A stretch of 64,000 nucleotides of DNA from the NCBI RefSeq assembly GCF_014191255.1, contig NZ_JACHWH010000002.1, forward strand, positions 868,001 to 932,000, given 5' to 3'. Position 1 is the stretch's first letter. Each line of letters opens with the position of its first letter. Position numbers and translations under genes: made by a program. The stretch comes from Amycolatopsis bartoniae. Its GTDB lineage: Bacteria; Actinomycetota; Actinomycetes; Mycobacteriales; Pseudonocardiaceae. Positions 1 to 64,000 of this stretch are shown in pieces. The notes under the pieces were generated by a model, which had not been told where the DNA came from, made no database searches, and saw only the letters and a list, made by a program, of their open reading frames with translations.

Positions 1-267
1 CAACACCGCCATGGTCACGTACCCGCCCATCGAGCAGCCACCGAGCACGACCCGGTCGAGCTCCAGCCGGTCCAGCAGCGCGACCACGTCTCTGGCGGCG
101 TCCTCCAGGCTGGGCGCGCGGTCGGTGTCCGGCAGCGGCGTGCGGCCGAGGCCCCGCTGGTCCGGCGTGATCAACCGGCCGTGGGCGGCCAGCGGCGCGC
201 GCACGGAGTTCCACATCCGGGCGTCGACGGGGAAGGCGTGCAGTAGGAGCAGCGGGAGGTCGGCCAT
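1..267 (-). CDS. alpha/beta hydrolase, N-terminal part (runs off window)
   Basis: Read on the minus strand from the ATG at 267, this gives 89 residues that are open to the window edge. It starts MADLPLLLLHAFPVDARMW and contains a nucleophile elbow GGCSMGGY (GxSxG) near residue 80. It also has the typical HAFP oxyanion stretch and a DQRGLG turn. These are hallmarks of the alpha/beta hydrolase fold (esterase, lipase or haloperoxidase-like); substrate cannot be told. An in-frame ATG at 276 is an alternative start. It is divergent from the GNAT gene with about 40 bp between them. The catalytic Asp and His lie outside the window. Confidence 0.8.
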   Translation of the reverse strand, partial: MADLPLLLLHAFPVDARMWNSVRAPLAAHGRLITPDQRGLGRTPLPDTDRAPSLEDAARDVVALLDRLELDRVVLGGCSMGGYVTMAVL

Positions 268-307
268 GACGCCCATTCTGTCGGAGGGGCGCGCTAGCGT
301 CCTGCCT

Positions 308-805
308 GTGTTCTCCGAGATCCGCACCGAGCGGCTCCTGCTGCGCCGGCTCACCGAAGCCGACCGTGCGGACGTGGTGCGCATCCAGACCGACCCGAGG
401 ACCAACGTGCACCACCCCAGGCCGCCGGACGAGGAGGAGAGTGACGCGAAGTTCGACTCGTGGCTCGACGACTGGGCCACGCACGGGTTCGGCTACCTGC
501 CGGTGCGCGCGTTGTCCGGGCAGGTGCTCGGCGTCGGGGGGCTGCAGCTGCGGGTGTTCGGCGCGGAGGAGGTGCTGAACCTCTACTACCGGTTCCTCCC
601 CGAGGCGTGGGGCCGCGGGTACGCGACGGAGATGGCCGAGGCGGTGATCGCGTGGGCGGAGGAGGCGGTACCGGAGTACCCGGTGCAGATCAGCGTGAGC
701 GTGACGAACCAGCCGTCGCTGAACGTCGCGAAGCGGCTGGGGTTCGCGACGTTCGCCGAGACGCTCCACGAAGGCGCCATCACGCGCCACTTCCGCCGGG
801 ACTGA
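308..805 (+). CDS. GNAT family N-acetyltransferase (RimJ/RimL-like)
   Basis: A 165-residue acetyltransferase starting at GTG 308 (VFSEIRTERLLLRRLTEAD). The ERLLLRRL opening is the classic RimJ/RimL-type beta1 strand. The acetyl-CoA site is in WGRGYATEMAEAVI, a Q/RxxGxG/A-type loop, and SVTNQPSLNVAKRLGF is the C-terminal motif B region. Members acetylate amino groups of proteins, antibiotics or small molecules; the substrate here is unknown. The open frame extends upstream to ATG 11, but that part is antisense to the hydrolase and has no GNAT character, so the GTG start is preferred. Confidence 0.85.
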   Translation: MFSEIRTERLLLRRLTEADRADVVRIQTDPRTNVHHPRPPDEEESDAKFDSWLDDWATHGFGYLPVRALSGQVLGVGGLQLRVFGAEEVLNLYYRFLPEAWGRGYATEMAEAVIAWAEEAVPEYPVQISVSVTNQPSLNVAKRLGFATFAETLHEGAITRHFRRD

Positions 806-953
806 GAACTTGACCGTGTGCCGCAAGGGAAATCCCGGCCTACGGCCACAGGGCCGCGCGCCAGGCCCGGCACGACCAGCGGGAGACCGCCGAAGTGAGC
901 GTGCGCGACATCCTGCGCATGGCCACGCAGCGGTTGCGATCGCTGACCGCTCG

Positions 954-1244
954 TTAACGCTTCCGAGTGGGACGGCGGCGTTCGCGTGCCTGCCAGCAGG
1001 CCCGGTGCCAGTGCCTGCGGTCGGCCACCGAGCCCGTCTCGTCCGCGGGCCACGCCACCACGTGCGCGACGCCGGCGGGAATCTCCTGGTCGCAGCCAGG
1101 GCAGCGGTAGATCTTCGTGGCCTGGCTGCCGGGCACCGTGCGCACGAGCCACTCGCCGTCCGAACCGGACTCCGTGCGGGCCCAGCCGGTGGCCGCCCCG
1201 AGCTCGACGGGACGGCCACGGTGTGGTTTGTTGCGGCGCGGCAC
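954..1244 (-). CDS. small zinc-ribbon-like conserved actinobacterial protein
   Basis: A 96-residue basic protein with GTG start at 1244. A CPGC pair (YRCPGCDQEIPAG) and a later H-W-H-x-x-C cluster (RRHWHRACW) could form a zinc-binding fold. Similar actinobacterial proteins are often labelled 'ATP/GTP-binding protein', but no P-loop is visible here, so that label is not supported. The start codon directly abuts the stop of the upstream MFS gene (stop 1245-1247), so the two are probably co-transcribed. Function unknown. Confidence 0.7.
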   Translation of the reverse strand: MPRRNKPHRGRPVELGAATGWARTESGSDGEWLVRTVPGSQATKIYRCPGCDQEIPAGVAHVVAWPADETGSVADRRHWHRACWQARERRRPTRKR

Positions 1245-2675
1245 CTACCGCACAGTACTGGGGCGCCGGAACGTCAGCGCGACGAGGAACGTGAGCCCGG
1301 CGATCACGGCCGAGACGACGAACGCGTGCGTCATGCCGGTGACCAGAACCTCCCGCGGTGAGCCGGTGGCGTGCCGGGTCGCGGAGCCGAAGACGGTGAC
1401 CAGGATCGCCAGGCCGAGGGTCGCGCCGGTCTGCTGCATGGTCTGCAGCACCCCGCCCGCCGCGCCCGCGTCCCGCGGCGGCACGGTCGCCATGACGATC
1501 ACGTTCAGCGGCGAGAAGGCCAGCCCCATGCCGAGCCCCATCAGCAGCATCGGCACGAGCAGCAGCGGGAAGTACCCGCTGTCCACGGAAAGCCGCGTCA
1601 GCAGCACCAGCCCGGCGGCCATCAGCGTGGTGCCGACGAGCGCGACCGGCTTGGGCCCGAAGCGCGGCAGCAGGCGCGGGATCAGCCGGCTCGTGCCGAA
1701 CACCAGCAGCGCCATCGGCAGGAACGCGAACCCGGTCGCGAGTGCCCCGTAGCCGCGCACCTCCTGCACGTACTGCGCGAGGAAGAAGAACATCGACATC
1801 CCCGCCATCGGCCCGAGGAAGAAGTTCGCGTACGCCGATGCCCGGTTGCGGTCGGCGAACAGGCGCAGTGGCAGCAGCGGCTGGGCGGTGCGCAGCTCGA
1901 CGACGAAGAACACGACGAGCAGGACGACGCCCGCGGCGAGCGAAAGCAGCGTGGTGCGATCGCCCCAACCGTCGCTGGCGGCACGGATGAAGCCGTACAC
2001 CACGGCGGCCACGCCACCCGTCGCGGTGACGGCGCCGGGCAGGTCGAGCCTGCTCGGGTGGCGTTCCGGCTCCCGGAGATGACGTGCGGCGAGCGCGACC
2101 GCCGCGACGCCGAAGGGCACGTTGATGAACAGCACCCACCGCCACGACAGCCATTCGGTGAGCAGGCCGCCGAGGATCAGGCCGACCGCGAAACCGGCGC
2201 TGGCCATGCCGGAGAACAGGGCGAGGGCGCGCAGCCGCGCCTTGGGTTCGGTGAACGTGGTGGTGAGCAGGGCGAGCGTGCTCGGTCCGGCGGCCGCGGC
2301 GCCGAGCCCCTGCGCGATGCGGGCGATGAGCAGCCACGTCGAGGACTCGGCGAAGCCGCCGGCGAACGAGGCGAGCGTGAACAGCGTCAGGCCGCCGATG
2401 AAGACGCGGCGGCGGCCGAACAGGTCGCCCGCGCGGCCGCCGAGCAGCAGCAGGCCGCCGAAGACGAGGGTGTAGGCGTTGATCACCCAGGACAGCGAGG
2501 TCGCGCTGAAGTGCAGGTCGGCCTGGATGCGCGGCAGCGCCACGTTCATCACCGTGGCGTCGAGGATGATCATCAGCTGACAGGCCAGCAGGGTGGCCAG
2601 GACGATGCCGGGCCGGTGCGGCCGGACGTCCGGGGCGAGCGCCGCAGCGTTCGCGGACAGCGTTCTTTCAGGCAA
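1245..2675 (-). CDS. MFS drug exporter, DHA2/EmrB type
   Basis: A 476-residue membrane protein with about 14 predicted hydrophobic helices, as expected for the DHA2 (14-TMS) proton/drug antiporters. The first helix carries LDATVMNVALPRI, the DHA2 motif D1, followed by GRAGDLFGRRRVF (motif A) and RIAQGLGAAAAGP (motif C-like). The TTG at 2675 is chosen as start: GGAG lies six bases upstream. An in-frame ATG at 2738 sits inside the -10 hexamer of the likely promoter and cannot be the translated start. The divergent TetR regulator suggests a substrate-inducible efflux pair. Confidence 0.88.
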   Translation of the reverse strand: MPERTLSANAAALAPDVRPHRPGIVLATLLACQLMIILDATVMNVALPRIQADLHFSATSLSWVINAYTLVFGGLLLLGGRAGDLFGRRRVFIGGLTLFTLASFAGGFAESSTWLLIARIAQGLGAAAAGPSTLALLTTTFTEPKARLRALALFSGMASAGFAVGLILGGLLTEWLSWRWVLFINVPFGVAAVALAARHLREPERHPSRLDLPGAVTATGGVAAVVYGFIRAASDGWGDRTTLLSLAAGVVLLVVFFVVELRTAQPLLPLRLFADRNRASAYANFFLGPMAGMSMFFFLAQYVQEVRGYGALATGFAFLPMALLVFGTSRLIPRLLPRFGPKPVALVGTTLMAAGLVLLTRLSVDSGYFPLLLVPMLLMGLGMGLAFSPLNVIVMATVPPRDAGAAGGVLQTMQQTGATLGLAILVTVFGSATRHATGSPREVLVTGMTHAFVVSAVIAGLTFLVALTFRRPSTVR

Positions 2676-2722
2676 GAAGTGCTCCAGTGAATGCGCGAAA
2701 TCAAGCGGACGGACTCTCCGCT

Positions 2723-2763
2723 TCCATGGAGCTATCATATGGAGGATGTCTCCGGTTGTGCAA
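2723..2763 (-). promoter_or_regulatory. promoter of the MFS exporter with an overlapping dyad (possible TetR operator)
   Basis: On the minus strand TTGCAC (2763-2758) and TATGAT (2739-2734) are separated by 18 bp, a good sigma70-type promoter for the exporter. The sequence TCCAT-N11-ATGGA (2723-2743) is an inverted repeat covering the -10 region. This is where a TetR-family repressor encoded divergently would be expected to bind. Operator assignment is inference. Confidence 0.55.
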
Positions 2764-2803
2764 CCCTATTCGGAGATTCCGTCCGTTTCCAGGAGGAGGG
2801 TCC

Positions 2804-3370
2804 GTGGGATCAACGCCGACGCCACGCCCGATGCGCGCCGACGCCCGCCGCAACTACGAGCGGATCGTCGAGGTGGCGCGGGAGGTCTTCCGAGAGCACG
2901 GGCCCGAGGCGCCGCTGGACGACGTGGCGCGGCGGGCCTGCGTGGGGCCGGGCACGCTGTACCGGCACTTCCCGAACCGGGAGGAGCTGATCGCGGCGGT
3001 GTACCGGGCGGACCTCGAGGCCCTGGCCGACCAGGCGTACGACCTCGCGGAGCGGCTGGAGCCCGGTGAGGCGCTCACCGAGTGGCTGCGGGTGCAGGTG
3101 GGCTTCGCGCTGCACAAGCGCGGTCTCGCGGCGAAGCTCAAGGCCGCGATGGACCGCGACGCGGAGGGGTTCGCCCTGTGCAAGACGAAGCTCAACGAGG
3201 CTGCGGCGACCCTGGTGAAGGCGGCGCAGGACGCGGGCGCGATCCGGCAGGACGTGCGGCCGCGCGACCTGCAGCTGATGGCGCACGGCATAGGCGTGGC
3301 CACGGAGGCGACGCCCGACGCGGCGGAACGCCTGCTGACGGTGATGCTGGACGGTCTACGGCCGCAGTGA
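2804..3370 (+). CDS. TetR family transcriptional regulator
   Basis: A 188-residue repressor. The N-terminal helix-turn-helix (about residues 15-60) reads ARRNYERIVEVAREVF ... DDVARRACVGPGTLYRHFP, the standard TetR DNA-binding motif, followed by an alpha-helical ligand domain. The start GTG 2804 is preceded by AGGAGG seven bases upstream; longer in-frame starts would extend into the promoter of the divergent gene. It lies back-to-back with the DHA2 exporter, which it probably represses until an exported compound binds. The ligand is unknown. Confidence 0.87.
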   Translation: MGSTPTPRPMRADARRNYERIVEVAREVFREHGPEAPLDDVARRACVGPGTLYRHFPNREELIAAVYRADLEALADQAYDLAERLEPGEALTEWLRVQVGFALHKRGLAAKLKAAMDRDAEGFALCKTKLNEAAATLVKAAQDAGAIRQDVRPRDLQLMAHGIGVATEATPDAAERLLTVMLDGLRPQ

Positions 3371-3396
3371 GGGCTGGGTAACGCCGCCGCCCGGGC

Positions 3397-4530
3397 TCAC
3401 TCGCGGTGGGCCAGCGCCAGCGGGACCAGCTGTTCGGCGGTCGTGAGGGAGCCATGCTGGCCGATGAGCGACGACTCGATCGGTTCCGCCTCGCGACGGA
3501 GCAGGCCGAAGCGGTCGCGGGCCGCCACGACGACGTCTCCGATCCTCGGCCGCACCCGGTCGCTCACCCGCGGCCCGAACCACCCCGCCTCGATCGCCTC
3601 GTCGCGCGTCACCACCCAGGCGCAGCCGGCCAGCTCCGCGCGCCACGCCGCGAGCACGTCCGCCAGCGCCCCTTCCCGCGCGTACACGTGCCGCGCCCGC
3701 ACCTCGCCCGCGATCGTGCGCACGCCGTCGAGCAGCTGCGGCATCGCGTCCAGGTCCACCGCCGTCCGGTCGACCGCCACCATTCCGTGGTCGGCCACCA
3801 CCGCCAGCGCCCGCCCCGGCGTCAGCCCGTCCACAATGGACTCGACGAGCCGGTCGACCTGGCGCAGCTGCATCCGCCAGGCGGGTGAGCCCGGGCCGTA
3901 CAGGTGCCCGAGCTGGTCGAGCTGGCTGTGGTAGGCGTAGCAGAACCCGGGCGCGGTCTCCAGCACCCGCAGCACCGACGCGGCGAGGTCCCCGAGCGCG
4001 TGCACCCCCACGTACTCGCCCCCGCGCTGCACCGCCTCGGTCAGCGCCGACTTCGCGAACTGGGCCTCCGACACGACAGTCGCCCGCACCCCCGCCGCCG
4101 CGGCCCGCGCGAACGTCGTCGGCAGCGGCTGGACGTCCTGCGGCGGCAGCCGGTCACGCAGGTCCGGCCCGCCCGGGTGCCCGGACCAGCGCAGCGCGTT
4201 CAGCACGCCCGCCCCGGGCACCTCGAAGGTGTAACCCGTCATGCCGTGCTCGCCCGACGCGACGCCCGTGCCGATCGCCGCCAGCCCCGCCGCCGTCGTG
4301 GACGGATAGCCGACCTGCAGCGGGCTGCGGTTCAACGCCGCCAGCACCGGCGCGTCGGCCGCGTGCTGCTCCAGCAGCTCCCAGCCGAGCCCGTCGACGA
4401 GCAGCACGCAGGCAGCCGACACCGTCGGGAGGTCCAGCGTGTTCGCGAACCCGGGCACCCCGAGCACCGCGAGCACGGAGGGCACGACCTGCGCCAGGTG
4501 GGGGCGGTTTCCGACGGTAGGCAGCTCCAC
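3397..4530 (-). CDS. alkaline phosphatase superfamily protein (nucleotide pyrophosphatase/phosphodiesterase-like)
   Basis: A 377-residue protein from GTG 4530. Superfamily metal ligands and the nucleophile are visible: VLLVDGLGWELL (Asp ligand), YPSTTAAGL (Ser/Thr nucleophile), and VVADHGMVAVD (Asp-His ligands). A conserved HGMTGY block follows the nucleophile. This pattern matches the actinobacterial nucleotide pyrophosphatase/phosphodiesterase group. No signal peptide or membrane segment is evident, so the protein is probably cytoplasmic. Substrate unknown. It is divergent from the small FmdB gene with about 57 bp between starts. Confidence 0.82.
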   Translation of the reverse strand: MELPTVGNRPHLAQVVPSVLAVLGVPGFANTLDLPTVSAACVLLVDGLGWELLEQHAADAPVLAALNRSPLQVGYPSTTAAGLAAIGTGVASGEHGMTGYTFEVPGAGVLNALRWSGHPGGPDLRDRLPPQDVQPLPTTFARAAAAGVRATVVSEAQFAKSALTEAVQRGGEYVGVHALGDLAASVLRVLETAPGFCYAYHSQLDQLGHLYGPGSPAWRMQLRQVDRLVESIVDGLTPGRALAVVADHGMVAVDRTAVDLDAMPQLLDGVRTIAGEVRARHVYAREGALADVLAAWRAELAGCAWVVTRDEAIEAGWFGPRVSDRVRPRIGDVVVAARDRFGLLRREAEPIESSLIGQHGSLTTAEQLVPLALAHRE

Positions 4531-4587
4531 GGTCCCAGCTTGGCAGGGACCCCTCCCGCCGCGCACTTCCAGCGGGATAATGGCGGC

Positions 4588-4797
4588 ATGCCGACCTACG
4601 CCTACCGCTGCCGCGAGTGCACGGAGACCTTCGAGGTGAACCGCCCGATGAGCGAGTCCGCCGCGCCCGCGACCTGCCCGGAGGGGCACGCGGACACCGT
4701 CAAGCTGCTCACCACCGTGGCCCTCACCGGCTCGGCCGGCGCCCCGGCCCCCACGGGCGGCGGCTGCTGCGGCGGCGCCTGCGGCTGCGGAAACTGA
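4588..4797 (+). CDS. FmdB family zinc-ribbon regulatory protein
   Basis: A 69-residue protein starting MPTYAYRCRECTETFEV, the signature of FmdB/CxxC_CxxC_SSSS proteins. CxxC at residues 8-11 and a second CPEGH pair form the zinc ribbon. The C-terminus is Gly/Cys-rich (GGGCCGGACGCGN). The family is named after a putative regulator of formamidase genes; its role in actinobacteria is not established. Transcription converges on dhaM, and a structured repeat element occupies the space between. Confidence 0.8.
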   Translation: MPTYAYRCRECTETFEVNRPMSESAAPATCPEGHADTVKLLTTVALTGSAGAPAPTGGGCCGGACGCGN

Positions 4798-4810
4798 CAC
4801 TCCACAGTGG

Positions 4811-4965
4811 ACGGCGGCCAGCCGCTTCAGGTGGGGCCGTCAACCGGCACCGCCGCGGGTTCTGAGGGAGCTTCTCGCGAGGACAGCGCCGACGTGGTGA
4901 CCTGGAGGTCATGAGTCGGCGATCCCGGAGCGAGAAGCTTCCTCAGGTTCCGCTACCCGCACCGG
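4811..4965. repeat. structured inverted-repeat element, copy 1
   Basis: Arms CTGAGGGAGCTTCTCGC (4862-4878) and GCGAGAAGCTTCCTCAG (4930-4946) pair over 17 positions with a single G-U wobble. GCGGGT (4855-4860) with ACCCGC (4955-4960) extends the stem, and CGCC/GGCG continues it inward. A second copy at 23412-23614 has the same layout, conserved single-stranded words (GAGGACAGCGCC, GGTCATGAG, GGCGATCCC) and compensatory stem changes. It fills the gap between the convergent fmdB and dhaM genes. It may be a repeated 3'-UTR RNA structure or a small non-autonomous mobile element. Confidence 0.75.
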
Positions 4966-4988
4966 CCGTCAAGCCTTGAAAACCCTCT

Positions 4989-5669
4989 TTATTCCTCGCC
5001 GAAGTTGCTCTCGACGAGGTCCTGGACGGTGCGGAGGGCCTGAGCTGCCTGTGCGCCGCGGGCCCGGACCTCGATCCGGTCGCCCTTGCGGGCCCCGAGT
5101 GACATCAGCGCCAGCACGCTGTGCGCGTCGGCCTCCTGCTCGCCCAGTGCCACGCTGACGTCGGCCTCGATGCCCGCCAGGCTGCGCGCCAGCACCGCCG
5201 CCGGCCGGGCGTGCAGGCCGACCTCGTTGCGCAGCTCCAGCTCGACGCTCTGCGCGTCCGCCCCTGCCGTGTCCTGCGGCGCCTCCAGGTCCGGCGCCGC
5301 GGCGGCCGCCGCCGCGGACAGCACGTCCGCCCGGCTCGCCCCACCCTGCGCCGCGACCGCGGCGGCCACCGCGCCCTCGACGAACGGCGCGTCGGCCACC
5401 ACCGCCGCCTCCGGGTCGGCCAGCGACTCGACCGCCAGCTCGGCCGTCATCTGCGCGCTGCCCAGGTCGTACAGCAACACGACCCCGGCGCCGCCGTCCG
5501 CCCGCTGCACGGCCGCGACGACCCGGTCGTAGTCCGTGCCGATACCGCCGTCGGGGAGCCCGCCCGCGGCTTCGATCGTCACGTCGGGCGCCATCTGCGC
5601 GGCGACCTCCGCGAGCCCCTCGGCGAGCTTCGCGCTGTGGGACACCAACACCAGTCCGACGCGGTTCAC
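4989..5669 (-). CDS. dhaM: dihydroxyacetone kinase phosphotransfer subunit DhaM (EIIA-Man plus HPr domains)
   Basis: 226 residues from GTG 5669. Residues 1-125 are the EIIA-mannose-like domain (VGLVLVSHSAKLAEGL with the phospho-accepting His, LLYDLGSAQM). Residues 140-226 form an HPr domain with NEVGLHARPAAVLA (His-15-type site) and a Ser-containing regulatory stretch. DhaM relays phosphate from the PTS to ADP bound on DhaL. The fused HPr means that only enzyme I would be needed from outside; no EI gene is in the window. It overlaps the dhaL stop by four bases (GTGA), so translation is likely coupled. Confidence 0.93.
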   Translation of the reverse strand: MNRVGLVLVSHSAKLAEGLAEVAAQMAPDVTIEAAGGLPDGGIGTDYDRVVAAVQRADGGAGVVLLYDLGSAQMTAELAVESLADPEAAVVADAPFVEGAVAAAVAAQGGASRADVLSAAAAAAAPDLEAPQDTAGADAQSVELELRNEVGLHARPAAVLARSLAGIEADVSVALGEQEADAHSVLALMSLGARKGDRIEVRARGAQAAQALRTVQDLVESNFGEE

Positions 5670-6283
5670 CGGGCCGCCTCCGCGAACGCGCCCAGCAGCA
5701 ACGACGTGGAGCGCGCACCCGGATCCAGGTGACCCGCGCTGCGCTCCCCCAGGTACGACGCCCGGCCCTTGCGCGCCACCAGGTCCACTGTGGACTCCGC
5801 ACCCCGCGCCGCGGCTTCCGCGGCCGCCTGCAGCACCGACGCGACGTCCGTACCCTTCTCCGCGGCCGCGACCGCGGGCAGCAGCGCGTCGACCATCGTC
5901 TTGTCGCCCTCGACCGCCTTGCCCCGCGCCTGCACGCCTTCCAGCGCGGCCCGCAGGCCCGCGACCACGGCGGCGGCGTCCAGTTCGGACGCGTTGCCGA
6001 CCGCTGTGGACGCACGCAGGAAAGCCGTGCCGTACAACGGACCCGCCGCGCCGCCGACCTTCGAGATCAACGTGGTGGCGGCGAGTTTCAGCACCGCGCC
6101 CGGCGTGTCCGGTACCGCGGCGTCGAGGGACGCCACGATCGCGGCGAACCCCCTGTTCAGGTTCTCGCCGTGGTCACCGTCGCCGATCGCGCGGTCCAGC
6201 TCGACCAGCTCGGCGCGGTGTTCGGCGACGACCTTCGCGGCGGCACGCAACGCAGCCGCGACCCCGTTCGCGGTGCAACTCAT
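5666..6283 (-). CDS. dhaL: dihydroxyacetone kinase ADP-binding subunit DhaL
   Basis: 205 residues from ATG 6283 (MSCTANGVAAALRAAA). AIGDGDHGENLNRGF supplies the Asp residues that coordinate the two Mg ions and the nucleotide. GGAAGPLYGTAFLRA and DLVARKGRASYLGERSAGH are standard DhaL blocks. DhaL holds ADP permanently as a phosphate carrier between DhaM and dihydroxyacetone on DhaK. It starts one base after the dhaK stop and overlaps dhaM, completing a tight dhaK-dhaL-dhaM operon. Confidence 0.93.
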   Translation of the reverse strand: MSCTANGVAAALRAAAKVVAEHRAELVELDRAIGDGDHGENLNRGFAAIVASLDAAVPDTPGAVLKLAATTLISKVGGAAGPLYGTAFLRASTAVGNASELDAAAVVAGLRAALEGVQARGKAVEGDKTMVDALLPAVAAAEKGTDVASVLQAAAEAAARGAESTVDLVARKGRASYLGERSAGHLDPGARSTSLLLGAFAEAAR

Positions 6284-6284
6284 G

Positions 6285-7286
6285 TCAGGCCCTCCAGCGC
6301 AGTGCGGCGGTGTCGACGGGAGCATCCCACAGCTCGGTCAGCTCATCGTCCAGTTTGAGCAGTGTCAGGCTGATTCCCTGCATCTCCAGGCTCGTGATGT
6401 ACGGCCCGACGAGCCGCCGCTCGACCGCGATGCCGCGGTCGGCCAGCAGCCGTTCGGCGATGCCGTGCGCCAGGTACAGCTCGACCGGCGGGGTGCCGCC
6501 CATCGAGTTGGTGAACAGCAGGACCCGGTCGCCCTCGGCGAACGGGAGGTCCTCGACGACGGCGTTCAGCATCCGCTCGACGAGTGCGTTCGCCGGCTCG
6601 ATCTTGATCCGCTCGCGCCCGGGCTCGCCGTGGATGCCGATGCCGAACTCGATCTCGTCGTCGGCGAGGGAGAAGCTGGGCTCACCGACGTGCGGGACGG
6701 TCGGCGCGGTGAGCGCGACACCGATCGAGCGGACCTGCCCGATCACCTTGCGCGCCAACGCTTCCACCGCGTCCAGCGAGTCGCCGCGCGCCGCCGCGGC
6801 GCCGGTCAGCTTCTCCAGCAGCACGGTGCCGCCGACGCCACGGCGACCCGCGGTGAACGTCGAGTCCGCCACGGCCACGTCGTCGTCGATCACGACACTG
6901 CGCACGTCCAGGCCCTCGGCGGCGGCCAGCTCGGCGGCCGTCTCGAAGTTGAGCACGTCGCCGGTGTAGTTCTTGACGATCAGCAGCGCGCCCGCGTCGG
7001 AAGTGGTGGCGGTGACCGCGGCCTGCACGGCGTCGGGCGTCGGGGAGGTGAACACCGCGCCCGGGACGGCCGCGTCGAGCATGCCGGGGCCGACGAAACC
7101 GGCGTGCAGTGGCTCGTGCCCGGAACCGCCACCGGAGATGATCGCGACCTTGCCCGCCACGGGGGCGTCGGCGCGGACCACCACGTCCGGTTCGTACTGG
7201 ACGCGCACGCGGTCCGCGTGCGCTGCGGCGAAACCACGCAGGGATTCGGTGACCACGTCCGCCGGATCGTTGATGACCTTCTTCAT
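6285..7286 (-). CDS. dhaK: dihydroxyacetone kinase substrate-binding subunit DhaK
   Basis: 333 residues, normal length for DhaK. IISGGGSGHEPLHAGFVG is the substrate pocket and GIGIHGEPG carries the histidine that forms a hemiaminal with dihydroxyacetone. VKNYTGDVLNFETAAE is also conserved. It is the first gene of the dhaKLM operon. GGAGG lies six bases from the ATG, and the 60-bp upstream gap holds two direct GGTAGA words 16 bp apart. The pathway converts dihydroxyacetone to dihydroxyacetone phosphate for glycolysis. No local glycerol dehydrogenase or DhaR/DhaS-like regulator is seen. Confidence 0.94.
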   Translation of the reverse strand: MKKVINDPADVVTESLRGFAAAHADRVRVQYEPDVVVRADAPVAGKVAIISGGGSGHEPLHAGFVGPGMLDAAVPGAVFTSPTPDAVQAAVTATTSDAGALLIVKNYTGDVLNFETAAELAAAEGLDVRSVVIDDDVAVADSTFTAGRRGVGGTVLLEKLTGAAAARGDSLDAVEALARKVIGQVRSIGVALTAPTVPHVGEPSFSLADDEIEFGIGIHGEPGRERIKIEPANALVERMLNAVVEDLPFAEGDRVLLFTNSMGGTPPVELYLAHGIAERLLADRGIAVERRLVGPYITSLEMQGISLTLLKLDDELTELWDAPVDTAALRWRA

Positions 7287-7346
7287 GCGCGCCTCCGTTG
7301 GCTTTCGATCTACCGCCTTCTGTCTACCTTCGTTTCCCTGGCCGCG

Positions 7347-8324
7347 CTACGGGTGCGGGAGCTTCGGCAGCAGCGCGTGCACCACCGTGAGCGCCTTGCC
7401 GCACGCGTCGTCGTTCCCGGCGTCGTCGTGGAAGTTGTCGTACTCGAACGACACCACCTCGCCGTGACCGTCCGAGGTCGGCCGGTGCAGCCACTCCACC
7501 GTGCACTCCTTGCCCGAATGGGTGTCGAGCTTCTGGTAGCCGGTGACGCCGCCGCCGAGGTCGACCGGGGTCTCACCGTCGTCGGCGGAGGGCAGGACCT
7601 TCTCGTCGAAGTCGAGGTAACCGGTGGCGGCACCACCGTCCCAGGTGCACCCGTGCATGCCGTACGGGGTGGGGTCGGAGCCGCGGCCGAGCACGTTCGT
7701 GATCGTCGTCTGGTCGACCAGCGTGCAGAAGTCCAGGTCGAGGAGCGAACCGGCGGGCCGCGACAGCTTGGTGGGGCTGCCGTGCAGGCGCCGCACCACG
7801 TTCCGCAGCGCGGTCTGCCCCGCCCCGCACGGGTCGCCGCCCTCGTAGGTGACGCCGACGGAGATCCCGTACCCCGGGCTCCGCGAGGTCAGGGCCGTGG
7901 CCGTGCACAGGTTCCCGTCCGGTCCGGAGACGCGCAGCGGCAGACCTTCGACAGTGCCGGAGGTGTCGCCGGTGCTGACCGCGATGTCGTCGAGCTGCAG
8001 GCTGACGTGGATCTTCTTGCCGCCCGCGTCGGTGACGTCGGCCGAGCACTGGCCGAGCGAGGAGGTGTCCTGCGAGCTCGTGTCCACACTGCCGAGGTCG
8101 GCGAGGTCCGAGGCGTCGAGCAGGGCGCACGGGTCGACGGTCCGCAGCGCCGCGAGCGAGACGGCGGCGTCGGTGATCGGCCCGTCCGGGGCGACCGAGG
8201 CGGTGACCGTGGTGCGCGGGAAGTTCTGCTTGCTCAGGTCGGGGCCGCACGCGGTGGCGAGCAGCGCCGCCAGCAGTACCGTCGCAACGAGACGAGGCCG
8301 GGCGGAACGGGCAGGAAAACGCAC
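7347..8324 (-). CDS. DUF3558 lipoprotein (two copies of the domain)
   Basis: 325 residues with a lipoprotein signal: a basic start, a hydrophobic run, then LLATAC with the lipidated Cys at about residue 26. Two repeats of a Cys-containing module follow, each starting with a 'D-x-C-x-L' block (VDPCALLDASDLADL and DLDFCTLVDQTTITNVL). This pattern is typical of DUF3558, a family abundant in Pseudonocardiaceae and mycobacteria. It is presumably anchored to the outer face of the membrane. Function unknown. It is co-directional with dhaK, 60 bp upstream of it. Confidence 0.8.
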   Translation of the reverse strand: MRFPARSARPRLVATVLLAALLATACGPDLSKQNFPRTTVTASVAPDGPITDAAVSLAALRTVDPCALLDASDLADLGSVDTSSQDTSSLGQCSADVTDAGGKKIHVSLQLDDIAVSTGDTSGTVEGLPLRVSGPDGNLCTATALTSRSPGYGISVGVTYEGGDPCGAGQTALRNVVRRLHGSPTKLSRPAGSLLDLDFCTLVDQTTITNVLGRGSDPTPYGMHGCTWDGGAATGYLDFDEKVLPSADDGETPVDLGGGVTGYQKLDTHSGKECTVEWLHRPTSDGHGEVVSFEYDNFHDDAGNDDACGKALTVVHALLPKLPHP

Positions 8325-8369
8325 GCCTGCACCGTAACCGCACCGGCCTCGCCCAGTACGTCGAACCTG

Positions 8370-8651
8370 TTATTCGGCCGCGGGGGTGTTGTCTTCCGCG
8401 GCGGGTTCCTCCGGCACGCGGATCGGCCGCACGAGCGCCCACACCACGAACAGCGCGGTGAAGATCAGCAGGCCGACGCCGGCCCACAGGTTGATGTTGA
8501 CGCCACCCGCCTTCGCGATGTCCGCGTCGTCGGTGACCGCCGCGCCCATGATCGTCAGCACGATGCCGTACACGCCGGTCAGCAGGGCGATGATCAGCCG
8601 GATGTCGAACGCGCCCGCCTTGCGCGTCCGAGAGGTGGTTGGGGTTGCCAT
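8370..8651 (-). CDS. small two-helix membrane protein next to the sodium:solute symporter
   Basis: 93 residues with two hydrophobic helices (about 18-38 and 53-73) and a charged C-tail (VPEEPAAEDNTPAAE). It begins 13 bp after the stop of the SSS symporter and is surely co-transcribed with it. Small membrane partners accompany several SSS transporters, but no family motif is recognised. It could be an accessory subunit. Confidence 0.72.
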   Translation of the reverse strand: MATPTTSRTRKAGAFDIRLIIALLTGVYGIVLTIMGAAVTDDADIAKAGGVNINLWAGVGLLIFTALFVVWALVRPIRVPEEPAAEDNTPAAE

Positions 8652-8664
8652 GGCTGTCGTCCTC

Positions 8665-10365
8665 CTAGAAGGCGATGTTCAGCAGGATGGTGATGACCAG
8701 GGCGATGCCCGCCAGCAGCACGGGCTTGCGGTACCAGCCCGCGTCCTCGCCGGTGGTCTCGTGCTTGAGCGTGTCGCGCGGCGTCAGCGAGTACACCAGG
8801 CCCGCCAGCTCCGACTCCGGCTTGGCCGGGGTGAACATGGTGACCACGACGCTGACCACGATGTCGACCACGAACGCCGCGATCGCCGCCACGAAGCTCG
8901 TGCCCTGGCCGGGCAGGTTGAGCGCGCCCGTCTTGCTCAGCACGAAGATCACGACGGCCGCCGCCGTGCCGAGCACCAGACCGGACCAGCCCGCGGACTT
9001 CGACATCCGCTTCCAGAACATGCCGAGGATGAACGTGGCGAACAGCGGCGCGTTGAAGAAGGAGAACAGCGTCTGCAGGTAGTCCATCAGGTTCGAGTAG
9101 GTCGAAGCGATGGCCGCGGTGAGGATCGCCAGCAGCGTCGCGACCACGGTGACCACGCGGCCCGTCGTCAGGTAGTACGAGTCGGGCCGGTTCTTCTTGA
9201 TGTAGGTCTGGAAGATGTCGTAGGTGAACACCGTGTTGAACGAGCTCAGGTTCGCCGCCATGCCCGCCATGAACGAGGCGAGCAGGCCGGCGATCGCGAC
9301 GCCGAGGATGCCGTTCGGCAGCACGTCCCGCATGAGCAGCAGCAGCGCGTCGTTGAACGTCGCGCCGCTGGGCGCGGACTTGCCGTCCAGCAGCGCCTGC
9401 TTGTTCTGGCCCATCAGCTCGGTGACGCTGACCGCGGCGATCATGCCCGGGATGATCACGATGAACGGGATGAACATCTTCGGGAACGCGCCGATGATCG
9501 GCGTGCGGCGGGCCGCGGACATGCTCTTCGACGCCATCGCGCGCTGGACCTCGACGAAGTTCGTGGTCCAGTAACCGAAGGAGAGCACGAAGCCGAGGCC
9601 GAACACCAGGCCGAGGACGGACAGGAAGTTGCTGCCGAAGCCGGTCAGCTGGTTGCCCGGCCACGAGTGCAGCTGCGGCGTGCCGCCGGGGCTGTTGGTC
9701 ACCTTGTCGACCAGGCCGTGCCAGCCGCCGACCTTGTACAGGCCGGCGATGGTGAGCGGGATCAGCGCGGCGAGGATGACGAAGAACTGCAGCACCTCGT
9801 TGTAGATGGCGGCCGAAAGCCCGCCCAGCGCGGTGTAGACCAGCACGATCGCCGCGGCGACGATGATCGAGACCCAGATGCTCCAGCCGAGCAGCAGGTT
9901 CACGACGTTGGCCAGCAGGTACAGGTTCGCGCCCGCGATCAGGATCTGCGCGAGCGCGAAGCTGGCGCCGTTCACCCAGTGGGCGGTGGGGCCGAAGCGG
10001 CGGAGCATGAACTCCGGCACGCTGCGGACCTTGGAGCCGTAGTAGAACGGCATCATCACGACGCCGAGGAACAGCATCGCCGGGATCGCGCCGATCCAGA
10101 AGTAGTGCGCGGTCGGCAGGCCGTACTGCGCGCCGTTCGCCGACATGCCCATGACCTCGATCGCGCCGAGGTTCGCGGAGATGAAGGCCAGACCGGTCAC
10201 CCAGGCGGGCAGGGATCGTCCGGACAGGAAGAAGTCGAGGCTGGTCGAGACCTGCCTCCGGGCCAGGTAGCCGATGCCGAGCACCAGCACGAAGTAGAAC
10301 GCGAGCAACACGTAGTCGATCGCGCTCGCATCAAGTCGCAGGTTCGCTGCGGCTAGGACATGCAC
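8665..10365 (-). CDS. sodium:solute symporter (SSS family, SGLT-like)
   Basis: 566 residues with about 14 hydrophobic helices. Family features include FFLSGRSLPAWVTGLAFISANLG near the N-terminus, followed by GMSANGAQYG, and the NEVLQFFVI and ALGGLSAAIYNE blocks of the sodium site. GTG 10365 is chosen because GGAGG lies seven bases upstream; a longer in-frame ORF begins at 10392 but lacks a comparable site. Closest functional group is sugar or inositol/galactose-type sodium symporters; the substrate cannot be fixed from sequence. The following small membrane gene probably belongs to the same transcript. Confidence 0.88.
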   Translation of the reverse strand: MHVLAAANLRLDASAIDYVLLAFYFVLVLGIGYLARRQVSTSLDFFLSGRSLPAWVTGLAFISANLGAIEVMGMSANGAQYGLPTAHYFWIGAIPAMLFLGVVMMPFYYGSKVRSVPEFMLRRFGPTAHWVNGASFALAQILIAGANLYLLANVVNLLLGWSIWVSIIVAAAIVLVYTALGGLSAAIYNEVLQFFVILAALIPLTIAGLYKVGGWHGLVDKVTNSPGGTPQLHSWPGNQLTGFGSNFLSVLGLVFGLGFVLSFGYWTTNFVEVQRAMASKSMSAARRTPIIGAFPKMFIPFIVIIPGMIAAVSVTELMGQNKQALLDGKSAPSGATFNDALLLLMRDVLPNGILGVAIAGLLASFMAGMAANLSSFNTVFTYDIFQTYIKKNRPDSYYLTTGRVVTVVATLLAILTAAIASTYSNLMDYLQTLFSFFNAPLFATFILGMFWKRMSKSAGWSGLVLGTAAAVVIFVLSKTGALNLPGQGTSFVAAIAAFVVDIVVSVVVTMFTPAKPESELAGLVYSLTPRDTLKHETTGEDAGWYRKPVLLAGIALVITILLNIAF

Positions 10366-10579
10366 CGGTGCACCTCCACGAGTCAACACCATTCAACAAG
10401 AAACACCAGGATCAAGCTGACGAGCGCACATTACTACCTGGCGTTCGGACATGTGAACTTCGCCGGTGCGCCTTGTCCATGTTGAGACCGAGGCTGTGAG
10501 CAGCCAACCGCGTCCGGCGGGGTTCGGCAACTCGAAGAAGGGGGAAAAGGGCAGCTCGGATGGGCTTGACGGGAAGCCC

Positions 10580-11239
10580 TCAGAACAGGCGGAACTCGTC
10601 GCTTTCCGTGCCGCGCAGCTTGTCGTAGTCGAGCGTCAGACAGCGGATTCCCCGGTCCTCCGCGAGGGTGCGCGCCTGCGGCTTGATGAGCTGCGCCGCG
10701 AACACGCCCTGCACCGGCGCCAGCAGCGGGTCCCGGTTGAGCAGTTCCAGGTACCGGGTCAGCTGCTCCACCCCGTCGATCTCGCCGCGGCGCTTGATCT
10801 CCACCGCCACCGACCGGCCCTCGGCGTCGCGGGCCATGATGTCCACCGGGCCGATCGCGGTCGGGTATTCGCGGCGCACGAGGGAGTAGCCCTCGCCGAG
10901 GGTGGTGATGTGCTCGGCCAGCAACTCCTGCAGGTGAGCCTCCACCCCGTCCTTCTGCAGGCCCGGCTCGGCGCCCAGCTCGTGCGTCACCTCGTCGATC
11001 CGCTCCTCGATGCTGATCACGAGCTTCTCGCCGGCCTTGTTCTGCACCGTCCAGATGTCGCCGTCCTCGATGAGCCAGCACGGGGGGCTCATCCAGTTCA
11101 GCGGCTTGTACGCCCGGTCGTCCGAGTGGATGGACACGGACCCGTCGGCCTTGATGAGCAGCAGCCTGGTGGCCATCGGCAGGTGGGCGGTCAGGCGGCC
11201 GGCGTAGTCGACCTGGCAGCGAGCGATCACGAGGCGCAC
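10580..11239 (-). CDS. nucS: endonuclease NucS (EndoMS mismatch-specific nuclease)
   Basis: 219 residues from GTG 11239 ([20 protein letters not shown]), the length and opening typical of actinobacterial NucS. The C-terminal RecB-like nuclease core is intact: [26 protein letters not shown], with the D...E-x-K metal/catalytic set. The extreme C-terminus TESDEFRLF resembles the beta-clamp-interacting tail. NucS performs non-canonical mismatch repair in actinobacteria that lack MutS/MutL. It is divergent from the NUDIX gene with 32 bp between starts. Confidence 0.95.
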
Positions 11240-11271
11240 CCGAGGAGGGTAGAAGACGCCTTGGGCACACT

Positions 11272-11820
11272 GTGCGGGTGGATCCCATTCGACAGGTCAG
11301 CTCCCGTGAGGTGTACCGGAACAACTGGATGACGGTGCGCGAGGACGGCATCCGCCGCCCGGACGGCTCCCCCGGCATCTACGGCGTGGTCGACAAACCC
11401 GACTACGCGCTCGTCATCCCCCTCGACGGTGACCGGCTGCACCTGGTCGAACAGTTCCGCTACCCGCTCGGCCTGCGCCGCTGGGAGTTCCCGCAGGGCA
11501 CGGCGCCCGATCTCGCCGAGGTGGAGCCGCTGGAGCTGGCCGCCCGCGAGCTGCGCGAGGAGACCGGGCTGGTCGCGGGCAAGCTGGAGGAGCTCGGGCT
11601 GCTCGACGTCGCCCCGGGGATGGCGAGCCAGCGCGGCCGGGTCTTCCTCGCCACCGACCTGACGGAGGGCCCGCACGAGCGGGAGCACGAGGAACAGGAC
11701 ATGCGCACCGGATGGTTCCCGCGCACGGAGTTCGAACGCCTCATCGCCCGCGGAGAGGTCACGGACGCCCAGTCGATCGCGGCGTACGGTCTGTTGCTGC
11801 TGCACGAACGAGGGCGCTAG
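11272..11820 (+). CDS. NUDIX hydrolase (ADP-ribose pyrophosphatase-like)
   Basis: 182 residues. The NUDIX helix is visible as [14 protein letters not shown] with the catalytic REL-R-EE-TG core; the glutamate usually found earlier in the box is shifted in [23 protein letters not shown] and [14 protein letters not shown] are characteristic of ADP-sugar pyrophosphatases that recycle ADP-ribose. GTG 11272 is used as start; GTG 11278 is equally possible. Its stop codon overlaps the stop of the convergent enoyl-CoA hydratase within one CTAG tetranucleotide. Confidence 0.87.
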
Positions 11821-12587
11821 TCCCAGTTCGGTTTCCGCTTCTCCAGGAAGGCGGCCATGCCCTCGCGGGCGTCCGGGGTCTGCGACGCGGCGGCCATGAC
11901 CTCCAGTGCGATCGCGTAGGCATCCGCCTCGGGGCGGTCGAGCTGGGCGTACAGCGTCGCCTTGCCCATCGCCTTGCTGGCGCGGCTCCCCCGCGTCGCG
12001 CGGCCGAGCAGTTCGGCGACGGCTTCGTCGAGCTGCTCGTCGGGCACCACGCGGTTCACCAGCCCCCAGTCGAGCGCGGTCGCGGCGTCGATCGGGTCGC
12101 CGGTGAGGGCCAGTTCCATCAGGCGCTTCCGCCCGACCGCGCGGGCCACGGGCACCGCCGGGGTGTGGCAGAACCAGCCACCCTTGCCCCCAGGCAGCGC
12201 GAACCCCGCGGACTCCGCCGCGACGGCCAGGTCGCACGACGCGACGAGCTGGCAGCCGGCGGCCGTCGCGAGCCCGTGCACGCGCGCGACGACGACCTGC
12301 GGGACGGATTGGATGGTGTGCATCAGATCGGTGCACAGCCGCAGCAGCGCACGCACCCCGTCGAGGTCACGGGCGGCGACGTCACCGAAGTCGTGCCCGG
12401 CGGAGAACACGGGCCCGGCCGCGGCGAGCACGATGCCGGTGGCGTCGGCCGTACTGGCTTCGCGGAACGCGGCCAGCAGCTCACGCAGGTGCTCCTCGGA
12501 CAGCGAGTTCCGCCGCGCGGGCCGGTTCATCGTGATCGTGATCGTCGCGTCCTCGCGCTTGACGAGGAGATGCTGGTACTCGCCCAT
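11817..12587 (-). CDS. enoyl-CoA hydratase/isomerase family protein (ECHDC3-like)
   Basis: 256 residues of crotonase fold. Conserved pieces are the CoA-binding SAGHDFGDV loop, HGLATAAGCQLVASCDLA (oxyanion hole), and GWFCHTPAVPVARAVGRKR followed by LTGDPIDAATALDWGLVN. The FCHTP stretch replaces the usual GxxP/E catalytic glutamate region and resembles ECHDC3-type members, so true hydratase activity is uncertain. It is an isolated gene whose 3' end overlaps the NUDIX gene by four bases. Confidence 0.85.
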   Translation of the reverse strand: MGEYQHLLVKREDATITITMNRPARRNSLSEEHLRELLAAFREASTADATGIVLAAAGPVFSAGHDFGDVAARDLDGVRALLRLCTDLMHTIQSVPQVVVARVHGLATAAGCQLVASCDLAVAAESAGFALPGGKGGWFCHTPAVPVARAVGRKRLMELALTGDPIDAATALDWGLVNRVVPDEQLDEAVAELLGRATRGSRASKAMGKATLYAQLDRPEADAYAIALEVMAAASQTPDAREGMAAFLEKRKPNWD

Positions 12588-12909
12588 GACGTCGACCGTA
12601 CGCGCTCACAGCATGGTGCAGATCCACCACAGCGGCACGGCCATCGCGGTGGGGTCGGCTGCTGCAGACGAGTCGAAACGCACTAGGGCTCCTCACGATC
12701 GGGTGTTTGTCCTGAATGGACGGCTGGACTGTAGGCGCGATGATCACCCGGCCGCAACAGTCCGCGGTGTACTCCGAACGTGCGCGTCGTACCGCGCTAT
12801 AGCTACTGAACGTGCGCTTAGCCGCACCCAGACGTGATCCAATCAGGACTTTCACCGTCAGGAGCAACTCTGCGTAGAGCACTGAGTTTCGAAGCGTGAA
12901 AAGTCGATC
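12588..12909. other. 322-bp gap without a convincing gene
   Basis: The gap lies upstream of the enoyl-CoA hydratase and downstream of the AfsR-like gene. A 75-codon frame from ATG 12612 has no recognisable features and poor codon bias. The word GAACGTGCGC occurs twice (12776 and 12808), 32 bp apart. This might be a direct-repeat regulator site, but nothing ties it to one. No terminator hairpin stands out. Confidence 0.4.
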
Positions 12910-15819
12910 TCACCTATTTGAGTGATACGGCTTTGAGGCATGCCCTGCCCCGGTGTCACGGGCCACCGGGATGACCGGCGTGGCGCCCAGCTCCGCAGCC
13001 CTGCGATCGACGACCTCCGCCCGCCACTCCTCGCCATGCTGCCGGTACCGCACGGCCGCCCGCTCCCACGCGCCGCGGGCCTCCTCGTGCTCCCCCAGCC
13101 GCAGCCACGCCCGCCCGAGGAGGTCGAGCGCTTCGGCTTCCGCGCCTTGGTTCTCCAGCACCAGGGCGAGTTCGAGCGCCCGCCGCCCCGTACGAACAGC
13201 CTCCGCCGCCCGATCCCGGTCCAGCGCCAGCTCCGTCAGCACCACGTGCAGGCGCAGCCCGGCAGCGACGTCCTGCACCTGGGTGAACAGTGCTTCCGCG
13301 CTGACACCCAGCTCGTCGGCATGCCGGTGCCGGCCGCGGAACCGGGCGAGCGCGCACAGTTCGGTCAGGGTCGCCAGCTGCCCCGCGGTGTCGTCGAGCT
13401 GTTCCCGCAACCGCAGCGCCCGCGTGAAGTGCTCGGTTGCCGGTTCGAGCAAGCGCTTTTCCGCGAGGATCTCGCCGAGCCAGTGCTCGGCCTTCGCCTC
13501 CCGCTCGCGGTCTCCCAGCTCCCGCGCGAGCCTCAGGCACTCCCGGAACATCTCGGCCGCGGCCCGGTTCCTGCCTTCGCGCCGGGCCAGCTGTGCGAGG
13601 TTGATCCGCACGGTCAGCTCCGCCGTCGGGTTTCCGAGCGGCCGCACCAGCTCCGCCGCCCGGCGGAGGTGTCGCCCGGCGGCCGCGGTGTCGCCCGTGA
13701 TGGTCAGGTAGTGCCCGAGGTCGTTCAACGTCGTCGCGAGCGTCCCCCCGTCCAGCTCCGCGCCCAGCACCGCGGTGTACGCGTTGATGATGTCGGCGTA
13801 ATGCCCCATCCGCGCGAAGGCGTGCGCCGTCAGGTGCGGCACGGGCCAGGCGAACCCGGGCAGCCCGGCCCGCAGCGCGCAGCGGATCACCGCGCTGAGG
13901 TTGGCGCGTTCGAGCCGGTACCAGCGCATCGCGTCCGCTTCGTCCGCGAACGCACGGGGTTCGCCGTCCTCCGGCAACGGCGGGCGGGCGAGCAGGGGGA
14001 AGACCGTCCGGTGCGCCTGGTACGCGCTGTGCAGGTAGTGACCCAGCATCCGCCGTCGCGCCTGGTCGCTCTCCGGGTCGCGCTCGGCGAGCCCGGCCGC
14101 GAAGGCGAGCAGCAGGTCGTGCATGCGGTACCGGTCGACCTCTCCCGGCTGCTCCAGCAGGTGCGCGCCGACCAGTTCGTCGAGCCGCCGCCGGGTCTCC
14201 GGCACCGGTTCCCCGGTGAGCGAGGCAGCGGCGTGCACCCCGAACTCGGCGCCGGGATGCACGCCTAGGAGCCGGAACAGCCTCGCGGTGCCGACCGGCA
14301 GCGCCTCGTAGGACAGCGTGAAGACGGCGGTGAGACTCGCGTCCGGACCGTCGCCGTCGTGACCGATGCCCAGCAGCAGCTCCCGGTCACGCAACTGGTC
14401 CGCCAGCGCCCGCAAGGGGATCTCCGGGCGGCTCGCGGCTCGCTCGGCGACCAGGTTGAGCGCCAGCGGCAGGCCCCCGCACAGCTCGGCGAGCTCCTGC
14501 AGGCCCTCCCGCGCGCGACCGCGGATCCGGCCCGACAGCAGGGTCATCGCGTCCGCGGGCGCGAGCGGTCCGACGGTCAGCGCCGGAATCCCTTGCTGCA
14601 CCGCGAGTTCGGTCAGCCGATGACGGCTGGTGATCACCACCGGGCAGGAACCGAACAACGGCAGCAACCCGCGCACGTGCGCGGAGTTCCGCGCGTTGTC
14701 GAGGATGACGGCCATGGGCCGGGCTTCGAGCAGCACCCGCAGCTTCTCCGCCCGTGCCACGGAACCGGCGGCGTGCTCCACCGGTTGTCCCAACTGGGCG
14801 AGGAAGGACTCGACGACCTCGTCCGCCTCCATCGGATTGGTCCGCGAGACGCCACGGAGGTCCGCGAAGAGCACCCCGAGACCGGTGTGCCGCGCCCAGC
14901 GCACGGCCGTGGCGGTCTTGCCGACCCCGCCCAGCCCCGAGAGCGCGACGGCCGATCCGCTGAGTTCGTCCAGCGCTTCCAGCAGGTCGGCACGGCCCGT
15001 GAAGTCGACGACCTCGCGCGGGAGCCGCCTCGGCAGGGGCGGCTTCGCGGGCGGTTCACGGTGGACGACCGGCCTCAGCCGCTCGTGGTGGTCGCGCAGC
15101 TCCCTGGCTTCCTCGTCACGCCCCTCGTCCTGCAGTCGCCGGTACGCGTTCAGGTAGTACGCCGTCGCTTCGCTGTGCCGCCCGAGCGCGTGCAACACGG
15201 TGAGCCGCCGCTCGGCGAAGGCGGTTTCGGGCCGGTGCCGTTGCTCCAGCTCGCGCAGCCGGAGCAGCGCAAGGTCGTAACGGCCCAGCGCGATCTGCTC
15301 GTCCAGCAGCAGCTGGTTCGCCGGCAGCCACTCGTCCAGCAGGACGTGCCGCCGCCAGTTCCGCGCCGGCTCGGTGTCCAGGTCCGCGAGCGGGCGGTCG
15401 CGCCACAGCGCCACCGCCGCACCGGCGTGCTCCAGTGCTTCTTCGTGCTCTCCGCGATCGGCATGGGAACGTGCGCGGAAGATCAGTTCCCGGAATCGCC
15501 AGTAATCGATCAGCCGCTTCTCGACCTCGAGCACCAGGCCGCCGTCGGCGGTGATCAGCCGAGCTTGCGGGCCGAGGTTTTCCAGTGCTTTCCGGATTCG
15601 GTGAGAGTAGGTGTGGAACGTGATTTTGAGGTCTTTCGGCGGCCGCTCGGGCCACACCCACTCCACCAGACGCTCGAAGGAAATTCGGCGGCCGGGCTGC
15701 GCGAGCAGCACCGCCAGGATCTGGCGGACCTTGCGGGAGCCGACGAGGTGCACGCCCGGCTGACCGTGCACCTGCACGATCGTGCCGCCCAGAATGCCGA
15801 ACATGATTTTTCCCGACAT
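12910..15819 (-). CDS. AfsR/SARP family transcriptional regulator with NB-ARC and TPR domains
   Basis: 969 residues from ATG 15819 (GGAGG nine bases upstream). Residues about 1-85 are an OmpR-like winged helix (SRKVRQILAVLLAQPGRR ... TYSHRIRKALE). Residues 90-250 form the bacterial transcriptional activation domain (ALWRDRPLADLDTEPARN, LRELEQRHRPET). About 290-560 is a STAND ATPase with Walker A GLGGVGKTATA, Walker B MAVILDNARN and ELCGGLPLAL. From about 650 on there are TPR-like helices. Such regulators activate antibiotic or developmental genes. No complete biosynthetic cluster is next to it, so its target may be elsewhere. Confidence 0.92.
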   Translation of the reverse strand: MSGKIMFGILGGTIVQVHGQPGVHLVGSRKVRQILAVLLAQPGRRISFERLVEWVWPERPPKDLKITFHTYSHRIRKALENLGPQARLITADGGLVLEVEKRLIDYWRFRELIFRARSHADRGEHEEALEHAGAAVALWRDRPLADLDTEPARNWRRHVLLDEWLPANQLLLDEQIALGRYDLALLRLRELEQRHRPETAFAERRLTVLHALGRHSEATAYYLNAYRRLQDEGRDEEARELRDHHERLRPVVHREPPAKPPLPRRLPREVVDFTGRADLLEALDELSGSAVALSGLGGVGKTATAVRWARHTGLGVLFADLRGVSRTNPMEADEVVESFLAQLGQPVEHAAGSVARAEKLRVLLEARPMAVILDNARNSAHVRGLLPLFGSCPVVITSRHRLTELAVQQGIPALTVGPLAPADAMTLLSGRIRGRAREGLQELAELCGGLPLALNLVAERAASRPEIPLRALADQLRDRELLLGIGHDGDGPDASLTAVFTLSYEALPVGTARLFRLLGVHPGAEFGVHAAASLTGEPVPETRRRLDELVGAHLLEQPGEVDRYRMHDLLLAFAAGLAERDPESDQARRRMLGHYLHSAYQAHRTVFPLLARPPLPEDGEPRAFADEADAMRWYRLERANLSAVIRCALRAGLPGFAWPVPHLTAHAFARMGHYADIINAYTAVLGAELDGGTLATTLNDLGHYLTITGDTAAAGRHLRRAAELVRPLGNPTAELTVRINLAQLARREGRNRAAAEMFRECLRLARELGDREREAKAEHWLGEILAEKRLLEPATEHFTRALRLREQLDDTAGQLATLTELCALARFRGRHRHADELGVSAEALFTQVQDVAAGLRLHVVLTELALDRDRAAEAVRTGRRALELALVLENQGAEAEALDLLGRAWLRLGEHEEARGAWERAAVRYRQHGEEWRAEVVDRRAAELGATPVIPVARDTGAGHASKPYHSNR

Positions 15820-15993
15820 CGGACACCACCTCCCGGCCCCCATCCCAGAATGCCACCGTAAACCGTGATGCGTGGTGAAAAGAGCGATTTCCCCGGGCCT
15901 GACATCCGCCTGTCAGAAATCGCGCCGGGATGTCAGGACATTGTCCACCCAGCTGCCCGGGCGTTGTCAGGTGCACGGGAAACGCTCCACCGC

Positions 15994-17175
15994 ATGGACA
16001 CGAACCTCTGGATCCGCGGGCCGCTCGGGCCGGACGCCTCCGCTCGGCGCACCCGCGTCTGCAAGAACGTTCTCGTCGTCGTTCCCACCGTGGCCGCCGG
16101 GACGCGGTTGCTCGACGTGCTTCCGCTGGTCGAGGCGGACTTCCGCGCCCAGGCGCTGTTCACCGTGCCCCACACGACCGACGTGTGGCCCGGGCTCGGC
16201 GACTTCGTGCGGGCGCAGGGCGGGCTCGCCGTCCCGTGGCAGCAGGCCGTCCGGCACCGGTGGGACCTCGTGCTCGCCGCCAGCCACCGGCACCTTCCCG
16301 ACCTCGACGGGCCGATCCTCCTGCTGCCCCACGGCGCGGGCGCCGCCATGTCGCGCCGCTACAGCCGGAAGGCCGGCGGGGCGCAGGTGCCGACTACGGG
16401 CCTCGACCGTGAGCTGCTCACCTACCGCGGCCGCGCGCTGCCCGCGGCGCTCGCGCTGCCGCACGAGGACGAGCTGTCCCTGCTCGGCAGGCTCTGCCCC
16501 GAAGCGCTCGACCGCGCGGAGGTCACCGGGGACATCTGCCTCGACCGGATGCGCGCGAGCCTGCCCTTCCGGCACCAGTACCGGCAGGCGCTCGGCGTTC
16601 CCGACGACGAGCTGCTGGTGACCGTCAGTTCCACCTGGTCGCCCGACTCGCTCTTCGGGCGGCTGCCACGGCTGTGCCGCGCACTGCTCGACGAGTTCGC
16701 ACACGTCGCCCTCGTCCTTCATCCACAGGTGTGGACGGTGCACGGCCGGCGGCAGATCGCCGCCTGGCTGTCCGACTGCCCCGGGCTCCGGTTGATCCCG
16801 CCGGACGAAGGCTGGCGGGCCACGATGATCGCCGCCGACTGGGTGATCGGCGACCACGGTTCCACCACCGCCTACGCCGCCGCGACCGGGCGTCCCGTCA
16901 CCTTGGCCACGTGTCCCGATGTCCGCGAAGGCAGCATCGCCGCGGTCGTCCGGGAGCACGCACCCCAGCTGCGGCGGAACCGCGGGCTCGCCGGGCAACG
17001 GGCCGAAGCCGTCGACCGCGCCGCCGTCCTCCAGAACGCCGTCCTCCCGGCCATCACCTCACGGCCCGATGCCGCCGCGCCCGCCTTGCGCGCGCTGATC
17101 TACCGGCTGCTCGGCCTCCCCGAGCCCTCCCACGCACCGGCCGCCGGTGCCGTTCCGCTGCCCCGTCATGGCTGA
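15994..17175 (+). CDS. GT-B-fold protein resembling glycosyl/glycerophosphotransferases
   Basis: 393 residues from ATG 15994 (MDTNLWIRGPLGPDA). Two Rossmann-like halves are suggested: an N-terminal VLVVVPTVAAGTRLLDVLP segment and a C-terminal one with LLVTVSSTWSPDSLFG and ADWVIGDHGSTTAYAAAT. The latter resembles the nucleotide-binding end of CDP-glycerol glycerophosphotransferase or UDP-GlcNAc epimerase-type GT-B enzymes. A histidine-glycine loop (LLLPHGAGAAMSRRY) is also conserved-looking. No signal peptide. It is divergent from the AfsR-like gene and overlaps the next small ORF by eight bases. Exact reaction unknown. Confidence 0.6.
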   Translation: MDTNLWIRGPLGPDASARRTRVCKNVLVVVPTVAAGTRLLDVLPLVEADFRAQALFTVPHTTDVWPGLGDFVRAQGGLAVPWQQAVRHRWDLVLAASHRHLPDLDGPILLLPHGAGAAMSRRYSRKAGGAQVPTTGLDRELLTYRGRALPAALALPHEDELSLLGRLCPEALDRAEVTGDICLDRMRASLPFRHQYRQALGVPDDELLVTVSSTWSPDSLFGRLPRLCRALLDEFAHVALVLHPQVWTVHGRRQIAAWLSDCPGLRLIPPDEGWRATMIAADWVIGDHGSTTAYAAATGRPVTLATCPDVREGSIAAVVREHAPQLRRNRGLAGQRAEAVDRAAVLQNAVLPAITSRPDAAAPALRALIYRLLGLPEPSHAPAAGAVPLPRHG

Positions 17176-17392
17176 GGCGGGCGTGTACCGGGTCCTGGTG
17201 CGCTTCGGGAACGAGGAGGTCGACTGCCTGGTCGCGGTGCGACACGAGACATCCGCGCGCTGGCTCGCCTGCGCGGACGTGGTGGTCGACGACGAGGCCG
17301 CGGTCGTGGCGGCGGCCGTCGGCTACGCCTGGTGGATCTCGGCCAGCCGCGCGGCCACCTGCCCGGCCCGCGGATCGGCCGACGACTCGTAG
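17168..17392 (+). CDS. small hypothetical protein overlapping the STAND gene end
   Basis: 74 residues from ATG 17168 (MAEAGVYRVLVRFGNEEVD), translationally coupled to the GT-B-like gene (ATGGCTGA overlap). The first 55 residues look like a compact alpha/beta protein with alternating hydrophobic strands and normal GC3 bias. The last 23 codons run antisense to the 3' end of the convergent STAND gene (17323-17392). I do not recognise a family. The overlap may mean a real gene with an extended tail, or a frameshifted end. Confidence 0.5.
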   Translation: MAEAGVYRVLVRFGNEEVDCLVAVRHETSARWLACADVVVDDEAAVVAAAVGYAWWISASRAATCPARGSADDS

Positions 17393-19377
17393 ATCTCCCG
17401 GGCCTCGGTCAGGTGCTCCCGCGCGGAATCCCCGCGTCCGCAGGTGATTTCCAGCTCTCCGAACGCGAAGAGGACCTCGGCGACGTAGTGCGGCGAGCCC
17501 ACCTCGCGGGTCATCGCCAGTGCTTCGCGCATCAGGGGCAGTCCCTCCTCCGGGCGGCCTCGGCAGGCGTGCAGCGCGCCGAGTGCGGTCAGCGTCCGCG
17601 CGTACTGGATCGGATCGTCCAGCTCCGCCATCGAACGGGCCGCCGCGGTCAGCTCCGCCGCCGCCTCGTCCAGGCGGCCGAGGTCCGTCAGCACCTCCCC
17701 CGCGCGCCGGCGGCACAGCGCCACACCGCGCGGCACCCCCATCCGCGCCTGGACACCGGCGGCGTCGCGGAAGTAGTCGAGTGCCGCCGGCAGGTCGCCC
17801 GAGCCCCGGGCCGCGCGACCGAGCTGGGAAAGCGCTGTCGCCATCGTCAGGTCGTGCTTCTCCACGCGACCGAGGCGCAACGCCAGCTCGTTCTCCGCGG
17901 TCGCCTCGCGGTAGCGGCCCAGTTTCGCGTACGCGAAGCCGAGCTGCGACCGGATCCGGGCCTCCGCGAGCCGGTTGCCGCACTGCTCCGCCGCCGCGAC
18001 GCCGAGCCGCTGCAGCTCGATCCAGTCCTGGTAGTGCCGGTGGTGCAGGAAGTGCCCCCACAGCGCCTCGCAGAACTGCCACACGAGGTCCGGCCAGCCG
18101 CGCCGGGCCGCCTCCAGCAGCGCGCCGCGCACCGCGGCCTGTTCGCGGACCAGCCAGTCCCCGGCGTCCTCGATGGGCCGGGGCAGCGGGTCTTCGGTGT
18201 AGTACCGGCTCAGCCGCCAGCGGTGCGGATGCACGACCGCGTCGGCCTTGACCGTCATCGCGAGGTACCACTCGACGATGGCCCGCCGCAGAGCCTCGCA
18301 CCGTTCGGGCGGCAGGTCCTGTTCCGCACGGGCGGCGGCGTGCGCGCGCACCAGGTCGTGGCACCGGAACCGGCCGTGCTCGTCCTCGCTCAGCAGGTTC
18401 GCGTCGAGCAGCTCTTCGAGCGCGTCGTCGATCTCCTCGGGCTCCGCTTCGGTCACGTCGGTCAGCACGTCGGCGTCGAAACCGCCACCGGGATGCAGTC
18501 CGGCCAGGCGGTAGAGGTGCCGGGCGGGCTCGGACAGGCGCACGACCGACGCGTCGAACACACCGTCGAGTGAGACCTCTTCCGTCGACAGCCGCAACAG
18601 CGCGAACCGTCGCCCGAGCGACGCGGCTTCGCGCTGCAACCCGCGGCGCGGGCGGGTGCGCAGGCGGGCGCCGACCACGGCCAGCGCGAGGGGTAGCCCG
18701 CCGCACATCCCGGCGAGCGACCGCGCCGCCTCGGGTTCGGCCTCGACACGCTCACGGCCCACTAGTTGCGCCAGCACCTCCGTCGAGTCCTCCGGCGCGA
18801 GCGGGCCCAGCTCGACGTACTGCCCTTCGTTCGCGAGCCCCGCCAGCCGCCACCTGCTGGTCACCACCACGATGCCCGCCGCCGGCAGCAACGGGCGGAC
18901 CTGCGCGGCCGATACCGCGTTGTCCAGCAGGACCGCGATGTCGCGTCCCGCCGTGAGAGACCTGTAGGCCGCTTCGCGCTCTTCGCGCGTCTCCGGCACT
19001 TCGTCGGCCGGGACGCCCAATGCGGTGAGGAACTGGTGCAGGACGGTGTCCGGCGTCGCCGGACCCACCGGGTCGAAGGCCGCGAGGTCGGCGTGGAGCT
19101 GGCCGTCGGGGTACTCGTCGCGAACGCGGTGCAGCCAGTGCAGGGCCAGCGTCGTCTTGCCCGTGCCCGCGGGCCCGGTCAGGATCACCAGCCGCCCGGC
19201 CGAGCTCCGGTACGCGTCCAGCCCGGCCAGCTCCCGCGCGCGGCCCGCGACCACCGGCGGTGGTGGGGGAAGCTGTGCCGGGGTCACGACCGCACGCCGG
19301 GTGTACACGTGCAGCGACTGCACCGAACCGGCTTGGACGACGGGACCGGTGACGGTGCCGTCGAGGCGGTTCGTCAC
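17323..19377 (-). CDS. STAND NTPase (NB-ARC plus TPR) regulator lacking a SARP domain
   Basis: 684 residues from GTG 19377. The N-terminus carries TVTGPVVQAGSVQSLHVYT, a short 'VVQAG..' tag seen before the ATPase in many actinobacterial STAND proteins. Walker A is LTGPAGTGKTTLALHWL (about residue 66), Walker B IAVLLDNAVS, then VTSRWRLAGL and GMCGGLPLALAVV. A winged-helix and about six TPR repeats follow. There is no DNA-binding SARP module, so it may be a signalling switch rather than a direct activator. It lies two genes from the AfsR-like protein and may be its paralogue. Confidence 0.85.
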   Translation of the reverse strand: MTNRLDGTVTGPVVQAGSVQSLHVYTRRAVVTPAQLPPPPPVVAGRARELAGLDAYRSSAGRLVILTGPAGTGKTTLALHWLHRVRDEYPDGQLHADLAAFDPVGPATPDTVLHQFLTALGVPADEVPETREEREAAYRSLTAGRDIAVLLDNAVSAAQVRPLLPAAGIVVVTSRWRLAGLANEGQYVELGPLAPEDSTEVLAQLVGRERVEAEPEAARSLAGMCGGLPLALAVVGARLRTRPRRGLQREAASLGRRFALLRLSTEEVSLDGVFDASVVRLSEPARHLYRLAGLHPGGGFDADVLTDVTEAEPEEIDDALEELLDANLLSEDEHGRFRCHDLVRAHAAARAEQDLPPERCEALRRAIVEWYLAMTVKADAVVHPHRWRLSRYYTEDPLPRPIEDAGDWLVREQAAVRGALLEAARRGWPDLVWQFCEALWGHFLHHRHYQDWIELQRLGVAAAEQCGNRLAEARIRSQLGFAYAKLGRYREATAENELALRLGRVEKHDLTMATALSQLGRAARGSGDLPAALDYFRDAAGVQARMGVPRGVALCRRRAGEVLTDLGRLDEAAAELTAAARSMAELDDPIQYARTLTALGALHACRGRPEEGLPLMREALAMTREVGSPHYVAEVLFAFGELEITCGRGDSAREHLTEAREIYESSADPRAGQVAARLAEIHQA

Positions 19378-19395
19378 CCTTTCCGGTCTACCCCA

Positions 19396-20034
19396 TCATT
19401 CCGGGGGCGGGCAAGGACGAACGGTGTTGTGGAAGCCGAAGACCCGTCGTTCGCGGGCGGTCACCCGCGCCATCACCTCCGCGCGGCGCGGGGTGCTCGT
19501 CGCAGTGCGGTAGTCCGGGTGGCCGAACAGGCCGACGTCGTCGATCTCGTGGAGGGCCAGCAGGTCGGGGCCGGTCCCCTCGACCCGGCGGTACCGGCGG
19601 ACGCGGTGCCAGCCGGGGATCGCGAGCAGCAGGGGTACGTGCTCCTCGCGGTACCAGTCGGCCAGCCCGCGCTCGTCCGGGGTCGACAAGGCGACCGACA
19701 CCACCACGGGCGCTTCCGCGACCGGCGTGCCCTGGTCGTCGATCAGCTCGTACACCCGCCGGTCGAGGGTGTCGAGCCGCTCGACCACCGACTGCTCGCG
19801 CGGGCTCCGCCTCCGGACCGCCTGGTACGCCTCGCCGTGGAGCGCCTTGGTGTCCAGCTCGTACCACGCCAGCCAGCCCGGCCGCTCCCCGTCGAGCGCG
19901 CGGTACCGGTACCCGCTGCGGATGCCCGGCACGGCCAGTCGCTTCGGGGCGTGCTCGGTGTCGTACCAGTCGTGGAACTCGGGCTCGGGCACGCGGCCGG
20001 GCTCGGCGAGAACGAACAGGAGTGCTTCGGTCAT
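19396..20034 (-). CDS. EthD-like tandem dimeric alpha-beta barrel protein
   Basis: 212 residues from ATG 20034. Two repeats of a ferredoxin-like ABM/EthD pattern are visible: FHDWYDTEHAPKRLAVPGI near residue 20 and LADWYREEHVPLLLAIPGW near residue 120. Each contains the W-Y-x-x-E/T-H motif, and each half is followed by a Tyr/Arg-rich strand. Such proteins often accompany aromatic or sterol catabolism enzymes and may be monooxygenases, isomerases or ligand carriers. It starts only 17 bp from the divergent IclR gene, so shared regulation is likely. Confidence 0.75.
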   Translation of the reverse strand: MTEALLFVLAEPGRVPEPEFHDWYDTEHAPKRLAVPGIRSGYRYRALDGERPGWLAWYELDTKALHGEAYQAVRRRSPREQSVVERLDTLDRRVYELIDDQGTPVAEAPVVVSVALSTPDERGLADWYREEHVPLLLAIPGWHRVRRYRRVEGTGPDLLALHEIDDVGLFGHPDYRTATSTPRRAEVMARVTARERRVFGFHNTVRPCPPPE

Positions 20035-20051
20035 CGGGTACCGTCTTTCCG

Positions 20052-20822
20052 GTGTCGAGAGAAGACCCCGACGTCATCGACTCGGTCGAGAAGGCCTTCC
20101 GGTTGCTGCAGAGCTTCTCCGCCGAGCGCCCGGCGATGACCGTGAGCGGCGCCGCCGCCGCGACGGGCCTCACCCGCGCCACCGCCCGGCGGATCCTGCT
20201 CACGCTGGAGCGCCTGGGCTTCGCGGAGACGGACGGCCGCGAGTTCCGCCTCACGCCGGGGGTGCTGCGGCTGGGCTACGGCTACCTCGCCGCGCTGCCG
20301 TTCTGGGAGCACGCGCAACCGCACCTGCGGGCGCTCTCCGACGAGCTGAGGGAGGCCAGCTCGATGGCCACTTTGGACGGTGGCGAGATCGTCTACGTGG
20401 TGCGGGTACCGGCTTCGCGCTCGATGACCATCACGCTCAACGTCGGTTCGCGCCTGCCCGCGTACCCGACGTCGATGGGCCGCGTGCTGCTCGCCGCACT
20501 GCCCGACGCCGAGCTGGAGTCCTATTTGGACCGTACGGAGTTGGAGCGGCTGACGTCGCACACGATCACCGACCGCGCCGAGCTGCGTGCCGAGCTGCAG
20601 CGCGTGCGGGAGCAGGGCTACGCGGTGGTGGACGGGGAACGCGAGGAGGGCGTCCGCTCGGCGGCGGCGCCCGTGCGCGGATCCGCAGGGCAGGTGCTGG
20701 CGGCGCTGAACGTCTCCGCCAACGCCGCCCGGGTGTCCCTTTCCGAGCTGCGCACCCGCTTCGTGCCGCGCCTGCTGGAGACGGCCGAGGCCATCACCAA
20801 GGACATCGCGGGGCTCCACTAG
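20052..20822 (+). CDS. IclR family transcriptional regulator (PcaR/PobR-like)
   Basis: 256 residues from GTG 20052. The N-terminal winged helix reads SVEKAFRLLQSFSA ... GLTRATARRILLTLERLGF. The C-terminal effector domain has LNVGSRLPAYPTSMGRVLLA, YAVVDGEREEGVRSAAAPV and ALNVSANAARVS, the PcaR/PobR subgroup pattern tied to protocatechuate or p-hydroxybenzoate catabolism. Likely targets are the flanking EthD-like gene and the amidohydrolase-SDR-decarboxylase operon. Its stop codon is followed at once by the 63-bp repeat array. ATG 20022 is an alternative start but overlaps the divergent gene. Confidence 0.88.
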   Translation: MSREDPDVIDSVEKAFRLLQSFSAERPAMTVSGAAAATGLTRATARRILLTLERLGFAETDGREFRLTPGVLRLGYGYLAALPFWEHAQPHLRALSDELREASSMATLDGGEIVYVVRVPASRSMTITLNVGSRLPAYPTSMGRVLLAALPDAELESYLDRTELERLTSHTITDRAELRAELQRVREQGYAVVDGEREEGVRSAAAPVRGSAGQVLAALNVSANAARVSLSELRTRFVPRLLETAEAITKDIAGLH

Positions 20823-20870
20823 TTCCGCCCGTCGCCGTCGACAACCACCTGGGTCGATCTTCTCCCCATC

Positions 20871-21258
20871 GGATTGTCAACAATCAGCTTCGAGGACATT
20901 CCGCGGCTCCACTCGGCGTCGAAACAGACAACCGGATTGTCAACAAGGAGGCTAGAGGACATTTGACGGCTCCATCAGAAGCCAAAACAGAAGATCGGAG
21001 CGTCAACAAACCTCCCGCGCCCAATGGGCGGACCCCCTGGAGACAACACAGCAGGTCGGATCGTCAACAAACTCCCCCGCCCGCAATGCACGGATGCCCC
21101 CGAAGACAGCCCGGCAGGTCGGATCCTCAACCAACCTCCCCGCACGCAATGCGCGGCCCCTCGCGAAGACACACTGAAGGTCGGATTGTCAACAATCAAA
21201 CTTGAGAACATGCCGACGCTCCACTAGAAGTCGAAACAGATCGTCGGATTGTCAACAA
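20871..21258. repeat. tandem array of seven 61-63 bp units with a TTGTCAACAA core
   Basis: The core GGATTGTCAACAA or a close variant starts at 20871, 20934, 20997, 21058, 21121, 21183 and 21246, giving steps of 63, 63, 61, 63, 62 and 63 bp. Cores at 20871, 20934, 21183 and 21246 are the best preserved. Spacers fall into two related types, one with CTCC-A-CT...GTCGAAACAGA and one with an AATG-centred small palindrome (GCCCAATGGGC at 21020). The last unit lies inside the 3' end of the amidohydrolase gene. The array fills the 401-bp gap between convergent genes. TTGT-N2-ACAA resembles GntR-type operators. Confidence 0.85.
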
Positions 21259-22087
21259 GCAGGCGCCGCAATGCGGCCTCGTCCGGCGCGATTTCCGCGA
21301 GCAGGTTCACCAGATCGCCGTCGTTCGGGACGAACCCGTGCGTGTTGGGGTGCGGGAAGTCGGTGCCCCACACCACCCGCTCGGGCGCGTGCGTCGCGAG
21401 CAGCTTCGCCAGCTCCGCCGCGTCACCGAGGTCCGGCGGCGCCGTGGCGATCCGGTCGGTGCCGCTGAGCTTGACCCACACCGAGCCCGTGTCGAGCAGC
21501 CGCCGCAGCGCGGTCACCGCCCTGCTGCCCAGGCCCTGCCGCAGGTCCACCCGCGCGAGGTGGTCGATCACCACCCGCAGCGGCAGGGACCGCACGAGGT
21601 CCTCGTGGTCGGCGATGCCCTCGCCCGCCACGTGCAGGGCGAGGTGCCAGCCGTACGGCCGGATCTTGTCCACAATGGCCCGGATCGTCTCGGCCGACGG
21701 TGCGGGCCCGAGGTGGGGCGTGAAGTGCAGCCGCGCGCCGCGGACCCCTGCCTCGTGCAGGCGCGCGATCTCGACGTCCGGCGTCTCCGGCTTCACCAGC
21801 GCGACTCCGCGGTACTCCCCGCGCCCCAGGGCATCCAGCAGTGCCGAGTGGTCGGTGCCGTGGCACGCGGACTGCACGATCACCGCCCGCTCGAAACCGA
21901 GGAACCCGTGCAGCCGCTGGAGATCTTCCAGTGGTGCCTCGGGTGGCGTGAACGTCCGCTCGGGTGCGTACGGGAACTTCGCCGTGGGACCGAAGATGTG
22001 GCAGTGCGAGTCGCAGCTGCCCGGTGGCAGCGTGAACAGCGGCGGCTTCGGATCGGGATCGGGGCCGGGGTTGGCGGGGTCGCTCAT
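21224..22087 (-). CDS. amidohydrolase 2 family protein (LigI/2-pyrone-4,6-dicarboxylate lactonase-like)
   Basis: 287 residues from ATG 22087. The TIM-barrel metal motif CDSHCHIFGP and the following PYAPERTFTPPEAPLEDL match LigI-type lactonases. Further family marks are IVQSACHGTDHSALLDAL, HVAGEGI and VVWGTDFPHPN (Asp near the C-terminal end of the barrel). The family hydrolyses lactones or C-C bonds in aromatic breakdown. It is the last gene of an operon with SDR and CMD-like genes (stop/start TGATG overlap). The last residues LLVDNPTICFDF are encoded by repeat unit seven of the neighbouring array. Confidence 0.85.
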   Translation of the reverse strand: MSDPANPGPDPDPKPPLFTLPPGSCDSHCHIFGPTAKFPYAPERTFTPPEAPLEDLQRLHGFLGFERAVIVQSACHGTDHSALLDALGRGEYRGVALVKPETPDVEIARLHEAGVRGARLHFTPHLGPAPSAETIRAIVDKIRPYGWHLALHVAGEGIADHEDLVRSLPLRVVIDHLARVDLRQGLGSRAVTALRRLLDTGSVWVKLSGTDRIATAPPDLGDAAELAKLLATHAPERVVWGTDFPHPNTHGFVPNDGDLVNLLAEIAPDEAALRRLLVDNPTICFDF

Positions 22088-22881
22088 CAGTCACACCTCG
22101 CGGTCATGCCGCCGTCGACGACGATCTCCGTGCCCGTGACGAACCGGGCCTCGTCCGAGGCCAGGTACAGCGCGGCATACGCGGTGTCCCGGCCGTCTCC
22201 CATGAACCCCAGCGGAATCCGGGCCTTGCGTTGCGCCAGCAGCGTTTCGACGTCCCCGCCGGCGCGCTGCCCCGCGAGCCGCGCCTCCACCAGCGGCGTG
22301 TGCAGCTGACCCGGCACCACGGTGTTCACGCGGATGCCGTCGGCGGCGTGCTGCACCGCGGTGACCTTGGAGAACTGGATGACGCCCGCCTTCGCCGCGG
22401 CGTAACCGACCTGCGGCGAACCGGTGAACCGCGTGCCCGAGGTGGACGCGGTGTTGACGATCGCGCCGCCACCGTTCGCCTTCATCACCGGGATGACGTG
22501 CTTGCAGGTCAGGTAGACGCTGGTCAGGTTGTAGTCCAGCTGCGCGTGCCAGTCCTGCTCGCTCAGCTCGACCGGGCCGCCGGGCCGTGACCCGCCCACG
22601 TTGTTGACGAGGACGTCCACCCGCCCGAAGGTGTCGACACACGCCGCGACCATTTGTCCTACAGCCGCATTGTCCGTGACGTCGCACGTATGAATGTCAA
22701 CAATCCCCTTTTCGATCAATCGGACAGTCTCCGCCAGCGCGTCCGGGTCGAGGTCCACCGCGAACACCTTCGCGCCCTCGCGCGCGAACAGCACGGCCGC
22801 CGCGCGCCCGTTGCCCCAGCCGGGGCCGACGCTGCCGGCGCCGGTGATCACGGCGACCTTGCCCTCGAGCCTGCCCGTCAC
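22087..22881 (-). CDS. short-chain dehydrogenase/reductase
   Basis: 264 residues from GTG 22881. NAD(P)-binding TGAGSVGPGWGNGRA is an extended glycine motif. NNVGG, the serine in NTASTSGTRFTG and the YAAAK pair give the catalytic S-Y-K set. The C-terminal ARFVTGTEIVVDGGMTA is typical of classical SDRs. It overlaps the upstream CMD-like gene by GTGA and the amidohydrolase by one base, forming a compact operon. A stretch of AT-rich codons encodes EKGIVDIHTCDVTDN where relatives usually have a longer Gly/Ala-rich loop. Confidence 0.9.
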   Translation of the reverse strand: MTGRLEGKVAVITGAGSVGPGWGNGRAAAVLFAREGAKVFAVDLDPDALAETVRLIEKGIVDIHTCDVTDNAAVGQMVAACVDTFGRVDVLVNNVGGSRPGGPVELSEQDWHAQLDYNLTSVYLTCKHVIPVMKANGGGAIVNTASTSGTRFTGSPQVGYAAAKAGVIQFSKVTAVQHAADGIRVNTVVPGQLHTPLVEARLAGQRAGGDVETLLAQRKARIPLGFMGDGRDTAYAALYLASDEARFVTGTEIVVDGGMTARCD

Positions 22882-23381
22882 CGCCCCACCTCCAGCGCGA
22901 CCAGGAACCGGGACACCATGTTGTACGCACCGACGGTCACCGTCAGCTCGACGACCTGCCGGTCGTCGAAGTGCTCGCCGAGCGCGCGGAACAGCTCCTC
23001 GCCGACCGCCACCTGACGGGTCATCGCATCGGTGTAGGCGAGCGCCGCCCGCTGCCGCGGGTCGAGCACCGCCGGGTCGCCGTCCGCGCGCAGGGCCGCG
23101 ATCTGCTCCGTGGTCAGGCCCTCGTCCTTCGCGACGGGCTCGTGCGCGGACCACTCGTACCCGGCGCCGTTCAGCTCCGCCACCCGCAGGATCGCCAGCT
23201 CCCGGACGTCCCCCGGCAGCGTCGAGCGCCCCCGGATCGCGCCGAGCAGGCTGTTCCAGCCGTCCGCGAAAGGCGGGCTGTGCAACAGCATCCCGTCGAG
23301 CGGGGTCAGCCTGCCGCCGCGTCGCGCGCGGATGCGCTCGGCGACCTCGCCGTCCCCGGTCACGTAGTCGAGCCTTGCCAC
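22878..23381 (-). CDS. carboxymuconolactone decarboxylase family protein
   Basis: 167 residues from GTG 23381; AAGGAG lies five bases upstream. It is an all-helical CMD/AhpD-like protein with STLPGDVRELAILRVAEL, YEWSAHEPVAKDEGL and ELTVTVGAYNMVSRFLVAL. The AhpD CxxC pair is absent, so a peroxidase-partner role is unlikely; the YEWxxH motif matches decarboxylase/isomerase-like members. It is the first gene of the operon with the SDR and the LigI-like amidohydrolase. The frame stays open into the repeat element upstream, but that extension is Arg/Pro-rich and lacks family character. Confidence 0.85.
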   Translation of the reverse strand: MARLDYVTGDGEVAERIRARRGGRLTPLDGMLLHSPPFADGWNSLLGAIRGRSTLPGDVRELAILRVAELNGAGYEWSAHEPVAKDEGLTTEQIAALRADGDPAVLDPRQRAALAYTDAMTRQVAVGEELFRALGEHFDDRQVVELTVTVGAYNMVSRFLVALEVGR

Positions 23382-23411
23382 TTTCTCTCCTTCGATCGGA
23401 ACACGTTTTGA

Positions 23412-23614
23412 AAGCGGCGGAGCCGCTTGCTTCTGCGCCGTCAGCTCGCACCGCCGCGGGTTCTGAGGTGGCCTCTCGCGAGGACAGCGCCTCCGTGGTG
23501 GGAGGCACAGTCGCGGAGCGTCCATGAGGGGTGGTGGTCGGGCTGGCGGGCGGGGGGTCATGAGGAGGCGATCCCACAGCGAGAGGCCGCCTCAGGTTCC
23601 GCTACCCGCACCGG
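23412..23614. repeat. structured inverted-repeat element, copy 2
   Basis: Arms CTGAGGTGGCCTCTCGC (23463-23479) and GCGAGAGGCCGCCTCAG (23579-23595) pair along 17 positions with one U-G wobble. GCGGGT (23456-23461) with ACCCGC (23604-23609) extends the stem. Relative to copy 1, two base pairs change on both sides (A-U to G-C and U-A to C-G). The terminal loop is longer here. The same unpaired words (GAGGACAGCGCC, GGTCATGAG, GGCGATCCC) are kept. It overlaps the last codons and stop of the dicarboxylate symporter. Confidence 0.75.
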
Positions 23615-24950
23615 CACCCAAGCCGGATCCAAAACTGTCTCTAGCCGCGGGCACGGTTTCCGGTGCGCCCGCGGGATCTTGACCGGACAGCACCTTCCGC
23701 GCCCGGTCGAGGTCGAACACGCCCTCCCAGCGGCTCACGACGATGCTGCCGAGCATCTGGCCGCACAGGCTGACGAGGCCGCGCATGGTGGACAGGAACC
23801 GGTCGATGCCCAGCACGAGCATGATCCCGGCGACGGGGACGGCGCCCGTCGTGGACAGCGTCGCCGCGAGGATCACGAACCCCGCGCCCGCGACGCCCGC
23901 GCTGCCCTTCGACGTGACCATGAAGACCGCGAGCAGCCCGATCTGCTGCCACAGCGACAGCTGCACGTCGAACGCCTGCGCGATGTAGAGCGACGCGAAG
24001 CCCAGGTACAGGCAGACGCCGTCGCCGTTGAAGGCGTACCCGGACGGGACGACGAGCCCGACGATCCGCTTCGGCGCGCCCAGGTGCTCCAGCTTGCGCA
24101 TCAGCTGCGGCATCACGGCCTCGTAGTTCGCGGTGCCCAGCGTGATCAGCAGCTCGTCCTTGAAGTACCGGTACAGCTTCAGGATCCGGATCCCGCACAG
24201 CCGCGCGACCACGCCGAACACCACGAGGCAGAACACGATGCCGGTGGCCCAGAACAACACGACGATCCCGCCGAGGCTGGCGAGCGTCGACGCCCCGAAC
24301 TTGCCCGTGGTGTACGCCATCGCGCCGAACGCGCCCAGCGGGGCCAGGTACATGACGAGCTTGACGATGCCGAACAGCGCGTCGCTCACGCGCTCGATCC
24401 CGCGCACCAGCGGGGCGCCGCGCTCGCCGAGCGCCTTGACCGCGATCGCGAACAGCACCGCGACGAGCAGCACCTGCAGCACGTTGCCGTCGGTGAACGC
24501 GCTGACCACGGTCTTCGGGATGACGTTGACCAGGAAGTCGTACCAGTGCTGCGACTCGCCGGTCTGCACGTACTGCTGCGCCGAGCCGGACAGCTTGAGC
24601 GAGCCCGGGTCGGCATGGATCCCGCTGCCGGGGCGGACCAGGTCCATCACGACCAACCCGAGGATCAGGGCGACCGTGGTGAGCACCTCGAAGTAGACGA
24701 GGGCTTTCACGCCGACGCGGCCGACGCTGGTCAGCTCCCCCGCCGAGGCGATGCCCGTGACGATCGTGCAGAACACCACCGGCGCGATGAGCATCTGGAT
24801 GAGGGAGATGAACCCGGTCCCGAGGGGCTGCAGCGACGCACCCGCGCCGGGTGCGACGAACCCGAGTACGGCGCCGAGGACGATCGCCACCAGGACGGTG
24901 ACGTACAGCTTCGTGGTGAAAGCGCTTCGCAGGACTCTTCCGGCCGACAT
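23592..24950 (-). CDS. dicarboxylate/amino acid:cation symporter (DAACS, DctA-like)
   Basis: 452 residues with about eight helices plus two re-entrant loops. Family marks are LIQMLIAPVVFCTIVTGIAS, GYAFNGDGVCLYLGFASLYIAQAF (the DctA 'NLDGT' region) and TSKGSAGVAGAGFVILAATL. ATG 24950 or the preceding ATG 24953 may start the protein; GGAG lies six bases before the former. Function: sodium- or proton-coupled uptake of C4-dicarboxylates such as succinate. The last residues (AGAGSGT and stop) are read from repeat copy 2. An imperfect dyad GTTCG...CGAAC upstream (24966-24999) may be an operator. Confidence 0.88.
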   Translation of the reverse strand: MSAGRVLRSAFTTKLYVTVLVAIVLGAVLGFVAPGAGASLQPLGTGFISLIQMLIAPVVFCTIVTGIASAGELTSVGRVGVKALVYFEVLTTVALILGLVVMDLVRPGSGIHADPGSLKLSGSAQQYVQTGESQHWYDFLVNVIPKTVVSAFTDGNVLQVLLVAVLFAIAVKALGERGAPLVRGIERVSDALFGIVKLVMYLAPLGAFGAMAYTTGKFGASTLASLGGIVVLFWATGIVFCLVVFGVVARLCGIRILKLYRYFKDELLITLGTANYEAVMPQLMRKLEHLGAPKRIVGLVVPSGYAFNGDGVCLYLGFASLYIAQAFDVQLSLWQQIGLLAVFMVTSKGSAGVAGAGFVILAATLSTTGAVPVAGIMLVLGIDRFLSTMRGLVSLCGQMLGSIVVSRWEGVFDLDRARKVLSGQDPAGAPETVPAARDSFGSGLGAGAGSGT

Positions 24951-24965
24951 CATCGTCTCCGTTGT

Positions 24966-24999
24966 GTTCGACTGACGCACATTTGCTCGTCTGACGAAC
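24966..24999 (-). promoter_or_regulatory. imperfect dyad upstream of the dicarboxylate symporter
   Basis: On the plus strand the segment begins GTTCGACTGACG and ends CGTCTGACGAAC, around an AT-rich centre (CACATTTGCT). The outer five bases pair perfectly and the inner bases partially. It sits just ahead of the symporter start and may bind a regulator. No regulator gene is adjacent. Confidence 0.35.
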
Positions 25000-25180
25000 A
25001 ACATGATGGGCTGTTCGAGTGGTTCCCGTCAAGAAGCACGCCACTGTGGACGTCCGATGTGAAAGCAGCTCGACTTTGGGCATCCCAGAGAAACGGTCGT
25101 TCCACTGGCGCGAGCGCGGTGGCGGCCGGCAGCGAAACCGGCCGCCTCGAAGACGCGGCGGCTGAGGGGAGGGACAACCG

Positions 25181-25384
25181 ATGACCCAGCTCATCGTGCT
25201 CGGCCTCGTCCTGGCCGGGATCTACGCCATCCAGTGCCTCATCTGGCCGTTCGCCGCGTGCCGCAGCTGCAGCGGGGCGGGCAAGCACCGGTCACCGTCC
25301 GGAAAGGCGTTCCGCACGTGTTCGCACTGCGGCGGGAACGGGCGGCGCGTCCGGCTCGGACGGCGGCTGTTCGGCAAACCCTGA
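25181..25384 (+). CDS. small membrane-anchored CxxC zinc-finger-like protein
   Basis: 67 residues from ATG 25181. Residues 1-24 are a hydrophobic helix. Two DnaJ-like knuckles follow: CRSCSGAGKH and CSHCGGNGRR (CxxCxGxG), then a basic tail. The CxxCxGxG pair suggests zinc binding, perhaps in protein quality control or as a membrane-bound redox partner. A plausible site GGGAGGG lies about eight bases upstream. It stands alone between divergent dctA and convergent ehuA. Function unknown. Confidence 0.7.
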   Translation: MTQLIVLGLVLAGIYAIQCLIWPFAACRSCSGAGKHRSPSGKAFRTCSHCGGNGRRVRLGRRLFGKP

Positions 25385-25386
25385 CG

Positions 25387-26151
25387 TCAGGGGCGGTCCA
25401 GCACCGCGTGCAGGAACTCGCGCGTGCGCTCGTGGTCCGGGTCGGTGAACAGCTTCTCCGGCGGCGCGTCCTCGATGACCTGACCGCGGTCGAACATCAG
25501 CACCCGGTCCGACACGTCCCGCGCGAACTGCATCTCGTGCGTGACGCAGAGGAACGTGATGTCCGTGGTGGTCGCGATGTCCTTGAGCACCTTGAGGACC
25601 CCGGCCACCAGCTCGGGGTCGAGCGCGGACGTCACCTCGTCCAGCAGCAGCACCTCGGGCCGCATCGCGAGTGCCCGCGCGATCGCGACCCGCTGTTGCT
25701 GCCCGCCGGACAGCCTGCTCGGGTGCTCGCGGACCTTGTCGCCGAGCCCGACGAGCTCCAGCAGCTCCACCGCGCGCGCCTCCGCGTCCTGTTTGGACAG
25801 CCCGAGTGCGCGCACCGGTGCCTCGGTGACGTTCTGCAGCACGTCCATGTTCGGGAACAGGTTGAACTGCTGGAAGACCATCCCGATCCGCTTGCGCATG
25901 CGCCGCAGGTGCTTCTCGTTCGCCGGCACCTCGCGGTCGCCCTTGGGCATGTGCGTCAGGCATTCGCCGCCGACGTGGATGCGCCCGGCGTTCACGCGCT
26001 CCAGCGTCATGAGCAGCCGCAGGATCGTCGTCTTGCCCGACCCGCTGGGCCCGATCAGTGTGACGAACTCACCCGGCGCGACGGTGAAGTCCAGGTCCCG
26101 CAACACGACGTGGTCGCCGAAGCGCTTCTCCACGTTCTCGAAGACGATCAT
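25387..26151 (-). CDS. ehuA: amino acid/ectoine-type ABC transporter ATPase (EhuA-like)
   Basis: 254 residues if started at ATG 26151 (MIVFENVEKRFGDHVVL); GTG 26169 would add six residues and overlap the permease gene. Walker A GPSGSGKTT, Q-loop VFQQFNLFP, signature LSGGQQQRVAIARAL and Walker B VLLLDEVTSALDPE are all intact. NEKHLRRMRKRIGMVFQQ is the EhuA/polar-amino-acid pattern. It is the last gene of an ehuB-ehuC-ehuD-ehuA operon, the order used by ectoine/hydroxyectoine importers. No ectoine degradation genes are in view, so substrate is tentative. Confidence 0.85.
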   Translation of the reverse strand: MIVFENVEKRFGDHVVLRDLDFTVAPGEFVTLIGPSGSGKTTILRLLMTLERVNAGRIHVGGECLTHMPKGDREVPANEKHLRRMRKRIGMVFQQFNLFPNMDVLQNVTEAPVRALGLSKQDAEARAVELLELVGLGDKVREHPSRLSGGQQQRVAIARALAMRPEVLLLDEVTSALDPELVAGVLKVLKDIATTTDITFLCVTHEMQFARDVSDRVLMFDRGQVIEDAPPEKLFTDPDHERTREFLHAVLDRP

Positions 26152-26152
26152 G

Positions 26153-26809
26153 CTAGAGCTGTCCGACACGGCGTTCCAACCTTCTCACCAGGACCGAGGC
26201 CGGAAGGCTGACCAGCAGGAACAGCACCCCGGCGAGCGTGTACGGCTCGATCACCCGGAACGTCTCCGCGCCCTGCTCCTTGGCGCGGTTGAGCACGTCG
26301 AGCACCCCGATCGCCAACAGCAGCGGGGTCTCCTTGAACATCGAGATCGTGTAGTTGCCCAGCGCGGGCAGCACGCGCGGCACGGCCTGCGGCAGGATGA
26401 TGCCCGTCCACACGCGACCACGCGGCAGGCTCAACGCCGTCGCCGCCTCCCACTGTCCTTTCGGGACCGCTTCGATCCCGGCACGGTACACCTCGGACGT
26501 GTAGGTGGCGTAGTGGATGCCGAGTGCGATCACACCGGTGAGGAACGCCGAAGGCTGCACGCCCAGCGCGGGCCACAGCAGGTAGAAGATGACGAAGACC
26601 TGGATCAGCAGCGGTGTGCTGCGGACGAACTCGACGAACAGGAACACCGCCTGGCTGAGCACGGGAATCCGGGCGCGGCGCACCAACGCGAACACCAGCC
26701 CGAGCACGTACGCCACCGCCGAGCCCAGCAGCGTCAGCTCCACCGTCACCAGCAAACCCTTGAGCAGCAAGGGAAGCGACTCGTACGCGTTCTCCCAGTC
26801 CCAGTTCAT
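26153..26809 (-). CDS. ehuD: ABC transporter permease, EhuD-like
   Basis: 218 residues from ATG 26809 with five hydrophobic helices. The coupling EAA loop reads GQWEAATALSLPRGRVWTGI, and LVEFVRSTPLLIQ is the HisM-type N-terminal motif. Polar amino acid uptake (3.A.1.3) family. The start overlaps the ehuC stop by one base (TGATG), and the stop is one base from the ehuA ATG, so the genes are coupled. It forms a heterodimeric channel with the neighbouring permease. Confidence 0.85.
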   Translation of the reverse strand: MNWDWENAYESLPLLLKGLLVTVELTLLGSAVAYVLGLVFALVRRARIPVLSQAVFLFVEFVRSTPLLIQVFVIFYLLWPALGVQPSAFLTGVIALGIHYATYTSEVYRAGIEAVPKGQWEAATALSLPRGRVWTGIILPQAVPRVLPALGNYTISMFKETPLLLAIGVLDVLNRAKEQGAETFRVIEPYTLAGVLFLLVSLPASVLVRRLERRVGQL

Positions 26810-27516
26810 CAGGACACCCCCGCCGTTCTGGCGAACAGCCTGCTGCGCGCGACCGGGCGCCTGCCGAGCCGCCGCGAACCGAGCCGTTCCAGCGCCCGCA
26901 TGATGAGCGTGATCACCACCGCGAGCACGAGGTAGCACAACAGCTCGACGCCGTAGATGAACACGAGCTGGCTGCCGTAAACCGGCCGCAGCAGCTCGCC
27001 CTTCTCCGTGATCTCCCCGGCGGAGATGAACGTCAGCAGCGCGGTGCTCTTCAGCAGCTGGATGAACAGGTTGTTGAAGGGCGGGTACATCTCGACCACG
27101 GCCTGGGGCAGCAGCACGCGCAACATGCGCTGCGCCGGGGAAAGCGACAGCGCGACCGCGCCTTCCCGCTGCGCCTTCGGCACCGACTGCACGGCACCGC
27201 GCACGATCTCCGCGCCGTACGCCCCGTGGTTGAGGCCGAGCACGAGGATGCCCGCGAACAACGGGACCAGCTTGAGCCCGACCAGCGCCGGCAGCACGAA
27301 GTACAGCCAGAACAGCTGCACCACTTCGGACGTGCCGCGGAACACCTCGACGTAGACCCGGCTGACGAACCGGACCGGCCGCAACCGCGACAGCATCGCC
27401 AGTCCGGCGAGCAAGGACAGCACGATCGCCAACGCGATCCCGCCGAGCGTGGCGGAGACCGTCGCGCTCAGCCCGCTCAGGATCGACGAGACGATGTAGG
27501 AGGTCGAGTCGGACAC
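26809..27516 (-). CDS. ehuC: ABC transporter permease, EhuC-like
   Basis: 235 residues from GTG 27516. Five helices, the N-terminal VEVFRGTSEVVQLFWLYF motif, and an EAA loop KAQREGAVALSLSPAQRM. KSTALLTFISAGEI is a variant of the usual KxTxLxxxI region. It lies four bases after the ehuB stop and overlaps ehuD. Together with EhuD it makes the transmembrane pore of the importer. Confidence 0.85.
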   Translation of the reverse strand: MSDSTSYIVSSILSGLSATVSATLGGIALAIVLSLLAGLAMLSRLRPVRFVSRVYVEVFRGTSEVVQLFWLYFVLPALVGLKLVPLFAGILVLGLNHGAYGAEIVRGAVQSVPKAQREGAVALSLSPAQRMLRVLLPQAVVEMYPPFNNLFIQLLKSTALLTFISAGEITEKGELLRPVYGSQLVFIYGVELLCYLVLAVVITLIMRALERLGSRRLGRRPVARSRLFARTAGVS

Positions 27517-27520
27517 GGAC

Positions 27521-28417
27521 TCAGGCGGCGCACAGCTTGTCGGTCGTCAGGTCCGCCTTCGGCACGTTGCTCTGGTCGAACCCGAAAGGCGCCACGATCT
27601 GCAGCCACTGACCGTTGGTGTGCAACGTTTTCAGCTGCTGGTTGAACGCGTCGCGCAGCGAACCGTCGCTCTGGCGGAACACGAACCCGCCCGCGGAGAC
27701 CACCGGCTGCCCGTTCTCGGTCGGGGTGAAGCCCGGCGTCACCTCGACGGCCGCGTCCGGGTTCTGCTTCGCCAGGTACTTCAACGAGATGTCGGTCAGC
27801 GCCGCCGCGTACACCCGGCCCGCGGTGACCGCGCGGAGCATGTTGTTCTGGTTGTCCAGCGTCTCGATGTCGGACTCCGCGACCCCGGCGCCGGTGGCGT
27901 ACCCCTTTTCGACCGCGGCCGACAGCACGGCGATCTTGACCTTCTTCGCCGCGGCGTCCTGCAGGTTCGTGATCCCCTGTGGATTTCCCTTGGGCACCAG
28001 CAAAGCGGTGAGCGCGGAGTAGTCCGGATCGGAGAACAACGCGGCCTTGCAGCGGGTCGGTGTGATGTTCATGCCCGCCGCCACCACGTCGAACTGCTTG
28101 GCGTTCAGCGCCGGGATCAGCTGGTCGAACGGGACCACACTGGCCTGCACGTTGTCGATGCCCAGCGCCTTGAACACCGCGCGCGCCACCTCGGGCGCCT
28201 CACCGGTGGTGTTGCCGGAGGAGTCGGCGAAACCGTAGGGCGCCTCGTTCGCGATCCCGATCTTGATCGTCTTCGCGTCGCGCGCCGACGTCAGCGTGTC
28301 ACCCCCGCTGCCGGTGCTCTCGCACGCGGCCAGCAACGCCGGCCCGCCGACCGCGGCCGCCCCCACCACGGCGGAGCGCCGGAGGAAATCTCGTCTCGTC
28401 CACGTTCCCTGCGCCAT
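27521..28417 (-). CDS. ehuB: extracellular solute-binding protein, EhuB-like, Tat-dependent lipoprotein
   Basis: 298 residues from ATG 28417. The signal carries a twin-arginine motif (TRRDFLRRSA) and a lipobox-like LLAAC, so the protein is probably exported folded by Tat and then lipidated. The mature part is a type-II periplasmic-binding fold: IKIGIANEAPYGFAD, FDVVAAGMNITPTRC and GNPQGITNLQD. The EhuB-like ligand pocket would favour ectoine or another polar amino-acid-like compound. It is the first gene of the operon, as usual for the binding protein. Confidence 0.85.
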   Translation of the reverse strand: MAQGTWTRRDFLRRSAVVGAAAVGGPALLAACESTGSGGDTLTSARDAKTIKIGIANEAPYGFADSSGNTTGEAPEVARAVFKALGIDNVQASVVPFDQLIPALNAKQFDVVAAGMNITPTRCKAALFSDPDYSALTALLVPKGNPQGITNLQDAAAKKVKIAVLSAAVEKGYATGAGVAESDIETLDNQNNMLRAVTAGRVYAAALTDISLKYLAKQNPDAAVEVTPGFTPTENGQPVVSAGGFVFRQSDGSLRDAFNQQLKTLHTNGQWLQIVAPFGFDQSNVPKADLTTDKLCAA

Positions 28418-28497
28418 CGCAGCACCCCGTTCGATCGAGTTGCTACCGAACGTAGGCGCCTGCACCGATCGGGTCAAAGTGCGTTATCGGAAAGAGA

Positions 28498-30501
<2,004 letters not shown>

Positions 30502-30616
30502 GGGGCACCTCCATCGCGTTTCGCCCAGCGTACTTTCCGGTAACATGCCCGCCCAGTGGCGCACCTCACGGAAATTCCGCCGCCCCGGGTGTGGGCCGCG
30601 GTTAACGTGGGCGTTC

Positions 30617-31240
30617 GTGACGTGGAGTTCCTATGGCACCTACCTGGTGTTCGTCGTCCTCGTGGTGCTGGCGCCCGGGCCCGACACGATGGTGACGCTC
30701 AAGAACGCGCTCGGCGGCGGGACGCGCGGCGGGCTGCTCGCGGTCTGCGGCATCGCGGTGGGCAACCTCCTGCAGGGCACCCTGGTGGCGCTCGGTCTCG
30801 GCGCGCTCATCGTCCGGTCGGAGCCGGTGTTCCTCACGCTGCGCTGGGCGGGCGCGGCGTACCTGTGTTTCCTGGGGATCCAGGCCCTGCGCAGCGCCCG
30901 GCGCGGCGACTACAGCGGGCTCGACGCGGCGGGCGCGCGGGTGAGCGGTTTCCGGCGGTGGCGCGAAGGGTTCCTGTCGAACGTCACGAACCCGAAGGTG
31001 CTGGCGCTGTACCTGTCCGTGCTGCCGCAGTTCCTGGACCCGGAGCGCACCACGACGTGGGATGCGCTGGTGCTGGCCTACACGGTGGTGGTGCTGGGCG
31101 CGGTGTACCTGGTGGCCCTGATGGCGGTCGTGCACCGCGTCCGCGAGTGGCTCCAGAAGCGCCGCGTACGCCGCTCCCTGGACACCCTGACCGGTGGCGC
31201 GCTGATCGGCTTCGGCATAGCCCTGGCGGCGGAGGGTTAG
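30617..31240 (+). CDS. LysE/RhtB family exporter
   Basis: 207 residues from GTG 30617 with six hydrophobic helices. LVVLAPGPDTMVTLKNALGG is the diagnostic N-terminal motif, followed by GIAVGNLLQGTLVALGLG, WAGAAYLCFLGIQALR and SNVTNPKVLALYLSVLPQF. Members export amino acids or related solutes. It is divergent from meaA and has no obvious partner; the substrate is unknown. The start is tentative because no strong ribosome-binding site precedes it. Confidence 0.85.
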   Translation: MTWSSYGTYLVFVVLVVLAPGPDTMVTLKNALGGGTRGGLLAVCGIAVGNLLQGTLVALGLGALIVRSEPVFLTLRWAGAAYLCFLGIQALRSARRGDYSGLDAAGARVSGFRRWREGFLSNVTNPKVLALYLSVLPQFLDPERTTTWDALVLAYTVVVLGAVYLVALMAVVHRVREWLQKRRVRRSLDTLTGGALIGFGIALAAEG

Positions 31241-31387
31241 CGGAGCAACTCCGCCAGGTCGATGGAGACGTCGACAGGGTCGGTGACGGCCATCGTCTTC
31301 GTGTGCGCTCATCGAACCCCGAACTCGCGATCGTTCCGCCGGGATACGTTGACACGCGCCCCGGGCGCACTCACCGCGCGGACGCGG

Positions 31388-32662
31388 TCAGGCGCGCTCC
31401 GGCTCGCCTGCCACCCGTTCGATCCGCGCGCCCAGCCGGTTCAGGTTTTCGACGAAGTGCGGGTAGCCGCGGTCGATGTGGAACACGTCCCACACCTCCG
31501 TGACCCCGTCGGCGCACAGGCCGGCCAGCACGAGGCCCGCGCCGGCGCGGATGTCCGACGCCCAGACCGGCGCGCTGGACAGCGACTCGACCCCCCGCAC
31601 CACCGCGTGGTGCCCGTCCGTCCGCGCGTCCGCGCCCAGCCGCTGCATCTCCTCGATGAACCGGAACCGCGCCTCGTACACGTTCTCCGTGATCATCGAC
31701 GTGCCCTCCGACACCGCCGACAGCGCCACGGCGAACGGCTGCAGGTCCGTCGCGAACCCGGGGTACGGCAGCGTCACGAAGTCGACCGCCTTCGGCCGCT
31801 CCTCCTGGCGCACCCGGAAACCCGAGTCGTCGTACGTCGTCACGTCGGCGCCGGCCAGCCGCAGCTTGTCCAGCACCAGGTCGAGGTGGTGCGGGTTCAC
31901 CCCGCGCACCGTGAGGTCGCCGCGCGTCATCGCCGCCGCGAACGCCCACGTCGCCCCGACGATCCGGTCGCCGATCACGCGGTGCTCGGTCGGGTGCAGC
32001 GCTTCCACGCCGTGCACGGTCAGCGTCGACGTGCCCGCGCCCTCGATCTTCGCGCCCATCTCGATGAGCATCGTGCAGATGTCGGCGATCTCCGGCTCGC
32101 GCGCGGCGTTGTCGATCACCGTCGTGCCCTCGGCCAGCACCGCCGCCATCAGGATGTTCTCGGTCGCCCCGACGCTCGGGAAGTCCAGCCAGATCTGCGC
32201 GCCCTGCAGCTCGTCGGCCTTCGCCACGACGCAGCCGTGCTCGATCGTGCTCGTCGCGCCCAGCGCGCGCAGCCCGTTCTGGTGCATGTCCAGCGGCCGC
32301 GAACCGATCGCGTCCCCGCCCGGCAGCGCCACGACGGCGCGCTTGAGCCTGCCGACCAACGGGCCGAGCACGCACACCGACGCCCGCAGCTTGCCCATCG
32401 CGGGCGAGTCGGCGCGGTGCGACAGCTCGGACGGCGTGGTGATCCTGGCCGTGTCGCCGTCGAGCTCGACCTCGCAACCGACACTGCGCAGCACGTCCGC
32501 CATCAGGGGGACGTCGAGGATCTGCGGGCAGTTGGTGATCGTCGTGGTGCCCTCGGCGAGCAGCGCCGCCGCCATCAGCTTGAGGACGCTGTTCTTCGCG
32601 CCGACGACCTCGACCTCGCCCTCGAGACGGGCCCCGCCATGCACATCGAAGTGCTCGCTCAT
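31388..32662 (-). CDS. murA: UDP-N-acetylglucosamine 1-carboxyvinyltransferase MurA, Asp-type active site
   Basis: 424 residues from ATG 32662 ([17 protein letters not shown]); ATGs at 32671 and 32674 are alternatives nearer the GGAGG. It transfers enolpyruvate from PEP to UDP-GlcNAc, the first committed peptidoglycan step, in the cytoplasm. [19 protein letters not shown] and [17 protein letters not shown] are textbook. The catalytic loop reads [18 protein letters not shown]: the usual Cys of PGGC is Asp, as in mycobacteria, which predicts intrinsic fosfomycin resistance. It ends the conserved atp-DUF2550-ATR-murA neighbourhood. Confidence 0.95.
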
Positions 32663-32813
32663 GGGCGTCATCATGCCTCCCCCGGATGCCACCCGATCGG
32701 GAGGGCAGGCGATAACAGACCGCAACAAGCTTCAGGCGAAAGTGTGAAACACTACGCGCTTTCCGAGCGATAAACGCCTGCCGTGTAACCCGGCTGAGGG
32801 AGCGATACGCGAG

Positions 32814-34319
32814 ATGGTGGCCCGCCCGACGACACCCGGTCTACCGACGGTGCACCGCACCGAGATCGACGGCGTGCCCGTCTTCTGGCACAGCCAACCC
32901 GGTCGGCTGAACGCGAGCCTGGTCTTCGGTGTCGGCATCGCGCACGAGACGTTCCTGGAAACGGGTATCACGCACCTCGTCGAGCACCTCGCGATGCGCC
33001 CGCTGCGCACGAGCCGCTACGAGAACAACGCGACGACCGAGATGCTGCACACCAGTTTCGACGTCACCAGCAACCCGGCGACGGTCGTCGACCACCTGCG
33101 GCGCCTCTGCGAGTCGCTGAGCAACCTCGACACCAGCCCGCTCAGTCTCGAACGCGGAATCCTGGTCGCCGAGGAGCGCACGAGCGAAGGCCCCGGCGTC
33201 ACGGCGTGGCTGCCCGCGTCGATCTGGTTCGGCAACCACTCCTACGGCCTCGCGGGCAGCGTCCAGGTCGCCACCGTCCGCGCGACCAGCCGGGACGTGC
33301 GCGAGTGGTGTGCCCGCTGGTTCCACCGCGGCAACGCGGCGCTCGTGCTGTCCGGGCCCCCGCCGGAGGGCCTGCGGCTGCCGCTGCCGGACGGCCCGCG
33401 GCAGCGGCCACCCGCCGTGGCTCCCTTCGACCTGCCGACGCCCGCGCGCACCACCGTGCCCAACGGCGTGGTCGGCTGCGCGCTCGTCGACTGGACGGCG
33501 GCGATGGGGTGTGTTGTCGGAGTGTTGACAACCCGACTTACGAATCGTCTACGACACGACGAGGGGCTTGTCTACGACATCGGTTTCGACCATCAGATTG
33601 TCGACGATCGACAGGCGGTGCTCGGGTTCGGCACGGACGTGCCCGACAAGCACGCGCCTCGCGTCCTCGAAGCGATCCGCGCGGAGTTGGCCGCGTTGGG
33701 CGAGACCGGGCCGACCGCGGAGGAACTGGCCGCGGACCGCGACAACCTGCTGGAGCAGCTCGGCGAGCGGGAGTTCGCCGAGTACCGCGCCTTCGACGAG
33801 GCGATGAGCGAGCTGACGGGCTGGTCGTCGGCCGCCGCGCACCAGCAGGAGGTGCTCGCGGGCGTCGACCCCGGGGCGGTGACGAAGGCCGCGCGGGAGC
33901 TCGCGGCGAACCTCGTGCTGTGCGGGCCCGACGGCCGGGTGCCGGCCGACCTGCCGGACCTGCCCGGCAGCCCGCTCCCCCCGGTGACGGGCCGCGAGGT
34001 CAAGCGCGCGCTGGTCGGCTCGACCGCCCCGCGCGGCTTCCGTCTGGTGGTGGGCGACGAGGGCCTGACCTCGTACTACGGCTCCAGCCCCGTGCCGGTG
34101 GCCGTGGTGCGGTTCGACGACCTCGCCGGCGTGGCCGTCGAGCACACCGACGGCCGGCTGCCGATCCTGCACGTGTTCGGCAGGCACGGCGGCATGATCA
34201 CCGTCCGGCCCGGCGACTGGCGCGGCGGTCGCACGCTGGTCCGCGAGCTGCAGAGCCGCTTCTCCCCCGAGGTGTGTTTCGACGCGCCGGACGCCATGCG
34301 GCTCTTCGAACAGTCCTAA
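32814..34319 (+). CDS. M16 (insulinase-like) metallopeptidase family protein
   Basis: 501 residues from ATG 32814. An inverted zinc motif HLVEH (HxxEH) occurs at residues 54-58, and the later LERGILVAEERTSEG segment supplies the probable third ligand (Glu at about 120). The second half resembles the non-catalytic M16 lobe (TNRLRHDEGLVYDIGFDHQ). No signal peptide, so it is probably cytoplasmic. It is divergent from murA and followed 9 bp later by the adenosyltransferase. Codons 230-275 are conspicuously AT-rich. M16 relatives process peptides, but no precursor gene is nearby. Confidence 0.75.
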   Translation: MVARPTTPGLPTVHRTEIDGVPVFWHSQPGRLNASLVFGVGIAHETFLETGITHLVEHLAMRPLRTSRYENNATTEMLHTSFDVTSNPATVVDHLRRLCESLSNLDTSPLSLERGILVAEERTSEGPGVTAWLPASIWFGNHSYGLAGSVQVATVRATSRDVREWCARWFHRGNAALVLSGPPPEGLRLPLPDGPRQRPPAVAPFDLPTPARTTVPNGVVGCALVDWTAAMGCVVGVLTTRLTNRLRHDEGLVYDIGFDHQIVDDRQAVLGFGTDVPDKHAPRVLEAIRAELAALGETGPTAEELAADRDNLLEQLGEREFAEYRAFDEAMSELTGWSSAAAHQQEVLAGVDPGAVTKAARELAANLVLCGPDGRVPADLPDLPGSPLPPVTGREVKRALVGSTAPRGFRLVVGDEGLTSYYGSSPVPVAVVRFDDLAGVAVEHTDGRLPILHVFGRHGGMITVRPGDWRGGRTLVRELQSRFSPEVCFDAPDAMRLFEQS

Positions 34320-34328
34320 AGTGGGGCA

Positions 34329-34901
34329 ATGCCCGTACGCATCAACCGCGTCTACACCAAGGTCGGCGACAACGGCACCACCGCGCTCGGGGACGGCAGC
34401 CGCGTCCCGAAGACGGATCCGCGGCTCGCCGCGTACGCCGACGTCGACGAGGCCAACTCCGTCATCGGGCTGGCGCTCGCGATGGGCGGCCTGGGCGACG
34501 AGATCACCGGCGTCCTGCGGCGGGTGCAGAACGACCTGTTCGACGTCGGCGCTGACCTGTGCGCGCCGGTGGTCGAAAACCCGCCTTATCCGCCCTTGCG
34601 GATCACCGAGGACTACGTGACGCGCCTCGAAGGCTGGTGCGACGAGTTCAACGAGCGCCTGCCGAAGCTGACGTCGTTCATCCTGCCCGGCGGCACCCCC
34701 GGCGCGGCCTTCCTCCACCAGGCGCGCACGGTGGCGCGGCGCGCCGAGCGCAGCGGCTGGGCACTCGTCGAGGCGGACGCCGAGCGCACGAACACGCTCG
34801 CCGTGAAGTACCTCAACCGCCTCTCCGACCTGCTCTTCATCCTCGCCCGCCTGGCCAACCCGGACGGCGACGTCCTCTGGCAACCGGGCGGCGAGCGCTA
34901 G
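34329..34901 (+). CDS. cob(I)alamin adenosyltransferase, PduO type
   Basis: 190 residues from ATG 34329. The ATP site MPVRINRVYTKVGDNGTTAL and the PduO signature FILPGGTPGAAFLHQARTVARRAER are intact, as is YLNRLSDLLFILAR. The enzyme adds 5'-deoxyadenosine to cob(I)alamin, providing AdoCbl for enzymes such as the MeaA mutase in this window. This gene lies near atpC and murA in many actinobacteria. It is 9 bp downstream of the M16 gene and ends at a strong hairpin. Confidence 0.92.
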   Translation: MPVRINRVYTKVGDNGTTALGDGSRVPKTDPRLAAYADVDEANSVIGLALAMGGLGDEITGVLRRVQNDLFDVGADLCAPVVENPPYPPLRITEDYVTRLEGWCDEFNERLPKLTSFILPGGTPGAAFLHQARTVARRAERSGWALVEADAERTNTLAVKYLNRLSDLLFILARLANPDGDVLWQPGGER

Positions 34902-34905
34902 ACAC

Positions 34906-34938
34906 GAGAAAAGCGCCCCCACCACGGGGGCGCTTCTC
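34906..34938. terminator. bidirectional terminator-like hairpin
   Basis: AAGCGCCCCC (34911-34920) pairs perfectly with GGGGGCGCTT (34926-34935) around a five-base loop, with GAG/CTC flanks. It lies between the convergent adenosyltransferase and DUF2550 genes and could stop transcripts from both sides. No long T tract is present. Confidence 0.7.
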
Positions 34939-34945
34939 CAGAAAC

Positions 34946-35380
34946 TCAGCTGGCCCGGGGGATCCGGCGTCCTGGCGGGGCGGACTCCAGCCACGACAGG
35001 AAGCCCGTCAGCGCGCCCGGGCCCATCGCGATCTCGATCGGCTCGTGGCCCTCCGACTCGCATCTCAGGACGGTCGCGTCGGCGGGGACCGCGTACGCCT
35101 CCGTGCCCGCCGGGTCACGACGGTCGGCGATCATCAGCGTTTCGCGGTCGAACACGCGGTCCGGGCCCGTCCGCAGGCTCCACACCCGGTACCAGGCGAA
35201 GATCTCCGCCTCGTACCGCGCGATGCCCAGATGCCAGCCCGCCCGCGTGTTGTCCGGGTTCCACCTCAGCGCGACGCTCACGCCGCCGGCGCGGCGCATC
35301 CGCACCCAGCGCAGCCCGTACCAGGCCGCAATGACGACAAGACCGAGCAGGAGGACCAGGACAATCACCGCGATCTCCAC
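34946..35380 (-). CDS. DUF2550 membrane protein
   Basis: 144 residues from GTG 35380. One N-terminal hydrophobic helix (IAVIVLVLLLGLVVIAAWYG) is followed by a soluble domain with RWNPDNTRAGWHLGIARYE and WYRVWSLRTGPDRVFDRE, the DUF2550 pattern. The family occurs directly downstream of atpC in mycobacteria and relatives, and the same order is kept here. Function unknown; membrane anchoring beside the ATP synthase is suggestive only. Confidence 0.85.
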   Translation of the reverse strand: MEIAVIVLVLLLGLVVIAAWYGLRWVRMRRAGGVSVALRWNPDNTRAGWHLGIARYEAEIFAWYRVWSLRTGPDRVFDRETLMIADRRDPAGTEAYAVPADATVLRCESEGHEPIEIAMGPGALTGFLSWLESAPPGRRIPRAS

Positions 35381-35405
35381 GGCCGGCTCCCGCTCGTCGC
35401 CCGCG

Positions 35406-35771
35406 TCAGGCCGGCTGACCGGCCGCTCGCAGGCGGGCGCTCGCCCTCGCCCTTTCCGCCTCGTCCTCGGCGTTGAGCGCGGCCCTGGCCTGCTCCACGT
35501 CGATCTCCTCGGCCAGCTCGGCGGACTCGGCGAGCACGCTGACGCGCTCGTTGGTCACGGAGAGGAAGCCACCGTGCACGGCCGCGTGGACCGTCTCGCC
35601 GTCGGTGGTCTCGATCTTCACGATCCCGCCCTCGACGAGCTGCCCGAGCACCGGCTCGTGACCCGGCATGATGCCGATCTCGCCCTCGGTGGTCTGCGCG
35701 ACCACGAACGTGGCCTGGCCCGACCAGAGGCGGCGCTCGACGGCGACAAGCTCGACGGAAATCTCAGCCAC
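35406..35771 (-). CDS. atpC: ATP synthase F1 subunit epsilon
   Basis: 121 residues from GTG 35771 ([18 protein letters not shown]), with AAGGAG six bases upstream. The beta-sandwich domain is clear ([35 protein letters not shown]); a C-terminal helical hairpin rich in Ala/Glu/Arg follows. It belongs to the F1 central stalk and couples rotation to catalysis. It is separated from atpD by a terminator-like hairpin, so it may be made at a lower level than the alpha and beta subunits. Confidence 0.93.
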
Positions 35772-35835
35772 GTAGCTCTCCTTCACCTCGGGCGTCGCTA
35801 CCAGAGTCTAATACGCCCGGATCGGCTGACGAAAA

Positions 35836-35874
35836 CGGCGGGGCCGGGTCCTTAAAGGACACTCGCCCCCGCCG
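35836..35874 (-). terminator. intrinsic terminator-like hairpin between atpD and atpC
   Basis: In the transcribed (minus) direction CGGCGGGG pairs with CCCCGCCG and is followed at once by TTTT. The loop contains a nested palindrome (GTCCTTTAAGGAC). The structure sits between the atpD stop and the atpC start, inside an operon where continuous transcription is normally needed. It may therefore act as a partial terminator or as an RNA processing site. Confidence 0.65.
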
Positions 35875-35886
35875 CTTCCGGTCAGG

Positions 35887-37311
<1,425 letters not shown>

Positions 37312-38223
37312 CTACTCATCACTTCCTACAGCGGCGAGCGCATCGGCCCCACCGACGATTTCGCTGATCTCCTGCGTGATCTGGGCCTGCCGGGCCTGGT
37401 TCGCCAGCCGGGTGTAGGTGTTCACCAGGTCGTTGGCGTTGTCCGAGGCCGACTTCATGGCGGTGCGCCGCGCGGCCAGCTCGGAAGCGGCCGACTCCAG
37501 CAGTGCCGAGAAGATCCGCGTGTTGATGTACTTCGGCAGCAGGGCCGACAGCAGCCGGTCGGCGCTGGGCTCGAACTCGTAGGACGGCAGCAGGTCGCCC
37601 GGCTGGGCCTGCTGCTGCTCGTCCTCCTCCGAGTACTCGATCTCCAGCGGCGCCATGCGCTTGGCGGTCGGTACCTGGCTGAGCATCGAGCGGAACTCGG
37701 TGTACACGATGTGCACCTCGTCCACGCCGTCCTCGGCCAGGAACGCCTCCGTCAGCGCCCGGCCCGCCTCGGCCGCGTTCTCGTACCGCGGCTGGTCGGA
37801 GAACCCGGTCCAGCTGTCGGCGACCTCGCGGCCCCGGAACCGGTAGTAGCCAAGGCCCTTGCCGCCGATCACGTAGACCGACGGCTCCTTGCCCTCCGAG
37901 CGCAGCAGCGACAGCAGCTCCTCGGTGGTGCGCAGCACATTGGGGTTGTACGCACCGCACAGGCCCTTGTCACTGGTCACCACCAGCACCGCGGCCCGCT
38001 TCGGGTTCGGCCGCTCGACGAGGAACGGGTCGTCCAGGTTGGACGCCGCGCTCGCGAGCGCCGAGAGCACCTTGGTGATCTCGGTCGAGTAGGGCCGGGA
38101 GGCCTCCACCCGCGCCTGCGCACGGCCGATGCGCGAGGTGGCGATCAGTTCCATCGCCTTGGTGATCTTGCCGATCGACTTGGTCGCCCGGATCTTTGCC
38201 CGGAGCTCGCGAAGTTGCGCCAT
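37312..38223 (-). CDS. atpG: ATP synthase F1 subunit gamma
   Basis: 303 residues from ATG 38223. The N-terminal helix [20 protein letters not shown] and the C-terminal helix [20 protein letters not shown] form the rotor coiled coil. [16 protein letters not shown] is the family signature. An acidic/Gln insert ([16 protein letters not shown], about residues 195-210) is like the gamma-loop insertions of mycobacterial and other actinobacterial enzymes, thought to limit ATP hydrolysis. It is downstream of atpA by 11 bp. Confidence 0.96.
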
Positions 38224-38234
38224 GAGCTATCCGC

Positions 38235-39878
38235 TCACTTCGTCGGGGCCGGCTTGTTGACCTTGACGGTCTCCTGCCCGACCTTGTCGGAGTCCATCGC
38301 CTCGGACTCGGCCTCGTTGGTCAGCGTCTGACCCTCCGAGGTGCGGAAGCCCTTCTTGAACTCGTTCGACGCGTTGACGACGCGCTCGGCGAGCTCGTCG
38401 GTCCACTGACCCTTGTCGCGGATCTCGGCGAGGATGTCGTCGTGCTTGTGGCGCAGGTTCTCCAGCAGCTCGTGGTTGAACCGCGCCACGTCCTCGACCG
38501 GCACGTCGTCGAAGTGCCCGTTGGTGCCGAGGTACACGGTGATGACCTGCTGCTCGACCGGCACCGGCGAGTACTGCGGTTGCTTGAGCACCTCGTACAG
38601 GCGGACACCGCGGTCCAGCTGGGCGCGAGAGGTCGGGTCCAGGTCGGAGGCGAAGGCGGCGAACGCCTGCAGCTCCTGGTACTGGGACAGGTCGATCCGC
38701 AGCGAGCCGGAGACCTTCTTCATCGCCTTGATCTGCGCGTCACCGCCGACTCGCGAGACCGACGTGGTGACGTCGACCGCGGGGCGCTGACCCGAGTTGA
38801 ACAGGTCCGACTGGAAGAAGCACTGGCCGTCGGTGATCGAGATGACGTTCGTCGGGATGTAGGCCGAGATGTCGTTGGCCTTGGTCTCGATGATCGGCAG
38901 CCCGGTCAGCGAACCGCCGCCCAGCTCGTCGGACAGCTTCGCGCACCGCTCCAGCAGCCGCGAGTGCAAGTAGAAGACGTCGCCGGGGAACGCCTCGCGG
39001 CCCGGCGGGCGGCGCAGCAGCAGCGAGATCGCGCGGTAGGCGTCGGCCTGCTTGGACAGGTCGTCGAACACGATCAGCACGTGCTTGCCCTGGTACATCC
39101 AGTGCTGGCCCAGCGCCGAACCGGTGTAGGGGGCGAGCCACTTGAAGCCGGCCGAGTCCGAAGCCGGGGCGGCGACGATGGTGGTGTACTCCAGCGCGCC
39201 CGCGTCCTCCAGGGACTTGCGCACCCCGGCGATGGTCGAGCCCTTCTGGCCGACCGCGACGTAGATGCAGCGGACCTGCTTGGCCGGGTCGCCGCTCTCC
39301 CAGTTCGCCTTCTGGTTGATGATCGTGTCGACGCAGACCGCGGTCTTGCCGGTCTTGCGGTCACCGATGATCAGCTGGCGCTGACCGCGGCCGATCGGCG
39401 TCATCGCGTCGATCGCGGTGATACCGGTCTGCAGCGGCTCGGACACCGGCTGCCGCTGGACCACCGAGGCGGCCTGCAGCTCCAGCGCCCGGCGCTCGTC
39501 GGACGCGATGTCGCCGAGTCCGTCGATCGGCTTGCCCAGCGGGTCGATGACCCGGCCGAGGAAGTCCTCGCCGACCGGGATGGACAGGATCTGCCCGGTC
39601 CGCTTGACCTCCTGGCCCTCTTCGATCTGCTCGTAGTTACCCAGGATCACGACGCCGATCCGGCGCGGCTCCAGGTTCTGCGCGACGCCGAGGATGCCGC
39701 CGGGGAACTCCAGCAGCTCGTTGGCCATGGTCGAGGGCAGGCCCTCGACGTGGGCGACGCCGTCACCGGTGTCGATGACGGTGCCGACCTCTTCCCGGCT
39801 CACGTCGGGTGAGTAACTCGAGACGTAGTTCTCGATCGCGCCACGGATCTCGTCCGAGGAGATCGTCAGCTCCGCCAT
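38235..39878 (-). CDS. atpA: ATP synthase F1 subunit alpha
   Basis: 547 residues from ATG 39878 ([20 protein letters not shown]). Non-catalytic nucleotide site [15 protein letters not shown], the arginine-finger region [18 protein letters not shown], and the [10 protein letters not shown] motif are intact. The C-terminus has an extension of about 30 residues ([18 protein letters not shown]), as in mycobacterial AtpA, where the tail suppresses ATP hydrolysis. The long in-frame stretch upstream to 39995 is not supported. Confidence 0.97.
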
Positions 39879-39930
39879 GTCTGTCCCGCTCTCGCTTCGT
39901 TCTTGCCAGTGTTCAAAGTCTTGGTGGGGC

Positions 39931-40761
39931 TCATGCCAGCTGCCTGCGCAGTGCCGCGATCCGACCCGCCGCACTGCCGTCGATGACCTCGTCACCGACG
40001 CGGACGACCAGTCCGCCGCCGAGCTTCGGGTCGACCTCCACGAGCAGGGTGATCTGCCTGCCGTAGATGCCGGTGAGCTTCTCGGTCAGCTGCTGCTCCT
40101 GCTGGCCGGTGAGCGGCGCGGCGCTGGTGACGTAGGCGACCGAACGCTCCCGGCGCTCCGCGGCCAGCCGGACCAGCCGGTCGAGGCCGAAGCCGACCCC
40201 GCGCCCGGTCTGACGGGTCACGACCTGCTCGACCAGTGCCAGCGTCACGGCACCGGCCTTGCCGCCGAACAGCTCACGGACCAGCTGGCGCTTGGCCGCG
40301 ACGGGCGCGGCCTGGTCCGACAACGCCTGGTCGAGTTCGGGTTCACCTACCAGGATACGGGCAATCCGGAACAGCTCGTCCTCGACGGCGTCCAGATTTC
40401 CGGCCTTTTCCGCGCTGGTCAGCAGCGCGGACCGGCCGAGCGACTCCAGACCGTCCAGCAGCTCGCGCGGACTGGACCACCGCTGGCCGACCGCGTCCTC
40501 GAGCACGCGCAGCGCGGGCCCGGACACCTTGCCGTCCAGCAGCGAGGTGACCAGCCGCTTGCGGGCCTCGGGGTCGGAGGAGCCGTCGCCCAGAGCCCGG
40601 CGCAGGCCGATCTCCCTGGTCAGCAGCTCGACCACGGAGAACAGCTCCGACCCCAGGGTCTCCGGCTCGACACCGGCCTGGCCGAGCACCCCATCGAGGG
40701 TGCGCTCGGCCGCGGCGAGTGCTTCGCGGCTGGCGGCGTGCAGTGTTGCCGGGCTAGTCAT
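39931..40761 (-). CDS. atpH: ATP synthase subunit delta
   Basis: 276 residues from ATG 40761 ([18 protein letters not shown]). Typical delta subunits are about 180 residues. The additional N-terminal helical bundle is as commonly seen in actinobacterial AtpH. The C-terminal OSCP domain carries [39 protein letters not shown] and [16 protein letters not shown]. It links the F1 head to the peripheral stalk. atpF is a separate gene upstream, so this is not the fused b-delta protein of mycobacteria. Confidence 0.94.
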
Positions 40762-40768
40762 GGGCCTC

Positions 40769-41314
40769 TTACTTTCCTGCTCCGTTGGCGGTCCCGAGCT
40801 CGGCGAGGAAGCGGTCGACCGTGCCGCGGCGGCGGGCCTCGTCCTCCAGGGACTCACCCACGATGCGGCTGGCCAGCTCGACCGAGTTGCGGCCCAGCTC
40901 GGCCCGCAGCTCGGCGACGATCTGCGCCTTCTGGGCCTGCAGTGCGGCGTGGCCCTGCGCGATGATGCGCGCGGCCTCGTCCTGGGCCTCGGCCTTCAGC
41001 TCTTCCTTGATCCGCTCGGCCTCGAGCCGCGCGTCGTCGCGGATCTTGGCCGCCTCGGTGAAGGCGTCGGCGAGCTGGGCCTTGTACTCGGCCCGCGCCT
41101 TCTCCGCCTCCGCCTGCGCCTGCTCGGCCTTCTCGATGCCACCCTCGATCTTGGCGGCCCGCTCCTCGTAGAGCTTCTCGAAGCGCGGGACGGCGAACTT
41201 CGCCAGCAGCCAGAGCAGGAGGAGGAACGCGATCAGGCCGACGATGACTTCCGGGATGTTCGGAAGCACCGGGCTCGGCGAATCCGCCGCGAGCACCATC
41301 TGGGTCTTCAGCAC
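40769..41314 (-). CDS. atpF: ATP synthase Fo subunit b
   Basis: 181 residues from GTG 41314, with AAGGAG five bases upstream. One membrane helix (PEVIVGLIAFLLLLWLLAKF) precedes a long charged coiled coil (EKAEQAQAEAEKARAEYKA). It forms the peripheral stalk. Only one b-type gene is seen, so the enzyme should use a b homodimer. Confidence 0.95.
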   Translation of the reverse strand: MLKTQMVLAADSPSPVLPNIPEVIVGLIAFLLLLWLLAKFAVPRFEKLYEERAAKIEGGIEKAEQAQAEAEKARAEYKAQLADAFTEAAKIRDDARLEAERIKEELKAEAQDEAARIIAQGHAALQAQKAQIVAELRAELGRNSVELASRIVGESLEDEARRRGTVDRFLAELGTANGAGK

Positions 41315-41343
41315 AACGACTCCTTCAGCGATGAGCGGTCAAC

Positions 41344-41601
41344 TCAGGCGGCGGAGGCGATGAAGTAGACGACCAGACCGATCAGCGCCAGCACCTCGGT
41401 AAGCACGAACGTGGTCCACGCGATACCCATCAGCTTGCCCTGCGCCTCCGGCTGGCGGGCGGTGCCGTTGATGACGGCGGCCCAGATCAGGCCGATACCG
41501 ATACCGGGGCCGATCGCGCCGAGGCCGTACCCGATGGCGGCGAGACCCGGGTTGAGGTTCACCGCGGATTCGGCGGCCTGCGCGAGAACGATGTTGCTCA
41601 C
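41344..41601 (-). CDS. atpE: ATP synthase Fo subunit c
   Basis: 85 residues forming two hydrophobic helices. The polar loop RQPE is at residues 49-52. The proton-carrying Glu is E69 in [11 protein letters not shown]. The glycine motif GIGIG of the first helix is intact, suggesting a normal proton-type ring. It is the rotor ring that moves protons with AtpB. Confidence 0.97.
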
Positions 41602-41670
41602 TTGGTATATCCCTTTCCAGTCGGTCCGCGTAGTCCGCGGATCGGGGGCTTGCGGTTGTGGTGGTCTTCG

Positions 41671-42456
41671 TTAGTGGTCTTCGGCCAGTGCCGCGCCGAT
41701 GTAGTTCGCCGAGAGGACCGCGAACACGTACGCCTGGATCACCTGGATCAGCGCTTCCACGAAGGTCATCAGGATGGCGAACGCGAACGAGATGATCGAA
41801 ACCGGCTTCGCGATCGCGCCACTGGCCTCGACCAGCAGGAACTCGCCCGCGACCGTGAAGACCAGGAGGATGAGGTGCCCGGCGAACATCGCGGCGAAAA
41901 CACGGATGGCGAGCGTGATCGGGTTGAGCACGAACTTCTGCAGGAACTCGATCGGCGTCAGCAGGAGGTAGATCGCCGCGGGCGCGCCCGGCGGAACGGT
42001 CTGGTGCTTGAGGTAACCGACGAAACCGTGCCGCTTGAAGCCCACGAAGTGGTAGACCGGGTAGACCACGAACAGCGACAACGCGAGCGGGAAACCGATG
42101 TGCGCGAACGTCGGGAACTGGAAGAACGGGATCAGCCCGAAGACGTTGTTGACCAGCACGAAGCTGAACAGGGTGAGCACGAGCGGGATGTACGGCCGGA
42201 AGTCCTTCGAACCGATCTGCTCGCGGGCCATGCCGTTGCGGGCGAAGTCGTAGACGTACTCCGCCAGGAACTGGCCCTTGCCCGGCACGACCTTCAGCTT
42301 CCGCGAGCTGATCAGGAAGAACGCGGCGATGATGACGACCGACAGCACGATCAGGATCATCGGCTTCGTGATGCCGAGGAAGATCGGCGGCAGGTCGAAG
42401 TCTCCGGCACCGGGGGGCGTGAAGGTGCTGCCCTCGGTCACTACCAGCGCGCCCAA
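41671..42456 (-). CDS. atpB: ATP synthase Fo subunit a
   Basis: 261 residues from a TTG start at 42456, supported by AAGGAG five bases upstream. Five to six membrane helices are present, with NPITLAIRVFAAMFAGH containing the essential stator arginine and FVEALIQVIQAYVFAVL as the proton half-channel helix. First structural gene of the atp operon. A perfect hairpin precedes it about 70 bases upstream. Confidence 0.95.
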   Translation of the reverse strand: MGALVVTEGSTFTPPGAGDFDLPPIFLGITKPMILIVLSVVIIAAFFLISSRKLKVVPGKGQFLAEYVYDFARNGMAREQIGSKDFRPYIPLVLTLFSFVLVNNVFGLIPFFQFPTFAHIGFPLALSLFVVYPVYHFVGFKRHGFVGYLKHQTVPPGAPAAIYLLLTPIEFLQKFVLNPITLAIRVFAAMFAGHLILLVFTVAGEFLLVEASGAIAKPVSIISFAFAILMTFVEALIQVIQAYVFAVLSANYIGAALAEDH

Positions 42457-42524
42457 CTGGGCTCCTTCCGGTTCTCCCGGCCGGCGTCACTCCGCCGGGG
42501 GAATCGTCACGATCTGGACTTAAC

Positions 42525-42546
42525 GTACCCGATAGGTTTCGGGTAC
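42525..42546. promoter_or_regulatory. perfect 8-bp hairpin in the atp operon leader
   Basis: GTACCCGA (42525-42532) and TCGGGTAC (42539-42546) pair perfectly around a six-base loop (TAGGTT). It lies in the 312-bp gap (42457-42768) between the atpI-like gene and atpB. The same gap holds the word GTTCAC twice, 11 bp apart on the minus strand, but no gene. It could be an operator or a leader RNA structure. No T tract follows, so a simple terminator is less likely. Confidence 0.55.
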
Positions 42547-42768
42547 CTGGAAGCGGCTCCCGTGGGTGAACTGGTAGTGAACACTCAGCCACCGGGGAGT
42601 CCGGCGCTACGATTCCCGAGGACGGGGTCGGGGAGGACCGATACCCGAGGCTCCATCACGATCGCGACAGTGCTGGTCGGGGTTCCGCCTTCGGGGAGCG
42701 CGGCCGTTCCCGCCTCCACATTTCCGGACGATACCAGCCGGTAGACGGCTGCCGTACGCCCGTACTCC

Positions 42769-43218
42769 TTAACTGTCGCTCGCGGGGATGATCGTCGGAA
42801 TCCTGGTCCGCCGGAACGCGAGGAACTCGGCCGCGGCCCACACCAGAATGACGGCGAGCATCGTGAAGGCCAGCGCCTTCACGTGCAGGAAACCGACGTG
42901 GCGCAGCAGCATCATCACGCCGAGCAGCACCAAGATCTTGAGGATGTACCCGCCCAGCGACACGGCCATCAGCGCCATCGGGTCCATCGCGGCGGTCTTG
43001 CGCATCATCCACAGCGTCACCAGCGACGACGCGAAGGCGATGACACCGCCGGCGAGCGCGCCGAACAGGCCGTGCAGCCCGACCAGCAGCAGCGACACCA
43101 CGGCGCCGACGACGACGGTGGCGATCCCCGGCCACAGCGCACCCCGGTACATCGCGTCCGCGAGCTTGAGCACGGACTGGGCGTGCGGGTTCTCGGTCTT
43201 CTCGGTCATCACTGTCAC
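42769..43218 (-). CDS. AtpI-like small membrane protein
   Basis: 149 residues from GTG 43218 (ATG 43209 is an alternative), with four hydrophobic helices (GIATVVVGAVVSLLLVGL, GGVIAFASSLVTLWMM and two more). Position immediately before atpB matches the Rv1303-type AtpI-like gene of mycobacteria, thought to help assemble the c ring. It overlaps the wecA stop by four bases (GTGA). Sequence identity is weak, so the call rests mainly on topology and context. Confidence 0.8.
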   Translation of the reverse strand: MTVMTEKTENPHAQSVLKLADAMYRGALWPGIATVVVGAVVSLLLVGLHGLFGALAGGVIAFASSLVTLWMMRKTAAMDPMALMAVSLGGYILKILVLLGVMMLLRHVGFLHVKALAFTMLAVILVWAAAEFLAFRRTRIPTIIPASDS

Positions 43219-44378
43219 GTCGCTCCCTGCTGGTTCCTCGACCTCAGTCTAGGGATGACCGAAACGATCGCCGCGAGCACCAGCCCCGCGCCCGCGATCC
43301 ACAGCACCGCGGCCGTATCGAACAGCGTCAGCGAAACCGCACCGAAACCGAGCAGCCCGGCCCACAGGTAAATGAGCAGCACCGCGCGGCGCTGCGAATG
43401 ACCGATCTCCAGCAGCCGGTGGTGCAGGTGCATCTTGTCCGCCGCGAACGGGCTCTGACCTCGGCGGGTGCGCCGGACGACGGCCATCAGCAGGTCGAGC
43501 ACCGGCAGGAACAGCACCGCGACCACGACCAGCAGCGGCGAGAGCAGCGCGAGCGCGTCCGAGCCGCCGAACCGGGTGTAGTTGATCTTCCCGGAGGCGG
43601 ACGTGGTGGCGCCGGCCAGCATCAGGCCGATCATCATCGAGCCCGAGTCGCCCATGAAGATCTTCGCGGGCTGGAAGTTGTGCGGCAGGAAGCCCAGGCA
43701 GGCACCCGCGAGCGTGGCGGCGATCAGCGCGGGCGGGTACGTGCCGACGTCGCCGCCCGCCGAGCGGAGCAGGCCGAGCGAGAACGCGCACGTCGCGGTG
43801 GCGGCGATGAACCCCAGGCCGGCGGCCAGCCCGTCGAGGCCGTCGACGAAGTTCATCGCGTTGACCAGCAGCACCACCAGGATGACCATGAGCAAGCTGC
43901 CCTGGTTGCTGTCGAGGATGACCACCTGGCCGAGCGCGTCACCGTTGCCGCCCCACGGCACCCAGAACACGTTCCACTGCACGCCGAAGATCACCAGGAT
44001 GCCCGCGCACAGCACCTGCCCGGCGAGCTTGGTCCACGCGTCGATCTCGAACCGGTCGTCGACGGCGCCGATCAGCACGATCACGCCACCGCCGATGAGC
44101 ACGCCGACGGGGTCGAGCGAGTACTCGAACGCGCGCCGCAGCACCGGCAGCTGGTGGGCCATCGCCATGCCCCCGGCGACGCCGAGGTACATCGCGAGAC
44201 CACCCATCCGCGGGATGGGGATGACGTGCACGTCGCGGGCACGCGGGTTGGCGATGGCGCCCGCGCGGATGGCGAACCGCCGGACGAGACCCGTGAGCAG
44301 GAAGGTCAGCGTCGCCGAGATGAGGCCGACGAGGATGTACTCCCGGATCGGGAGTCCGGCGGTCGCGATCGGAGTCAT
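43215..44378 (-). CDS. wecA: decaprenyl-phosphate GlcNAc-1-phosphate transferase WecA
   Basis: 387 residues from ATG 44378 with about 11 hydrophobic helices. The polyprenyl-phosphate transferase motifs are clear: IGAVDDRFEIDAWTKL (Asp pair), AMNFVDGLDGLAAG and IFMGDSGSMMIG. HLHHRLLEIGHSQRR is the WecA/Rfe-type C-terminal motif, distinguishing it from MraY. It starts arabinogalactan linker synthesis by moving GlcNAc-1-P from UDP-GlcNAc to decaprenyl phosphate at the membrane. Stop and start codons overlap with the neighbours on both sides. Confidence 0.93.
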   Translation of the reverse strand: MTPIATAGLPIREYILVGLISATLTFLLTGLVRRFAIRAGAIANPRARDVHVIPIPRMGGLAMYLGVAGGMAMAHQLPVLRRAFEYSLDPVGVLIGGGVIVLIGAVDDRFEIDAWTKLAGQVLCAGILVIFGVQWNVFWVPWGGNGDALGQVVILDSNQGSLLMVILVVLLVNAMNFVDGLDGLAAGLGFIAATATCAFSLGLLRSAGGDVGTYPPALIAATLAGACLGFLPHNFQPAKIFMGDSGSMMIGLMLAGATTSASGKINYTRFGGSDALALLSPLLVVVAVLFLPVLDLLMAVVRRTRRGQSPFAADKMHLHHRLLEIGHSQRRAVLLIYLWAGLLGFGAVSLTLFDTAAVLWIAGAGLVLAAIVSVIPRLRSRNQQGAT

Positions 44379-45028
44379 CAGGAGCGGGTGGCCACCGGCA
44401 CGCCGAGCACCTCGGAGACGGCCGCGGCGCTCACGGCGCCCTCGCGCAGCAGGAGTGGCTCGCTGCCGGTGAGGTCCACGATGGTGGACGGCACGGGCTC
44501 ACCGCTCGGGCCGCCGTCGAGGTACACCGAGACCGAGTCGCCCAGCTGGTCCTTCGCCTCCTGCGCGGTGGCGGCAGGCGGCTGGCCGGAGACGTTCGCG
44601 CTCGACACGGCCATCGGACCGACGTCGCGCAGCAGCTCCAGCGCGACCGGGTGCAGCGGCATCCGGAGCATCACGGTGCCGCGCGTGGTGCCGAGGTCCC
44701 ATTGCAGGCTCGGCGCGTGCGGCAACACGATGGACAGGTCACCCGGCCAGAACGCCTCGACGAGAGCCCTTGCGTGGGGCGGCATCCCGAGCACCAGACC
44801 ATCCACAGTGGACCACGAGCCGACGAGCACGCCCACCGGCATGTCCGGCCCGCGGTGCTTCGCGCGCAGCAGCGCGCGCACGGCACCCGCGTCGAAGGCG
44901 TCCGCCCCGATGCCGTAGACCGTGTCGGTGGGCAGAACGACCAGTCGGCTGGAACGCACCGCGCTCGCGGCCTCGGCCAATCCCTCCGCCCGCGATTCCG
45001 GACGGCTGCAGTCGTACACCGCGCTCAT
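44378..45028 (-). CDS. tsaC: L-threonylcarbamoyladenylate synthase (TsaC/Sua5 family)
   Basis: 216 residues from ATG 45028. YrdC-fold motifs VVLPTDTVYGIGADAFDA, MPVGVLVGSW and AVSSANVSGQPPA are intact, and the C-terminal Sua5 extension is lacking. It makes threonylcarbamoyl-AMP for t6A37 tRNA modification. Located between prmC and wecA as in other actinobacteria, with a one-base overlap with wecA. Confidence 0.93.
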   Translation of the reverse strand: MSAVYDCSRPESRAEGLAEAASAVRSSRLVVLPTDTVYGIGADAFDAGAVRALLRAKHRGPDMPVGVLVGSWSTVDGLVLGMPPHARALVEAFWPGDLSIVLPHAPSLQWDLGTTRGTVMLRMPLHPVALELLRDVGPMAVSSANVSGQPPAATAQEAKDQLGDSVSVYLDGGPSGEPVPSTIVDLTGSEPLLLREGAVSAAAVSEVLGVPVATRS

Positions 45029-45071
45029 GCCGGGGAGCTTATTCCTTCAGGTGTGCGGCCCATGTTGAGGG

Positions 45072-45935
45072 TCACGCCCGGCGAGCGGTGACGAACCGGG
45101 GGCGTCCGGTCAGGTCCTGGTGGTCGCGGACGTCCGTCAGCACCTTGCGCGCGGACACGACGGCGGGGGCCGCCGTGCCGTGGGAGTCGTCGTGCTCGAT
45201 GGCCAGCCCGCCGCCGGGCTTGAGCAGCCGCGCGGCGGTGGCGACGGCCAGCCGGAGCACGGCGAGCCCGCCCTCGGACGCGAACACGGCCTGCGCCGGG
45301 TCGTAGTCGATGACCTCGGGCGGCAGCTCGCCGCCCGGCGGCACGTACGGGGGGTTGCACAGGACCAGGTCCACCAGCCCGTCCAGCTCCGCGAAGATCG
45401 TGTTGTCGCCGACGTCGCCGGAGTACAGCCGGATCGGAGTGTCCCCCAGCTCGGCGCGCGCGTCGGCGTTGTGGCGGGCCCACGCCAGCGCCGTGGAGTC
45501 GTTGTCGACGGCGTAGACGATCGCGTCCGGGCGCTCGTGCGCGACGGCCAGCGCCAGCGCGCCGGACCCCGTGCACAGGTCCACGACCACGGGGAGCTCC
45601 CGGCCCTTGAGCAGGTTCAGCCCCCATTCGAGGAGCAGCTCGGTCTCCGGACGGGGGATGAACACACCCGGCCCGACGCTCACCGTGATGTTCCCGAGCG
45701 CGGCCCAGCCTGTCAGGTGCTGCAGCGGCACCCGTTTGGCGCGTTGCGCCACGAGCTGGCCGATGGCGTCGATGACAGGCGGGTCGACCAGCGGGATCAA
45801 CGGCAGCCGTCCCCGTTCGACCCCCAGGACGTGAGCGGCGAGCAGCTCGGCGTCCGTCCGGGGGGACGCGACGCCGGCCTGCTCCAGGATCCTGGTCGCC
45901 TCGAGGATGGCCAGGCGCAGAGGTTGCCGCTTCAC
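45072..45935 (-). CDS. prmC: peptide chain release factor glutamine methyltransferase
   Basis: 287 residues from ATG 45935. SAM-binding VVDLCTGSGALALAVA and the catalytic NPPY (LVLCNPPYVPPG) identify PrmC/HemK. The N-terminal helical bundle precedes GVFIPRPETELLLEW, the usual linker motif. It methylates the GGQ glutamine of release factors, including the RF1 encoded just upstream (prfA). Confidence 0.95.
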   Translation of the reverse strand: MKRQPLRLAILEATRILEQAGVASPRTDAELLAAHVLGVERGRLPLIPLVDPPVIDAIGQLVAQRAKRVPLQHLTGWAALGNITVSVGPGVFIPRPETELLLEWGLNLLKGRELPVVVDLCTGSGALALAVAHERPDAIVYAVDNDSTALAWARHNADARAELGDTPIRLYSGDVGDNTIFAELDGLVDLVLCNPPYVPPGGELPPEVIDYDPAQAVFASEGGLAVLRLAVATAARLLKPGGGLAIEHDDSHGTAAPAVVSARKVLTDVRDHQDLTGRPRFVTARRA

Positions 45936-45960
45936 ATGTCCAACTTTCGCACAGGACCGG

Positions 45961-47031
45961 TCAGGATCCGGCGGCGGCGAGCCGCTCCTCGCGGTCGGCG
46001 GCCGCGAGCGCGTCCAGCACCGCGTCCAGCTCGCCGTCGAGCACCTGGTCGAGGTTGTACGCCTTGTAGTTCACCCGGTGGTCGGAAATGCGGTTCTCGG
46101 GGAAGTTGTAGGTGCGCACCCGCTCGGACCGGTCGACCGTGCGGACCTGCGAGCGCCGCGCGTCGGCCGCCTTGCTCGCGGCCTCCTCCTCGGCCAGCGC
46201 CTGCAGCCGGGCCTGCAGCACCTGGATGGCGCGTGCCCGGTTCTGGATCTGCGACTTCTCGTTCTGGCACGACACCACGATCCCGGTCGGCAGGTGCGTC
46301 ACCCGCACGGCGGAGTCGGTGGTGTTCACGCTCTGCCCGCCGGGGCCGGAGGAGCGGAAGACGTCGATGCGCAGGTCGTTCGGATCGATCTCCACCTCGA
46401 CCTCCTCGGGCTCGGGGTAGATCAGCACCCCGGCCGCGGACGTGTGGATCCGGCCCTGCGACTCCGTCGCCGGCACGCGCTGCACGCGGTGCACACCGCC
46501 CTCGAACTTCAGCCGCGCCCACACGCCGTCCGCGTTGCCGCCCTTGCTCTTGAGCGAGACCGTGACGTCCTTGTAGCCGCCGAGGTCGGAGTCGACCGAG
46601 TCGAGCACCTCGGCCTTCCAGCCGTGGCGCTCGGCGTACCGCAGGTACATGCGCAGCAGGTCGCCCGCGAACAACGCGGACTCCTCGCCGCCTTCACCCG
46701 ACTTGATCTCCATGACCACGTCCGAGCCGTCGTACGGGTCGCGTGGCAGCAGCAGCTCGGTGAGCCGGGACTCCAGCGCCGGGATGCGCGCGGCGATCTC
46801 CTGCGACTCGGCGGCGAACGTCGGGTCCTCGTGCGCCAGCTCCTGGGCGGCCGCCAGGTCCTCACGAGCCGCGTCCAGCTCGCCGATCGCCTTGACCACC
46901 GGTGCCAGCTCGGCGTACCGCCGCCCCAGCTTGCGCGCCCGCGACTGGTCGGCGTGCACGGCCGGGTCCGCGAGCTGCTTCTCCAGCTCGGCGTACTCGT
47001 CGAGCAGCCCGCGCAGTGAGGACGATTCCAC
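45961..47031 (-). CDS. prfA: peptide chain release factor 1
   Basis: 356 residues from GTG 47031. The GGQ loop [17 protein letters not shown] enters the peptidyl-transferase centre, and [20 protein letters not shown] follows it. The anticodon-like PxT region lies in domain 2 ([18 protein letters not shown]). It reads UAA and UAG stop codons. A GC-rich hairpin separates it from rpmE. Confidence 0.96.
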
Positions 47032-47074
47032 TTCAGAGACCTCTTGTTTCGGCGAAGGACGTGGACATGAAAGC

Positions 47075-47107
47075 GGCGCCCGCCCCCGGGGTCCGGGTGC
47101 GGGCGCC
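47075..47107 (-). terminator. terminator-like hairpin between rpmE and prfA
   Basis: GGCGCCCGC (47075-47083) pairs with GCGGGCGCC (47099-47107) around a 15-base loop. In the minus direction it is followed by GCTTTC. It would limit read-through from rpmE into prfA, which may also have its own promoter. Confidence 0.6.
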
Positions 47108-47117
47108 GTCGATCAAG

Positions 47118-47345
47118 CTACTTGGCGTCGGTCTTCTTCTGACGCTTGCCGTAGCGCGCCTCGAAGCGCGCGACCCGGCCACCGGTGTCCAGAATCTTCT
47201 GCTTGCCGGTGTAGAACGGGTGGCAGCTGGAGCAGATTTCGACCGTGATGTTGCCCGAGGTCTTGGTGCTCCGCGTGGTGAAGGTGTTACCGCAGCCGCA
47301 CGTCACCGTGGTCGGGACGTACTCGGGGTGGATACCGCTCTTCAT
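47118..47345 (-). CDS. rpmE: 50S ribosomal protein L31, zinc-binding form
   Basis: 75 residues from ATG 47345. The zinc ligands are CGCGNTF and [10 protein letters not shown] (CxC ... CxxC), the C+ form that many bacteria replace with a C- form under zinc starvation. The C-terminus is basic ([13 protein letters not shown]). Position between rho and prfA is conserved in actinobacteria. Confidence 0.95.
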
Positions 47346-47443
47346 GGGGTCCTCTCATCGTGGCCGCCGGGTCCTCGCGTGAGGTGAACCGGAGCCGGAC
47401 TTCAGCGGATTGATTTTGCCAGATCAGCTGACGTCTCGAACAA

Positions 47444-47481
47444 CGCACCCCCGCCCCCGGCTATTCCGGGGAACGGGGGCG
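47444..47481 (-). terminator. rho terminator-like hairpin
   Basis: CGCACCCCCGCCCCCGG pairs with CCGGGGAACGGGGGCG around CTATT, starting nine bases after the rho stop codon in the minus direction. The stem is long and GC-rich; a clear T tract is missing. Confidence 0.65.
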
Positions 47482-47489
47482 CGAGGCGA

Positions 47490-49493
47490 TCAGTCTTCGT
47501 CGGCGCTGCCGAGAGCCGTCTTCGAGACCTGCATGAGGAACTCGATGTTGGTCTTGGTCTTGCGCAGGCGGGACAGCAGCAGGTCGATGGCCTGCTGGGA
47601 GTCCAGCGCGGTCAGCACCCGGTGCAGGCGGTGGTGGATGGCCAGCTCGTCCGGCGAGAGCAGCAGCTCCTCCTTGCGGGTGCTGGACAGGTTGACGTCC
47701 ACCGCCGGGTACACCCGGCGCTCGGAGATCTTGCGGTCCAGCTTCAGCTCGGCGTTGCCGGTGCCCTTGAACTCCTCGAAGATCACCGTGTCACCGGTGG
47801 AGCCGGTCTCCACCAGCGCGGTGGCGAAGATCGTCAGCGAGCCGCCGTTCTCGATGTTGCGCGCCGCGCCGAGGAAGCGCTTCGGCGGGAACAGCGCCGT
47901 CGAGTCGACACCACCGGACAGGATCCGGCCGGACGCCGGGGCCGCCAGGTTGTAGGCGCGGCCGAGGCGGGTGATCGAGTCGAGCAGGACCACCACGTCC
48001 ATGCCCATCTCCACCAGGCGCTTGGCCCGCTCGATGGACAGCTCGGCGACCGAGGTGTGGTCTGACGGCGGCCGGTCGAAGGTCGAGGCGATGACCTCGC
48101 CCTTCACCGAGCGCTGCATGTCGGTGACCTCTTCCGGCCGCTCGTCGACGAGGACGACCATCAGGTGGCACTCGGGGTTGTTCGTGGTGATCGCGTTGGC
48201 GATGTCCTGCATGATCATCGTCTTGCCCGCCTTGGGCGGGGACACGATCAGTGCGCGCTGCCCCTTGCCGACCGGCATCACCAGGTCGATGATGCGCGTG
48301 GTCAGCTTGTGCGACTCGGTCTCCAGGCGCAGCCGCTCGTTCGGGTAGAGCGGGGTGAGCTTGGTGAACTCCGGCCGCTTCTTGGCCTGGTCCGGCTCCA
48401 GCCCGTTGACGCTGTCCACCCGCACCAGCGGGTTGAACTTCTGCCGCTGCTGCTCACCCTCGCGCGGCTGCTTGACGACACCGGTGATGGCGTCACCGCG
48501 GCGCAGACCGTACTTGCGGACCAGCGACAGCGAGACGTACACGTCGTTCGGCCCCGGCAGGTAGCCCGAGGTGCGCACGAACGCGTAGTTGTCGAGCACG
48601 TCGAGGATGCCGGCGACCGGCAGCAGGACGTCGTCTTCGCGGATCTCGGTGTCCGGCGTGCCGCCTTCGCCCCGGCTGCTGCCACGGCGGCGGCGGTCGC
48701 GGAACCGGCGGCCGCGGCGGCCGCCCTCGTCGTCGTCCGCCCCGCCCTGGTTGCCGCCGCCCTGCTGGCCGCGGTTGTTCTGGGACTGGTTGTTGTTCTG
48801 CTGGCGGCGGTCGTCGCGCTGATCGCCACCGCGCTCGCGCTGGTCACCGCCGCGCTCGCGCTGGTCACCGCGCTGCTGCTGGGCGTTGTCGCCCTTGCCA
48901 TCACGGCCGCTGTCACGCTGGCCGCCGTCGCGCTGGCCACCATCACGGCCAGCATCACGACCACCGTCGCGCTGACCGCTGTCACGACCACCGTCGCGCT
49001 GGCCGCCACCGTCGGGGCTGCCCGCGGGGCGGTTCGAGCCGCGGCGACGGCGGTTGCCGCCCTCGCGGCGAGCGCCGTCCTCCCCCTGCTGGGGGGTTTC
49101 CTCGACGGTCTTCTCCACCTGCGGCGCCTTCTGCTCGGCAGGCTGCTCGGCGGGCTTGTCCGCGGGCTTCTCCTGCTTCTTGACCGGCACCGCGGCAGCC
49201 TGCTGCTCGGCGACGCCGTCGAAGGGCAGCGTGTCGTCCGCCCCGGCGCGCTTGCGGGGCGCCTTGCCCTGACGCTCGCGGATGGCGGCGATGAGGTCGC
49301 CCTTGCGCATGCCCTTGGTGTCCCCGACACCCAGTTCCGCCGCGAGTTCCCGCAGGTCGGCGATCACCATGCCGGAAAGCCCGCCGGTGCGCCGCTTGGG
49401 CGCGGTGCCGTTGGTCTGTTCCCCTGCTGATCCCGACGCGACCGGAGCGGCCTGGGTGTCCAGGTCACCGCTCAAAAGATCGGTGTTGCTCAC
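47490..49493 (-). CDS. rho: transcription termination factor Rho with actinobacterial RG-rich insert
   Basis: 667 residues from GTG 49493, about 250 longer than the E. coli protein. A SAP-like Rho_N domain is at about 36-75 (LSGMVIADLRELAAELGV). Residues about 141-280 are low-complexity Arg/Gly/Asp/Gln (GGQRDGGRDSGQRDGGRD). The cold-shock RNA-binding domain starts near 285. The ATPase has VSPPKAGKTMIMQDIA and VVLVDERPEEVTDMQR. The enzyme is a hexameric RNA helicase that ends untranslated transcripts. The gene is preceded by a long leader and a strong promoter. Confidence 0.96.
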   Translation of the reverse strand: MSNTDLLSGDLDTQAAPVASGSAGEQTNGTAPKRRTGGLSGMVIADLRELAAELGVGDTKGMRKGDLIAAIRERQGKAPRKRAGADDTLPFDGVAEQQAAAVPVKKQEKPADKPAEQPAEQKAPQVEKTVEETPQQGEDGARREGGNRRRRGSNRPAGSPDGGGQRDGGRDSGQRDGGRDAGRDGGQRDGGQRDSGRDGKGDNAQQQRGDQRERGGDQRERGGDQRDDRRQQNNNQSQNNRGQQGGGNQGGADDDEGGRRGRRFRDRRRRGSSRGEGGTPDTEIREDDVLLPVAGILDVLDNYAFVRTSGYLPGPNDVYVSLSLVRKYGLRRGDAITGVVKQPREGEQQRQKFNPLVRVDSVNGLEPDQAKKRPEFTKLTPLYPNERLRLETESHKLTTRIIDLVMPVGKGQRALIVSPPKAGKTMIMQDIANAITTNNPECHLMVVLVDERPEEVTDMQRSVKGEVIASTFDRPPSDHTSVAELSIERAKRLVEMGMDVVVLLDSITRLGRAYNLAAPASGRILSGGVDSTALFPPKRFLGAARNIENGGSLTIFATALVETGSTGDTVIFEEFKGTGNAELKLDRKISERRVYPAVDVNLSSTRKEELLLSPDELAIHHRLHRVLTALDSQQAIDLLLSRLRKTKTNIEFLMQVSKTALGSADED
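48744..49013 (-). repeat. in-frame low-complexity codon repeat in rho
   Basis: The minus-strand codons for residues about 161-250 repeat GGC/GGT, CGT/CGC and GAC units (GGQRDGGRD-type), producing near-tandem DNA. This is a coding repeat that encodes an intrinsically disordered RNA-binding segment. It also creates a long spurious hydrophobic frame on the plus strand. Confidence 0.8.
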
Positions 49494-49884
49494 ACATGTC
49501 CTTCCTGACCGATCCACGCCTCCAGGTGGATCAGCGGACTACCGCCCGCGTCTGATCGCGCAGCGGTTCGCTACTGCCCGGTGCGGCTTCTCCAGCTCGA
49601 GACCGGCAGGTCACAGCGGCGGAGCCGCCACACGGGATGCCTGCTCCCCTGGGGAGCACGCGGAATTCGTCACCATGGCCACCGGAAACCCGCCTGAGGT
49701 CCATCCCTGCATCAACTGTGCGGAATCATCGGCTTCAAACTGAAGATGCGATCCGGGAAGGATCCCCCGGGACCGTCACCGGGTGCGGAACTGCGCACGG
49801 TGATCGAACGCCCCCGAGGGTAGACCGAGCGGAGTCGAGGTGCAACAACCACCCCCGGCGTGGCGCGAAATCGGGGCGCCGCCG
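49494..49884 (-). other. rho leader region (about 390 bp, no gene)
   Basis: The region between thrB and rho shows no convincing gene. A promoter near 49817-49845 would give a leader of roughly 310 bases. The leader contains scattered C-rich stretches in the transcribed (minus) sense, as expected for Rho autoregulation in other bacteria. No clear riboswitch fold is recognised. Confidence 0.5.
49817..49845 (-). promoter_or_regulatory. probable rho promoter
   Basis: On the minus strand TTGCAC (49845-49840) and TACCCT (49822-49817) are separated by 17 bp. It lies just downstream of the thrB stop and upstream of the long rho leader. This separates rho expression from the hom-thrC-thrB operon. Confidence 0.6.
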
Positions 49885-50766
49885 CTATCGGGCCGTGACC
49901 TGGACTCCGGCCGGATCCACCGGCAGTTCGGAGACCACGAACTTCTCAACACCGACCGAACCGGGAATTATTCCGTCCGTGGTCAGCGCCAGCACGGTGG
50001 GGCCCGCGCCGGACACGGCGGCCGCCACTCCGGCATCGCGGAGTTCCGCCACCAGGCGCGCTGTTTCCGGGTAGGCGGGCGCGCGGTAGTGCTGGTGCAG
50101 CCGGTCGGCGGTGGCCGCCAGCAGCAGAGCGGGATCGCAGGTCAGGGCGTGCACGGCGAGCGCGGCGCGACCGGCGGAAAACGCCGCGTCGGCGTGCGGG
50201 ACCTGCGCGGGCAGCAGGCCGCGGGTAGTGGCGGTGGACGACTTCACGGCGGGCACGGCGAGCACCGGCCGGATCGACGGGTGCACCCGCAGGCGTTCGG
50301 CGCGGAAGCGGCCTTCCTCACACCACGCGACCACCAGCCCGCCGAGCAGGCTCGCCGCCGCGTTGTCGGCGTGCCCCTCGAACTCGGCGGCCAGCTGCAC
50401 GGCGTCCGCGTCCAGCTCCCGGTCCGCGAGGGCGTAACCCGCCGCGACGCCGGAGACGATCGCCGCCGCGGACGAACCGAGGCCGCGCGCGTGCGGGATC
50501 TTGTTGAAGCAGCGCAGGTGCAGGCCCGGGGCGCGCACTCCGAGCCGCTCGCAGGTGTGGCGGATCGCACGCACGACGAGGTGCGACTCGTCCGTCGGCA
50601 CGTCCTCGACCCCGCCGGCGCCCGCGTCGAACACCTCGACCTTCAACCCGGCCTCGATGACCTGCACCTCGACCACGTCGTGCAGCCCGAGCGCGAGCCC
50701 CAGCGCGTCGAAGCCCGGGCCGAGGTTGGCCGACGAAGCGGGCACGGTCACCTTGAACGCGGTCAC
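49885..50766 (-). CDS. thrB: homoserine kinase
   Basis: 293 residues from GTG 50766. GHMP kinase ATP loop [20 protein letters not shown]-terminal [20 protein letters not shown] and C-terminal [13 protein letters not shown] are all present. It phosphorylates homoserine for threonine synthesis. It overlaps the thrC stop by GTGA and is the last gene of the hom-thrC-thrB operon. Confidence 0.96.
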
Positions 50767-51827
50767 GGAAGGTCCAGCGCCGCCGCTACCGCGTTCGGGT
50801 CGACCGCGAGCGGCTCGACCTCGACGTTGCCCTCCAGCGCCGTCGCCGGGTCCTTGAGGCCGTGCCCGGTGACGGTGCACACCACCGTCGAGCCCTTCGG
50901 CAGGCGGCCGTCCTCGGCCGTGAGCAGCAGCCCGGCGACGCTCGTGGCCGACGAGGGCTCGACGAACACGCCCTCCTTGCTGGCCAGCAGCCGGTACGCG
51001 GCGAGGATCTGCTTGTCGGTGACCTTCTCGAACAGCCCGCCCGACGCGTTGCGCGCCTGCACGGCGCCCTCCCACGACGCGGGGCTGCCGATGCGGATCG
51101 CGGTGGCGATGGTCTCCGGCTCCTTCACCGGCTCACCGTCGACCAGGGGCGCGGCGCCCGCGGCCTGGAAACCGAACATCCGCGGGGTGTTGTCGACGAT
51201 CTTGTCCGCCGCGTAGCCGGTATAACCCGCCCAGTAGGCGGTGATGTTGCCCGCGTTGCCGACGGGCAGGCAGTGGATGTCGGGGGCGCGGCCCAGCACG
51301 TCGCACACCTCGTACGCGGCCGTGCGCTGCCCGACGAGGCGCACCGGGTTGACCGAGTTGACCAGCGTCACCGGGTGGTCCGCGGCGGTCTTGCGGGCGA
51401 GTTCGAGGCAGTCGTCGAAGTTGCCGTCCACCTGCAGGATCCGCGCGCCGTGCAGCACGGCCTGGGCGAGCTTGCCCATCGCGATCTTGCCCTGCGGCAC
51501 GAGCACCGCGCAGGTGAGCCCGGCGCGCGCGGCGTACGCGGCGGCCGAGGCCGAGGTGTTGCCGGTGGAGGCGCAGATGACCGCTTTCAGCCCGCTGGCC
51601 AGCGCGTGCGTGATCGCCACGGTCATGCCGCGGTCCTTGAACGAGCCGGTCGGGTTCGCGCCCTCGACCTTGAGGTACACCTCGGCGCCGGTCAGCCCGG
51701 ACAGGTGCGGCGCGGGCAGCAGCGGCGTGTTGCCCTCACCGAGGGTGACCACCTTCGCCCCGGCCGGGATCGGCACCCGGTCCGCGTAGGCCTCGATGAT
51801 CCCGGGCCAACCCGGCTTCGCTGTCAT
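50763..51827 (-). CDS. thrC: threonine synthase
   Basis: 354 residues from ATG 51827. The PLP lysine is in [15 protein letters not shown], and the phosphate loop is [12 protein letters not shown]. Length and sequence are those of the short actinobacterial form. It converts O-phosphohomoserine to threonine. An 88-bp gap to hom contains a small GC hairpin (CGCGGCAAGCCGCG, near 51846). Confidence 0.96.
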
Positions 51828-51915
51828 GCGGCCTCCTCGACCGGACGCGGCAAGCCGCGGCAGAAATTTTCACGTCGGCCGGCATGGTGCTCGATGGTTC
51901 GCTCGCAAGCTTCGC

Positions 51916-53229
51916 TCACGTGTCTTCGCCTTCCACCCTCATCACGCTGACCACCTCACGGACGACGTCCATCTTCCCGATCGCCTCGACCGTCGCTTCG
52001 AGGGCCGCGTCGGGAGCGAGGTGGGTCACGATCACGAGGCTCGCCATGGACAGCCTGTCGCGCTGGCGCACCGCCGCGATGCTCACGCCGTGGTCGGCGA
52101 ACACCTGCGCGACCTGCGCCAGGACACCCGGCTTGTCGGCCACGTCGAGGCTCACGTGGTAGCGCGTCGGCGTCTGCCCCATCGGGCGCACCGGCAGGTT
52201 GGCGTGCGCGGACTCTCGCGGCCCGTGGCCGCCCTGCACACGGTTGCGTGCCACCGCCACGAGGTCGCCGAGCACGGCACTGGCCGTCGGGGCGCCGCCC
52301 GCGCCCTGGCCGTAGAACATCAGCTCGCCCGCCGCGTCCGCCTCGACGAACACCGCGTTGAACGCGCCGCCGACGCTCGCGAGCGGGTGGGGGCGCGGGA
52401 GCATCACCGGGTGCACGCGTGCCGAGACCGACTCGGTGCCGTCGTCCGCGGTCACCCGCTCGCAGATCGCGAGGAGCTTCACGGTGCGGCCCAGGGCCTT
52501 CGCTGCCGCGATGTCCGACGCCGTGACGCCCGAGATGCCCTCGCGGTGCACGTCCGACGCCGTGACGCGGGTGTGGAAGGCCAGCGAGGCGAGGATCGCG
52601 GCCTTGGACGCGGCGTCGTAACCGTCCACATCGGCCGTCGGGTCCGCCTCCGCGTAGCCGAGGCGGCTTGCCTCGTCGAGGGTTTCGGCGTAACCGGCAC
52701 CCGTGGAGTCCATTGCGGACAGGATGAAGTTGGTGGTGCCGTTGACGATGCCCATCACCTTCGTGATGCGGTCTCCCGCCAGCGACTCGCGCAGCGGCCG
52801 CAGCAGCGGGATCGCGCCCGCCACCGACGCCTCGAAGTACAGGTCAGCCCCGCCCGCGTCGGCCGCCTCGGACAGCTCGCCCGAGTGCTCCGACAGCAGC
52901 GCCTTGTTGGCCGTGACGACCGACTTCCCCTTGCGCAGCGCGGTGAGCAGCCACGTGCGGACGGGCTCGATGCCGCCGATCAGCTCGACCACTACGTCCA
53001 CATCGGACTCGACGAGCGCGGCCGCGTCGGCGGTCAGCAGGTGCTGCGGCAGCTCGGGGTGCTTGTCGGGGCGGCGGACCGCGATACCGGCCAGCTCCAC
53101 CGGCGCGCCCGCGCGCGCGGCCAGCTCGCCGGCCTGCTCGGTGAGCAGCCTGGCGACCTCACTGCCCACCGTGCCGCAGCCGAGCAGGGCGACGCGCACG
53201 GTCCGCCCGTCCGAAGTGGACAGTGTCAC
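51916..53229 (-). CDS. hom: homoserine dehydrogenase
   Basis: 437 residues from GTG 53229. The NAD(P) fold starts [32 protein letters not shown] and the [19 protein letters not shown] region are catalytic. A C-terminal ACT domain ([20 protein letters not shown]) is the usual threonine-feedback site. It reduces aspartate semialdehyde to homoserine. Its start overlaps the lysA stop by GTGA. Confidence 0.97.
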
Positions 53230-54659
53230 GACACCTCCAGGTTCAGCATGTCCTCGACGGTCTCGCGGCGCAGCAGCAGCCGCGCGCTGCCGTTGCGGAC
53301 CGCGACCACCGCGGGGCGCGGCTGCCGGTTGTAGTTGCTGGCCATCGAGTAGCAGTACGCGCCCGTGGCGGCCAGCGCGAGCAGGTCACCGGGGGCGAGC
53401 GAGTCCGGCAGCCAGCAGTCGCGCACCACGATGTCGCCGGACTCGCAGTGCTTGCCCACCACGCGGGACAGCGCGGCGCCCACCTCGCCGTCGCCCTCGT
53501 CGGCCGAGCGCGACACCAGGCGGCAGTCGTACACCGCGTCGTAGAGCGCCGTGCGGATGTTGTCGCTCATCCCGCCGTCGACGCTCACGTACCGGCGACT
53601 GAGGTTGTCGCCGAGCGAGACGTCCTTGATCGTGCCCACCTCGTACAGCGTGATCGTGCCGGGACCGGCGATCGCGCGGCCCGGCTCGCCCGCGATGCGC
53701 GGCACCGGCAGCCCGGCGAACTCGCACTCCTTGCGGACGATCTCGCGGATCTGCGTGACCATCTGCGCGGGCGGCGGCGGGTTGTCCCGATCGGTGTACG
53801 CGATGCCGAAACCGCCACCGAGGTCCACAACGGACAGTTGCTGGATCAGCTCGTCGCCGTGTTCCTTGCGCAGCTCGGCGAGCAGCCCGACCACGCGGCG
53901 CGCGGCGACCTCGAACCCGTCGGAGTCGAAGATCTGCGAGCCGATGTGGCTGTGCAGGCCGATCAGCCGCAGCGACGGGGCGTTGAGCACCCGGCGCACG
54001 GCCTCGGCGGCGTCACCGGAAGCCAGCGAGAAACCGAACTTCTGGTCCTCGTGGGCGGTCGCGATGAACTCGTGCGTGTGCGCCTCGACGCCGACGGTGA
54101 CGCGCACGAGGACGTTCTGCACGACCTCGTGGCGGGCCGCCACGTCGCCGAGCCGGGCGATCTCGTAGAACGAGTCGAGCACCACCGTGCCGACCCCGGC
54201 GGCCACCGCGCTTTCGAGCTCGTCCATCGACTTGTTGTTGCCGTGGAAGGTGATCCGCTCGGCGGGGAACCCGGCGTGCAGCGCGATGGCGAGCTCGCCG
54301 CCGCTGGCGACGTCGAGGCTCAGCCCCTGCGCGGCGACCCAGCGGGCGACCTCCGTGCACAGGAACGCCTTGCCCGCGTAGTGCACGAGCGACGGGTCGT
54401 CGAACGCCTCGGCGTACTCCGCGCAGCGCGCCTTGAAGTCGGCCTCGTCCACCACGAACAGCGGCGTGCCGTACGTCTCGGCGAGCTCGCGCACGTCGAC
54501 ACCGGCGATGCGCACGACACCGTCCGGGGCGCGATAGGTGTTGCGGGGCCACACCTTCGGGTACAGCCGGTCGAACTCCTCGGCCGTGGTGGGGGGAAAG
54601 CCCGCGTTGTCGGCGTGCGGGCGCACGTCGGCGTGGCGCGGTCCTGCGGGGTGGGCCAT
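53226..54659 (-). CDS. lysA: diaminopimelate decarboxylase
   Basis: 477 residues from ATG 54659. PLP-barrel motif [17 protein letters not shown] carries the Schiff-base lysine; [18 protein letters not shown] and [12 protein letters not shown] bind PLP and substrate, and the C-terminal barrel has the cysteine/tyrosine-rich [12 protein letters not shown]. It makes lysine from meso-diaminopimelate. The gene lies four bases from the argS stop and is coupled to hom. Confidence 0.97.
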
Positions 54660-54662
54660 CGA

Positions 54663-56318
54663 CTACATCCGTTCCGGGGCGGAGACACCGAGCAGCTGGA
54701 GACCGTTGGCGAACACCTGGCGCGCGGCGTCGCACAGCGCGAGCCGGGCGAAGGTCAGCGGCGTGGCCTCCTCGTCGCCCTTCGGCAGGACCGGGGCGAC
54801 GGTGTAGAACTTGTGGAACTCGCTGGCCAGGCTTTCGAGGTAGCGCGCGACGCGGTGCGGCTCGCGCAGCTCGGCGGCCTTGCGCACGACCTTCGGGAAC
54901 TCGTCGATCGTGCGGATGAGGTCGCCCTCCTGCGGCAGCGTCAGCAGGCTCAGGTCGGCCTCCGCGTCGAGCTTCAGGCCGAGGTCGGCGGCGTTGCGCT
55001 GCAGCGAAGCGAGCCGGGCGTGCGCGTACTGCACGTAGTAGACCGGGTTCTCGTTGCTGTGCTTGCGCAGCAGGTCGAGGTCCACGTCGATGCTGGAGTC
55101 GACGGAGTACCGCGTCAGCTCGTAGCGCGCGGCGTCCACGCCGACGGCCTCGACGAGGTCCTCCATCGTGATGACCGTGCCCGCGCGCTTGCTCATCCGG
55201 ACCGGCTTGCCGTCGCTGACGAGGTTGACCAGCTGCCCGATGAGCACCTCGACCACCGCCGGGTCCTGCCCCATCGCGGCCGCCGCGGCCTTCAGGCGCG
55301 CGATGTAGCCGTGGTGGTCGGCGCCCAGCATGTAGATGCACAGGTCGGCGCCGCGGCCGATCTTGTCCTGCAGGTAGGCGATGTCGCCCGCGATGTACGC
55401 CGGGTTACCGTCGCTCTTGATGACCACGCGGTCCTTGTCGTCGCCGAACTCCGTGGAGCGCAGCCACCAGGCACCGTCGGCCTCGTAGAGGTTCCCCGAC
55501 CGCTTGAGCTCCTCGACCGCCCGCGCGACCGCGCCACTCTGGTGCAGCGAGTCCTCGTGGAAGTAGACGTCGAAGTCGGTGCCGAACTCGTGCAGGCTCT
55601 GCTTGATCTCGGCGAACATCAGCTCGACGCCGATACGGCGGAAGGTCTCGTGCCGCTCGGCCTCCGGCAGCGACAGCGCGCTCGGCTCCTGGCGCAGCAC
55701 CTCGGCGGCGATGTCGGAGATGTACGCGCCCGCGTAGCCGTCCTCCGGCGCGGGCTCGCCCTTCGCGGCGGCGATCAGCGACCGGACGAACCGGTCGATC
55801 TGCGCACCCGCGTCGTTGAAGTAGTACTCACGCGTGACGTCGGCGCCCTGCGCGGCCAGCACGCGGCCCAGCGCGTCGCCGACCGCCGCCCAGCGCGTAC
55901 CGCCGAGGTGGACCGGGCCGGTGGGGTTGGCCGACACGAACTCCAGGTTGATCCGGCGGCCCGCCAGCGCGTCCCCGAAGCCGTAGCGCTCGCCCGCGGC
56001 CAGCACCTGACGGACCTGCTCGCCCTGCGCACCGGCGGCGAGGCGGAAGTTCAGGAAGCCGGGACCCGCGACCTCCGCGCTGTCGACACCCTCGTCCGCC
56101 GCCACCCGGTCGGCCAGCGCCTGCGCGAACTCACGCGGCTGGAGCCCTACTTTCTTCGCTACCTGCAGGGCCAGGTTGGTGGCGTAGTCTCCGTGTTCGG
56201 GATTGCGGGGTCGCTCGATCGTCACCGGGTCGGGCAGGACCGACGAGTCGAGCCCACGGTCGGTCAGGACCTGCACGGCGGACGAGCGAACGAGTTCGGC
56301 GAGCACGGCGGGAGTCAC
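54663..56318 (-). CDS. argS: arginyl-tRNA synthetase
   Basis: 551 residues from GTG 56318. The HIGH motif appears as [19 protein letters not shown] (HLGG), and the KMSKS equivalent is [18 protein letters not shown]. The DALR anticodon-binding C-terminus ends in [16 protein letters not shown]. It charges tRNA-Arg; one such tRNA (CCG) lies 2.7 kb to the right. First gene of the argS-lysA-hom-thrC-thrB transcription unit. Confidence 0.97.
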
Positions 56319-56412
56319 TCCGCGAGTGTATGTGGCCGTTGACGTGGGCCTGACACGCAGTCCCTAGACTCAAGTCCGAGTCAAATTCGGTTCACAAGTG
56401 GATGCGGGAGCC

Positions 56413-57258
56413 ATGGCCAGCGGCACGAAGAAGAAGGCGTCCTCGAAGAAGGCCGTCAGAGCGGCGCGCAACTCGGTGGTCACCAGGCGGGGCTTCCCGT
56501 GGGGCACGGTCATCGCCGTCGTCGGCGTCGTGGCGCTCGCCGCCGTCGTGATCACCTACTACCTGGTGCAGTCGGCGCCCAAGCGCGCGCTGGCCGACTG
56601 GGTGCCCAGCGCGTCCAACCCGGACCCGTCGCTGAAGCTGGCCGGCATCGTCACCGTGAACTACCAGGGCAGTGTGCACGTGCTGCCCACCGAGCGCGTC
56701 GCGTACGACCACTCGCCGCCGTTCGGCGGGCCGCACGACGGGTACTGGGCCGCCTGCACGGGCGTCGTCTACCCGAAGGCGGTGCGCACGGAGAACATGG
56801 TCCACTCGCTGGAGCACGGCGCGGTGTGGATCGCCTACAACCCCGACCAGGTCACCGGCGACGCGCTGAACAAGCTCAAGGCCAAGGTCGAGGGCAAGCC
56901 GTACACGATGATGTCGCCGTACCCGGGCCTCGACAAGCCGATCTCGCTGCAGTCGTGGGGGCACCAGCTCAAGGTCGACAGCGCGGACGACCAGCGCATC
57001 GACGAGTTCATCACGGCGCTGCGCACCAACCAGAACACCTACCCCGAGGTCGGCGCCTCCTGTGACGCGCTCGGCCCGGGCGCGTTCGACCCGGACAACC
57101 CGCCGCCGTTCGACCCGACCCCGCCGGGGCCCGACGCCAAGCCGATGAACTACCAGGGCTCCAGCGGCACCCAGCAGGACATGGGCGCCGGCGCCGCGTC
57201 CAGCGCGCCCGCGACCGGCGCGCCCGCGTCGAGCGCGCCGGCGAGCGCCACTCCCTGA
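56413..57258 (+). CDS. DUF3105 membrane-anchored protein
   Basis: 281 residues from ATG 56413 (GTG 56398 is possible). A Lys-rich N-terminus is followed by one helix (WGTVIAVVGVVALAAVVITYY) and an extracytoplasmic domain with YDHSPPFGGPHDGYWAACTG and VHSLEHGAVWIAYNPD, the DUF3105 signature. His and Cys residues there suggest metal binding. The C-terminal 50 residues are Ala/Pro/Ser-rich linker. It shares a TGATG junction with the DUF305 gene. Confidence 0.85.
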   Translation: MASGTKKKASSKKAVRAARNSVVTRRGFPWGTVIAVVGVVALAAVVITYYLVQSAPKRALADWVPSASNPDPSLKLAGIVTVNYQGSVHVLPTERVAYDHSPPFGGPHDGYWAACTGVVYPKAVRTENMVHSLEHGAVWIAYNPDQVTGDALNKLKAKVEGKPYTMMSPYPGLDKPISLQSWGHQLKVDSADDQRIDEFITALRTNQNTYPEVGASCDALGPGAFDPDNPPPFDPTPPGPDAKPMNYQGSSGTQQDMGAGAASSAPATGAPASSAPASATP

Positions 57259-57956
57259 TGACCGTCGAAGAAGAAGCGGCCCCGCCGCAGTCCTCGTGGT
57301 CGCGCCCGGTGGTGATCGGCGCGTCGGTGATCGCCGTGCTGCTGCTGGGCGCGGTGCTCGGGATGTTCCTGACGCAGCGCGCGCTGAGCTCGTCCGACTC
57401 GGCCACCCCGGGCGCGAACTCGGTCGAGGTCGGGTTCGCGCAGGACATGTCGGTGCATCACCTGCAGGCCGTCACCATGGCCAACTGGGCGCGGGACCAC
57501 AGCACCGACCCGGAGATCCGGCAGCTCGCGTTCGACATCCAGAGCACGCAGCTGGAGCAGGTCGGGCGGATGAAGGGCTGGCTCATGCTGTGGGGCCAGC
57601 CGGAGCAGCCGACCGGCGGGTACATGACGTGGATGACCCAGGCGGGCGGGCACGACATGGCGGGCATGTCGATGGCGTCGTCGAGCGCGTTGCCCGCCGA
57701 CGCCCCGATGCCCGGCATGGCGACCAACGCGGAGCTGGCGAAGCTGCGCTCGCTGTCCGGCAAGGACCTCGACGTGTACTTCCTGCAGCTCATGCTGCGC
57801 CACCACCAGGGCGGCACGGGGATGGCGCAGTACGCGTACGACCACGCCTCCGTGGCGGCGGTGAAGACGCTGGCGCAGAGCATCCTGCAGTCGCAGGGGG
57901 CGGAGATGACGCTGATGAAGCAGCAGCTCGCCGCGCGGGGCGCTCAGCCGCTGTAG
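57258..57956 (+). CDS. DUF305 membrane-anchored protein
   Basis: 232 residues from ATG 57258. One N-terminal helix (VVIGASVIAVLLLGAVLGMF), then two DUF305 helical segments: FAQDMSVHHLQAVTMANWA and FLQLMLRHHQGGTGMAQYA. The paired HH motifs and a Met-rich stretch (MAGMSMASSS) suggest metal, possibly copper, binding outside the cell. It is coupled to the DUF3105 gene and converges on the CDF exporter with one base between stop codons. Confidence 0.87.
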   Translation: MTVEEEAAPPQSSWSRPVVIGASVIAVLLLGAVLGMFLTQRALSSSDSATPGANSVEVGFAQDMSVHHLQAVTMANWARDHSTDPEIRQLAFDIQSTQLEQVGRMKGWLMLWGQPEQPTGGYMTWMTQAGGHDMAGMSMASSSALPADAPMPGMATNAELAKLRSLSGKDLDVYFLQLMLRHHQGGTGMAQYAYDHASVAAVKTLAQSILQSQGAEMTLMKQQLAARGAQPL

Positions 57957-57957
57957 T

Positions 57958-58869
57958 TCACCAGGTGATCTCCTCGCAGCGCTTGGCCTGTTCGCAGGGC
58001 TCGATCTGCAGCGTGGCGTGCTTGATGTCGTAGCCGTTGGCCAGCAGGTTCTGCGCCTGTGAGAGGACCTGCGCGGGCACGGCGTGCTGCTCGACGGCGA
58101 GGTGCGCGGAGGCGACCTCCATGCCCGAGGTGAGGGTCCACACGTGCAGGTCGTGGACGTCGCGGACCCCGGCGAGCGAGGTGAGTTCGGCGGCTATGCG
58201 CTCGACGTCGACCTCGGCGGGGGCGTGCTGGAAGAGGATGCGCAGGGCTCGTTTGGCCAGCGCCACGGTGCGGGGCAGCACGAACAGCCCGATGGCGACA
58301 CCGATGATGGGGTCGGCGTAGCGCCAGCCGGTGGTGAGCGTGATCGCGCCGCTGACGAGGACGCCGACGGAGCCGATGAGGTCGGCGAGGACCTCGAGGT
58401 ACGCGCCGCGGACGTTGAGGCTCTCCTTGGCGCCGGAGCGGAGTAGCGCGAAGGCGGCCAGGTTGGCGACGAGCCCCGCGACAGCCGTCAGCAGCACGGG
58501 AAGCCCCGGAACGGCGGGCGGGTCGCTGATGCGCCCGACCGCCTCGGCGAGCACGTAGGCGGCGACGCCGAAGAGCAGGACGGCGTTACCGAGGGCGGCG
58601 AGGACCTCGGCCCGGTACAACCCGAAGGTGCGCCGGTAGGTCGGCCCGCTGCGCCGCGCCAGGACGATCGCCGTGAGGGCCATTCCGAGCCCGAAGACGT
58701 CGGTGAGCATGTGCGCGGCGTCGGAGATGAGGGCCAGCGACGAGGTCAGCACCCCGACGACCACTTCGAGCAGCAGGAACACGACGCCGATGACGAGCGC
58801 CACGACGAGGCGGGGCAGGTGCCGCCCGGACGCGCTCGGGACGTGCCCGTGGCCGTGACCGTGGCCCAT
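57958..58869 (-). CDS. CDF family metal cation exporter (CzcD-like)
   Basis: 303 residues from ATG 58869; GAGGAGG lies seven bases upstream. A His-rich N-terminus (MGHGHGHGHV) precedes six membrane helices. Helix 2 has SLALISDAAHMLTDVFG (HxxxD) and helix 5 LEVLADLIGSVGVL, the zinc-site pairs of CDF exporters. The cytoplasmic C-terminal domain has VRDVHDLHVWTLTSGMEV. It likely exports zinc, cobalt or cadmium in exchange for protons. Its promoter overlaps a palindrome typical of metal-sensing ArsR/SmtB operators. Confidence 0.9.
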   Translation of the reverse strand: MGHGHGHGHVPSASGRHLPRLVVALVIGVVFLLLEVVVGVLTSSLALISDAAHMLTDVFGLGMALTAIVLARRSGPTYRRTFGLYRAEVLAALGNAVLLFGVAAYVLAEAVGRISDPPAVPGLPVLLTAVAGLVANLAAFALLRSGAKESLNVRGAYLEVLADLIGSVGVLVSGAITLTTGWRYADPIIGVAIGLFVLPRTVALAKRALRILFQHAPAEVDVERIAAELTSLAGVRDVHDLHVWTLTSGMEVASAHLAVEQHAVPAQVLSQAQNLLANGYDIKHATLQIEPCEQAKRCEEITW

Positions 58870-58894
58870 GGGTCGGCCTCCTCTCGTCGTGGGC

Positions 58895-58923
58895 AACATA
58901 TAGCGATATGCGCATGTGTGCAA
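58895..58923 (-). promoter_or_regulatory. CDF exporter promoter with overlapping AT-rich palindrome
   Basis: On the minus strand TTGCAC (58923-58918) and TATGTT (58900-58895) are 17 bp apart. The palindrome CATATAGCGATATG (58897-58910) and the next one ATGCGCAT (58908-58915) cover the -10 and spacer. AT-rich dyads at this place are usual for ArsR/SmtB-type metal repressors. No regulator gene is adjacent. Confidence 0.65.
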
Positions 58924-59039
58924 TACAGGGTAGCCTTACCTGCTCGGAAGGTACCGCTCTCGCGCGCCACGCGCACGGGGTCCCGGATGCCGGGCAGTGA
59001 GGGGGGTGCGCTAGAGTTCTCACGTCGCACAGCGATGTG

Positions 59040-59112
59040 GCCCTCGTAGCTCAGGGGATAGAGCACTGCCCTCCGGAGGCAGGTGTCGCAGGTTCGAATC
59101 CTGCCGAGGGCA
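59040..59112 (+). tRNA. tRNA-Arg (anticodon CCG)
   Basis: 73 nt. Acceptor stem GCCCTCG pairs with CGAGGGC. The D arm holds AGCTCAGGGGATAGAGC. The anticodon arm is CTGCC-CTCCGGA-GGCAG with anticodon CCG. The T arm has GGTTCGAATCC. The discriminator is A; CCA is not encoded (ACCC follows). It is followed at once by a strong terminator. Confidence 0.97.
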
Positions 59113-59127
59113 CCCAGTGAAGGCCCC

Positions 59128-59164
59128 AGAAGCTCCCGTCGTTTCGACGGGAGCTTCTTTTTTT
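59128..59164 (+). terminator. intrinsic terminator of tRNA-Arg
   Basis: AGAAGCTCCCGTCG and CGACGGGAGCTTCT form a 14-bp perfect stem with a TTT loop, followed by seven T residues. This is the clearest factor-independent terminator in the window. Confidence 0.95.
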
Positions 59165-59894
59165 GCCTCAGCGCACACAGCGGCGGCAACCCCACACCCA
59201 CTCAGCCAAGACGGCGAGCCTCGCTTCGGCACGACGCCGAGTTACTTCGATGTCGCGAACGGAAAGCAGCACGGGTCACAGCAGAGCCGCATGGGACCGG
59301 AGGCCCGAGAAGGGCCCCGTTCCCCGGCAAGGAATATCGATCACTGATCACATTCAGGCGCGACGGGCACACCTAGAGCAATACTCCCTCACCGACAGTC
59401 TCCGTGGCCACAGCACACCGCAATCGATTTCGACATTTTCCCACGGAGTGGCAAGATCAACTGTTTGCGATACGCCTTTTGGGTGGTCGCGTTTTGTTGA
59501 CACGAGGCGAAAAAGAGCTACTGAATGTAGCGCAACAAGGGTCAACTAGATTAATCTCCGATTTTCCTTCGCAGAGCTAACACTCTTCGAAAGATACTAT
59601 CAATCGCCTGAACTGGTCATTTCACTTTCTGCAACTCGCCATATGCGCTGGTGATGAGGCCCGCTGGCCTGGATTTCGAGAGTGGTGCCGAAATGATCTC
59701 CGATGGGCCGCCGAACTCCGAACGGAACGGGAGTAAGGTCGGGATACCCGATCCGGATTACACCCGTGAGTAGTCAGAAGGAGAGCAGTACCGCCGTAGT
59801 GGCGATCAGCGCAAGAGAAGCGCGGACCCTTCGCTCCACCGAAGGGCCCGCGCCGTTGTTCCGCTCCACCCCTAGCGCGAGGAGAGACAGAACG
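59165..59894. other. AT-rich stretch after tRNA-Arg without a convincing gene
   Basis: The roughly 500 bases from about 59380 to 59700 are visibly poorer in G+C than the flanks (for example runs such as ATTTTCCCACG and GATTAATCTCC). A TTGACA word is present at about 59498. A few frames of 60-130 codons are open but show random composition. No integrase, no transposase and no second copy of the tRNA 3' end was seen. It could be a scar of an integrated element or an untranscribed spacer. Confidence 0.5.
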
Positions 59895-60329
59895 ATGCCC
59901 AGCTTACGCTGGCGACGTAGCCATATGACCCCACCCGAGGTGGGTGATTTCGGCCGGTCTTCATCCGCCGACCGAACCCCGACCGAGAACGTGAACGCAT
60001 ACCGAAAGCCCGTTCATCCCTCTGTTGTGGACGACCAGGGAGCGAGTCCTGACCTGGACCACGACGGCCTCACCGCCATCATCCGGGCCGGATGGCCGTC
60101 CACGCTGCGCCTGATCGCGCTCCTGGTCGTTCCTTTGGCCATCGTGGCTTGGGTGGCACCGTCGGTCGCCGTGGCGATGGCGGTTCCGTTGGTGACCGGA
60201 GTTCTTTGGCTGCTGCGAGGCTCGAAGACGCGGCAACTGCCGCCCGACCGCTCATCCACACCTTCCAGCGAAAAACCTGTGAGGGCCGAATCGGAGGTAC
60301 TCGGCGAAATCGCGGAGATCAGGTCCTGA
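59895..60329 (+). CDS. small two-helix membrane protein, hypothetical
   Basis: 144 residues from ATG 59895 (MPSLRWRRSHMTPPEVG). Hydrophobic segments are LRLIALLVVPLAIVAWV and VAMAVPLVTGVLWLL. The N-terminal 70 residues and the C-terminal tail (SSTPSSEKPVRAESEV) are polar. GAGGAG lies about ten bases upstream. The frame is open further upstream to 59703, but that part looks non-coding. I recognise no family; a link to spread/transfer proteins of integrated elements is possible but not shown. Confidence 0.5.
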   Translation: MPSLRWRRSHMTPPEVGDFGRSSSADRTPTENVNAYRKPVHPSVVDDQGASPDLDHDGLTAIIRAGWPSTLRLIALLVVPLAIVAWVAPSVAVAMAVPLVTGVLWLLRGSKTRQLPPDRSSTPSSEKPVRAESEVLGEIAEIRS

Positions 60330-60388
60330 CGGAACCGATGTGCCACGGGGCCTCGCTCACGTCCCCGATCTCGCGGTTTTCTAAGGCC

Positions 60389-60424
60389 GGTCCTCACCGT
60401 CATCAACTGCTGGCGGTGAGGACC
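60389..60424. terminator. hairpin between convergent genes
   Basis: GGTCCTCACCG (60389-60399) and CGGTGAGGACC (60414-60424) pair perfectly over 11 bases with a 14-base loop. It separates the convergent small membrane gene and the phosphodiester glycosidase gene and may terminate both. No T tract. Confidence 0.6.
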
Positions 60425-60431
60425 CCGGCGC

Positions 60432-61913
60432 TCATCGCACCGTGACGAAATCTCCCACCGCGCGTTCGCCTGTTGCGTCGGACGGGTGGTTCACCAACAC
60501 ACCCCGCACCGCCATGGTTGTTGAGCCGCCGCCGTCCAGGTTCATTGCCTCGGTCGCGCCCAGGGATCGCAGGAAGCGGGCGGCCTCTTCCAGGGTGAAA
60601 CCCTCGCTCACCCCTGGCTGGCGGCCGTCGACCGTGACCAGCAGCAGGTGGCCGCTCGCGTCGATTCCCGCCAGGGTGCGGGGCTGGCGTTGCTCCGACC
60701 ACGCGTAGCCGAACGACAGGTCACGCGGGTCCACCACGCCCTCCGTCGCCGCGTCGATCGACAGGTGGCCGTGGCGCAGGAGGGTCGGCGCGGCGCTCGC
60801 GATGCTCTCCCCCGCCGGCAGGCGCAGGCCCTCCACTGACAGACGATCATGAGAAGCAAGCCAGCCCGCCGAGGCGCCGATTCCTTGCAGCACAACGGAA
60901 CCAGCCGGGACCGAGCCACCCCGCGGGCCGACCGTGGCCCCATGCGCGTCGAGCGTCACCTGCACACCGGGGCCCGTGGGCAACGCGGCCCCGAACTCCG
61001 GCGTGAACGCGACGATCTCGTCCGTGCTCGTGCACGTGAAGTCCTGCCGCGGCGCTGTCGTCGGCTGGGCGTCCGGGCGGCCGCAATCGCGGATCACGCC
61101 CGGCTTCCGGTTCACGCCCTCGATCGCGTGGCTGTCACGGCCACTGCGCACCGTCACGCGGGACGTCGCATCGACGATGCGCGGACCGCCCGGGCCGAGG
61201 ACCAGCGCCGCCCGGTTACCTGCCGACAGTGACTCCACCCGGCCGTCGTACGCGGCCAGGCCCGAAGGCACGCCTTGGTAACCGTCCGCGTCCGAGGTCA
61301 CGAAGAACCCGCCGTTGACCGCGACCAGCGCCCCCGCCACCTCCGACGTCTTCTTCCGCTGCGCGACGGCGCCGTCGTGCGTCGCCTCGACGTCGTACCG
61401 CCGCGGGTCGATCACCGCCACGTGGACCTGCTCGGCGTCCGGCGCCTGGTCCGCGTCGTAGCCCGTCCACTCCGCGGCCGCCGTCGGGAAGCCCGCCGCC
61501 TTGATCGCCGCCACCGCGGCCTGCGCCTCGGCCTGCGAACCGTACGAACCGGTCCGCACCCGGACGCCCTCCGGGCCGTGCGGGGTGTCGGAGAACGCCG
61601 GCCAGCCGATCGTGTCCTGCCGGGCCGGGTAGCCGGCGGCGGAGAGCCGGGCCGCGGTGTCCCTGGCCCACGCCGCCGTGCCCAGCTCGGCGACGGCCGC
61701 CGCGCCGGTGAGGACGTTCGTCGTGGGCGCGCCGATGGTCACCGTCCAATACGGCGCGGTGGGACGGCTCAGGACGCCTGTCCTGACCTCCAGGCCGGGC
61801 GCGACGGCGTGGCTGGTCCAGTGCCAGCCGGAGCCGTCCGCGGCGGCCGCGACAGGGGCGACGGCCGGCACGGTCAGCGCGAGGGCGAGTGCGGGGAGCA
61901 GACGGGAGATCAC
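60432..61913 (-). CDS. secreted phosphodiester glycosidase family (NAGPA domain) protein with SPOR-like domain
   Basis: 493 residues from GTG 61913 (GTG 61946 is an alternative). Signal peptide ISRLLPALALALTVPAVAP ends near AAA. A SPOR-like repeat (RVRTGSYGSQAEAQAAVAAI) lies at about residues 118-150. The C-terminal NAGPA/DUF2233 domain has AVNGGFFVTSDADGYQGVPS, RTLAGIDASGHLLLVTVDGR and ATEAMNLDGGGSTTMAV. Related enzymes cleave GlcNAc-phosphodiester or teichoic-type linkages. It is probably secreted and cell-wall associated; the exact substrate is unknown. Confidence 0.85.
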   Translation of the reverse strand: MISRLLPALALALTVPAVAPVAAAADGSGWHWTSHAVAPGLEVRTGVLSRPTAPYWTVTIGAPTTNVLTGAAAVAELGTAAWARDTAARLSAAGYPARQDTIGWPAFSDTPHGPEGVRVRTGSYGSQAEAQAAVAAIKAAGFPTAAAEWTGYDADQAPDAEQVHVAVIDPRRYDVEATHDGAVAQRKKTSEVAGALVAVNGGFFVTSDADGYQGVPSGLAAYDGRVESLSAGNRAALVLGPGGPRIVDATSRVTVRSGRDSHAIEGVNRKPGVIRDCGRPDAQPTTAPRQDFTCTSTDEIVAFTPEFGAALPTGPGVQVTLDAHGATVGPRGGSVPAGSVVLQGIGASAGWLASHDRLSVEGLRLPAGESIASAAPTLLRHGHLSIDAATEGVVDPRDLSFGYAWSEQRQPRTLAGIDASGHLLLVTVDGRQPGVSEGFTLEEAARFLRSLGATEAMNLDGGGSTTMAVRGVLVNHPSDATGERAVGDFVTVR

Positions 61914-61964
61914 GCCGGAAGTCCAGTCACCACAACCCACCGGCACGTGGCCACCGCGAGGCCC

Positions 61965-63182
61965 TCACGTGAACTTCCCGTCAACCACCGGTTCCCACAG
62001 CCGTGGCGTGCTCCACGCGACCAGCGCCACCGCCAGCACGCACAGCACCCCGCCGCTCACCAGGGCCGCCGTGCCGGAAGTCGCGCTCGCCACCAGGCCC
62101 GCGCGCAGGTTGCCGACGTCCGGGCCCGCCTGCCCGACCATCTGCTCCGCCGCCGCGGCGCGTCCCATCAGCGCGTCCGGGGTGCGCAGCTGGATCACCG
62201 TGCTGCGCGAGACCACCGACACCGTGTCCGCGGCCCCCGCGAGGACCAGACAACCGAGACCGAGCCACGGGTTCGGCGCCAGCCCGAACAGCGTCAGCGA
62301 CACGCCCCAGCCGACTGATCCCACGACCATCACCAGACCGGGCCGTGGCAGCCGCGTGAAGGTGCCCGAGAACACCGAAGCCACCACTCCCCCGACGGCG
62401 ATCGCGCTCAGGAACAGGCCCAGCGTGCGCGGGTTGTCGCCGAAGCGCTCCGCGTTGACCAGCGGGAACAGGCTCACCGGCATGGACAGGACCATCGAGG
62501 CGAGATCCGTCAGCAACGCGCCGCGCACCCCCGGCTCCCGCACGAGGAACGCCAGCCCGTCCGCCACCCCGCGCAGGCCCGGCCGCGAACCCTCCGCCCG
62601 CACGCGCGGCAACCCGAGAACACCGTGGAACGCCAGCAGGAAGGTGGCTGCGTCCAGCGCGTAGCAGCCGCCGAGCCCGAGCCAGCCCAGCGCCACCCCG
62701 GCCAGCGCGGGACCGAGCAACATGGCTCCCTGGAAGGAAATCCGGTTCAGCGCGAGACCCGCGGCGAGCTGCTCCGCGGGCAGCAGGTGGGGGACGAACG
62801 TGCGCGCCGCCGGCCCGCTTCCCGCGCCGAAAGTGGACTGCACGGCCAGCACCGCCAGCAGGACGGGCATCGGCAAACCGCCCAGGAACCCTTGCACCGC
62901 AAGGACAATCGAGCACACCGCCTGGCCGGTGATGGTCCACAGGTAGAACCTCCGCCGCTCCACGCGGTCCACCAGCGCTCCGGCGAACAGTCCGAACGCG
63001 AGGATCGGCAACGCCTGCGCCAGCGCCGCCGCGCCCGTCCACACCGTGCTGCCCGTGGCCCCCCAGACCTGGAACAGCACCGCCACGAGCGTCAGCTGCC
63101 CGCCGAACGCGGAGCACGTCCGGCCCGTCCACCAACGTCGGAAGGCGGGCGAAGTGCGCAACGGCGTGAGGTCCAACAGCAC
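61965..63182 (-). CDS. MFS exporter, DHA3/EntS-like
   Basis: 405 residues from GTG 63182 with 11-12 helices. The N-terminus LDLTPLRTSPAFRRWW followed by TCSAFGGQLTLVAVLFQVW is characteristic of the DHA3 (EntS/macrolide-exporter) group, and GALVDRVERRRFYLW is the motif A loop. These transporters export siderophores or macrolides by proton antiport. It is divergent from the NAD kinase gene with 63 bp between starts. No siderophore genes nearby. Confidence 0.85.
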   Translation of the reverse strand: MLLDLTPLRTSPAFRRWWTGRTCSAFGGQLTLVAVLFQVWGATGSTVWTGAAALAQALPILAFGLFAGALVDRVERRRFYLWTITGQAVCSIVLAVQGFLGGLPMPVLLAVLAVQSTFGAGSGPAARTFVPHLLPAEQLAAGLALNRISFQGAMLLGPALAGVALGWLGLGGCYALDAATFLLAFHGVLGLPRVRAEGSRPGLRGVADGLAFLVREPGVRGALLTDLASMVLSMPVSLFPLVNAERFGDNPRTLGLFLSAIAVGGVVASVFSGTFTRLPRPGLVMVVGSVGWGVSLTLFGLAPNPWLGLGCLVLAGAADTVSVVSRSTVIQLRTPDALMGRAAAAEQMVGQAGPDVGNLRAGLVASATSGTAALVSGGVLCVLAVALVAWSTPRLWEPVVDGKFT

Positions 63183-63232
63183 CGCGTCACCCTGCCAGCA
63201 CGTGCGCGCCGACGCGAAGCGGTTTTCCTGCC

Positions 63233-63238
63233 TATAGT
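63233..63238 (+). promoter_or_regulatory. -10 element TATAGT for a leaderless NAD kinase transcript
   Basis: TATAGT ends seven bases before the GTG at 63246. This is the spacing at which transcription would start at the first base of the start codon. No ribosome-binding site lies between them. Leaderless GTG starts are common in actinobacteria. Confidence 0.6.
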
Positions 63239-63245
63239 CGGCCCC

Positions 63246-64000
63246 GTGGGGATCGGAAACATCGGGCTCGTCGTGCACCCGAGCAAACCCGTCGACTCGT
63301 CCGTGCGCACGATCCTCGACTTCGCCGCCGGCCACCGGTGCCGGGTGCTCGTGCGCAAGTCCCAGGCCGCGCGGGTGCCGGAGGCCGAAACGGTGCCCGA
63401 CGAGGAGTTCGCCGGGCAGGTGGACGGCATCCTCAGCCTCGGCGGGGACGGCACGATGCTCGGCGCGCTGCGGCTCGTCGTCGGCACCTCCGTGCCCGTG
63501 CTCGGCGTCAACCACGGCAACCTCGGCTTCCTCGTCGAGGTCCAGCCGCACCAGCTCGAAATGGCGCTGGAGCAGCTGGTGCGCGAGGACTTCACGGTCG
63601 AACCACACAGCTGCCTGACCACCGGGGAGCACACGGCGTTCAACGACCTCGTGCTCACCCGGCTCGGCCGCGGCGCCGTGTCGGTCGATCTGACGGTCAA
63701 CGGCCAGCAGTTCGGCTACTACCGCTGCGATGCGCTGGTGGTCGCGACGCCCACCGGCTCGACCGCCTACAACTACGCCGCCGGCGGGCCGGTCGTCTCG
63801 CCGTCCGCGCCCGCGCTCGTGGTCACGCCCGTCGCGCCGATGGCCGGGGTCAGCCGCCCGGTCGTGCTCGGGCCCAGCGACGAGATCCGCCTGCACCTCG
63901 CGCCCGACAGCGCGCCCGTCGGGCTGGAGGTCGACGGCACCGAGGCGGAGCACCTGGCACCGGACGGGGTGGTCACCGCCCGCCTGCTCCTGGACGCCGC
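63246..64000 (+). CDS. NAD(+) kinase, partial at window end
   Basis: At least 251 residues from GTG 63246, still open at the window edge. The ATP-NAD kinase motif DGILSLGGDGTMLGAL has the GGDGT phosphate loop; VNHGNLGFLVEV, FNDLVLTRLG and DALVVATPTGSTAYNYAAGGP are further conserved blocks. It phosphorylates NAD to NADP in the cytoplasm. The C-terminus lies beyond the window. It probably uses a leaderless start. Confidence 0.93.
   Translation, partial: MGIGNIGLVVHPSKPVDSSVRTILDFAAGHRCRVLVRKSQAARVPEAETVPDEEFAGQVDGILSLGGDGTMLGALRLVVGTSVPVLGVNHGNLGFLVEVQPHQLEMALEQLVREDFTVEPHSCLTTGEHTAFNDLVLTRLGRGAVSVDLTVNGQQFGYYRCDALVVATPTGSTAYNYAAGGPVVSPSAPALVVTPVAPMAGVSRPVVLGPSDEIRLHLAPDSAPVGLEVDGTEAEHLAPDGVVTARLLLDA

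Follow-up and report, generated by a model that had tools for sequence, protein, structure and literature searches.

A ~190-bp mobile element of Amycolatopsis and Saccharopolyspora, found at gene 3' ends, carries a covarying hairpin that may act as RNA

Several families of small bacterial repeats resemble the element described here. The BOX and RUP repeats of Streptococcus pneumoniae are, like it, small, interspersed and strongly folded; mobilisation by an insertion sequence (IS) has been proposed on the strength of ends in common with it, a gene's stop codon is supplied by BOX in 36 copies, and over-representation between convergent genes is reported (PMC3049150). However, host, ends and sequence all differ, and the main text of that paper does not contain the word "compensatory". 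ERIC (RU-1), Correia (NEMIS) and YPAL (RU-2) are also repeats of 100–200 bp, and long stem loops are said to form in their transcripts. They differ from our element according to the sections that describe them: ERIC and Correia, as well as RUP, end in TA, while YPAL, of ~168 bp, lacks a terminal inverted repeat and has target repeats of 3–26 bp (PMC2229807). QMITE1 and QMITE2 of Coxiella burnetii are MITEs that give rise to small RNAs, and QMITE2 lies mainly in 3' untranslated regions; QMITE1 has no orthologues in other genomes by BLASTn, the target repeats of QMITEs vary in sequence, and the parts of the article that characterise them present no covariation evidence (PMC5896051). Judged by these partial descriptions, none of BOX/RUP, ERIC, Correia, YPAL and the QMITEs is the same as the element. 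IS5 itself is reported, in the portion of the source that deals with its target, to duplicate a 4-bp C(A/T)A(G/A) sequence (PMC11677980).

The window, a stretch of 64,000 nucleotides from Amycolatopsis bartoniae, contains two hairpins that are two of ~35 copies of a ~190-bp mobile element, seemingly not described so far, of the bacterial family to which Amycolatopsis and Saccharopolyspora belong. An earlier note, made from the letters of the window, had described them as a two-copy inverted repeat with compensatory changes and had read them as a folded RNA with a function or as a mobile element that depends on its hairpin. Its description of the stem is exact when read base by base: the arms are TCTGAGGGAGCTTCTCGC / GCGAGAAGCTTCCTCAGG in copy 1 and TCTGAGGTGGCCTCTCGC / GCGAGAGGCCGCCTCAGG in copy 2, the copies differ on both sides of the stem (A-U/G-C and U-A/C-G), the wobble is G-U in one and U-G in the other, and the unpaired words are common to both. 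Each arm pair is the first-listed inverted repeat of its own 801-base region. The count of two was wrong, since a covariance model built from 25 uninterrupted own-genome copies (alignment A1) has 36 matches in the 7.76-Mb genome, the last three below 75 bits, and blast finds 45 pieces.

Both copies are also longer than had been thought. Copy 1, previously delimited at 4811–4965, occupies about 4798–4988 on the plus strand; its ends are estimated because no CTAG survives there, and its 191 nt agree with the 190–196 nt between the CTAG repeats of eight uninserted copies. It occupies the whole space from the TGA of the gene on the left to the TTA of dhaM (TAA on the minus strand). Alignment places a 5' local hairpin region at 4812–4827 on the plus strand, with the consensus AAGCGGC-GGA-GCCGCTT, degenerate in this copy, and a long hairpin of 99 nt follows at 4855–4953 on the same strand, with covarying stems and the conserved internal loops GAGGACAG / GATCCCGGAG. 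The earlier placement of this copy downstream of a minus-strand gene is right insofar as it adjoins the 3' end of the dhaM-like gene (EIIA-man and HPr domains; 4989–5669, minus strand), but the copy actually lies between convergent genes, as a plus-strand Zn_ribbon_8 gene (4588–4797) reads towards it from the other side.

Copy 2, formerly given as 23412–23614, extends over about 23395–23640 on the plus strand, its ends likewise estimated, the left one in particular; a CTAG target repeat (23641–23644) follows the right end, and its left counterpart is not recognisable. Its 5' local hairpin, AAGCGGC GGA GCCGCTT, lies at 23412–23428 and its long hairpin at 23456–23602, both on the plus strand, and a module inserted at ~23500–23550 gives the loop ~50 nt extra. 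The earlier note put this copy downstream of the dicarboxylate symporter; it overlaps the end of that ORF (23592–25004, minus strand) and is upstream of the next minus-strand gene, of the carboxymuconolactone decarboxylase family, which starts beside it (22878–23381). About 16 codons of the symporter ORF lie inside the copy (window 23592–23642), ending in ...ARDSFGSGLGAGAGSGT with the stop within the element, and in the relative G006 the insertion point has a sequence suggestive of a TAG stop. The inserted module is a recurrent one: some copies have a G-rich stretch of ~50 nt (..GCGTCC..TGAGGG..GGTGGTGG..GGGCTGGCGGG..) inserted in either the loop of the hairpin or the right arm, namely at window ~23500–23550 and in L024, L028, L030, L031 and L032. 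When the copies were folded, copy 1 gave an energy z of -6.2, with 0 of 200 shuffles as good, and copy 2, folded whole, gave -1.5 with 17 of 200 as good and is not clearly better than shuffles. It is the exception among six copies folded, the other five being very stable structures.

The distribution of the element is confined to one family in our samples. Among 40 relatives, the model matches 17 of 18 genomes of the same genus, G003 being the sole Amycolatopsis without a match, and one genome of another genus. Family-wide, 68 of 249 genomes (own included) match, in 14 of 46 genera. In the sample of the order (397 genomes) 33 match, all inside the own family, and in that of the phylum (396 genomes) the own genome alone matches, so neither yields a match outside the family; weak or few copies may be missed in these large samples because stricter filters were used and few candidates were scored per genome. 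A DNA pattern for the core finds at least 96 loci, in records named Amycolatopsis, Saccharopolyspora and Pseudonocardia, and a search of plasmids, phages and viral contigs found no copies. Neither window copy has a gathering match in Rfam, the best sub-threshold match around copy 1 scoring 18.1 bits against 63.6, and among the papers listed by a literature search covering open-licence articles none was seen to describe an element of this kind from these genera, which is weak evidence of novelty.

A long hairpin makes up the interior of the element; its stems covary, and its unpaired words are near-invariant. Among the 25 own copies, 97.7% of cells are paired and both sides change at 17 of 46 pairs; none of 500 shuffles reaches any of five measures, and the values of slid controls are much lower. 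Sixty copies from seven other genera (21 genomes), drawn from the best matches listed and kept outside model building, served as a held-out set; they are 92.5% paired, with both-sided changes at 35 of the 46 pairs (0 of 500 shuffles) and a covariation score of 0.431 as compared with 0.127 for shuffled and at most 0.081 for slid controls, although this alignment was fitted to the model and leans towards it. Covariation beyond such controls is what we took as the mark of a structured non-coding RNA. Further copies with covarying stems, on whose existence the earlier reading had been staked, were thus returned from other genera by the covariance-model search. Helix 1, the 5' local hairpin, covaries in both the own and the held-out set, and helix 2 of the model is paired in 62% of held-out cells. 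The words GAGGACAG and GATCCC are near-invariant, as is a G-U/U-U/U-G triple at the foot of the hairpin, and the purine-rich internal loops hardly vary. Comparison of copies at matching loci (seven pairs) gives 20 changes that kept and 24 that broke pairing, partly through misalignment. Flank tables inspected by eye have no clear U-run after the hairpin. Three copies (L033, L034 and L035) have no long hairpin, and the loss in L035 lies exactly between two flanking GGTTC words, both of which are retained.

If the palindrome acted only as double-stranded DNA, or equally through both strands, G-U and A-C would be expected to be equally common. On the aligned strand, G-U to A-C cells in the hairpin instead stand at 110:3, 218:11 and 453:35, including three almost fixed wobbles and with 11 A2 rows excluded as presumed antisense matches. 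At variable pairs of the held-out set the ratio is 91:31, and 15 of the 31 A-C cells fall on one isolated pair. Changes were also mapped by Fitch parsimony over 89 distinct hairpins, only those of exactly 99 nt, a rough procedure at this length and one that gene conversion may affect. Internal branches carry 30 compensatory double changes, together with 13 changes from Watson-Crick to G-U and 0 to A-C, and terminal branches carry 33, 21 and 8, respectively. At paired sites C>T equals G>A (38 each), and mutation therefore looks unbiased. Changes that broke and kept Watson-Crick pairs number 23:54 on terminal versus 6:44 on internal branches (p = 0.03).

Because G-U exceeds A-C, it is the plus-strand fold that appears to be selected, and we regard selection on it in the lineages that spread as very likely. 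Inserted copies seem to lose constraint, because broken pairs are commoner on terminal branches; in our reading, copies decay once inserted and spreading lineages keep the plus-strand fold. That this fold acts as RNA rather than as single-stranded DNA we consider likely. The folded-RNA half of the earlier reading is thereby supported, at the level of sequence, by covarying stems in other genera together with the excess of G-U over A-C.

The other half of that reading, a mobile element, is supported by relatives that lack the element, by CTAG on both sides of some copies and a single CTAG at two empty sites, and by a terminus shared with an IS5-family insertion sequence. The earlier note had suggested looking for empty sites in relatives; those read at the two window loci lack the element (seven genomes for copy 2 and five for copy 1). 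At the locus of copy 2, nine other Amycolatopsis genomes have both flanking genes, with a gap of 4 to 64 nt as compared to ~250 or more in the window, and all seven relatives read base by base are without the element. The dhaM side of copy 1 is present in all 18 others; none of five relatives read has a model match, two having short gaps and three longer unrelated sequence. At a further locus, L014, the flanks were matched in 12 of 12 genomes searched, and the 11 that were read are all without the element. The filled L014 site has CTAG on both sides, and the six empty sites read letter by letter have a single CTAG (two), TTAG (three) or CTAA (one); the single CTAG at the two sites is the overlap of the TAG stops of two convergent genes. 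The twelfth genome, G005 (A. thermalba, L376:171-295), holds a different, loop-inserted copy on the strand opposite to L014, which we read as an independent insertion at one target.

Among 128 copies (six of 134 were left out for want of flank), CTAG adjoins the left end of 22, the right end of 33 and both ends of 12, and 85 have it on neither side; in control windows 30–60 nt further out it was counted in 9 of 384 on the left and 2 of 384 on the right. The element lengths of the 12 copies with two-sided CTAG are 190–196 nt in eight, 89 nt in a hairpin-less one and 210–245 nt in three. An exact-offset search for target repeats gave nothing convincing, perhaps because end lengths vary. The element is thus short (190–250 nt), multicopy and too small for a transposase gene, with target-site duplication and empty sites, and we have little doubt that it is a MITE.

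The ends of the element are best seen in Saccharopolyspora. One form in this genus, of ~240–250 nt, has TAGAGNCTGTTT or close variants at its start and end, that is, terminal inverted repeats with at most two substitutions; a second form has the Amycolatopsis length. In Amycolatopsis copies the inverted repeat is looser, and the 5' end matches only loosely. The terminus pattern TAGAGNCTGTTTNNGA occurs 32 times, in four of seven genomes, with 0 occurrences of the reversed control, and it is absent from the own genome. In S. shandongensis the 16-nt terminus of the element is also that of an IS5-family insertion sequence. A piece starting with the 16 bases encodes the start of an IS4/5 transposase (Pfam DUF4096, sub-threshold at 26.4 versus 34.3 bits), and a piece ending with them encodes an IS5-family transposase C-terminus, with DDE_Tnp_1_2 (36.3 bits) and DDE_Tnp_1 (23.7 bits) both above cut-off and a partial match to NCBIfam transpos_IS5_3 of 48.5 bits, under the cut-off of 110. 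Both pieces run into contig ends and no complete IS was found in that assembly; we infer that they belong to one IS. Shared ends were found in S. shandongensis only, and none of the IS5-family genes examined in the own genome carries the terminus. An early idea of a TA target of the IS630/Tc1 type was dropped on the CTAG repeats and the IS5-family transposase.

The element is thus like IS5-family insertion sequences in the terminus it has in common with the S. shandongensis IS and in CTAG, which fits the 4-bp C(A/T)A(G/A) target given for IS5 in the relevant portion of PMC11677980. It is unlike them in that it has no transposase and that its interior is a conserved structured domain, the sole noticed likeness of which to the IS is a 9-mer at the foot of the hairpin. 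Upstream of where its transposase starts, this IS (L276:253-580) contains a palindrome of its own, GCGGGTTCTTG..CAAGAACCCGC, and the 9-mer shared by this palindrome and the hairpin foot is GCGGGTTCT. Further elements in S. elongata and S. shandongensis (L256, L257, L261 and L263:2746-3000) start with TAGAGGCTGTTT; three of the four have both ends recognised, at ~250 bp, and they contain different tandem hairpins, GTGAACGG..CCGTTCAC. They may represent sister MITE families that depend on the same transposase. Several Saccharopolyspora copies also seem to be centred in another palindromic repeat, GTGAGTGTTTTGG..CTATAG..CCAAAACACTCAC (L256-L261, flanks of TAGAG ends), which is a further intergenic repeat family. 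L038, inspected as a possible autonomous copy, is a truncated element only.

The position of copies at gene 3' ends is explained by the frequent overlap of CTAG with a TAG stop codon. Of 39 own copies, truncated ones included, 38 could be placed (L029 is without a neighbour on each side), and 0 of these lie between divergent, 15 between convergent and 23 between tandem genes. The corresponding numbers for 90 copies from named records are 5, 20 and 65, 10 of 100 at locus edges being left out, and divergent gaps make up 88 of the 411 gaps and 31% of intergenic bases in those loci. Where genes face a copy, the stop codon is mostly 10–15 nt from the modelled core, which is the element's end; on the 5' side in Saccharopolyspora, stops are more distant and more variable. 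TAG accounts for 62 of 124 adjoining stops versus 121 of 661 elsewhere (p ~1e-12), and TGA for 49 of the 124, with genes called by our own simple codon-usage script rather than a standard annotator. The element is found in both orientations relative to flanking genes, with no consistent bias, and read-through alone therefore does not account for selection on the plus strand.

Three other accounts of the hairpin were weighed against these results. Long near-perfect palindromes are subject to quasipalindrome correction, that is, template switching during replication, which homogenises their arms, and the element could be an ordinary MITE whose functionless palindrome is kept alike in this way; the hairpin is indeed a long near-perfect palindrome in a mobile element, and it has been lost from L033, L034 and L035, as palindromes often are. 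Such correction should be strand-symmetric and remove wobbles, yet one strand has more G-U than A-C, the G-U/U-U/U-G triple is close to fixation and the unmatched internal loops are almost invariant, and we consider this account improbable. We are equally sceptical of a bidirectional terminator or 3'-end protector that is useful to the host and kept between convergent genes. CTAG targeting accounts for the location beside gene 3' ends that would otherwise favour it, and, although all folded copies except copy 2 are very stable, no clear U-run was seen by eye in the flank tables, selection favours one strand despite the unbiased orientation, terminal branches have the larger share of broken pairs (p = 0.03), and relatives have the same loci without the element.

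Strand-specific folding is also known from other mobile systems, such as the ends of IS200/IS605 and integron attC sites, and DNA too tolerates G-T better than A-C. The plus strand might accordingly fold as single-stranded DNA in transposition or replication and not as RNA, but the CTAG repeats and the terminus common to an IS5-family DDE transposase point to double-stranded transposition, and we regard this as very improbable. REP/RAYT and IS200/IS605 elements have a Y1 transposase and no inverted-repeat ends, and the inverted-repeat ends and CTAG repeats seen here argue against membership of either group.

The explanation that we favour, and hold to be reasonably probable on the sequence comparisons, is an IS5-type MITE carrying a structured RNA domain. 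The element inserts at CTAG-like tetranucleotides, with CTAG on both sides of some copies, and an IS5-family transposase would move it in trans. Outside stop codons, CTAG is presumably rare in such GC-rich genomes, and insertion at stops would be nearly harmless; the adjoining stops, located at the element's ends, are enriched in TAG. The pairs of the hairpin covary, with one strand tolerating G-U and mostly not A-C, and this plus strand would be a folded RNA, probably bound by protein, that aids propagation of the element, while copies already inserted would lose constraint. To name any particular role for the putative RNA would be speculative, and we think it doubtful that a given one is right. 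We also think it unlikely, though worth stating, that the element is a mobile non-coding RNA in the full sense, an IS5-type MITE that needs a folded plus-strand RNA, with its own promoter and a protein partner, in order to spread. If that were true, the life cycle of a DDE-transposon derivative would include an RNA stage or an RNA cofactor, and this derivative would have dispersed an RNA gene to stop codons across a bacterial family.

What is new in comparison with the nearest published kinds is the combination of CTAG-based targeting of stop codons with covariation that is strand-specific and extends across many genera. MITEs of bacteria are frequently regarded as palindromic debris. The family described here, present in 14 or more genera of a single actinomycete family, appears to be under strand-specific, covarying, RNA-like selection where its lineages spread, and it follows a simple landing rule, CTAG at a stop codon. 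It opens to test the idea that a structured RNA is the vehicle or the cause of propagation for some MITEs, and it would account for one class of the intergenic hairpins that lie between convergent genes of these genomes.
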